This document shows, piece after piece, positions 1-34,327 of a stretch of 34,327 bases of DNA. The position numbers were made by a program, and so were the translations under genes. How positions within the stretch are numbered: the stretch's first letter is position 1; each line of letters opens with the position of its first letter. Source of the stretch: Bacteroidales bacterium. GTDB taxonomy: Bacteria; Bacteroidota; Bacteroidia; Bacteroidales; F082. The notes under the pieces were generated by a model, which did no database searches, was not told the origin of the DNA, and saw only the letters and a program-made list of their open reading frames with translations. The stretch lies in contig JAFTUF010000005.1 in the NCBI GenBank assembly GCA_017466405.1, positions 1 through 34,327 on the forward strand. Direction: 5' to 3'.

Positions 1-45
1 ACTAATGTTATTATGTATTTTTTCATATTTTTTTCTTTTTGAAAA

Positions 46-130
46 GTCAACGGACAACGGTCAACGGTCAACAGTCCTTGGGTATGCATTTTGGACGAAG
101 TCTGTTGTCTGTTGTCTGTTGACTGTTGTC
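46..130. repeat. Inverted pair of heptamer arrays
   Basis: Four heptamers of the type GTCAACG (46-73) face four heptamers of the type TGTTGTC (103-130), and the second set is close to the reverse complement of the first, so the segment can fold into a long imperfect hairpin. It ends 2 bp from the stop codon of the leftward giant surface-protein gene and may act as its terminator (inference). Bases 1-45 are AT-rich and hold no gene I can support. Confidence 0.8.
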
Positions 131-132
131 AT

Positions 133-3100
133 TTATAAAATTATTTTTTGTACTTTAACTCCTTCTTCATTAATAACTCTGATAATGTATGCTGCATTAT
201 TGAAGCCGCTTACGTTGATTCTGTTGTTTGCGCTTTCAACTTCGCTTGTATAGACAACTCTGCCCATCATATCGATGATTTGTACAGAGCCTTCGATGTT
301 GAGGATGAGGTCTTCGCCAGAAACGTATGCAAAATGGCTGTTGTCTGTTGGCTCTTGTCCGTTGACTTTTAATTTAACGATGAAACGGTTGTAGTCGTCG
401 TTGCTTGTTGCTGTGAAGTTATAGTCTTCAACCAATAAATTTGTCTCAATTCCTGTGAAGCGGTCAACCAAGGTGAGAGTTTTGAATTTACCATTAGGTT
501 GAGCAGCGATGGTGTAGTTACCCATTTGAGTTGCTTCGAAAGCCACGTCAACCATTGTCACTTCTCTGTCGAAGTTAGCTATACCGTAACGGGTGTCGTT
601 CTTAGCCACGAAGATGTTAGCGATGCCTTCGTTGAAGTTTTGGAGTTTGTTGAAGCCTTCTTTTTCAGCGCCGCTGAGGCTGATGATCACGTTATCGCTG
701 CCTTCTTTGCCTGTAGCGATGAGGTTGATGCTTTCAACTTCCTCATCTCTACCTCTCTTACTATTTGCATTTCCGTAAGATACTGAAGGATCATAGTCTG
801 TTGTCTTTACGAAGAATGCGTCGCCAACAGGGATAGTGCCAGTTGTTTTGTAAACATAAGCATTACCTGCTGCATTTAATACAGCGCAGCCTTCTACCAT
901 ATTTTCAAAATAGAAGCCTCTTAAGTCCATATCGAAAGTGAATGGGTTGCCGAGGAGGTGGAAGTTAGCGTGGTCTTTGATTGAACCTGTTGTATATGAC
1001 AGATTATCCCATGAATAATATTGAGCGTTGCTAAGTGTACCAGCAAAAGAAACTGTTTCTTTTTGTTCGTGCGACAACAAATAACCAATGCCTAAATCGA
1101 AATTAGCTGACTCAAAAGCACCATTGTTAGCTGCGTCTTTATGGTTAAGCCATTCTGCCTCTTGTGATCCATCATATTTATACAGGTCGTAGTCATATTC
1201 ATCAAATCCAAAGCCTGTGAATTGAGGTATATTGACATCTGTGAATGGAGAAGCCACAAAGTTCCATCCTTCTCTATTATTTGCGGACCACACCTCAGGT
1301 CTGTTAAGATTCATATTTAATTTAGCTTTTACACCTTCTGATGTATGATATATTTGAGCGCCGTCTTCGATGAGCAAGTTAGCTGCTACAGTATTCATTA
1401 AACGGCCTCCCACCATAAGTTTTACTCCTTCAGGAAGTGTCAAGGAAGCTTCACTATTTATCATCATATTTTTGACTATTGCGAGGTCTGTATTCAACAC
1501 TGCTGCTGCATCTATAACGACATTCACAGTGGCGGTTTGCGGATAAGTTCCTTTCCAGTTGAGAGAATTGTTCCATTCTGTACCGTGTGAGCCATTAAAC
1601 ACACTCCAAGCCTCTTTTGTAATAGCAGGAGACCAGTTTACTTTTGACTCTACCATTGGAACTGCTGATACTACAACATCGTCGATGTATGTTTCTGCCC
1701 ACTGAGCTGTAGTGCATTCAAAATCAATTTGAATTCTCTTACCAACATAATTACTCAAATCTATCTCTTTATATTGATATTCTGACACATTATTATCCAT
1801 TTGGATATATTCCGATTTATTATCATCTAAGTTTGTTACCTTTACCTTAAAATTATTATCTCCATAATTTTGACCCCAATATATATACGGATAATTCTTG
1901 TAATAGAAACTTAAAGAAGCTGAGTTACATTCATTCAAGTCAATTTCTGGGGTGGTTAATTTAAATATATATCCAGCTGTAGAAGAACGTACATAAGCAC
2001 TATAAGTTCCATTATTAGCATACGAATTATTGAAGTACCAACCTTGTACATAAGCATAGCTTGAATATCTTGTCCATCCTTCTGGCATTACACCACTGTG
2101 TTCAAATCCTTCATTTATAAATTGTGCAATTCCACCAGGAGCATAAGTCGTAACTCCATATTCATATTTGTCACCTATTTCCAATTCTGCCCAGTCTGCA
2201 TCATTTAATTGCTTTGCTGTAATGTCGGAAGCTATCTTTTCAACATCGCCTGTTTCAACATTTCTTCTATAAACATTGAATGTTTCATATTCGTCTGTTG
2301 TCCATGTTGTCTTTGATTCATAGTATAAATCAACAGATGTAACGTCAATTGACACTTCAGGATTTGGTTGCATTACCATTTCAATTTCATTATCCATAAC
2401 ATGTTCAACCTCAACGCCATTCATCTCTGCATCTTGATAATCTAATCTTGAAACAGATACTTTATATGAACCAACCAATGTTTCAACCTCGAACTTACCT
2501 TCGAAGTCTGTAGTTGTATTATAAGTCATTGACTCTCCAAACTCTTCTGTACCTGCAATAACAACTACTGCACCACTTACTGGATTTGAACCATCGGTAA
2601 CAATACCTTTTATAGTACCTTTACCTTTTACTTTAATATTAACTGGTTCAGATTTCTTCGATTCTCCTAAGTCAGTGTAAACAGCTGTTACAGTGATATT
2701 CACGCCTTCTGTGCTGTTATAAGCATTGATTGCAAAGGTGTATTCATTGCCTACTATTGCTTCTGTATTAACTTTCTTGTCTCCAACATAAACATTATAT
2801 GAAGCAGCTTTTTCAACAGTATTCCATGAGATAGTAATCTCGTCGCCTATAGTAACAATCTCCTCATTTTCTGTTATTACATTTTCAGGAACGCCTAATG
2901 TTGTAACGAACGACCATGTTTCGGTTTCAGTTGTACCTCCATCATTTACAGCTTTTACTGTCCAGTAATATCTTGTATTATTCGATAAGTTTTCTGTTTG
3001 GTAGAAATTGTTTTCAACTTCTATAGCCTCGACATTTTCTAAAGATTCATTTGTTCCGATATATACATTGTATGATGTTGCATATTCAGCAGCTTCCCAA

Positions 3101-5056
3101 GTTAATTTAGGATTATCTTGTTCTGTTGCTTCATTTTCTGGAGCTGTGAGAGCGAATGCTTCTGGAGCAGGTATAGGTTCTGTAGAGAGATTTACAGTGA
3201 AAGCCTTATCAGCTGCTGCAACTAAATAGTAAGTACCAGAAGGATATTGAACGCCATCTATTGCAGGAGCAACGCCTCTTGATTTGCTGCTGCCGTCAGT
3301 GAGAGCGAGGTTGTCGATAGCTATAAAGTAATTATCAGTAGATTCATAATGTTTAAATCCAATATATAATGACTTTCCATTGTAGTCTTTTAAGTCTAAA
3401 TCTACATGTTTTACTGTATAACTATAACCAGAATTATAAGTTTCTTTAAAAATTTCTGTAAAATTTTCTCCATCTTCAGATACAACGACGGCATAAGTCT
3501 CACCATAATTAGTTGTTAATACATCATAAGAAAATTTTGATAAACTGGTAATATGATATTTGTCTTTTGTATAGAAAATATTAATAGGAGAATATGCTAC
3601 CCATGAACCTGTTTCATTACTAGAGGAATAAGATGTCATTGCTAGGTTTACATTTTGATGTGGAGTTTTTATAGCCCAATTATTTCCATCACCATCTTCA
3701 TCTATTAAATTAAACTTGCTTATATCTTGATCATTAAAGTCAAATGAGAATGTGGTAGGACCTTCCGGGCCTGCTTGAACACCTTCGTAGTTGTTGTTTG
3801 AAGAAGGACCATTATTATTTGCCAAATCATCTTCTTTGTAGATAGCGAGGTAGCTGTCGGCAAGGTTTGTACCTGTTACTTCTGCAGATACGACAACATC
3901 TTTATCTAAAGTAAATTTATAAACAGCGTCTGGAGCATTGCCGTCTGTTTCTTCACCTGGAAGGATATAATCGTCGTGTAAGTTTGCGAATGTAGGAGTG
4001 TCGGTAAAAGAGTTGTTTGCATCGAAAGTAACTGTTGTAAATACTTCTATTGCATCTGGTGCTGTAGCTGTGTAAGCAGTAGCTGTAACAGGAATTGTTA
4101 TATCATCTACGTCATCAGCTTTAATTGTGATAGCACCTTCTTGAGTACCTGTAACGTTAGCTTCTTTATTGTAACCTACGTTAAAAGTGAAATTTTTACC
4201 CAAATCATCACTTGTAGGGACATTGCTAATTGTGAAGAAATTGTTATTGCATGTTACGCTTGTAACTTTTGTAGAAGAAACTTCAACTTCAACATCTTGA
4301 GAAGATGTTGTTTTCTCTGACCAGTAGTCGCCCATTCTTACATCGCCGAGAGCGATAGAAGTTTCAGAGACTTCGATGCTTGGTTCTTGAGTTGTAGCTT
4401 CGATGGTGAATTGGACGTAACTATTACAACGGACGCCATTCCATGAAAATCCATTATCATTGTAAAAATCATCTCCGCCCAAACCTACGGCATTTGATGG
4501 ATTATATGCATTAGAATCGTTATTAACAGATAATGAACGTCTTCCTTCTGTTATATAGGAATAATATTGCATCTGTCCAGATGTGTAATAATATTCCGAA
4601 ATATCATTTACACAAAGTATTAAGTTTCCACCTTCATAATAGAAAGGTTTATCCAATGTGATAGTGGTCCATTCGTCAGTATTAAAAGAAAGTTCTCCTT
4701 CATACAACTTCTCCCCCGTCATGTTCACCCAATCAGTAGATGATGCAAAGATTGACTTATCAGTGTGTTGTAAATAAATCTGAAACTTTCTATTTTGAGG
4801 ATATAACTTAGCTTTAAATGAAATCTTTGTTATGTTACCTGTCTTATTCTGCATTTCTGCAGCAGTGAAAATTTGTTGTGTTAAAGAGTATGCACCATAA
4901 TTTCGAGAAGGGATGTAGTATGAAGCTCCATCTGCTTCTCCATCCGCATTACCAATAGTAATAGTTTGTGTTTTTTGTGCATTAAGCACATTTAATTTCA
5001 CCCCCCCCAAGTAGGGTTAGGCACATCAGTGCTAAAAGAATAAATTTTTTCTTCAT
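133..5056 (-). CDS. Giant T9SS-sorted adhesin-like surface protein; signal peptide out of frame at a G8 tract
   Basis: No enzyme activity is visible; the protein is probably exported and anchored to the cell surface by T9SS. The open frame as read starts only at a TTG (5010) and lacks a signal peptide. Just upstream, an ATG at 5056 encodes a classic signal start (MKKKFILLALMCLTLLG) in another frame, which stops after 24 codons. Dropping one G from the eight-G run at 5001-5008 joins the two frames into a protein of about 1640 residues with a likely cleavage site LNA|QKTQ. Body (numbered from the TTG): N-terminal module shared with the divergent neighbour (about 15-200), choice-of-anchor-J/cleaved-adhesin-like modules (about 420-575 and 965-1118), two FN3-like domains (615-797), a carboxypeptidase-regulatory-like domain (798-880), and a C-terminal T9SS type A sorting domain (about 1560-1625). 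The frameshift may be real, phase-variable or a sequencing error. Confidence 0.88.
339..366. repeat. Heptamer array inside the coding sequence
   Basis: Four consecutive 7-bp units (TGTTGTC-like) lie within the reading frame of the giant surface protein and encode residues about 1549-1558 (VNGQEPTDNS), the linker just before the sorting domain. The unit closely resembles the intergenic array at 103-130. Confidence 0.75.
5001..5008. repeat. Homopolymeric C8/G8 tract (possible contingency locus)
   Basis: Eight C on the + strand (eight G on the coding strand) fall within the signal-peptide region. Eight G gives a 24-codon peptide ending in TAA. Seven G would fuse the signal peptide to the rest of the 1640-residue protein. 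Such tracts are known elsewhere as slipped-strand phase-variation sites. Confidence 0.8.
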
Positions 5057-5232
5057 AAATAGTTTAATTTTTAAATTTAATTTAAATTGTTAATAATATC
5101 TGTTACTTTAATAAATTCAAATATCAACAAAAAATAAAATAAAAATACAATGCAACAGCTGAGAAAGCTAGTGTTTGGTAGGGTTTATGTAGTTGTAAAT
5201 CAGAAATAAAAATAGTTGTTTAAAAAGCGGCG

Positions 5233-5240
5233 CAAAGGTA
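5233..5240 (-). promoter_or_regulatory. Candidate -7 box for the left giant gene
   Basis: On the minus strand it reads TACCTTTG, matching the Bacteroidota -7 consensus TAnnTTTG. I see no clear -33 TTTG at the expected distance. It lies about 177 bp upstream of the ATG at 5056. Confidence 0.4.
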
Positions 5241-5286
5241 CGATATTTTTTTAAATGTTAAAATATATTAAGAGATTTTTTTTGGT

Positions 5287-5343
5287 AGAGACGTATCAAT
5301 TACACCAATGAAAATAATAAACAAGATGTAATTGCTGCGTCTT
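5287..5343. repeat. GAGACG dispersed hairpin element, copy 1
   Basis: Left arm AGAGACGTATCAATTACA and right arm TGTAATTGCTGCGTCTT surround an A-rich loop containing GAAAATAA. It is almost the same as the copy at 26073-26127, including the same arm mismatches, so the two are copies and not independent palindromes. Confidence 0.85.
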
Positions 5344-5370
5344 GAGATACCGCAAAAAAATCTTTTATCT

Positions 5371-5404
5371 TTTGTCATTAGACTTTAGACTTTTTCTATC
5401 TTTG
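5371..5404 (+). promoter_or_regulatory. Candidate promoter for the right giant gene
   Basis: TTTG at 5371-5374, then a 22-bp spacer and TATCTTTG at 5397-5404, resemble the Bacteroidota -33/-7 arrangement. The start codon is at 5496, giving a leader of about 85 nt. Confidence 0.55.
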
Positions 5405-5495
5405 CAAATTCTTTTTCACCTATATATATTATAGTGACTCTTGATAATATTGTATAACATTTAAATACTTTTAGATTAACTAAATTAATTTTTAC

Positions 5496-8400
5496 ATGAA
5501 AAGATTATCATTTTTTCTGATGATGTGTTTTATGATATCATGCGGTATCGTCAAGGCACAGGTCCCAGTATTAATAGGTTCTGGTGACAATCATTGCGGA
5601 GCTCTTCCTATTGAAGAGTATTTTAACTACAGTATCTCACAGCAGATTTACACTGCCGAGGAGATGACTGCCACTCCTGGCGCTATCACCAAGGTAGCTT
5701 TCAAGATGGCTAACGCTTCATACGTAGAACGTAACATCAGCGTTTATTTAGCTAACACCGACAAAGAATCATTCAGCAGCACCACCGACTGGGTGACTCT
5801 CTCAATGCAAGACTTGATGTTCAGCGGAAACGTCTTCTATCCTGGCGCAGCTGGCGACTGGTTGGAGATTGAGCTTACAAAGACTTTCAACTATAGCGGA
5901 GGTAACATCCTCGTCTGTGTCACCGACCAGACTGGCTATTCCGTAGAATATGAAAGCGACGCTCGTTTCTACACATACTCAACAGGTTCAACACCAAGAT
6001 CTCTTAACAAGGCAAGATCACAATATTCATTCAACGTGACTAACCTCGCCGACGTCTATGGTAACTATCAAGGCAGCAACCCTTATTATAACAACCAGAT
6101 AGAATTCACCTTGACAATAGAAGGCGCAGAAGAAAATCCTATCGTCATCACTCCAGATCCTATCGCATTGGGCGAACGTCCAGTAGGCGCATGGATGAAT
6201 CCTTACGAAGTGGAAATACAATCTAACTTGGCTTCTTTAAACATCACATCAATCGAATCTTCTAACTCAGCATTCAGCTTGACAGACGCTGACACTCCAA
6301 TGGAAGTGACATACGGCAACCCTGCTACAATAGGCGTTTCTGTCGTAAGCGGAAACGGCGAGATAAGCGGACAACTCACATTTAGCTACGAAGGCGCTGC
6401 AGAAGATAAAGTCGTCGAGATGACTGCAACAGCATATACCCCTGTCAGCCCTGACGTATGGGAACTCGCTAAGGAAGTGACAGTATTCCCTGCCATGGAA
6501 ATGCCAACAGTATCGACATTACATCATAACTACAACTTGCCTTTCGCAGGTGAAGACGGTAAAGACGCTGTCTATAAACTTGTCTTGACAGCCGACAAAC
6601 TCATGACTGTCACGGCAGGCGGTGCAAACAGCAAAGCTATCCTTTACGAAGAAGGTTTCGGCGGCAAAGGCGGTCCTGATGTTGACAACTATTATCCACT
6701 TCAAACATCATCATTTATTTCAAATATGTTGGTTCCTGCCGGAACTTATTATTTGGTGGCATCTACAACAGAAGCTTCATTGTTAGTTTACATCAGCTTA
6801 AGCGATGTTCCTGCTCCAGGCAAGACTTTCAATCCTAACCCAGCTGATATGACAGCTGACGTTACAAACCCAGAGCTCTCATGGGAATTCGGTAACAACA
6901 CAGTAGAATATCAAGTGTTGTTAGACACACAAAATCCTCCTCAGAACGTTGCCGTCAACTGGACCAACGATCTCGAAACAGAATATACAATAGCAAACCT
7001 TTCTAACAACAACATCTACTATTGGCAAGTCAACGCTCGTAACGACGGCGGCACCACCAATGGCGACGTATGGTCATTCTCAACTCCTTTCGACGCTCCT
7101 ACTGGCTTGACAGCATCCGATTACACTATCTACGAAGGCGATGAAGTTGTTGTCACATGGAACGAAGTCGATAATGACGTTATCTTAGGTTATAACATCT
7201 ACGTCAATGGCACAAAGAAAAACGATGAAGTCATCACCGACAATACATATACTTTAGATGAGCTTTCATACAATATTGGCGGTTACAGCATCAGCGTGAC
7301 ATCAGTCTATGCTATCGCTGAGTCATCTCATAGCGAAAGCGTAATAGTTTACGTGACAGGAACAAACAACATCTTAGGTAATGTTTATGAAATAGACGGC
7401 ACTACAGGCATCAGCGGTTGCACCGTTACTTTTGTCGGTCAAGATGAATTTGGAACAGACAGAACATATACATTCAATACAAACGACGGCGGTGCTTTCA
7501 GCGGCACAATACTCTGCGGTGAATATGTCGCTACAGCTACAGCAGAAGGCTACCAAAATGCAGAACTTCAAGTCAGCGTAAATCACGGCGCTCCAACAAC
7601 AGTCAACTTTATAATGTATGAAGATTACAATACCGTTGACTATGTTGAAGCTTCATTGAGCGGCGATGCTGTTTTAGTTGAATGGGATATGGAAAGAGTT
7701 CTCAAAGGATTAGCAGAAATAGAAAATGTATTCAGCTCAGAAAACAATCCTAAAGAACCAATCGAAGAGACACGTGCTTTCAACAGCTATAAGGTTTATA
7801 GAAATAACATCAACACAGAAGACTTCGTCAACGTAGGAAGCAACATCACTACAACATCATACACCGATAATGGATGGAACGATGTAGAACCTGGCGCATA
7901 CAAATGGGGTGTCTCTGTCGTTTATGATGGCAACCGCGCTGAGCAAGTCGTGATGGAAGAAGACTTCGAAGGCGGCAGTATGCCAACAGGATGGACAATC
8001 TTCGAAGACCCAGAAGATCCTGATTATTACATCTCCGACTGGGGTGTTAAAACCAGCGCTTCAGGTTACAACGCATACGAAGGCAACTACGCAGCTTTCA
8101 GCCAAGGCTCTCCTGTAAACTCTGACTTATATTTGGTGACACCGGCTATCGACCTCAGCCGCTGCCCTAACGCACAGATGAAGTTACACTACATCTCACC
8201 ATCATGGGGACCAGACGTCAACACATTCTTAGTAAAGATAGCTAACAGCCCAACAGGCCCTTGGACAGTGCTCTACTCATCAGATGCCGATAACGTATCT
8301 GCATGGACAGAAATAACTATCGATTTGTCAGACTATACTTCAGACGATACATACATCGCATTCGTCAACGATAACAATTACGGTTATTGTGTAGGTGTCG

Positions 8401-10880
8401 ATAACATCATTATCACCAGCGACTCTAACGAATCTGAAATCGTATGGTCAAACATCCTCGATAAGAACATGACCACTGAAGTTACTGTGACAGCAACAAC
8501 AAACAGCAACGACAGCGCTGAAGGTACTGTTGTAAACTTCGTCAACTTAGTAGAAGCAGGTCAAGATATCACTGCTACATTAGACGAAAGCGGTACTTAC
8601 ACATGGAACAACTTCCGTAAAGGTAAATATGAATTGAGCATCAGCAAAGCCGGATATACTTCAGACGTTGAAGGTATCGTCGTTGAAATCTGGGAGCCTA
8701 AAGAATTTGAATGCCAACTCTCAGAAATATTCTACGCTATCGAAAATCTTTACGTATCACCAACAGGTTGGGTTATGTGGGATAAACCACAAACAAGAGA
8801 CGTTCTCTCATACGACATCAAGTTGAACGGTATCTTACAAGACAATGTCACAACAACATATTATCAACATGACATCGACGCATACGCTTTTGAAGAGGGC
8901 AATGTTTATACAACAACAGTCATCGCTAACTATACTGAAGGCTCAAGTGCTCCTGTGAAATATTCATGGACATTCTCAGAATGTGATAACTTTGAAGGTG
9001 CTTCAAACGTATTTGTTGAAAGCGTAAACGGAAGCAACGTCTTGACATGGGATATGCCAGAAGTAGATAACGCTAACGAAGCAGAAGGCACATGGATGTT
9101 CTACGATGATGGCTATAATGTTGACGGCGTCGGTCGTTTCAGCGGCGGCACATTCTACTGGGCTATCATGTTCACAGCAGACGACCTCAAACCTTACGTA
9201 GGTCAGAAACTTACTAAAGTGTCAACTTTCGACTACGCTCTCCACGATGGTACTATCTCTATCCACGTCGGTGGCTTTAACGTCCCTGGAACAATGGTTC
9301 ACACACAAGGTTACACATGCTACGGCACAAAACAATATGTTGAGTTCTCTTTGACAGAACCTGTCCTCATCGGCAACGAAAACATCTGGATTGTATTCCA
9401 TAACTTAAACGGTCAATATATCGCTCCTGCCGGTATCAACACAGGCAATCCTAACGGACGCTGGATCTCAGAAGACGGTGTCGATTGGTACGATATGTTC
9501 GCCGACATCGAATGGGATTACACATGGAACATCAGAGCTTACGCAGGTTATGATGGAGAATATCCTGGCATGGAAAAAGAAATCATAGGAACAATGGTTT
9601 ACCGTAATGGCGAGCTCCTCACAGAAGAGCCTATCGAAAGCGACAGCTTCACCGATGAGATTTCTGAAGAAGCAGAATATTACGTCAGAGTGGTTCACGG
9701 CGGATTGCCAAACGTTTCTTACTACGCAATGTCATGCAAGACATACGACCAAAACTCTATGCCTTGCGACGCTCCTAAAGACCTCTACGGAGAATACACT
9801 TATAACGGCAGCAACTCATTCGGCGCAACATTGACATGGCCTTTCACACCAGCAGCATCTAACTGGTTGTATTACGACAACAACGAATTTGCAACAACTA
9901 TAGGCACTGGCGGTAGCGGCGAGTTCTTCTGGGGTATCATGTTCCCAGCAGCTTATCTCGAAGAATACGACGGCTTGAGCATAGACAAAGTGTCTATGTA
10001 CGACATGACAGCTCACACAGGAACAGTATATGTATTCTACGGCAACGAATTTGGTCCAACAGACTTATTACATTCCCAACCTTATACTGTAAACGGCACA
10101 TCATCATGGGTTGAACTCGAATTGACAACATCAGTACCTGTCGATTCTTCACGCGATATGTGGGTTGTTATGAGTTGCAACGACGGCACCGACTATCCAG
10201 CATCTTGTGGTCCTAACACAGGCGACGCTAATGGACGCTGGTGTTCTGTAGATGGAATCATGTGGATGGATCTCTCTTACGCTCTCGGCGAAGCTTACAC
10301 ATGGATGCTCCGCGCTCACCTCACAAGCGAGGCTAAATCTCAAGAAATAGTGCTTCAACCAATAGAGTTCGAACAACACAACACTAACGCAACAGTGTCG
10401 ATGTCGGCTCCAGGTAGAAATAACTTCTTAGATCATTACAACATCTACCGCGGAACATCTGACAACAACTTCGAATTAGTTGGCGAGACAACAGAGAAGA
10501 CATACTTCGACGAAGTCAATGAAGCTGGAACATTCTATTATCAAGTTAAGGCTGTCTATGTCAAAGACGGCGAAGAATGTGAGTCAGAGGCTGCTAACGC
10601 TTACGGTAGCAACGAAGATTATGTCATCGTGGAAGTCAACTCAATAGATGAAAACGGAGCTAACGGCTTGATGGTTTATCCTAACCCAGCAAGAGACTTC
10701 GTTAAATTGTCAGCTCTCAGCGGTCAGCTCTCAGTGGTAAGAGTATATAACACTTTGGGAATGATGGTAGAAGAAATTGAAGTCAACTCAAGTGATGTTG
10801 AAATCAATATCTCCGACTACAATCCAGGTATCTACTTCTTCAACATTGACGGTGAAGTCGTTAAGATAATTAAGAATTAA
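5496..10880 (+). CDS. Giant T9SS-sorted multidomain adhesin-like surface protein (1794 aa)
   Basis: Probably a secreted surface adhesin or matrix protein; no catalytic motif seen. Residues 1-22 form a signal peptide with a likely cut at VKA|QVPV. Residues about 25-195 match the N-terminal module of the divergent neighbour (shared QQI[FY]TA.EM, STDWV and Y.GGN[IL]L.CV patterns). Then follow FN3-like domains (about 435-530 and 533-620), a carboxypeptidase-regulatory-like domain (625-708), a choice-of-anchor-J/cleaved-adhesin module (819-978), a second regulatory-like fold (about 993-1078), two related copies of a roughly 150-residue module (about 1198-1350 and 1453-1610), another FN3-like domain (1628-1700) and a T9SS type A sorting domain from about 1724 (YPNPARDF...VYNTLG). 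Codon choice favours C-ending codons (AAC, ATC, GTC, TAC) far more than much of the neighbour, which suggests high expression. It faces a convergent gene across a hairpin at 10910. Confidence 0.93.
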   Translation: MKRLSFFLMMCFMISCGIVKAQVPVLIGSGDNHCGALPIEEYFNYSISQQIYTAEEMTATPGAITKVAFKMANASYVERNISVYLANTDKESFSSTTDWVTLSMQDLMFSGNVFYPGAAGDWLEIELTKTFNYSGGNILVCVTDQTGYSVEYESDARFYTYSTGSTPRSLNKARSQYSFNVTNLADVYGNYQGSNPYYNNQIEFTLTIEGAEENPIVITPDPIALGERPVGAWMNPYEVEIQSNLASLNITSIESSNSAFSLTDADTPMEVTYGNPATIGVSVVSGNGEISGQLTFSYEGAAEDKVVEMTATAYTPVSPDVWELAKEVTVFPAMEMPTVSTLHHNYNLPFAGEDGKDAVYKLVLTADKLMTVTAGGANSKAILYEEGFGGKGGPDVDNYYPLQTSSFISNMLVPAGTYYLVASTTEASLLVYISLSDVPAPGKTFNPNPADMTADVTNPELSWEFGNNTVEYQVLLDTQNPPQNVAVNWTNDLETEYTIANLSNNNIYYWQVNARNDGGTTNGDVWSFSTPFDAPTGLTASDYTIYEGDEVVVTWNEVDNDVILGYNIYVNGTKKNDEVITDNTYTLDELSYNIGGYSISVTSVYAIAESSHSESVIVYVTGTNNILGNVYEIDGTTGISGCTVTFVGQDEFGTDRTYTFNTNDGGAFSGTILCGEYVATATAEGYQNAELQVSVNHGAPTTVNFIMYEDYNTVDYVEASLSGDAVLVEWDMERVLKGLAEIENVFSSENNPKEPIEETRAFNSYKVYRNNINTEDFVNVGSNITTTSYTDNGWNDVEPGAYKWGVSVVYDGNRAEQVVMEEDFEGGSMPTGWTIFEDPEDPDYYISDWGVKTSASGYNAYEGNYAAFSQGSPVNSDLYLVTPAIDLSRCPNAQMKLHYISPSWGPDVNTFLVKIANSPTGPWTVLYSSDADNVSAWTEITIDLSDYTSDDTYIAFVNDNNYGYCVGVDNIIITSDSNESEIVWSNILDKNMTTEVTVTATTNSNDSAEGTVVNFVNLVEAGQDITATLDESGTYTWNNFRKGKYELSISKAGYTSDVEGIVVEIWEPKEFECQLSEIFYAIENLYVSPTGWVMWDKPQTRDVLSYDIKLNGILQDNVTTTYYQHDIDAYAFEEGNVYTTTVIANYTEGSSAPVKYSWTFSECDNFEGASNVFVESVNGSNVLTWDMPEVDNANEAEGTWMFYDDGYNVDGVGRFSGGTFYWAIMFTADDLKPYVGQKLTKVSTFDYALHDGTISIHVGGFNVPGTMVHTQGYTCYGTKQYVEFSLTEPVLIGNENIWIVFHNLNGQYIAPAGINTGNPNGRWISEDGVDWYDMFADIEWDYTWNIRAYAGYDGEYPGMEKEIIGTMVYRNGELLTEEPIESDSFTDEISEEAEYYVRVVHGGLPNVSYYAMSCKTYDQNSMPCDAPKDLYGEYTYNGSNSFGATLTWPFTPAASNWLYYDNNEFATTIGTGGSGEFFWGIMFPAAYLEEYDGLSIDKVSMYDMTAHTGTVYVFYGNEFGPTDLLHSQPYTVNGTSSWVELELTTSVPVDSSRDMWVVMSCNDGTDYPASCGPNTGDANGRWCSVDGIMWMDLSYALGEAYTWMLRAHLTSEAKSQEIVLQPIEFEQHNTNATVSMSAPGRNNFLDHYNIYRGTSDNNFELVGETTEKTYFDEVNEAGTFYYQVKAVYVKDGEECESEAANAYGSNEDYVIVEVNSIDENGANGLMVYPNPARDFVKLSALSGQLSVVRVYNTLGMMVEEIEVNSSDVEINISDYNPGIYFFNIDGEVVKIIKN
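10710..10737. repeat. Heptamer array inside the T9SS sorting-domain coding sequence
   Basis: Four 7-bp units of the form TCAGCTC/TCAGCGG lie in frame and encode about residues 1739-1748 (LSALSGQLSV). They fall in the early part of the sorting domain, after YPNPARDFVK. Confidence 0.7.
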
Positions 10881-10909
10881 CAGTTGACAGTTGACAACTA
10901 ACAATTGTC
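10881..10909. repeat. Heptamer repeat directly after a stop codon
   Basis: Units of the type CAGTTGA begin at the first base after the TAA of the 1794-residue gene and run up to the hairpin at 10910. The last part, CAATTGTC, partly complements the first units. Confidence 0.65.
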
Positions 10910-10958
10910 AGAGACGCGCCAATTACACATGAATAATTAGTGTAATTGGCGCGTCTCT
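10910..10958. terminator. Perfect 19-bp inverted repeat of the GAGACG family between convergent genes
   Basis: Arms at 10910-10928 and 10940-10958 are perfectly complementary over 19 bp with an 11-base loop. The arm core GAGACGCGCCAATTACAC places it in the dispersed GAGACG family. Its position between two convergent genes suggests a two-way terminator, although the trailing T-run is weak. Confidence 0.75.
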
Positions 10959-10968
10959 TCTTTATGTC

Positions 10969-11000
10969 TTAATGACTTAGTACCTTGGTGACTCGGTGAC
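10969..11000. repeat. Octamer repeat next to a stop codon
   Basis: Four 8-bp units (such as TTGGTGAC, TCGGTGAC) end 1 bp from the stop codon (11002-11004) of the leftward M28 gene. Confidence 0.65.
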
Positions 11001-11001
11001 T

Positions 11002-11991
11002 TTATTTTCTATAGATAACATTCAGAACAACATCACCGACCATTCCCAAGGTCTTAGGGTCGATCTGTTCGATATTGTCTTTCAACGTATGCCAATAAGG
11101 ATAGAACGAACTATCTTCGTTGTTTTCTAAATGAATGATGTCAATCATCGGTATATTAGCATTGACATTTACATAGATATGGTCGTCATTGATTGGATGT
11201 CCTATCTCATTGCTGAAATAGTCGGAGTATCCGAGTTCGCGAGCTATTCTCCAGACGTCGTTGCTAAGTGAAGGAGCAAATTGCTGTGAATAATATTCTT
11301 TCGGGAACTTAGGGTTAGGAGCGCCCACCATATCGAGCAACATTCCAAAGTAAGCACGATAGTTATACACATGAGGATTCTTCGACCAATATTGTGAGCC
11401 AAGAGCCCAGTCGTCATTTGTCATGAGGTTCAGATACTGAGGAGCACCGTAGTCTTCCAAGTCGAAGAGGATGATGTCGATGCCGGTGTTCATAGGATTT
11501 TCTTTCAGCACGCGTGCCACTTCCATCAAGACTCCTACTCCACTAGCGCCGTCGTTAGCTCCGTCGATAGGGGTGTTCCAGTTTTTCTCGTCAGGGTCGT
11601 GGTCGGCAAAAGGACGCGAGTCCCAGTGAGCGCCTAGAAGTATTCTTTTTTTTGCTTCTGGATTGAACGATGCGATGATATTCTTTCCATCGATGCCTTT
11701 GCCGTTATATAGACGCGTTCTGAACTCCTGCACATAAACTGTGTCTGCCTTATCGTTGAAGAAATCGATAAACCATTCGGCACATTGAGCATGCGCCTCG
11801 CTTTCTGGAACGCGAGGACCGAAGTCCAACTGCTTCCTCACATAACCATAAGCAGAGTCGGCGTTGAACGAAGGAACTACGACTTCTTGTTTTACTGGAG
11901 CCGGTTTAGCGGCAGGTTTGGAAGACTTCTTATCGGTACAAGAAGTGAATAATAGTAAAATCAATGAAATAGAAAATAATTCTTTTCGCAT
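11002..11991 (-). CDS. M28-family lipoprotein, glutaminyl-peptide cyclotransferase-like
   Basis: Probably a zinc-dependent glutaminyl cyclase that turns N-terminal Gln of exported proteins into pyroglutamate; a related aminopeptidase activity is the alternative. The 329 residues start with a lipoprotein signal (lipobox LFTSC, Cys18) and a Lys/Pro-rich linker to about residue 40. The catalytic domain shows AHWDSRP (121-127), the Asp ligand in GANDGAS (Asp147), an acidic pair in DLEDYG (Glu179, Asp180) and YWHTLKDN (His301). The last resembles the His-Thr-x-Asp-Asp-Asn motif of glutaminyl cyclases and argues against an ordinary aminopeptidase. I chose the ATG at 11991: a -7 box lies at 12016-12023, so the upstream in-frame start at 12018 would sit inside the promoter. 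Several exported proteins here have Gln after the signal cut, which fits this role. Confidence 0.88.
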   Translation of the reverse strand: MRKELFSISLILLLFTSCTDKKSSKPAAKPAPVKQEVVVPSFNADSAYGYVRKQLDFGPRVPESEAHAQCAEWFIDFFNDKADTVYVQEFRTRLYNGKGIDGKNIIASFNPEAKKRILLGAHWDSRPFADHDPDEKNWNTPIDGANDGASGVGVLMEVARVLKENPMNTGIDIILFDLEDYGAPQYLNLMTNDDWALGSQYWSKNPHVYNYRAYFGMLLDMVGAPNPKFPKEYYSQQFAPSLSNDVWRIARELGYSDYFSNEIGHPINDDHIYVNVNANIPMIDIIHLENNEDSSFYPYWHTLKDNIEQIDPKTLGMVGDVVLNVIYRK

Positions 11992-12015
11992 AAAAGTATA
12001 TTTGATAATTGATAA

Positions 12016-12023
12016 CAAAGATA
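12016..12023 (-). promoter_or_regulatory. -7 box for the M28 lipoprotein gene
   Basis: The minus strand reads TATCTTTG, 24 bp upstream of the ATG at 11991. This position decides the start in favour of 11991. No convincing -33 element was seen. Confidence 0.5.
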
Positions 12024-12041
12024 ATCTATTTTTGTTAAAAA

Positions 12042-12088
12042 GAGACGTATCAACATTAGTTTATTTTTAAGTAATGTTGACACGTCCC
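12042..12088. repeat. GAGACG dispersed hairpin element, inverted variant
   Basis: Arms GAGACGTATCAACATTA and TAATGTTGACACGTCCC pair with two mismatches. The arm tip is changed on both sides (AACATTA with TAATGTT) relative to the common form, keeping the stem. The loop contains an A-rich motif on the minus strand. It follows the TonB receptor gene and could terminate it. Confidence 0.75.
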
Positions 12089-12091
12089 ACA

Positions 12092-12126
12092 AATTGTCAA
12101 TTGTTAATTGTTAACTGTAAATTGTT
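12092..12126. repeat. Heptamer array overlapping a stop codon
   Basis: Five 7-bp units of the AATTGTT type run into the TAA stop (12125-12127) of the leftward TonB receptor gene, so the stop codon is formed partly by repeat sequence. Confidence 0.75.
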
Positions 12127-14557
12127 ACATTCCCGCTGCTGGGTTCTGCATCTCACTGCCTCCCGTCTGTGCCTTTCTCTCTAACTCCATCTTACCGAAG
12201 CGGAATACCAAGCCGGCGCTGATAGAACGGCTGTTATATTTGAATGAGCTGTATGAGACATAATATGGATTCGTGGTGTTGTTATCCCATTTGTTCCAGT
12301 TGAAGATGTCGTTCACGTTGATATGCACCGACATCTTTCTGTCGAAGAAGTCGGCACGCAAACCGCAGTTGATAGAATAGTTGGCATGACTCTCAGCGAA
12401 GAGCGACTGTCGTGGAGAACGGTAATTACCAGAAGCATGAATCTCTAACTTGTTCCATAACTTGGTCCAGAGGTTAAGACGTGCGCTATAGACTATTGAG
12501 TTGTCGCTGATAACCTCACCGGTCTTATTGAATACTGTCTCGAAATAATAGTCATAGACATTGGCATAGAGTCGCATATTGAACATCGCTGTAGGACGGT
12601 ATGTTACATTGGCTTCTAATCCTTTTCTCGACGACTTACCTACGTTGACAGGATAAGAATATTGGACATATCTTCCGAAGAAGTCGTCATACACTACATC
12701 GCTGATATTATCTACTGTGTTCTTTGAATCTCTGTAATATGCTGTCAATCCGACGGAACCGAATTTGTTCCAGTATTTTGTCCAGCCGCCTTCAACGGAA
12801 TTTGTATAAGTTGGAACCAATTCCAAGTTACCTGTCGAGAACGATTCTGTTGAATAGAACTTATAATCGGTGAGTTCTCTTGCACCTGGAGGAGCGATGC
12901 GGCGTGAATAACTCAAGTTGAAGTTATGCATCGATTTTGTTCTGTACGTAAGGTGTATCGAAGGACGCCAGTTGAGATAGCCTTTGGAATGATTACTCTC
13001 TGTATAACCTGATATATTGTTCCATATATACTCATATTCCATTCTGATTCCAGGCTTCACGACGAAGTTCCCGAATTTCTGTTGAAGAGTAAGATAAACG
13101 TCTGCTTCATGCGAACCCACTTCTCTGTCGAAGCTTCTCATAAGGTCTGTAACATATTCTCCATTGGCGAGTGTGTCGTAGTCAATATAGTAAGTATCAG
13201 GACTGTATTCGTATGACGCTCCCAATCCTATCTCGCCGTTTTCTGAATATGGAAGAGAGTAATCGATATTGAGTCCATAACCTAAGTCGTTATATTCGGT
13301 AAGCTCTCTGTAATCGACATTCATCCATGTCTGAGTCTCGTAGGTTTGTTTGTCATACGAGTCACTGAATCCATTTGAAAAATTACCTGTCATTCTGAGG
13401 CTGATGTTATGGCCTTCGTTATTGAATTTGTGCATATATTGTAATCCGGCGTGATAGAACTGATTGAGACCCTTTGATGTTCCTTCTGTAGTATAATGAT
13501 ACATACCGGCTTCTTGCAAATATTCGTGACGGAATGTCTCGTTGAAGCTCTCGCTGTTGTTAGCATGAGGCCAGCCTCCTATCCAGACACCGATGGTGTT
13601 CATTGTGTCGATGTTATAGTCGAAGTTGATATTGAAGCCACCGCCGAAGTTATTCGAGAACGACTCACCTTCGTAAGTGGTGTGGTTGGTTGTATCCATA
13701 TTCATATCAAAGGAAGTGCTGTATCCATTTTGATAGTTCTTCCATTGGGAATAATCGCCGTTGACGAAGAGGTTGAGAGAGAGCTTTTCATTTGCCCATA
13801 CGTAAGAAACCCAAGGTGATGCGTTTGGTGATGATGATGCTCTTGCGCCGAAGCTGATGAATTGGTTTTTCTTGATTTTGGAGTTGGTGACGATATTGAT
13901 GATGCCGCCATCGCTGTTTGAAGAATAACGCGCTGAAGGATTCGTTATCACCTCAATCTTCTCAAGCGCGTTAGCAGGCATCTGCTGTAAGTATGTCTTC
14001 AGGTTCTCTGCGTTGAGGTTAGAAGGCTGTCCGTTGATCCAGATCTCCACCGACGACACCCCGCGCAAGGAGACGTTGCCTTCAACATCGACCTCCACGC
14101 CTGGAGCATTCTGCAAAGCGTCCGACACCGTACCTGTCTGCACGCTCGGGTCTTCACTCACGTTATATAAGGTCTTCTCACCCTCGCTACTGAACAAAGG
14201 TCGTTTCTCAACGATGACAACCTCGTCTAATGTGGTGCTGCCTGGCTTCATCTTGATGACTCCTAAGTCAAGGTCATTGTCAACGTCCATAACACTTTTT
14301 ATTGATTCATAACCTATTGATGAAACGAAGAAGATGTATTTGCCATCAGGCACATGCTCCAACTTGAAATATCCGACGTCATTCGACGATGCACCCGCTA
14401 CAAAGACAGAGTCGATAGAACGCATCAAACCGACATTGACGAAAGGTAGTTTCTCATTGTTCAGACTGTCAACCAAGACGCCGCTGACATTGTTCTGAGA
14501 GAACATATAAAATGATTGCAAAAACAATACTGAAAGTAATAATACTGCTCGTTTCAT
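12125..14557 (-). CDS. TonB-dependent receptor, outer membrane beta-barrel family
   Basis: An outer-membrane receptor for import of an unknown ligand, or a barrel of the related outer membrane beta-barrel family. The 810 residues begin with a signal peptide cut near MFS|QNNV. A carboxypeptidase-regulatory-like domain follows (about 22-105), then a plug-like region (about 115-225) with SDALQNAPGVEVD and NVSLRGVSSVEIWINGQP, and a long barrel with alternating strands to the C-terminus. There is no SusD partner next to it, so a polysaccharide-utilisation locus is not indicated. The flanking genes run the same way, but repeats and a hairpin on both sides suggest a single-gene transcript. The stop codon lies in a heptamer array. 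Confidence 0.9.
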   Translation of the reverse strand: MKRAVLLLSVLFLQSFYMFSQNNVSGVLVDSLNNEKLPFVNVGLMRSIDSVFVAGASSNDVGYFKLEHVPDGKYIFFVSSIGYESIKSVMDVDNDLDLGVIKMKPGSTTLDEVVIVEKRPLFSSEGEKTLYNVSEDPSVQTGTVSDALQNAPGVEVDVEGNVSLRGVSSVEIWINGQPSNLNAENLKTYLQQMPANALEKIEVITNPSARYSSNSDGGIINIVTNSKIKKNQFISFGARASSSPNASPWVSYVWANEKLSLNLFVNGDYSQWKNYQNGYSTSFDMNMDTTNHTTYEGESFSNNFGGGFNINFDYNIDTMNTIGVWIGGWPHANNSESFNETFRHEYLQEAGMYHYTTEGTSKGLNQFYHAGLQYMHKFNNEGHNISLRMTGNFSNGFSDSYDKQTYETQTWMNVDYRELTEYNDLGYGLNIDYSLPYSENGEIGLGASYEYSPDTYYIDYDTLANGEYVTDLMRSFDREVGSHEADVYLTLQQKFGNFVVKPGIRMEYEYIWNNISGYTESNHSKGYLNWRPSIHLTYRTKSMHNFNLSYSRRIAPPGARELTDYKFYSTESFSTGNLELVPTYTNSVEGGWTKYWNKFGSVGLTAYYRDSKNTVDNISDVVYDDFFGRYVQYSYPVNVGKSSRKGLEANVTYRPTAMFNMRLYANVYDYYFETVFNKTGEVISDNSIVYSARLNLWTKLWNKLEIHASGNYRSPRQSLFAESHANYSINCGLRADFFDRKMSVHINVNDIFNWNKWDNNTTNPYYVSYSSFKYNSRSISAGLVFRFGKMELERKAQTGGSEMQNPAAGM

Positions 14558-14599
14558 AATAGTATATTTTTATTGAAATGAATGCTTTTTTTACGACCT

Positions 14600-14607
14600 C
14601 AAAAATA
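14600..14607 (-). promoter_or_regulatory. Candidate -7 box for the TonB receptor gene
   Basis: The minus strand reads TATTTTTG, matching TAnnTTTG, about 43 bp upstream of the ATG at 14557. The region is very AT-rich, so a chance match is possible. Confidence 0.35.
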
Positions 14608-14730
14608 ATCAATTATTATTCCATTTTAACAACGATTTCTTGATTTTTTAACTTAAAAAGGACGAAACGACAAAATCATAAAATGAAGAAGAATTTTTTG
14701 ATTTAAAGACAACTAACTCATCTACATTTT

Positions 14731-15243
14731 CTGTCCACGAATCGGCACGAATTGACACTAATAGTTTCTCGTGTTTGTTTCGTGTTGATTCGTGGTTGGT
14801 GTTTCTGTCCACGAATTGGCACGAATTGACACTAATTGTTTTTCGTGCTCGATTGGCGTTGATTCGTGGTTGGTGTTTCTGTCCACGAATCGGCACGAAT
14901 TAACACTAATATTTTTCGTGTTCGATTCGTGTTGATTCGTGGTCGCTGGTTCTGTCCACGAATCGGCACGAATTGACACTAATTGTTTTTCGTGTTTGAT
15001 TCGTGTTGATTCGTGGTTGGTGTTTCTGTCCACGAATCGGCACGAATTGACACTAATTGTTTTTCGTGTTTGATTCGTGTTGATTCGTGGTTGTTGTTTC
15101 TGTCCGCGAATCGGCACGAATTGACACTAATTGTTTTTCGTGTTTGATTGGCGTTGATTCGTGGTTGGTGTTTTGTCCACGAATCGGCACGAATTGACAC
15201 TAATTGTTTTTCGTGTTCGATTCGCGTTGATTCGTGGTTGGTG
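14731..15243. repeat. Seven-copy 74-bp tandem array with hairpin units
   Basis: Units begin near 14731, 14805, 14879, 14952, 15026, 15100 and 15173, spaced 73-74 bp. Each starts with GTCCACGAATCGGCACGAAT and ends with a GATTCGTG-rich half that is nearly its reverse complement, so each unit can fold into one long imperfect hairpin. The array ends 1 bp from the stop codon of the barrel gene at 15245. Open frames across it are translations of the repeat, not genes. From 14558 to 14730 the sequence is AT-rich with only the candidate -7 box. Confidence 0.92.
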
Positions 15244-15244
15244 A

Positions 15245-16258
15245 TCAGAAACTAAATCCTATACCAAGATTGACAGGAGTAACTCTGATGGGGCTGTTAT
15301 CTTGATTGAACATCTGTGTCAATCCTGCTCTTCCAAAGATAACGAAACTCTTGAAATTCAGTACTGCCAAGGCATTAACACCAAATGGATTGTAAGCCAG
15401 ATTATCTGAAACAGTCAATTTATCGTTTTGAAAATAAGTGAATGACTTCATCGCAAAACGCCATTCAAATTCAGGTCCGAATGAAAATGCCATTCTGTTG
15501 CCACCGACACGCCATTGGAGCTGAACGCTGATAGGTAAACGTAAACTCCAATAACGATAAGAACCTCCATCTAATTCTTCTGGGTTAGTACTCAACAAAC
15601 CGTCAGGGATAGAATTTCCTTCTTCGTTCAAATCGGCAGGACGGAAGAAATATGTATAATTGCTGCTATTATCTGTGGTTGTTGTGCCTAAAATGTAGGA
15701 ACTGTAGAAATATGTATTTGAAAATCCAAGTGCTGTTGTCAGACCTATTGTTTTTCTTTTGTTGTGACAGATGTCATACTGGAAAAGATACGAGCCCCAT
15801 TCAAACGAGTTTGCTTTTTGTAAATTGAAGTTCAACCTATAATGTGAAGGTGGAATACCAATCATCGCTGAATAAGCATAGTAGATATTAGGATAAATAG
15901 GATCAAAGCTATAGAACTTTATTTTTGTTCCTTTATCGTCGGTGACGTATTTGTCGTCTTTGATAAATGTAGGTTTGATAGGGATATTAATAGTGACGTT
16001 TTTCTTCTCTGTCACGCTGTTGACGTCATTCTCATAACGACTTTCATAATATGGATTCTTCTCGACTTCGCCGTTTTCAGTTATGGTGAAGACGTTAATC
16101 TTCAGTCCGTTGGAAGAATCGACTATTTTCACCTTATTGTTGTTGATGAGAATCTCTACTTTATCGCCATTGACAACTATAGTGTCATTTTTTGTTTCCT
16201 GCGAAAAGGCGTTAACTACTAATGCCATGAATAATGTAAGGAATGCTAATTTTTTCAT
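15245..16258 (-). CDS. Putative outer membrane beta-barrel protein
   Basis: Function unknown. The 337 residues start with a signal peptide cut near AFS|QETK (the ATG at 16258 gives MKKLAFLTLF; an upstream in-frame start at 16285 would extend past the signal and overlap the previous gene). An N-terminal soluble part of about 85 residues with Thr/Val/Lys-rich strands leads into alternating-hydrophobicity strands that end in Phe-Ser-Phe, as many outer-membrane barrels do. It is the last gene of the sigma-factor operon, 19 bp after the solenoid gene, so it may be a target or effector of that ECF system. PorT-like barrels are the nearest family I can suggest, with low certainty. Confidence 0.75.
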   Translation of the reverse strand: MKKLAFLTLFMALVVNAFSQETKNDTIVVNGDKVEILINNNKVKIVDSSNGLKINVFTITENGEVEKNPYYESRYENDVNSVTEKKNVTINIPIKPTFIKDDKYVTDDKGTKIKFYSFDPIYPNIYYAYSAMIGIPPSHYRLNFNLQKANSFEWGSYLFQYDICHNKRKTIGLTTALGFSNTYFYSSYILGTTTTDNSSNYTYFFRPADLNEEGNSIPDGLLSTNPEELDGGSYRYWSLRLPISVQLQWRVGGNRMAFSFGPEFEWRFAMKSFTYFQNDKLTVSDNLAYNPFGVNALAVLNFKSFVIFGRAGLTQMFNQDNSPIRVTPVNLGIGFSF

Positions 16259-16277
16259 AATTGTATTTTTTAATTTG

Positions 16278-17306
16278 TTATTCAAAATCTATTTCTACGT
16301 CTCCGTATGATGCGTCAATCTTTATGTTATGCATTTTGTCACAGTCGTTAATATTTCCTATTATGGTTTCTTCTGTATATACTTTAATAAGTTTGTCCGC
16401 ATTGTCTTTTAATACTTTAGGAGATATACTTCCATAACTTGCACTGATGTCGTAACTAAAACAATGCTCGTTTGTAAGACTGATGCTGACATCAGAATAC
16501 ATAGCATCGATACTTATCGTAGTGAAGTCCTTATTTACATTCTCTATTTCAATATCAGAATATTTCAAACTGCACTCTATTTTATTTACAAGATTTTCTA
16601 TCTCGAGGTCACCATACATATTGTCGATTCTTATGTCTTCAACTGTCTTGAAATATGTGTCGGTGTACATGACTTCTGCCTCGACTCTCTTCGCCATAGA
16701 ACAATCTATCTCAGAATATTTCACATCAGCATTGAAGTTATTGACAGTTCCAATTGTAATGTCGCCATATAAAATCTCCACATCGATATTGTTGGCTTCA
16801 CTTATATCCGAATCGCCGTAGAGAAGTTTCATCTTGACATTCTCTGCCGACTGAATATCGACATCGCCATAGATGTTATCGACATTTATATCCAAACCCT
16901 TAGGAATCATAATGTAATAATCAATACTTATACTGGCGTTATTCAGTTTTATGTTATCAATCTTCGTCTTTGCTTCAACGACTTTTGTTTCTCTCGATTT
17001 CTTTATGTCACTGAAATGCACGTCGATAGAACTAAGAATATTGTCTAAAGCACTTTCTTTATTCGACTTCGCAATTATCTCGACATGGAAACTAATCCTG
17101 TCTTCATCCCAGTTGACGATGTTATAATCGCTGTACTTTCCTATCAGCTTGATAGTGTAGTCTTTGTCGGCATCATAGTTGGCATCGATGGTTCTTTTCT
17201 TGGAATACTTATACGACTGATTCATGTTGATCTCGTATTCGTCTCCAGTTGCGAAGGCTAATGTCGAGAACAGACACAGCACTAATGTCAATAGTTTGTT
17301 CTTCAT
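16278..17306 (-). CDS. Secreted beta-solenoid protein, DUF4097/putative adhesin type
   Basis: Role unknown; related proteins are common next to ECF sigma factors in Bacteroidota. The 342 residues start with a signal peptide (cut near AFA|TGDE). After a poorly defined region to about residue 130 comes a regular solenoid: a Tyr followed by Gly/Ser/Thr and then Asp/Glu recurs at residues 146, 163, 180, 197, 214 and 231, a spacing of exactly 17, then at 249, 270, 291 and 334. Each rung carries a short hydrophobic strand such as VDI or IEI. The gene starts only 2 bp after the stop of the preceding one, with an AAAGGAG Shine-Dalgarno sequence partly inside it, so the two are probably translated together. 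Confidence 0.8.
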   Translation of the reverse strand: MKNKLLTLVLCLFSTLAFATGDEYEINMNQSYKYSKKRTIDANYDADKDYTIKLIGKYSDYNIVNWDEDRISFHVEIIAKSNKESALDNILSSIDVHFSDIKKSRETKVVEAKTKIDNIKLNNASISIDYYIMIPKGLDINVDNIYGDVDIQSAENVKMKLLYGDSDISEANNIDVEILYGDITIGTVNNFNADVKYSEIDCSMAKRVEAEVMYTDTYFKTVEDIRIDNMYGDLEIENLVNKIECSLKYSDIEIENVNKDFTTISIDAMYSDVSISLTNEHCFSYDISASYGSISPKVLKDNADKLIKVYTEETIIGNINDCDKMHNIKIDASYGDVEIDFE

Positions 17307-17308
17307 GA

Positions 17309-17791
17309 TTATTGTTCTCCTTTACTTATTTTTCTATAAATGATTTGTAATGTCTCGAGCTGATTGTCATACATCTGAGATGTTATCGCGAGTTGTTTTT
17401 CTTCCGGAAGTGGTGCTATCTCAGCGAAGACTTCAGCTGTCGAAGTTAGATTTTCTATTACCTTATTTATTTCGTTTCTTGTAGAGTCGTCAACATTTTT
17501 CATCACGCCTTCCAACATTATAACAGCCTCGTCGAGTTGTTGTTCGTAAGCCCTACGTATCTCAACCACCTTACTGTTTTCTTCATAAACCACTGGCGTT
17601 AACATATTTGTGTTGTCTAATATCACGAAGAGCAACATGATTGCAGCTGCCGAAGCGAATGCGTAATAAAGTTGTCTCACCTTATTCTTTCTGTCACTTC
17701 TTTTCTGCACTTTCATAGCGAAACGCTCACGATTACCAGCTGGCAATTCCGCCATGAACTTATCTTTATTATCTTTTATTAAGTTTTCCAT
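17309..17791 (-). CDS. Putative single-helix anti-sigma factor or regulatory membrane protein
   Basis: Probably controls the adjacent sigma factor, judging only by position and shape. The 160 residues have a basic cytoplasmic N-terminus (1-42), one hydrophobic segment at about 43-61 (YAFASAAAIMLLFVILD) and a charged, helical outer part that may form a coiled coil (about 72-160). I see no zinc-binding anti-sigma signature, so it is not a standard ZAS protein. It starts 11 bp after the sigma gene stop. Confidence 0.7.
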   Translation of the reverse strand: MENLIKDNKDKFMAELPAGNRERFAMKVQKRSDRKNKVRQLYYAFASAAAIMLLFVILDNTNMLTPVVYEENSKVVEIRRAYEQQLDEAVIMLEGVMKNVDDSTRNEINKVIENLTSTAEVFAEIAPLPEEKQLAITSQMYDNQLETLQIIYRKISKGEQ

Positions 17792-17802
17792 ATTTTTGAT
17801 TT

Positions 17803-18345
17803 TTAATTATTTTCCAACAATTTCTTAAGTCTCTCTTTCGCTCTCACGAATTGCGAGCGTACCGTCGAGGTCTTGATATTCATCGTCTCCGCAATCTCTG
17901 AGAAATCGAGCTCGTCGATGAGATGAAGTTTCAGAACCATTTTGTAACCTATTGGCAGAAGTTCTATCTTCTCCATTATCTGTTCTAAAGAATATTCCGT
18001 CTCATCTTCAATCTCGCCGACAGACGACTGACGATCGCTGAATATCACATCGTCTATATCATCAAAAAAAGGTTCCTTGTTATGCTTGCGGAACCAGTCG
18101 ATGCTTTTATTCACAGCGATACGTCTCACGAAAGCGACGAAGTCTCTCTGTGTTCCCTGAAATTTATCGATATTGTCGAAGGCTTTTAAGATAGAATCCT
18201 GCATTATCTCTTCCGCATCGAACTGACTCGACACTATATGCAGGCTCGCGTTGAAGACAGGCAGCGCACAGATGTCGTATAACTCCATCATCGCCTGACT
18301 GTTCTGACGCTTACATCCTTTTAGCAAATCTTCAAATTTCGACAT
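17803..18345 (-). CDS. RNA polymerase ECF-type sigma-70 factor
   Basis: Directs RNA polymerase to a regulon that probably includes its own operon. The 180 residues show sigma region 2 (about 20-90, with DAEEIMQDSILKAFDNIDKF and a DWFRKH end) and region 4 (about 125-177), whose helix-turn-helix reads LDFSEIAETMNIKTSTVRSQ. It heads a tight leftward operon with a one-helix membrane protein, a solenoid protein and a barrel. No TAnnTTTG box is visible upstream (18346-18420), which fits autoregulation from an ECF-type promoter, but I cannot define that promoter. Confidence 0.92.
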   Translation of the reverse strand: MSKFEDLLKGCKRQNSQAMMELYDICALPVFNASLHIVSSQFDAEEIMQDSILKAFDNIDKFQGTQRDFVAFVRRIAVNKSIDWFRKHNKEPFFDDIDDVIFSDRQSSVGEIEDETEYSLEQIMEKIELLPIGYKMVLKLHLIDELDFSEIAETMNIKTSTVRSQFVRAKERLKKLLENN

Positions 18346-18439
18346 TTTTTCTTGATTGTTACACTTGTTTAACGAAACCTAAAATGATTTGCTGCATTGA
18401 GATTTGATTTTTTTAAAAATTAATTCCGTAACTCTACGT

Positions 18440-18478
18440 GAGACGTGTCAACCCGCTCCCGCACCCGTTCCCGCACCC
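18440..18478. repeat. Half GAGACG element joined to a C-rich short repeat
   Basis: GAGACGTGTCAACCC (18440-18454) matches one arm of the dispersed hairpin family but has no partner arm. It runs into C-rich units (CCCGCTC, CCGCACC) up to 18478, 6 bp before the stop codon of the leftward DUF2461 gene. The GC content is strikingly high for this region. Confidence 0.6.
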
Positions 18479-18484
18479 AATATC

Positions 18485-19168
18485 TCAATTTTCTTTAACA
18501 AAGAGCGCTGCCTTATTCAAAAGGTGATTGAATTCCATGGAAGTCTTAAATTCTTCCAAAGCCCATTCAATCAGATGATTGTCGTAGAGCATTCCTTCTG
18601 GGAGTGGCTGTATCAGGTTATATTGTTTCAATCGGAGGAGATAATCGTATGGAGTCTGTTTTGGAAAGTCTTTAGGATTTTTGCTCAGGCTGCACGAGGT
18701 ATCTAAAGTAAAGTTCTTGGCTTTTGCTATCGCGTTTTCGAAGGTGGCGCCGTCGTAGCAGATGTCTTCTCTTATGCTTTTCAGCGTTTCTTTGTCGGGA
18801 TTATACATTCCCGTGTAAAGACCGTTGAGTCCGAGATATTCGGAGCCTTCTGCTTCAAAATGAAGGTAATAACCTGCAAGTCCCGACTTCTTTCCTTGAG
18901 GACATACATAAATTCCCATGTGAGTTTTGTAAGGACGTTTATCAAGAGAGAAACGAATGTCGCGGTAGATTCTATAGGTACAGTCGTTGATGGTGAGGTT
19001 CTTTATCGACGAATCAAATTTGGAGATTCCTGAGATAAGTTCCTCCGTCATCTTATAGAGATGAGCCTGAGCCTTAAGGTATAAGTCTTTATGTTCCTGA
19101 AACCAAGGGCGATTGTTGTTGACCAAAATCGCATTAAGAAAAGTCATTACATCTTCCATAAAAAACAT
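18485..19168 (-). CDS. DUF2461 (TIGR02453) family protein
   Basis: A widespread conserved protein whose biochemical role is unknown. The sequence fits the family along its length: an N-terminal FLNAILVNNNRPWFQEHKD, a central RDIRFSLDKRPYKTHMG and a later GLYTGMYNPDKETLKSIRED. There is no signal peptide or membrane segment, so it is cytoplasmic. Possible starts are ATG at 19168 or 19159. A -7-like TAACTTTG at 19175-19182 would leave almost no leader, which favours one of these over the TTG at 19177. It stands alone between two repeat-bearing intergenic regions. Confidence 0.85.
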   Translation of the reverse strand: MFFMEDVMTFLNAILVNNNRPWFQEHKDLYLKAQAHLYKMTEELISGISKFDSSIKNLTINDCTYRIYRDIRFSLDKRPYKTHMGIYVCPQGKKSGLAGYYLHFEAEGSEYLGLNGLYTGMYNPDKETLKSIREDICYDGATFENAIAKAKNFTLDTSCSLSKNPKDFPKQTPYDYLLRLKQYNLIQPLPEGMLYDNHLIEWALEEFKTSMEFNHLLNKAALFVKEN

Positions 19169-19174
19169 TTTTTG

Positions 19175-19182
19175 CAAAGTTA
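19175..19182 (-). promoter_or_regulatory. -7 box for the DUF2461 gene
   Basis: The minus strand reads TAACTTTG, 7 bp upstream of the ATG at 19168. The transcript would be nearly leaderless, which suggests that the true start is the ATG at 19168 or 19159. Confidence 0.4.
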
Positions 19183-19257
19183 AAGAAAAATGAAGAATCT
19201 CAAAATCTCAAAATTGGAAATTGAGTTTATCCCCAAATATCTATTATGGATAAAGTC

Positions 19258-19285
19258 TGTTGACTGTTGTTCGTTGTCTGTTGAC
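19258..19285. repeat. Intergenic heptamer array
   Basis: Four 7-bp units of the TGTTGAC/TGTTGTT type, the same family as the array at 103-130. They lie 14 bp beyond the terminator hairpin at 19300. Confidence 0.65.
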
Positions 19286-19299
19286 TTTATATAACAAAA

Positions 19300-19331
19300 A
19301 ACTCGAAGTCGAATTAAATCAACTTCGAGTT
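19300..19331 (-). terminator. Rho-independent terminator of the two-helix membrane protein gene
   Basis: AACTCGAAGT and ACTTCGAGTT form a 10-bp stem with a 12-base loop. On the minus strand it is followed by TTTTTGTTAT. It lies 28 bp past the stop codon at 19360. Confidence 0.85.
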
Positions 19332-19359
19332 CAAAAAAAAGTTCCTACTATTATGTTAT

Positions 19360-19830
19360 TTAGAATTCATGAATTTTCACTTCTGTCTGTGGAATGAAAT
19401 CGAATGGTTCATATTTAAGAAGTTGCAATGCAGCGAATTTCTTGTCTTTTGAATGAAGGACGTAAAGCTGTACATTACCTTCGTCAACTCTTTTAAATTT
19501 CTCTATTGATTTGAAATCGTTGTTTTCTACAGCTGATTTGATGTTATAGAAATCTGCTGTGTCGTAATAAAGCTGACGTGTGATGACAGGTGAGTTGGTT
19601 TTTTTGTACACTGTGTTGTTACGTCTTGCGATAAGTAGGAAGAGAGCAATGCCGATGAGAGCGATGCCGATGAAAATCATCAATGATGAGAGCATATTAC
19701 CGTCGATGCTTCTTGAATAGATGAAAGCGAAAACTCCCAATCCGATGAAAACGATTCCTAATAATAATGATGCGATATTAAATTTCTTTTCTATTAATTC
19801 TATTTCTGTGTTTTGAATGTTGTTTGTCAT
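19360..19830 (-). CDS. Hypothetical two-helix inner membrane protein
   Basis: Not recognised. The 156 residues have a short cytoplasmic N-terminus, two hydrophobic segments (about 18-38 and 48-67) separated by a short SRSIDGN loop, then a soluble C-terminal domain of about 85 residues with charged and aromatic strands (for example RVDEGNVQLYVLHSKDKKFAALQ). It is monocistronic: a terminator hairpin follows and a repeat-rich gap precedes it. Confidence 0.75.
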   Translation of the reverse strand: MTNNIQNTEIELIEKKFNIASLLLGIVFIGLGVFAFIYSRSIDGNMLSSLMIFIGIALIGIALFLLIARRNNTVYKKTNSPVITRQLYYDTADFYNIKSAVENNDFKSIEKFKRVDEGNVQLYVLHSKDKKFAALQLLKYEPFDFIPQTEVKIHEF

Positions 19831-19866
19831 GATTTTTTAATTTAATTGTTGATAATAAGATACTCT

Positions 19867-19949
19867 GACTCAGACCAATGACTCAGACCAATGACTCAGA
19901 CTTTGGACTAAAAACTAATTATGAATTATGAATTGTGAATTATGAATTA
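19867..19949. repeat. 13-bp tandem repeat followed by a heptamer array over a stop codon
   Basis: Three 13-bp units (GACTCAGACCAAT) occupy 19867-19905. Four 7-bp units of the TTATGAA type occupy 19919-19946, and the next TTA is the stop codon (19947-19949) of the leftward small secreted protein. Confidence 0.75.
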
Positions 19950-20336
19950 AATAATTAGGTGTCTTACTATTACAATTAAATTTTCCTTTGATGACAAAGG
20001 AGATGAGAATTTGTTGTTGTAATTTTTGGTTGGCATAACTTCTGAAGAGAAGCGTTTCAGGAGTATGTTGTTTAGGAGGTTTTGTTGTGTCTTTTTTTGT
20101 GATGTCAGCAATCTGAACGATGGTGATGGCAGACTGTTCAACAATTCAGGCAATGTGATTTTGTTGGCATTAGCTGCATTGAAACACGATTCGATATCTT
20201 TCTGCTGACTATCGATGATGAAAGACGATTCATCTGTTAAATCAGATGGTTCAGAATATGAAGAGACAGCCGACTCTGCCGTGAAGACAAAGCCTAACAT
20301 GATAAGGGATAACAAAATCATCAAGTGTCTTTTCAT
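19947..20336 (-). CDS. Small exported hypothetical protein
   Basis: Not recognised. The 129 residues begin with a clear signal peptide (MKRHLMILLSLIMLGFVFTA), followed by a Ser/Asp/Glu-rich stretch and a Lys/Asn-rich C-terminal half. No domain, Cys pair or sorting signal is visible. A good -7 box at 20354-20361 upstream supports it as a real gene. The stop codon lies in a heptamer array, so the C-terminus (VIVRHLII) could have been altered by repeat growth. Confidence 0.55.
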   Translation of the reverse strand: MKRHLMILLSLIMLGFVFTAESAVSSYSEPSDLTDESSFIIDSQQKDIESCFNAANANKITLPELLNSLPSPSFRLLTSQKKTQQNLLNNILLKRFSSEVMPTKNYNNKFSSPLSSKENLIVIVRHLII

Positions 20337-20353
20337 AATCTAAATTGAGATTG

Positions 20354-20361
20354 CAAATATA
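20354..20361 (-). promoter_or_regulatory. -7 box for the small exported protein gene
   Basis: The minus strand reads TATATTTG, 18 bp upstream of the ATG at 20336. It is part of a compact divergent promoter region with the box at 20407-20414. Confidence 0.5.
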
Positions 20362-20406
20362 AGGATTTTTCAAATTGTTTTTAAACAGAATTTTAATGTA
20401 TTTTTA

Positions 20407-20414
20407 TAAATTTG
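20407..20414 (+). promoter_or_regulatory. -7 box for the LD-carboxypeptidase gene
   Basis: TAAATTTG matches TAnnTTTG and lies 16 bp before the ATG at 20431. Confidence 0.5.
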
Positions 20415-20430
20415 CAAATAAATAACAAAT

Positions 20431-21339
20431 ATGAAAACGCCATTGTTTTTATCGTCAGGTTCAAAGATAGCGTTGGTGGCTCCTGCGAGGAAAGTCACTC
20501 TCGACGACATTGCTTTTGCCATCGAATATATAAAGAATAAAGGTTTCGTTCCCGTCTATGACGAGCGTCTCTTTCTCGCCGACAATCAGTTTGCAGGCAA
20601 TGACGAGGAACGCGCTGCCGTCTTGCAATCTTACCTTGACTCTCCCGTCATCGATGCAATTATGTGCGTAAGAGGCGGTTACGGCACGATACGTATCATC
20701 GATAAATTATGTTTCGACAAATTCATTCAGAAACCAAAATGGATTGTTGGTTACAGTGATGTCACCGTACTGCACGCCAAGCTTCAAAGCATAGGCGTTG
20801 AGAGTCTGCATGCTACCATGCCAATTAATTTCTCCGATAACAATTTTCAAGCTTTAGACTCTCTCTTCGATACTTTATGCGGAAAGTCGTTGAGTTATAA
20901 AGTCGCTGCTGACAAAAACAACATCTGTGGTGAAGCAGAAGGCGAACTCGTCGGAGGAAACATCTCAGTGCTTTACAGCATGCTCGGCTCCAATATATTT
21001 CCTGACACAAAAGACAAGATATTATTTTTAGAAGACCTCGACGAATATCTCTATCATATAGACAGAATGATGATGGCTCTTGAGCGAGCCGGTGCTCTCG
21101 ACAACATACGCGGTCTCGTTGTCGGAGGACTTACCAAGATGCACGACAACGCAATACCTTTCGGCATGACGGCAGAAGAGATAATCCTTGAGAGAGTTAG
21201 TAATAGGAATATTCCCGTTTGTCTCAATTTCCCAGCTGGTCACATCGACGACAACAGAGCGCTTATCTTCGGAAGGAAAGTACGACTATGTTGTTACACT
21301 ACTTCAGCAAGTCTCGATTTCCTGGCAGCGCAGCGATAA
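20431..21339 (+). CDS. ldcA: LD-carboxypeptidase (S66 family, muramoyltetrapeptide carboxypeptidase)
   Basis: Predicted to cut the terminal D-Ala from murein tetrapeptides during peptidoglycan recycling. The 302 residues carry the Ser-Glu-His triad: Ser109 in GYSD, Glu201 in LFLEDLDEY and His271 in PAGHIDD. GGN and RGGYG motifs of the family are present. There is no signal peptide, so it acts in the cytoplasm. MccF-like S66 enzymes, which cleave microcin C, are the main alternative. The last 41 bp (about 13 codons, including SASLDFLAAQR) overlap the end of the convergent ABC transporter gene. Confidence 0.92.
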   Translation: MKTPLFLSSGSKIALVAPARKVTLDDIAFAIEYIKNKGFVPVYDERLFLADNQFAGNDEERAAVLQSYLDSPVIDAIMCVRGGYGTIRIIDKLCFDKFIQKPKWIVGYSDVTVLHAKLQSIGVESLHATMPINFSDNNFQALDSLFDTLCGKSLSYKVAADKNNICGEAEGELVGGNISVLYSMLGSNIFPDTKDKILFLEDLDEYLYHIDRMMMALERAGALDNIRGLVVGGLTKMHDNAIPFGMTAEEIILERVSNRNIPVCLNFPAGHIDDNRALIFGRKVRLCCYTTSASLDFLAAQR

Positions 21340-23029
21340 GTTTCTTGGTATAATCGTTTTGCGGATTATTGAAGAGTTCATCTGCTTCGTTGAGTTCCTG
21401 CATCTTACCGTTATACATCACCACTACCCTATCCGACATAAAACGCACCACGCTGAGGTCATGGGAGATGAAGATATATGTGAAATGAAATTCTTTCTTC
21501 AGTCGGTTGAGAAGATTCAACACCTGAGCCTGCACCGACACATCCAATGCCGACACCGACTCGTCGCATATTATCAATTTTGGATTTAGAGCGAGTGCGC
21601 GAGCGATACATATTCTCTGCCGCTGACCACCGGAAAACTCATGAGGATAACGACGATAATAATCAGCTTCGAGACCAACTTCTTCCAAGAGCGAACAAAC
21701 CTTATCTCTTCTCTTGTTAGCGTCTTTCTCTATGCCATGAACCATCATCGGCTCCGCTATCGCCTCGCCTATGGAGATGCGAGGATTCAAGGAAGAATAC
21801 GGGTCTTGGAATATTATCTGCGCAGACTTCCTGTATTCGCGGAGTTCTGTGGCGTTCATCTTAGCGACATCCCTGCCTTCGAAGAAAACGCTGCCTAATG
21901 TAGGCTCCACCAACCTTAAGATGCTGCGTCCCAATGTAGTCTTGCCACATCCCGACTCACCGACGAGACCGAGCGTCTCTCCAGGAAAGACGTCAAAACT
22001 CACATCATCAACGGATTTTATGTAGTCATAAGTTCTGCCGAAGACACCTTTACGAAGCGGATACCAAGTCCTCAGATGCTCGACTTTAAGTATAGGCTCC
22101 TTGGAATATAATTCTTTGTGATATTTGTCTCTTTCCTCATCCGTAACGAGCAACTCATTCATTATCTGTTGCTCATCTTTCCATACTCCGTCAAGAAATT
22201 CTTTTACTACAGGAAGTCGTTCCAGACGATATGTCAACGGCGGACGACAAGCGATGAGTCCTTTTGTATATGGATGCTGAGGATTATTCAGTATTTCAGA
22301 TGTCGTCCAGTTCTCCACTATGACGCCTTTATTCATCACGATGACATCGTCGGCTATCTCTGAAACCACGCCGAGATCGTGAGTGATGAAAATCATTCCC
22401 ATCCCGTTCTCACGCTGAAGGTCTTTAAGAAGTTTTAATATCTCTTTCTGCACTGTGACATCCAAAGCTGTAGTAGGCTCGTCAGCAATAAGAACTTTAG
22501 GATTGGATACCAAAGCCATGGCAATCATCACTCTCTGTTTCTGACCGCCAGAAAGTTCATGAGGATATTTCTCGAAGACAATCTCCGGGTTAGGAAGAAG
22601 CACCTTACGAAAAAGTTCTAAGACTATTTCTTTAAGCTTCTGAGTTTCTGAGTTTCTATGTTTCTGAGTTTCTAAGATAGCTTCCATCACCTGGAATCCG
22701 CATTTATACACAGGATTCAGCGATGTCATCGGTTCTTGAAAAATCATCGCTATCTTCTTACCGCGGACGTCGGTCATCTCATCATCGGTATAACAAGAGA
22801 TATCATCACCTTCTAGGATAATCGAATCCGATTCAATGCGCGACTTACGTCTGTCGAGAAGCTGCATCACTGCTAAGTTACTCACCGATTTTCCAGAACC
22901 CGACTCACCGACAACGCCGAGTGTCTTTCCTTCAAAGACTTCAAAGTCGATACCATGAACTGCCTCCTGCCATTTCGAGTCACGGCAAAACGAAACACGC
23001 AGATTATTGACTTTCAGCAGCGACTTCAT
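21299..23029 (-). CDS. Tandem-ATPase ABC transporter ATP-binding protein, oligopeptide/dipeptide type
   Basis: Powers import of peptides or similar solutes (DppD-DppF/GsiA/YejF type). The 576 residues hold two complete ATPase domains. First: Walker A GESGSGKS (41-48), Q-loop Gln98, signature LSGGQ (159-163), Walker B ending IADEP, switch His217. Second: Walker A GESGCGKT (357-364), Q-loop Gln408, signature FSGGQ (465-469), Walker B ending ICDE, switch His523. All key residues look intact. Residues about 119-132 (for example QKHRNSETQK) come from an 8-bp repeat array lying in the loop between the Q-loop and signature of the first domain. No permease or binding-protein genes are beside it. It lies 42 bp downstream of a T9SS gene on the same strand. 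Confidence 0.92.
   Translation of the reverse strand: MKSLLKVNNLRVSFCRDSKWQEAVHGIDFEVFEGKTLGVVGESGSGKSVSNLAVMQLLDRRKSRIESDSIILEGDDISCYTDDEMTDVRGKKIAMIFQEPMTSLNPVYKCGFQVMEAILETQKHRNSETQKLKEIVLELFRKVLLPNPEIVFEKYPHELSGGQKQRVMIAMALVSNPKVLIADEPTTALDVTVQKEILKLLKDLQRENGMGMIFITHDLGVVSEIADDVIVMNKGVIVENWTTSEILNNPQHPYTKGLIACRPPLTYRLERLPVVKEFLDGVWKDEQQIMNELLVTDEERDKYHKELYSKEPILKVEHLRTWYPLRKGVFGRTYDYIKSVDDVSFDVFPGETLGLVGESGCGKTTLGRSILRLVEPTLGSVFFEGRDVAKMNATELREYRKSAQIIFQDPYSSLNPRISIGEAIAEPMMVHGIEKDANKRRDKVCSLLEEVGLEADYYRRYPHEFSGGQRQRICIARALALNPKLIICDESVSALDVSVQAQVLNLLNRLKKEFHFTYIFISHDLSVVRFMSDRVVVMYNGKMQELNEADELFNNPQNDYTKKLIAALPGNRDLLK
22636..22675. repeat. Octamer array inside the ABC transporter coding sequence
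   Basis: Five 8-bp units (GCTTCTGA, GTTTCTGA and variants) lie in frame and encode the Gln/Lys/Glu-rich loop at about residues 119-132. They belong to the same unit family as the intergenic array at 30937-31073. Confidence 0.8.
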
Positions 23030-23056
23030 CTTTTGCGAGAGTATAGAGTTACAGAT

Positions 23057-23077
23057 GCTAGTTGATAGTTATTAGTT
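23057..23077. repeat. Heptamer array overlapping a stop codon
   Basis: Three units (GCTAGTT, GATAGTT, ATTAGTT) span the stop codon at 23072-23074 of the leftward T9SS gene. Confidence 0.6.
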
Positions 23078-24595
23078 TATTATAATCTTATAACTATTAT
23101 TATCGATAATCATAATATAAGTTCCACTATGAATATCTGAAATATCCATCTCATTATCGTCCAATGATAAGGATTTCTTCAATATTATCTTTCCTGTAAG
23201 ATCATATATCGTTGCGTCCGTTTTTTTCACAAGACCATTAACTTTTATATAGTCAGATGCTGGATTAGGATATACCACCATGATATTATCAGTAACTTCC
23301 TCCACGTCATCATGATATTCAAAATGAGCGACGAGTTCTACTGGCTCAGTAACTTCAAAGACATACTGAGGATTAGAAGAAATCACTATTCCGTCTTTTG
23401 TCCAGTTTTCAAATGAGTAATTTTCATTTGGGATAGCTATTGCGTAAACTGTAGATCCATGACTATATATTCCGCCACCTGAGAGAGTTCCGCCTTCTTC
23501 TGGGTTTGCCGACAGAGTAACGGTATATTCGTTAAGAACGAAGTCGGCAGAAAAATACCTGTCTGATTCTACGACGAAACTATATGTATTTTCTTCAGAA
23601 ACCACCTCATCGTTTTCTTTGAGAGCGACAAAGGTATAGCCCTCGTTTGCTGTCACTTCCAATGTACAGGTCTCTCCTTCTTGATAAGCACCAAGTCCTG
23701 AGATAGAGCCCGCCTCACTTGGATTTATCTCGGCTGAAACTTGATAATAATTAATCTGTATCAAAAACTCAACCTTGAAATGTCTGTCAGAATTCACTTC
23801 AAAGGTAAAGCTATTCTCTGTTGTAACAAGCTCATCATTCTCATAAAGTCCCACATAGTCATAGCCAGAATTTGGTGTTATCTGCAAGGTACAAGTCTCA
23901 CCTTCTAAATATTCTCCCAAGCCAGATACAGTTCCTGCAGCATCTGGTGTTATTTCAGCAGTGACCTGATAATATATCGGCATCTCTGAGAGATGAGCCA
24001 CAAGATTTCTATCAGACATCACTATGAAACTATAATTGGGTTGCTTTGTCAGAGTATCTCCGTTTTCTGTAAGAGCATCAAATTGAAAACCTTGATTTGG
24101 TGTTATCTGCACATAACAAGTATCGTATTGATTATATTCTCCGCCGCCAACCACAGTCGCTGTAGCTTCAGGAGAGAGCTCTATGCTGACATTATGTTTA
24201 TATGACTGAAAAGAGAAGACGAAAGGATCCACCACGCCGCCGATCATGGCATTTGCCTGAAAGAGAAGATGCGATTCAGGTATCATCTCCAACTCCATAT
24301 TGCGGTTATGGTCATAGCAACGGAATGTTATGCTGTCATTATATTCTCCATAAATCATGAGGAAAACATAGCTGCGATCAAAAACCTCCTCGTATTGTGT
24401 GATAACACTGCCTCGACATTCTCCTTCACAAAAGGCGCCGATCTCCAACATATCTGATTTCTGTTCAACTCCATTGAAAGAGACAACACCAATGACAGTC
24501 ATATTATTTTGATACTGATATGGATTAGGTGTCCAATAATTTGCCTTTGCCGTGAGGCCGACAAACAATAACAACAAAAAGAAAAATTTCTTCAT
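23072..24595 (-). CDS. T9SS-sorted protein with four InlB-like beta repeats
   Basis: Probably a secreted, surface-attached protein of unknown partner. The 507 residues start with a signal peptide (MKKFFFLLLLFVGLTAKA, cut before NYW). An N-terminal domain (about 20-130) contains two close Cys (CEGEC). Four repeats of about 75 residues follow (about 131-207, 208-282, 283-357 and 358-428), each with the pattern G.Y..G.TC.L.ITPN.GY seen in divergent InlB B-repeat/bacterial-repeat domains. The T9SS type A sorting domain (about 437-507) has YPNPASDYIKV and ends KIIIN. A promoter with both boxes precedes it. Confidence 0.9.
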   Translation of the reverse strand: MKKFFFLLLLFVGLTAKANYWTPNPYQYQNNMTVIGVVSFNGVEQKSDMLEIGAFCEGECRGSVITQYEEVFDRSYVFLMIYGEYNDSITFRCYDHNRNMELEMIPESHLLFQANAMIGGVVDPFVFSFQSYKHNVSIELSPEATATVVGGGEYNQYDTCYVQITPNQGFQFDALTENGDTLTKQPNYSFIVMSDRNLVAHLSEMPIYYQVTAEITPDAAGTVSGLGEYLEGETCTLQITPNSGYDYVGLYENDELVTTENSFTFEVNSDRHFKVEFLIQINYYQVSAEINPSEAGSISGLGAYQEGETCTLEVTANEGYTFVALKENDEVVSEENTYSFVVESDRYFSADFVLNEYTVTLSANPEEGGTLSGGGIYSHGSTVYAIAIPNENYSFENWTKDGIVISSNPQYVFEVTEPVELVAHFEYHDDVEEVTDNIMVVYPNPASDYIKVNGLVKKTDATIYDLTGKIILKKSLSLDDNEMDISDIHSGTYIMIIDNNSYKIIIN

Positions 24596-24630
24596 AAACT
24601 TCGTGATGTAAATATTATATTAACAGACAA

Positions 24631-24661
24631 CAAAGATACATAATTCTTGATTTATTCACAA
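24631..24661 (-). promoter_or_regulatory. Promoter of the InlB-like T9SS gene
   Basis: The minus strand has TTG, a 20-bp spacer, then TATCTTTG (24631-24638), close to the Bacteroidota consensus. The -7 box is 36 bp upstream of the ATG at 24595. Confidence 0.6.
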
Positions 24662-24681
24662 CAGTTCTTGTCAATATTTCT

Positions 24682-25371
24682 TTATGCAGAAGCGCACGCC
24701 GCTGTCGCGACGCTTATCTTAACATCTTCAATAGTTGATAAGGTCTTTCCTGCAGCCATAACCGTCGAGCCTGTTGTAAGCACATCATCGACGACCAAAA
24801 GATGTTTTCCTTTGAGACGATTCGCATCAACGACTTCAAAAATATCTTTCACATTTTCCCATCTCTCCTCACGACTTTTCTTCGTCTGCGTCGAGGTGAA
24901 TGTCTTTCTTCTGAGAGCGTCTTTCATGACAGGAATCTTCGTCTTGTCTTCAATTCCTTGCGCAATAACATAACTCTGGTTATAGCCACGCATAAATTCC
25001 TTCTTCGGATGCAAAGGAATAGGCACAATAAAATCGATGCCTTGGAACGACTCAGCCTTACTGATGCTTTCTCCTATCTGCTGTCCGAGAAAAAAGCCAG
25101 CGTCTTTGTTGCCTTCGTATTTCAGCTGATGCAGAAGATGCTGCACCTTTCCAGTCTTGCTGAAGAAAAACTCAGCCGTCACAGCATGAAAATCCACTTG
25201 TCCCCAAAACATCTGCGCCAAAGGATTCTCGGTATTATTTTCATAATGAGTCTTTGGTAAAAGATAACGACAAGAGAGACAAACCGTTTCTTCGCCTTTC
25301 ATTAAAAGATTACCGCAGGCAGGACAGACCTGAGGATAAAAGAGACTGATAAGATGGTTTAAAATTTTCAT
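24682..25371 (-). CDS. ComF family phosphoribosyltransferase-like protein
   Basis: ComF-family proteins are linked to DNA uptake in competent bacteria and have a phosphoribosyltransferase fold; the exact reaction is not established. The 229 residues start with a zinc-ribbon-like region with Cys16, Cys19, Cys31 and Cys34, then show PIPLHPKKEFMRGYNQ (117-132) and the PRPP-binding motif LLVVDDVLTTGST (191-203). Length and order are normal for the family. No competence gene is adjacent. A possible -7 box (TATTTTTG on the minus strand, 25499-25506) lies upstream beyond a heptamer array. Confidence 0.9.
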   Translation of the reverse strand: MKILNHLISLFYPQVCPACGNLLMKGEETVCLSCRYLLPKTHYENNTENPLAQMFWGQVDFHAVTAEFFFSKTGKVQHLLHQLKYEGNKDAGFFLGQQIGESISKAESFQGIDFIVPIPLHPKKEFMRGYNQSYVIAQGIEDKTKIPVMKDALRRKTFTSTQTKKSREERWENVKDIFEVVDANRLKGKHLLVVDDVLTTGSTVMAAGKTLSTIEDVKISVATAACASA

Positions 25372-25394
25372 TATGGTTTCACTTTTTTATTTTG

Positions 25395-25429
25395 GTCAAC
25401 AGACAACGGACAACAGACAACAGACATTG
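25395..25429. repeat. Intergenic heptamer array upstream of the ComF-family gene
   Basis: Five 7-bp units of the GACAACA type, in the family of the array at 46-73. They lie in the likely leader of the ComF-family gene. A small inverted repeat with AGACGT and ACGTCT ends (25451-25473) follows. Confidence 0.65.
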
Positions 25430-25551
25430 TCCACAATTGTAAGAACAATTAGACGTAGCGCATCACAACGTCTTTATATAGTTTAAAGTAATTTCATGCA
25501 AAAATACAAATAACAACCTTAACTTATTAGAAATTAACAATTTTTAACATT

Positions 25552-26040
25552 TCAGAGAATCATGCTTTCAAGATACCTCTTATCAAATTGGACATATTGG
25601 CCGTCAATGTAGTTAATAATCTCTCCTTCGTGATCACAGAGTATCATTATCGGCATATAGTTTACGTCTTTGAAGTTCTGGAAGACATTCTTTAAAATCC
25701 TATTAGCCGTCACCTTGTCAACTATTCCACCAACCGAAGGAAGAATCACTGGAGAATATCTCATTATGTCTTCATTATTCTTTATCTTGCCTGCCGCATC
25801 GAAGAATATAGTTATGCATCCGACATTATCATAATTCGCATCGATAATAGGCGCCATTTTATTTTCGAAAACTCTAGAACAAGGTCCGCACCAATGCGCT
25901 CCAACATAGATGACCGTATAACCATTAGATTCGATGTTCTTTCTCATGGTCTCGACCAATTTAGCATCTTTCACAGAATCGTTGCCTCCACATGAAGTAA
26001 GCAACAGTAACATAATAAATAATTTTAGTTTAGAGTTCAT
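25552..26040 (-). CDS. Thioredoxin-like lipoprotein
   Basis: Probably a periplasmic thiol-disulfide oxidoreductase. The 162 residues begin with a lipoprotein signal (LLTSC, Cys17) and carry a CGPC active site (Cys51-Cys54) in HWCGPC within a thioredoxin-like fold. The cis-Pro region is likely around PVILPS or NYMPIMIL. No DsbD or TlpA partner is next to it. It stands apart from the upstream ECF pair, separated by a GAGACG hairpin, so co-regulation is not shown. Confidence 0.87.
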   Translation of the reverse strand: MNSKLKLFIMLLLLTSCGGNDSVKDAKLVETMRKNIESNGYTVIYVGAHWCGPCSRVFENKMAPIIDANYDNVGCITIFFDAAGKIKNNEDIMRYSPVILPSVGGIVDKVTANRILKNVFQNFKDVNYMPIMILCDHEGEIINYIDGQYVQFDKRYLESMIL

Positions 26041-26072
26041 GTTTTTGAAATTTTAAGGTTTTGAAGTCTGGT

Positions 26073-26127
26073 AGAGACGTATCAATTACACCTTTGAAAA
26101 TAAATAACATGTAATTGCTGCGTCTCT
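26073..26127. repeat. GAGACG dispersed hairpin element, copy 2
   Basis: Arms AGAGACGTATCAATTACA and TGTAATTGCTGCGTCTCT surround a loop with GAAAATAA. It is almost identical to the copy at 5287-5343, including the flanking GGT. It lies between the membrane protein gene and the thioredoxin-like gene. Confidence 0.85.
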
Positions 26128-26151
26128 TATTTAACATTCATATTTTAAAAA

Positions 26152-26718
26152 TCATTCTTTCATAAATTCCTTATATTCCTTAAAGCCTTCTTCTATTTCA
26201 TCCATCTTTCTACGATTATATCGAGAAGAAGAAATAATGATTGCAACAAATATAGCATTCTTTAAAATCGAATACAACAACGGCATCCCATTACTTCTTT
26301 CCACTAATACGTCCCATACGAAAAACGATGGTAAAATCACCAGAAATGAGAACATATAGGCATTTTTAGTTTGTCTCTTATATCTAATCAAGCAGTTCTC
26401 CATTTCACAAATATTTAACATAGGACTGATAATTTTGCTCAATCTGCTCATCTCATAAAATCCCCATATTCCATACAACATACAAATTACAATAATAATT
26501 ATAGCGAAGTTCCTATATGGAAAATCATTAAAGAAAAAGAACAACAACAAACCAATCATAAGAATAAACATAAATCCTAATGCATATTGACCATCTGTAA
26601 CGACAGTTCTTACTTTTTTCTTTAACGACTTATCTATAATCTCCTGTGTTACTATCTTATGATTCGCAACTTCTTCCGACAGAATATTCCATTTTTCTTT
26701 CAATTCATCTAATTCCAT
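26152..26718 (-). CDS. Membrane protein paired with the ECF sigma factor
   Basis: Not recognised by family; its position makes it a candidate anti-sigma or sensor partner. The 188 residues have a charged N-terminus (1-40), then about four hydrophobic segments (about 45-64, 70-90, 121-139 and 145-163) and a Lys/Glu-rich tail. It starts 9 bp after the sigma gene stop, so the two genes form a unit. Confidence 0.72.
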   Translation of the reverse strand: MELDELKEKWNILSEEVANHKIVTQEIIDKSLKKKVRTVVTDGQYALGFMFILMIGLLLFFFFNDFPYRNFAIIIIVICMLYGIWGFYEMSRLSKIISPMLNICEMENCLIRYKRQTKNAYMFSFLVILPSFFVWDVLVERSNGMPLLYSILKNAIFVAIIISSSRYNRRKMDEIEEGFKEYKEFMKE

Positions 26719-26727
26719 ATCTGAGTT

Positions 26728-27198
26728 CTATTGGTTCGACATTTTTCTTAGTTTCTCTTTAATTCTGTTCAGTTTCACTGCGACATTATTTTTAGAAATA
26801 CCAACAATAGAAGCAATTTCTTCGTAATCACGTTCCTCCAGCCAAAGAAGAATTATAGCTTTTTCAAACTTATTCAAACGATTTATCAAAAGATACAATT
26901 CATCAATATAGTATTTCTTTTCTATGTCGTTATCGATGAAATCCAAATCGATAAGTGACACCTTATTGACTTTCTTGTTTTTTCTCACGTATGAAATACA
27001 AGTATTCAAACTGACTCTGTAAATCCACGTGGACATCTTACTTTCGTTTCTAAAATTTGGCAGGCTTCTCCACAGCTGTATCAGCACTTCTTGATAATAA
27101 TCTTCGAGTTCTTCTCTCGACGCATAAACATAACAGACCTTAAAAATAACGTCCTTATATCGATTTACCAACTCTGCGAACTCTTTCTTATGATTCAT
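26728..27198 (-). CDS. RNA polymerase ECF-type sigma factor
   Basis: The 156 residues carry sigma region 2 (about 12-75, with YVYASREELEDYYQEVLIQLW and STWIYRVSLNTCISYVRK) and region 4 (about 100-153, with RDYEEIASIVGISKNNVAVK). I took the ATG at 27198 (MNHKKEF) over an upstream TTG at 27225. It forms a two-gene unit with the membrane protein 9 bp downstream. It is distinct from the sigma factor at 17803-18345. Confidence 0.92.
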   Translation of the reverse strand: MNHKKEFAELVNRYKDVIFKVCYVYASREELEDYYQEVLIQLWRSLPNFRNESKMSTWIYRVSLNTCISYVRKNKKVNKVSLIDLDFIDNDIEKKYYIDELYLLINRLNKFEKAIILLWLEERDYEEIASIVGISKNNVAVKLNRIKEKLRKMSNQ

Positions 27199-27262
27199 CT
27201 CAAGCTTTTTTCCAATTAGTCGCAAGATAGTAAAAAAAATTACAAGGAGAAGAAAAAAAGTT

Positions 27263-27404
27263 TATAGTTCATAGTTTATAGTTAATAGTTTATAGTAGTT
27301 TTAAAGTTAATAGTTAGAAGTTCAAAAGTCAGTGTCAATGTCAATAGTCAATGTAACAATTTTCAACGCACTTCTCAGATTCTCAATTTCTCAAATTCTC
27401 AGGT
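27263..27404. repeat. Cluster of three short tandem arrays
   Basis: Heptamers of the TATAGTT type (27263-27297), 6-7-bp GTCAATG-like units (27329-27354) and four octamers of the TCTCAATT type (27373-27404) fill the gap between the divergent sigma factor and nitroreductase genes. Confidence 0.75.
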
Positions 27405-27416
27405 TTAAAAAAATAT

Positions 27417-27424
27417 TATCTTTG
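27417..27424 (+). promoter_or_regulatory. -7 box for the nitroreductase gene
   Basis: TATCTTTG lies 18 bp before the ATG at 27443 and right after the octamer array. No clear -33 TTTG was seen. Confidence 0.5.
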
Positions 27425-27442
27425 CCTAAAATAAATTTTATC

Positions 27443-27982
27443 ATGGAAAAATTCATAGAGTTATTAAAACATAGACGCAGCTGTCGTCATTTCACCGACG
27501 AGGCTATTGACAAAGAATCTATTGACATTATCTTAAAAGCCGCTTTGATGTCGCCTTCGGGGCATCGTCTCACTCCGTGGGAGTTTGTCGTCGTTGAAGA
27601 CAAGGAGACTCTCAAGGCATTATCGGTGTGCAAGGCTGCCGGCGCTACTTTCATCGAGAACGCTGCTGCTGCTATTGTCGTCATCGCCGATACCACAAAG
27701 TCTGACGTCTGGGTCGAGGACTGCTCCATCGCGAGCGTCAATATGCAACTCGCAGCAGAGGATTTAGGTCTCGGCAGCTGCTGGGTTCAGATTCGTCTCC
27801 GTAAAGACAATGAGGGCAATGACGCCATCGACAACGTAAAATCATTGCTCGGCATACCAGAACAATATTCGGTGCTTTCGATGGTCGCTTTAGGTCATAA
27901 GGGACGCGAGTCGAAGCCTTTCGACGAAAGCAAATTGCAACTGGATAAGATTCACAGAGGAAGGTTTGGGAATAACAATTAG
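27443..27982 (+). CDS. Nitroreductase family protein
   Basis: Flavin-dependent NAD(P)H oxidoreductase of unknown substrate. The 179 residues begin MEKFIELLKHRRSCRHF with the RRS.R.F FMN-phosphate motif (about 11-17), then PSGHRLTPWEF (about 38-48), and SIASVNMQLAAEDLGLGSCW, which is typical of the family. I took the ATG at 27443 because a -7 box lies just upstream; the open frame extends further upstream but only through repeat sequence. It is convergent with tRNA-Cys. Confidence 0.92.
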   Translation: MEKFIELLKHRRSCRHFTDEAIDKESIDIILKAALMSPSGHRLTPWEFVVVEDKETLKALSVCKAAGATFIENAAAAIVVIADTTKSDVWVEDCSIASVNMQLAAEDLGLGSCWVQIRLRKDNEGNDAIDNVKSLLGIPEQYSVLSMVALGHKGRESKPFDESKLQLDKIHRGRFGNNN

Positions 27983-27991
27983 GAAATATAG

Positions 27992-28046
27992 TAAGACACG
28001 TCAATCACACCTACGGAAATAAACAATTTGTGATTGACACGTCTTA
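27992..28046. repeat. GAGACG dispersed hairpin element, copy 3
   Basis: Arms TAAGACACGTCAATCACA and TGTGATTGACACGTCTTA, with a GGAAATAA-type loop. Relative to copies 1 and 2, AATTACA is replaced by AATCACA in one arm and TGTAATT by TGTGATT in the other, a compensatory change. It lies between the convergent nitroreductase and tRNA-Cys genes. Confidence 0.8.
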
Positions 28047-28055
28047 TAAAAACAA

Positions 28056-28080
28056 AGAGACGCCACATTGTGACGTCTCT
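28056..28080 (-). terminator. Terminator of tRNA-Cys
   Basis: A 12-bp stem (AGAGACGCCACA with TGTGACGTCTCT, one G-U) with a one-base loop and T-rich flanks on both sides, 7 bp past the tRNA 3' end. It also starts with the GAGACG motif and can work in both directions. Confidence 0.75.
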
Positions 28081-28087
28081 ATTTTTG

Positions 28088-28158
28088 AGGTACCAGACGG
28101 AGTCGAACCGCCGTACAAGGTTTTGCAGACCTCTGCCTAGCCACTCGGCCATGATACC
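28088..28158 (-). tRNA. tRNA-Cys (GCA)
   Basis: The minus strand folds as a 71-nt tRNA with a 7-bp acceptor stem (GGTATCA with TGGTACC), discriminator T as expected for tRNA-Cys, anticodon GCA in a CTGCAAA loop and a T-loop GTTCGAC. CCA is not encoded. Confidence 0.95.
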
Positions 28159-28169
28159 TTTTGCGAGTG

Positions 28170-28199
28170 CAAAGATACAACATTTTTTCAAACCACAAA
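28170..28199 (-). promoter_or_regulatory. Promoter of tRNA-Cys
   Basis: The minus strand has TTTG, an 18-bp spacer and TATCTTTG (28170-28177), ending 11 bp before the tRNA 5' end. Confidence 0.6.
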
Positions 28200-28238
28200 C
28201 ATTATTACAAAAAATTTAACAAAATAATTTTGCGGTGG

Positions 28239-28422
28239 TTTTGGTCCACGAATTAGCACGAATTGACACGAATATTCATGTTTCAAATCATATAATTCAT
28301 GGTTGTTAGTTTTGGTCCACGAATTGACGCGAATTGACACGAATGTTTTTGTATCAAATTGTATAATTCATGGTTGTTAGTCTTAGTCGCTATCTTTAGA
28401 CTTTCATCTTTAGACCTTAGAC
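28239..28422. repeat. Two diverged copies of the CACGAATT repeat plus heptamers
   Basis: Units at about 28239-28309 and 28310-28380 (71 bp) start with GGTCCACGAATT and contain CGAATTGACACGAAT, a diverged form of the array at 14731-15243 with a different right half. Heptamers of the TTTAGAC type (about 28395-28422) then run up to the folB stop codon at 28430. Confidence 0.8.
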
Positions 28423-28429
28423 TTTTATC

Positions 28430-28786
28430 TCAACTATTCATTGTCAACTCTAAGCAGACGAAGTTCATTTTTCCGCCGATAGGAGGATTCATCTTTCTAA
28501 TTTTCAATATCGCGTCTTTGACGTCAGGGAATTGTTCTTTCACTGCATTCAAGATGCGACGTCCAACATGCTCAAGAAGTTTTGATGGAATCATCATCTG
28601 CTCCTTAACGACGCGATATACTGCTGAATAATCGACAGTGTCTTCTAACTCATCAGAGACTTCCGCCTTCGAGCTATCGACGTCCATTATCAAGTCGAGA
28701 CTAAACCAAGTGCCTATCTTCTGTTCCTCTTCGAAGTGACCATGATAGGCGTAGAATTCCATGTTTTCTATTGTAATCTTTGACAT
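28430..28786 (-). CDS. folB: Dihydroneopterin aldolase (FolB)
   Basis: Converts 7,8-dihydroneopterin to 6-hydroxymethyl-7,8-dihydropterin in folate synthesis. The 118 residues match the family length and motifs: FYAYHGHFEEEQ (about 11-22), VDYSAVYRVV (about 51-60), LLEHVG (about 70-75) and a Lys in IRKMNPPI (Lys98). It starts 13 bp after the gltX stop, so the two are probably co-transcribed. Confidence 0.93.
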   Translation of the reverse strand: MSKITIENMEFYAYHGHFEEEQKIGTWFSLDLIMDVDSSKAEVSDELEDTVDYSAVYRVVKEQMMIPSKLLEHVGRRILNAVKEQFPDVKDAILKIRKMNPPIGGKMNFVCLELTMNS

Positions 28787-28799
28787 AGCTTCTTAGTCT

Positions 28800-30317
28800 T
28801 TAAGCTAGCACTTCAAGTCCTTTATCGATTCTCTTCAGCGCTTCTTCTTTACCGAGGAGCTCTAAGATTTCGTGGATATGTGGTCCTTTGCCGGCGCCGA
28901 CGAGCATCAAACGTAAGCCGTTCATGACAGGTCCCATGCCGAGTTCATTAGATGTAATCCATTCGTTGAGGACTTTTTCTATGTTTTCTGCTGAGAAGTC
29001 ATCAATACTGTTGATAAGTTCTTTTGCCATTCTCATCAACTCTGGTGAGTTTTCTTTCCAGCGTTTCTTAACAGTGACTTCGTCGTATGTCGTTGGAGCT
29101 TCGAAGAAGAAGAAACTTTGATCCCATAATTCTTTCACAAAGTTGACGCGGTCTTTAACCAAACCTGCTACTTTCACAACATAATCTCTGTCGGCTTTGA
29201 TGCCTTTTTCTGTTTCAAGCCATTGGAGATATTCCTCGCCTACTTCCTCGCTCGATTTCTTCAAGAGATATTCGTGGTTAAACCACTTTGTCTTATCCAC
29301 ATTGAAACGAGCTCCCGATTTGTTGCAGTGTTCAAATGAGAAAGCTTCGATGAGTTCTTCCATAGAGAAGATTTCCTGTTCTGTTCCTGGATTCCATCCG
29401 AGAAGAGCCAACATATTAATGAAAGCTTCTGAATAATATCCTGATTCTCTATAACCTGAAGATACCTCGCCGCTCTTTGGATCGACCCAACGAAGTGGGA
29501 ACACCGGAAATCCGAGACGGTCGCCATCGCGTTTGCTGAGTTTGCCGTTGCCGTCAGGTTTCAACAACAATGGAAGATGTGCGAACTCTGGTGCTTCCCA
29601 GCCAAATGCTTGATACAAAAGAACGTGCAATGGCATTGAAGGCAACCATTCCTCGCCACGAATCACGTGAGAAATCTTCATCAAATGGTCATCGACGATG
29701 TTAGCCAAGTGATATGTTGGCATTCCGTCTGACTTGAAGAGAACTTTGTCGTCTAATGTATTTGTGTTCACTTTGATATCGCCGCGGATGATGTCGTGCA
29801 TTCTTACCTCGTAGTTCTCAGGCATTTTAAAACGCACTGTATAAGGTACGCCCTCAGCAATCATCTTCTCTACTTCTTCAGCAGCTATTGTCAATGAGTT
29901 GCGTAAGGTCTTACGGCTTTCGGCATTATATATAAAGGTCTTCTTTTGGCTTTCAGCTTCAGCGCGATATTTGTCTAATTCTTCTGCTGTATCGAAGGCA
30001 TAATAAGCGAAACCATTAGCTATGAGTTGATCGCTGTATTGTTTATACAAAGGTTTACGGTCACTTTGTCTGTATGGACCATATTCACCGCCGACGATGT
30101 CGCTCTCATCGAATTTGATGCCGCACCAATCGAGAGATTTCACGATATATTCTTCTGCGCCTGGCACAAAACGTGTCTGGTCGGTGTCTTCGATACGGAG
30201 AATCATCTTACCGCCGTTTTTCTTAGCGAAGAGATAGTTATATAAAGCAGTCCTGACGCCGCCGATATGAAGCGGACCTGTTGGACTTGGAGCAAAACGT
30301 ACGCGTACTTCTTTCAT
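28800..30317 (-). CDS. gltX: Glutamate--tRNA ligase
   Basis: Charges tRNA-Glu with glutamate. The 505 residues carry the class I synthetase signatures: [11 protein letters not shown] (10-20, HIGH box) and KLSKRDG (259-265, KMSKS box), with IEDTD (42-46) and [10 protein letters not shown]. Full length for the family. It is first in a unit with folB. Confidence 0.97.
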
Positions 30318-30333
30318 ATAAATTTATTTTTTG

Positions 30334-30341
30334 CAAAAATA
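30334..30341 (-). promoter_or_regulatory. Candidate -7 box for gltX
   Basis: The minus strand reads TATTTTTG, 17 bp upstream of the ATG at 30317. A TTG 16 bp further up is too close for a good -33 box. Confidence 0.4.
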
Positions 30342-30363
30342 ATATTTTTTCACTTATCAATTT

Positions 30364-30930
30364 TTAAAAAAACAGGTGTTCTATCAGTATTTTAACGCCT
30401 AACAATATAAGGATAACGCCGCCTGTTATCTCGGCAGCTTTGCTATATCTCGAACCGAAGATATTACCAATCTTGACTCCGGCGAAAGAGAACAAGAATG
30501 TGACGATTCCTATCATAATGACCGATTTCCATATATTTACCTGCATAAAAGCGAACGATACTCCTACAGCCAAGGCATCTATGCTTGTTGCTATCGCCAA
30601 AAGAAGCATCGTTTTAAATCCGGTGCAGCCGCATGAGTCGTTGCAATCGTCTTCATCTTCGGAGAGAGCTTCGCGTATCATATTTCCACCTATTAACGAC
30701 AACAAAGCGAATGAAAGCCAATGGTCGATATGAGTGATGAAATGTTCGAATTGACTTCCGAGGAAATAACCAATCAAAGGCATCAAAGCTTGGAAAGATC
30801 CAAACCATAGTCCGCAGAGCAATGCTGTTTTGAGAGAGAATTTCTTTGTTGCGAGACCTTTGCAAATGGAAGCTGAAAATGCGTCCATAGAGAGAGCTAC
30901 GCTGATACCGAGTAATGTTATTATGTCCAT
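30364..30930 (-). CDS. mntP: Manganese efflux pump MntP
   Basis: Exports Mn2+ and helps keep the metal below toxic levels. The 188 residues have six hydrophobic segments and the conserved acidic residues in SMDAFSAS (Asp16) and TSIDALAVG (Asp118), which repeat in the two halves as expected. A Cys-rich acidic loop (DDCNDSCGC, about 94-102) separates the halves. The octamer array begins 6 bp upstream of its start codon. I see no yybP-ykoY riboswitch upstream. Confidence 0.93.
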   Translation of the reverse strand: MDIITLLGISVALSMDAFSASICKGLATKKFSLKTALLCGLWFGSFQALMPLIGYFLGSQFEHFITHIDHWLSFALLSLIGGNMIREALSEDEDDCNDSCGCTGFKTMLLLAIATSIDALAVGVSFAFMQVNIWKSVIMIGIVTFLFSFAGVKIGNIFGSRYSKAAEITGGVILILLGVKILIEHLFF

Positions 30931-30936
30931 TTTTAA

Positions 30937-31073
30937 GATGCTGAGTTGCTGAGTTACTGAGATGCTAAGTTACTGAGTTGCTGAGATGCTAAGTTGCTGA
31001 GATGCTAAGTTGCTATGTTGCTATGTTATGAGACATCTCAGCACCTCAGTATCTTAGGAACTTAGAAACTTAA
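30937..31073. repeat. Long octamer array: 11 direct and 5 inverted units
   Basis: Eleven 8-bp units (GATGCTGA, GTTGCTGA, GTTGCTAT and variants, 30937-31024) are followed at 31034-31073 by five units of the opposite orientation (CATCTCAG, TATCTTAG and variants). The whole can fold into a long imperfect hairpin. It fills most of the gap between mntP and the tRNA-Pro terminator, and no gene is seen in it. Confidence 0.85.
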
Positions 31074-31094
31074 AAAAGACCTGATGGTCTTTTT
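31073..31094 (-). terminator. Terminator of tRNA-Pro
   Basis: AAAAAGACC and GGTCTTTTT form a 9-bp stem with a 4-base loop, 5 bp past the tRNA 3' end, with A and T runs on either side. Confidence 0.8.
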
Positions 31095-31098
31095 GTTG

Positions 31099-31172
31099 TC
31101 GGGATGACAAGATTCGAACTTGCGGCCTCTTCGTCCCGAACGAAGCGCGCTACCGGACTGCGCTACATCCCG
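31099..31172 (-). tRNA. tRNA-Pro (CGG)
   Basis: The minus strand folds as a 74-nt tRNA with acceptor stem CGGGATG/CATCCCG, discriminator A, anticodon CGG in a TTCGGGA loop and T-loop GTTCGAA. CCA is not encoded. Confidence 0.95.
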
Positions 31173-31187
31173 ATTTTTAATGGTGTG

Positions 31188-31195
31188 CAAAGATA
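31188..31195 (-). promoter_or_regulatory. -7 box of tRNA-Pro
   Basis: The minus strand reads TATCTTTG, 15 bp from the tRNA 5' end. No clear -33 box was seen. Confidence 0.5.
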
Positions 31196-31218
31196 CACCT
31201 TTTTTTTAGAATCTGAAA

Positions 31219-31273
31219 AATTGAAAATCTGAGAATCTGAGAAAATTTTTCAGATTCTCAGATTTTCAGTTTC
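31219..31273 (-). terminator. Octamer-built hairpin after the aldolase gene
   Basis: Two arms of about 27 bp (31219-31245 and 31246-31273), built from octamers of the AATCTGAG type and their complements, meet with almost no loop. The structure lies 11 bp past the aldolase stop codon and may terminate it. Confidence 0.65.
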
Positions 31274-31284
31274 TCAGTTTTTAT

Positions 31285-32283
31285 TTAGATTTTGTCGTTA
31301 GAACCAAGGACGTTAACAATCTTATGCATGTAGAGTTCTTTCATGCTTGCGCGTGCTGGTCCTAAATATTTACGAGGATCGAATTCTGCAGGTTTCTCTG
31401 CCAATGCCTTACGTACTGCCGCTGTCATAGCGAGACGGCTGTCGGAGTCGATATTGATTTTGCATACTGCAGATTTAGCTGCTTTACGGAGTTGTTCTTC
31501 TGGGATACCAACTGCTGCCACCATCTTACCGCCGTATTTGTTGATTGTGTCAACGTCATCTTGTGGTACTGATGATGAGCCGTGGAGAACGATTGGGAAT
31601 CCTGGGAGTTCTTTTTCGATAGCTTCCAACACGTCGAATGCGAGTGGTGGAGGGAGGAGACGTCCTGTTTCAGGATCGACGGTACATTGTTCCGGAGTGA
31701 ATTTATATGCTCCGTGTGATGTTCCTATAGAAATTGCCAAAGAGTCGCAGCCTGTCTTAGTGACGAAATCTACTACTTCTTCAGGTTTCGTATAGTGACT
31801 TTCTTCAGCGCTCACTTCGTCTTCGACGCCTGCCAAGACACCGAGTTCGCCTTCTACTGTCACGTCAAATTGATGTGCGTATTCAACGACTTTCTTTGTC
31901 AAAGCTACGTTTTCGTCGTATGGAAGATGTGAACCGTCAATCATAACTGATGAGAATCCCATGTCGATACATGACTTGCATGTCTCGAAACTGTCGCCAT
32001 GGTCGAGGTGAAGCACGATTTCTGGTTTTGCGCAGCCTAATTCCTTTGCGTACTCGACAGCGCCTTCTGCCATATAACGAAGTAATGTCTGGTTAGCATA
32101 GTCACGAGCTCCTCGAGAGACTTGCAAGATAACTGGAGATTTTGTTTCTACAGCTGCCATAATGATAGCTTGAAGTTGTTCCATGTTGTTGAAATTAAAA
32201 GCTGGGATTGCGTATCCGCCTTTGACAGCTTTCTTGAACATCTCGCGGGTGTTCACAAGTCCTAAGGTTTTGTAACTAATCAT
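31285..32283 (-). CDS. fba: Class II fructose-bisphosphate aldolase
   Basis: Interconverts fructose-1,6-bisphosphate with glyceraldehyde-3-phosphate and DHAP in glycolysis and gluconeogenesis. The 332 residues show the metal-site and catalytic motifs LHLDHGDSFE (Asp94, His95), VEGELG (about 143-148), GTSHGAY (His190) and LHGSSSV (His234). Octamer-built repeats lie downstream, and a possible -7 box lies at 32330. The divalent metal is probably zinc, as in the family. Confidence 0.95.
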   Translation of the reverse strand: MISYKTLGLVNTREMFKKAVKGGYAIPAFNFNNMEQLQAIIMAAVETKSPVILQVSRGARDYANQTLLRYMAEGAVEYAKELGCAKPEIVLHLDHGDSFETCKSCIDMGFSSVMIDGSHLPYDENVALTKKVVEYAHQFDVTVEGELGVLAGVEDEVSAEESHYTKPEEVVDFVTKTGCDSLAISIGTSHGAYKFTPEQCTVDPETGRLLPPPLAFDVLEAIEKELPGFPIVLHGSSSVPQDDVDTINKYGGKMVAAVGIPEEQLRKAAKSAVCKINIDSDSRLAMTAAVRKALAEKPAEFDPRKYLGPARASMKELYMHKIVNVLGSNDKI

Positions 32284-32329
32284 AATACGTTATTTATTTG
32301 TTATTAATAATTTTCTTTATTTCTGTATG

Positions 32330-32337
32330 CAAAATTA
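32330..32337 (-). promoter_or_regulatory. Candidate -7 box for the aldolase gene
   Basis: The minus strand reads TAATTTTG, 47 bp upstream of the ATG at 32283, in AT-rich DNA. Confidence 0.35.
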
Positions 32338-32379
32338 AACAATTAAAATTGAAAAATTTCATTTAAACATAAAAATTTA

Positions 32380-33915
32380 CTATCGTAATTTCGACTTGCG
32401 ATTTGACTCCTCGCTGCGTTTGTGAGAAATCATTTCCAAGATACTTTGTGTTTGTTGTGATTCTGGCGTCTCGTCATCTTTTGCCGAAATAAGCAAAAGT
32501 TTATCGCCTTTCTTAAGGAAGAGTTTTCCATTAGGAACGATGTATTTATTCTTACGTTCCACTATCATAACGAGAGTTCCTTCTGGAAGCGGATAGTCTT
32601 TAAGGTAAGCCTCGTTTACAACTACTTCTTGTTGCAGTTTTGTATTTAGTTCTTCTGGAATATCGACGCCGAAGTTCTCAGGACCGTCGTCTTTTACAGT
32701 ACTCAACTTTAGCCAGTTCGCTACTTTAGGTATTGTCATTCCTTGGATGATGAGAGAGGTCAATGTGATAAAGAATACCACATTAAATATCAACGAAGAG
32801 CCTGGCACATTTTCCACCACTGGATAAGTAGCGAATATGATAGGCGCAGCTCCTCTCAATCCGACCCAGGAAACAAATATTTTAGCTCTCCTACCTATTC
32901 CTTTGAATGGCAAGAGACATAAGAACACCGAGAGAGGACGTCCTACGAGAATTACAAACACACCTATTATTAATGCCGGTACAGCTATAGTAAACATCTC
33001 CTTAGGATTGACAAGCAGTCCTAACATCAAGAACATAACTATCTGTACCAACCATGTCGTACCATCCAAGAAAGAGTTGATACTTTTCGTTTCTGCAAGT
33101 TTTGAATTTCCCATCACGATACCAGCGATATAAACAGCAAGGTAGCCGTTGCCATTGAACATATCTGTGAAGGCAAAGATGAAGAATATAAAACTCAACA
33201 TCATGATAGGATACAAAGATTTATTTTGAAGGTTGATGTTATTGATAATCCATACGCATAATCTGCCGAGCAAGAATCCGAATCCAAGGCCAAATCCAAA
33301 TTGCACTAAGAAGTTAAAGATTATTCTCCATGCATTAATATCAGCGTTCTCTCCTCCGTTAATAATCTGTATCATCACTATGGTGAGCATATAAGCCATC
33401 GGGTCATTACTACCGCTCTCGAACTCAAGAAGTGGCTGCAGTTTATTACGCAATCCCATCTTCTGAGATCTAAGTATGTTAAACACCGAAGCCGAGTCGG
33501 TTGACGACATCGTCGCTGCGAGGAGGAGTGCCAGCGTAAGAGGAATCTGAATTACGTGAGAGAAAGCGTGAGAGACTCCATAGATGAACAAGCCCGTAAA
33601 TACTGTTGTAAGGAGTACACCCAAAGTAGATAAGACGATACCTGCACCGAGTATCGGTTTAATATCGGAGAATTTGGTATCCATACCGCCTGTGAACAAG
33701 ATAATGGTGAGGGACACCATACCTATCGTCTGCGCATACTTATAATTATCGAATTTTATTCCTAAGCCATCAACACCTAGAAACATTCCTATAACAAGGA
33801 AAACTAATAAGACAGGAACACCAAATCTTGCACCTGTCTTACTCAACAATATACTAATAAACCAAATAATTGCCCCAAAAAGAAGGACATTTTCTGCTGT
33901 AAAAATGGCGGCCAT
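32380..33915 (-). CDS. K+/H+ antiporter, CPA1 family with C-terminal RCK_C domain
   Basis: Likely exchanges K+ (or Na+) for H+ across the inner membrane, as NhaP2/CvrA proteins do. The 511 residues have about 12 hydrophobic segments in residues 8-400, with family motifs SSTDSASV (137-144) and ESGSNDP (166-172). A cytoplasmic RCK_C-type domain (about 430-480: LPEGTLVMIVERKNKYIVPN...KKGDKLLLIS) could bind a regulatory ligand. The basic tail ends KSKLR. It is probably a single-gene transcript. Confidence 0.92.
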   Translation of the reverse strand: MAAIFTAENVLLFGAIIWFISILLSKTGARFGVPVLLVFLVIGMFLGVDGLGIKFDNYKYAQTIGMVSLTIILFTGGMDTKFSDIKPILGAGIVLSTLGVLLTTVFTGLFIYGVSHAFSHVIQIPLTLALLLAATMSSTDSASVFNILRSQKMGLRNKLQPLLEFESGSNDPMAYMLTIVMIQIINGGENADINAWRIIFNFLVQFGFGLGFGFLLGRLCVWIINNINLQNKSLYPIMMLSFIFFIFAFTDMFNGNGYLAVYIAGIVMGNSKLAETKSINSFLDGTTWLVQIVMFLMLGLLVNPKEMFTIAVPALIIGVFVILVGRPLSVFLCLLPFKGIGRRAKIFVSWVGLRGAAPIIFATYPVVENVPGSSLIFNVVFFITLTSLIIQGMTIPKVANWLKLSTVKDDGPENFGVDIPEELNTKLQQEVVVNEAYLKDYPLPEGTLVMIVERKNKYIVPNGKLFLKKGDKLLLISAKDDETPESQQTQSILEMISHKRSEESNRKSKLR

Positions 33916-33957
33916 AGGATTGATTGTTTTTAGATTAATTCTTTAAAAAGTGTTTTG

Positions 33958-33965
33958 CAAAGATA
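33958..33965 (-). promoter_or_regulatory. -7 box for the antiporter gene
   Basis: The minus strand reads TATCTTTG, 43 bp upstream of the ATG at 33915. No clear -33 box was seen. Confidence 0.5.
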
Positions 33966-34010
33966 ACAAAAAAAACCGAAAAAATCCACTGGTATTTTGT
34001 GTTTTTTGTA

Positions 34011-34044
34011 AAAAAAGAGAGGCTACCATTTCTGGCAGCCTCTC
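34011..34044 (-). terminator. Rho-independent terminator of the right-edge T9SS gene
   Basis: GAGAGGCT and AGCCTCTC form an 8-bp stem with three further pairs inside, followed on the minus strand by a run of T. It lies 30 bp past the stop codon at 34075. Confidence 0.9.
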
Positions 34045-34074
34045 CCGAGTTTTTAGAATCCTCAGATCCTATAT

Positions 34075-34327
34075 TTATTTGACTACTGTCACGCGTTCTA
34101 TTGCTACGCCGTTTTCTGTGACGATGCGTACCATATAAACGCCGCCTTCGTATTCTGACATGTTGATGACCTTGTTGTCTGTCGATACTTCTTGGTCATA
34201 CATCACTTGTCCTAATGCGTTGGTGATGACTATTCTTGTCATGGCTTCTGCGTTGATGTTCAAATCGCCCTGTGTTGGATTTGGATAGATCATCATGCCG
34301 CTTACGCCGTTTTCGTCTATAGCGGTG
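34075..34327 (-). CDS. C-terminal end of a T9SS-sorted protein (cut by the window edge)
   Basis: The frame stays open to the right edge, so only the last 83 or so codons are seen. They form a T9SS type A sorting domain: YPNPTQGDLNI, then IVITNALGQVMYD and VYMVRIVTENG, ending RVTVVK. The approach to the domain (IDENGVSGMMIYPNP) closely matches that of the 1794-residue protein (IDENGANGLMVYPNP). The nature of the N-terminal part is unknown. A terminator follows. Confidence 0.9.
   Translation of the reverse strand, partial: TAIDENGVSGMMIYPNPTQGDLNINAEAMTRIVITNALGQVMYDQEVSTDNKVINMSEYEGGVYMVRIVTENGVAIERVTVVK

Follow-up and report, generated by a model that had tools for sequence, protein, structure and literature searches.

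A run of eight G separates the signal-peptide start of a giant surface protein from the reading frame of its body in the window, by which we mean the whole stretch of 34,327 nucleotides analyzed here. As judged from sequence comparison, slipped-strand phase variation of export at this tract is very probably the best explanation of the arrangement. The locus would most likely be a phase-variable gene of a known kind, found in a bacterial group and on a type of cargo for which such genes are not usually described.

Results

The tract, which is the proposed slippage site, lies at positions 5001 to 5008 of the minus strand and is read as eight C on the plus strand. A short frame on the same strand (4982 to 5056) begins with an ATG at 5056 and the hydrophobic signal-peptide start MKKKFILLALMCLTLL, runs through the tract out of frame and stops after 24 codons, the translation being M..LLGGGEIKCA. 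The body opens at the tract and extends over 1,625 codons (133 to 5010, minus strand); frame reading and domain searches indicated a giant surface protein resembling T9SS cargo. The first ATG codon of the body stands at residue 53, and the other two frames of this stretch contained 100 and 185 stops. Frame reading thereby confirmed the original prediction that eight G set the signal-peptide frame apart from the body. The presumed signal-peptidase cut, placed by eye from the sequence, falls between A and Q of LNAQ (4975 to 4986, minus strand).

Domain searches of the body gave three matches above curated cut-offs, all on the minus strand: a Cleaved_Adhesin domain (PF07675; 3304 to 3720; 34.1 bits, cut-off 21.4), a CarboxypepD_reg domain (PF13620; 2377 to 2616; 40 bits, cut-off 32.3) and a T9SS type A C-terminal sorting domain (TIGR04183; 139 to 300, residues 1571–1624; 36.1 bits, cut-off 23). 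The sorting domain was also matched by Pfam PF18962 (29.3 bits, cut-off 27). The body carries, with these two matches, the C-terminal sorting domain that marks T9SS type A cargo. The Sec signal peptide expected of such cargo is out of frame in the window as assembled; a signal-peptide-like start is in frame with the body in two relatives, G029 and G028. We also considered that the body could be a separate cytoplasmic gene starting inside or after the tract, as a TTG at 5010 and a GTG at the tract end are both in frame with it. This is very improbable indeed: a T9SS sorting domain requires prior Sec export, and in G029 and G028 the signal peptide shares its frame with a body of the same type.

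The source genome, G000, is a draft of 2.43 Mb in 69 contigs and is 95% complete. It encodes the T9SS translocon gene SprA (2,566.6 bits) and gave 114 sorting-domain matches (E ≤ 0.001), indicating that T9SS export is likely in use. As a contrast to the gene with the tract, its divergent neighbor (5496 to 10880, plus strand) encodes an intact T9SS cargo protein of 1,794 amino acids; its signal peptide looks ordinary, and a G tract is absent. A comparison with plasmid records gave no match. At the other end of the body, positions 1 to 141 of the window (no strand assigned) match another contig of this genome, C35, exactly over its first 141 bases, and on C35 the match to a T9SS paralogue likewise starts at base 136; this identity is a likely reason why both contigs break there. 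A repeat of GTCAACG-like units was observed behind T9SS genes in window positions 1 to 141, in C35 and in C59, with at least 61 matches in the genome (40 of 272 candidates scored). The T9SS paralogue on C35 (minus strand) showed an A8 directly after its ATG, which puts its 1,434-codon frame out of frame with that ATG; this A8 is possibly a second switch that uses another base.

The tract was then compared with the sequence around it. Besides positions 5001 to 5008, no G or C run of at least six was found anywhere in the window. GGG accounted for eight of the 641 Gly codons in the 21 window ORFs, and two of the eight belong to the tract; similarly, the tract is the one GGG GGG among 48 Gly-Gly pairs. 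The main alternative named in the original prediction was an error of assembly or sequencing, under which the true tract would be in frame in all cells. This reading draws on the draft state of the assembly and on homopolymers being a weak spot of some sequencing methods. Against it, A/T runs of seven to eight bases occur inside six other window ORFs and leave those frames open, and an error gives no reason for keeping a rare GGG GGG pair at this place.

Genome-wide, six runs of at least eight G and two runs of seven G were found in G000, so the length of the tract alone is not rare. Its improbable feature is its place together with its recurrence in relatives. Two of these eight runs split a gene near its start, namely the window tract and one in a Type III Mod gene on contig C32. 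A transposase gene, which we take to be IS5-like, precedes each of the runs on C4 and C8 by a few dozen bases; the C4 protein carries DDE_Tnp_1. The remaining four runs are outside the listed ORFs of at least 100 codons, the one on C10 being 52 bases before an ATG. A whole-genome excess of G runs was set aside as evidence, as six runs of at least eight G in 2.43 Mb looked uninformative by themselves.

Next, homologous signal peptides were searched for in 99 genomes of the genus, which are assemblies of 8 to 460 contigs, using a pattern that covered the end of the tract and the cleavage region and tolerated three mismatches. The search found seven loci, distributed over six of the 99 genomes and including that of the window. 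All seven share the VLNAQ codons, which is partly built in, as the pattern demanded these bases. Uninterrupted tracts were present in five. In addition to the window (G8, out of frame, 1,625-codon open body), G022 had two copies, both on contig C23, one with G8 out of frame and a body open for 1,783 codons, and the other with G6 out of frame and a frame of 1,383 codons to the contig end, 17 of which precede the tract. G009 (C14) and G011 (C46) both had G7, in frame up to the contig end. The last 127 bases of these two contigs are identical, which resembles one assembly-graph junction, and the two are therefore best counted as one observation. In the other two loci the tract is interrupted and in frame: G029 carries GGGCGGGG and reads for 1,131 codons from ATG to stop, and G028 carries GGGTGGAATG and reads for 2,094 codons. 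The G029 gene shows a second break further down, after which it continues in another frame. As both interrupted forms read through in one frame, the signal peptide and the body belong together in nature.

Alignment of the seven loci from ATG to cut site showed that the tract alone varies by a non-multiple of three, all other length differences being whole codons. The window locus shows three features of contingency genes: a 5′ coding repeat whose length sets the frame, length variation with in-frame and out-of-frame states (here between different species or paralogues rather than strains of one species), and coding capacity preserved behind an out-of-frame tract, as in the window and G022. The best protein relative was found in G022, at 53% identity. 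Comparison of the window body with copy 1 of G022 over 1,540 aligned codons gave 54% identical residues and 494, 421 and 691 differences at codon positions 1, 2 and 3; this position-3 excess would be the pattern of a protein under selection, though it is modest at such a distance.

These comparisons bear on several readings at once. The relatives favor a switch over an error, since a one-off sequencing error would not turn up again in a second genome at the corresponding codons. The in-frame relatives do show the intact form of the gene, as an error would have it, but out-of-frame tracts stand at homologous codons in G022 (G8 and G6) and in other cargo of G008, G010 and G011, described below. 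Error remains the main rival, with a small probability, and leaves the relatives unexplained. A second reading is a recent null allele of this lineage, by which the gene would stay off for good, without reversible switching. It would agree with the sole copy seen being out of frame, and frame loss may be common in the family, given the A8 of the C35 paralogue and the later break in G029. However, the body has remained long and open, another species has out-of-frame homologues that are open as well, and tracts both shorter and longer than the in-frame length occur; the null allele is accordingly quite improbable. The original prediction had held that a switch would be contradicted by related strains in which the gene is broken for good and its tract interrupted in a fixed form. 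Such a case was not seen at the tract, since G029 and G028 are in frame there and G029 is broken only further down. A third reading is constant production of the protein through frameshifting of the ribosome at the G run or slippage during its transcription, with the tract tuning the level. G runs can be slippery, and several members are out of frame; lengths of 6, 7 and 8 would nevertheless require shifting in one direction, in the other or not at all, and some members are in frame already, which gives this reading a similarly slight chance. The comparison of the tract in related genomes, which the original prediction had proposed, found it uninterrupted at 8, 6 and 7 G and favors the switch. 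The proposed slipped-strand on/off switch is supported, at the level of sequence, by homologous tracts of 8 and 6 G out of frame and 7 G in frame, with open bodies of 1,625 and 1,783 codons.

We then looked for G tracts in the signal peptides of other T9SS cargo. Candidates were taken from 173 genomes of the family with the pattern ATGAAR, 18–48 bases and G7. In the 99 genus genomes, this pattern gave 69 overlapping matches compared to 29 in a backwards control (sums made by hand from the table). It is thus weak by itself and too impure for counting loci, and it was used for candidates only. Twenty places were picked by eye among the matches listed and read in all frames. Three further T9SS proteins of the genus with a signal-peptide G tract emerged: a protein of ~1,170 amino acids with G8 in frame (G008:C11), and two BspA-type LRR proteins with LRR_5 and T9SS domains, having G8 (G008:C38) and G9 (G011:C62), both out of frame. 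The T9SS domain scored above the NCBIfam cut-off in all three, and that of G011:C62 fell below the Pfam cut-off (25.3 versus 27). The body frame of G008:C38 has an in-frame ATG 24 bases before the tract. A homologue of G011:C62 with one G fewer (G8, out of frame) was found in G010:C108, where the contig ends; the two are identical over the 18 bases that precede the tract and the 32 that follow it, and 48 of the 60 preceding bases match. Contigs G009:C14, G011:C46 and G010:C108 all end exactly 32 bases past their signal-peptide G tract, which could reflect tract heterogeneity or shared assembly-graph repeats.

In total, nine uninterrupted tracts in T9SS-type signal peptides were found. Three of them read in frame, namely those of G009, G011 and G008:C11, or two of eight with G009 and G011 counted once; random lengths would give one third. 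One or two such tracts were found per genome, with two each in G022, G008 and G011. Apart from the T9SS cases and an acyltransferase described below, most of the 20 places read had no long body or had the tract well inside a gene (for example L164, L166, L168 and L172–L178). Three more were left out of the count: L167 (G017:C2) has G7 in frame in a signal-peptide-like start of a 115-codon frame; L171 (G102:C113), from another genus, has G7 in frame in the signal-peptide-like start of a TonB-dependent receptor; and L169 (G018) has G9 in frame and an fn3 domain, with no sorting domain in the 611 residues scanned. Separately, a small reading frame (MKIEL..) was observed to be split mid-way by a G run in four genus genomes (G012 and G034, and by pattern G026 and G030); the run is G9 in G012 (L177) and G034 (L178).

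A census of long G runs, irrespective of their position, was conducted in 11 genomes, which were picked as close by the body search or as tract-bearing, not at random. From 82 listed tracts of at least eight G, two same-flank duplicates were dropped, leaving 80. Five of the 80 were in T9SS signal peptides compared to 0.13 expected, a value calculated from 1,202 sorting-domain matches (E ≤ 0.001) and 75 bases per signal peptide. The Poisson probability of five is 3 × 10⁻⁷. Two pairs among the five are homologous, so the cases are not independent; counting homologous cases once leaves three, with a probability of ~3 × 10⁻⁴. Thirteen of the 80 tracts were followed by an open frame of 100 codons or more, and the other 67 by none. 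TAA stood directly after 51 tracts, many in recurring contexts and some near transposase genes. The frameless tracts and these recurring contexts indicate that the genus has long G runs for other reasons as well. Several dispersed families of G runs were seen to share flanks on both sides, one of them lying behind transposase genes in G000.

Among the 13 frame-bearing tracts are the five in T9SS signal peptides, that of the Mod gene and those of two acyltransferase-like genes, each with an in-frame G9 close to its start; of the acyltransferase-like matches, that of G008:C26 was above the cut-off (75.4 bits, cut-off 31) and that of G033:C100 below it (21.7 bits). Acyltransferase-like genes at L194, L205 and L170 have G8–G9 near the start; the tract is in frame in two of them and seems to be out of frame in the third. 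They are candidates for switched surface-sugar modification.

The Mod gene of the source genome was also compared with relatives. A G9 at positions 574–582 of locus L020 on contig C32 splits the start of this Type III Mod gene, which adjoins an open Res gene; a frame-splitting repeat in mod, as seen in phasevarions, is thus present. However, the gene has a second break at 1278–1323, ~700 bases past the G9. Of 29 relatives fetched, 20 N-termini could be placed and nine could not, and none of the 20 showed a run of more than four G within the 100 bases examined, so that a tract of variable length was not found in these orthologues. The absence of the tract from the 20 placed relatives indicates that the C32 gene is not a conserved phasevarion, and the second break weakens this reading further.

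Discussion

The proposed mechanism is as follows. Slipped-strand mispairing during replication would add or remove G at the tract, whereby the signal-peptide frame and the T9SS-cargo body would be joined in some cells and separated in others. With the frames joined, the protein would be exported by Sec and then by the T9SS; with the frames separated, as in the assembled G8 state, only the 24-residue peptide would be made and the body would not be exported. We infer that the change in tract length is frequent and reversible within one population, that it arises by slippage, and that the phenotype of the switch is surface display. Should T9SS cargo also be switched by homopolymer slippage, tools that look for inversions overlook it, and such genes would come out of annotation pipelines as broken or as lacking a signal peptide.

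On a wider scale, the chances are slightly better than even that the uncultured gut Bacteroidales of this genus carry a set of G-tract contingency loci with export as their shared target, located in the Sec signal peptides of unrelated T9SS families, both adhesin-like multidomain and BspA-type LRR proteins, and tracts near acyltransferase starts. These would generate random combinations of surface proteins without DNA inversion.

A close parallel in design is given by the opa genes of Neisseria and the hop/oipA genes of Helicobacter pylori, which carry repeat tracts inside the signal-peptide coding region. As in those genes, a simple repeat lies in the signal-peptide codons of an outer-surface protein, and the repeat number sets the frame between leader and mature protein. 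The window locus differs from them in its G homopolymer, its Bacteroidota host and its apparent T9SS substrate, and its switching is a proposal. Poly-G tracts occur in the phase-variable genes of Campylobacter jejuni and H. pylori. The loci described here share with these the G homopolymer, the frame-shifting effect, the surface-related genes and the presence of several loci per genome. In contrast to those species, genomes of this Bacteroidales genus gave only one or two tracts each in T9SS signal peptides, and for most long G runs of the 11 genomes no long frame follows. The repertoires of simple sequence repeats in the phase-variable genes of C. jejuni and H. pylori are treated in a review (PMC11868660) in the text available to us.

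Phase variation in Bacteroides is spoken of as DNA inversion in the accessible portions of two reviews (PMC11868660 and PMC12632263). The window locus resembles the invertible promoters and other inversions of gut Bacteroidales, as covered in those portions (PMC12632263), in that a surface molecule would be phase-variable and the order is the same. However, the change here is in tract length. A conserved, palindrome-like GTGCTTAAYGCAC site just after the tract was considered as a site of inversion or shuffling and rejected; it occurs once in the window, where no inversion was seen, and the longer signal-peptide pattern gave one match in G000.

The original prediction that a homopolymer switch on T9SS cargo would be unusual for Bacteroidota agrees with the emphasis of these reviews on inversion. 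However, an excerpt on the FSD adhesin genes of Ornithobacterium hominis, of the Flavobacteriaceae, speaks of a "putative phase variation mechanism" and names neither the repeat nor its position (PMC13183296). Those adhesins are likewise from Bacteroidota, but the window protein belongs to another domain family and its host to another class. A word search of the retrieved text of the 2019 O. hominis genome paper (PMC6421346) gave no word beginning with "phase". Among the matches listed, mostly from outside subscription journals, no titles or abstract openings described homopolymer phase variation of T9SS cargo or in gut Bacteroidales. Within the phylum, excerpts of two further papers suggest slippage as a possible source of variation at a polysaccharide locus of Bacteroides fragilis (PMC3090145) and report inversion in the Type I systems of Prevotella intermedia (PMC5608340).

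Finally, 5′ homopolymers have been argued, in the part of the article at hand, to be a general regulatory device in prokaryotes, and poly(A) and poly(T) were over-represented in its survey of 99 genomes (PMC2831843). The window tract resembles the tracts described there in lying near the 5′ end, where it could inactivate the gene reversibly, and differs from the over-represented poly(A) and poly(T) in being poly(G).
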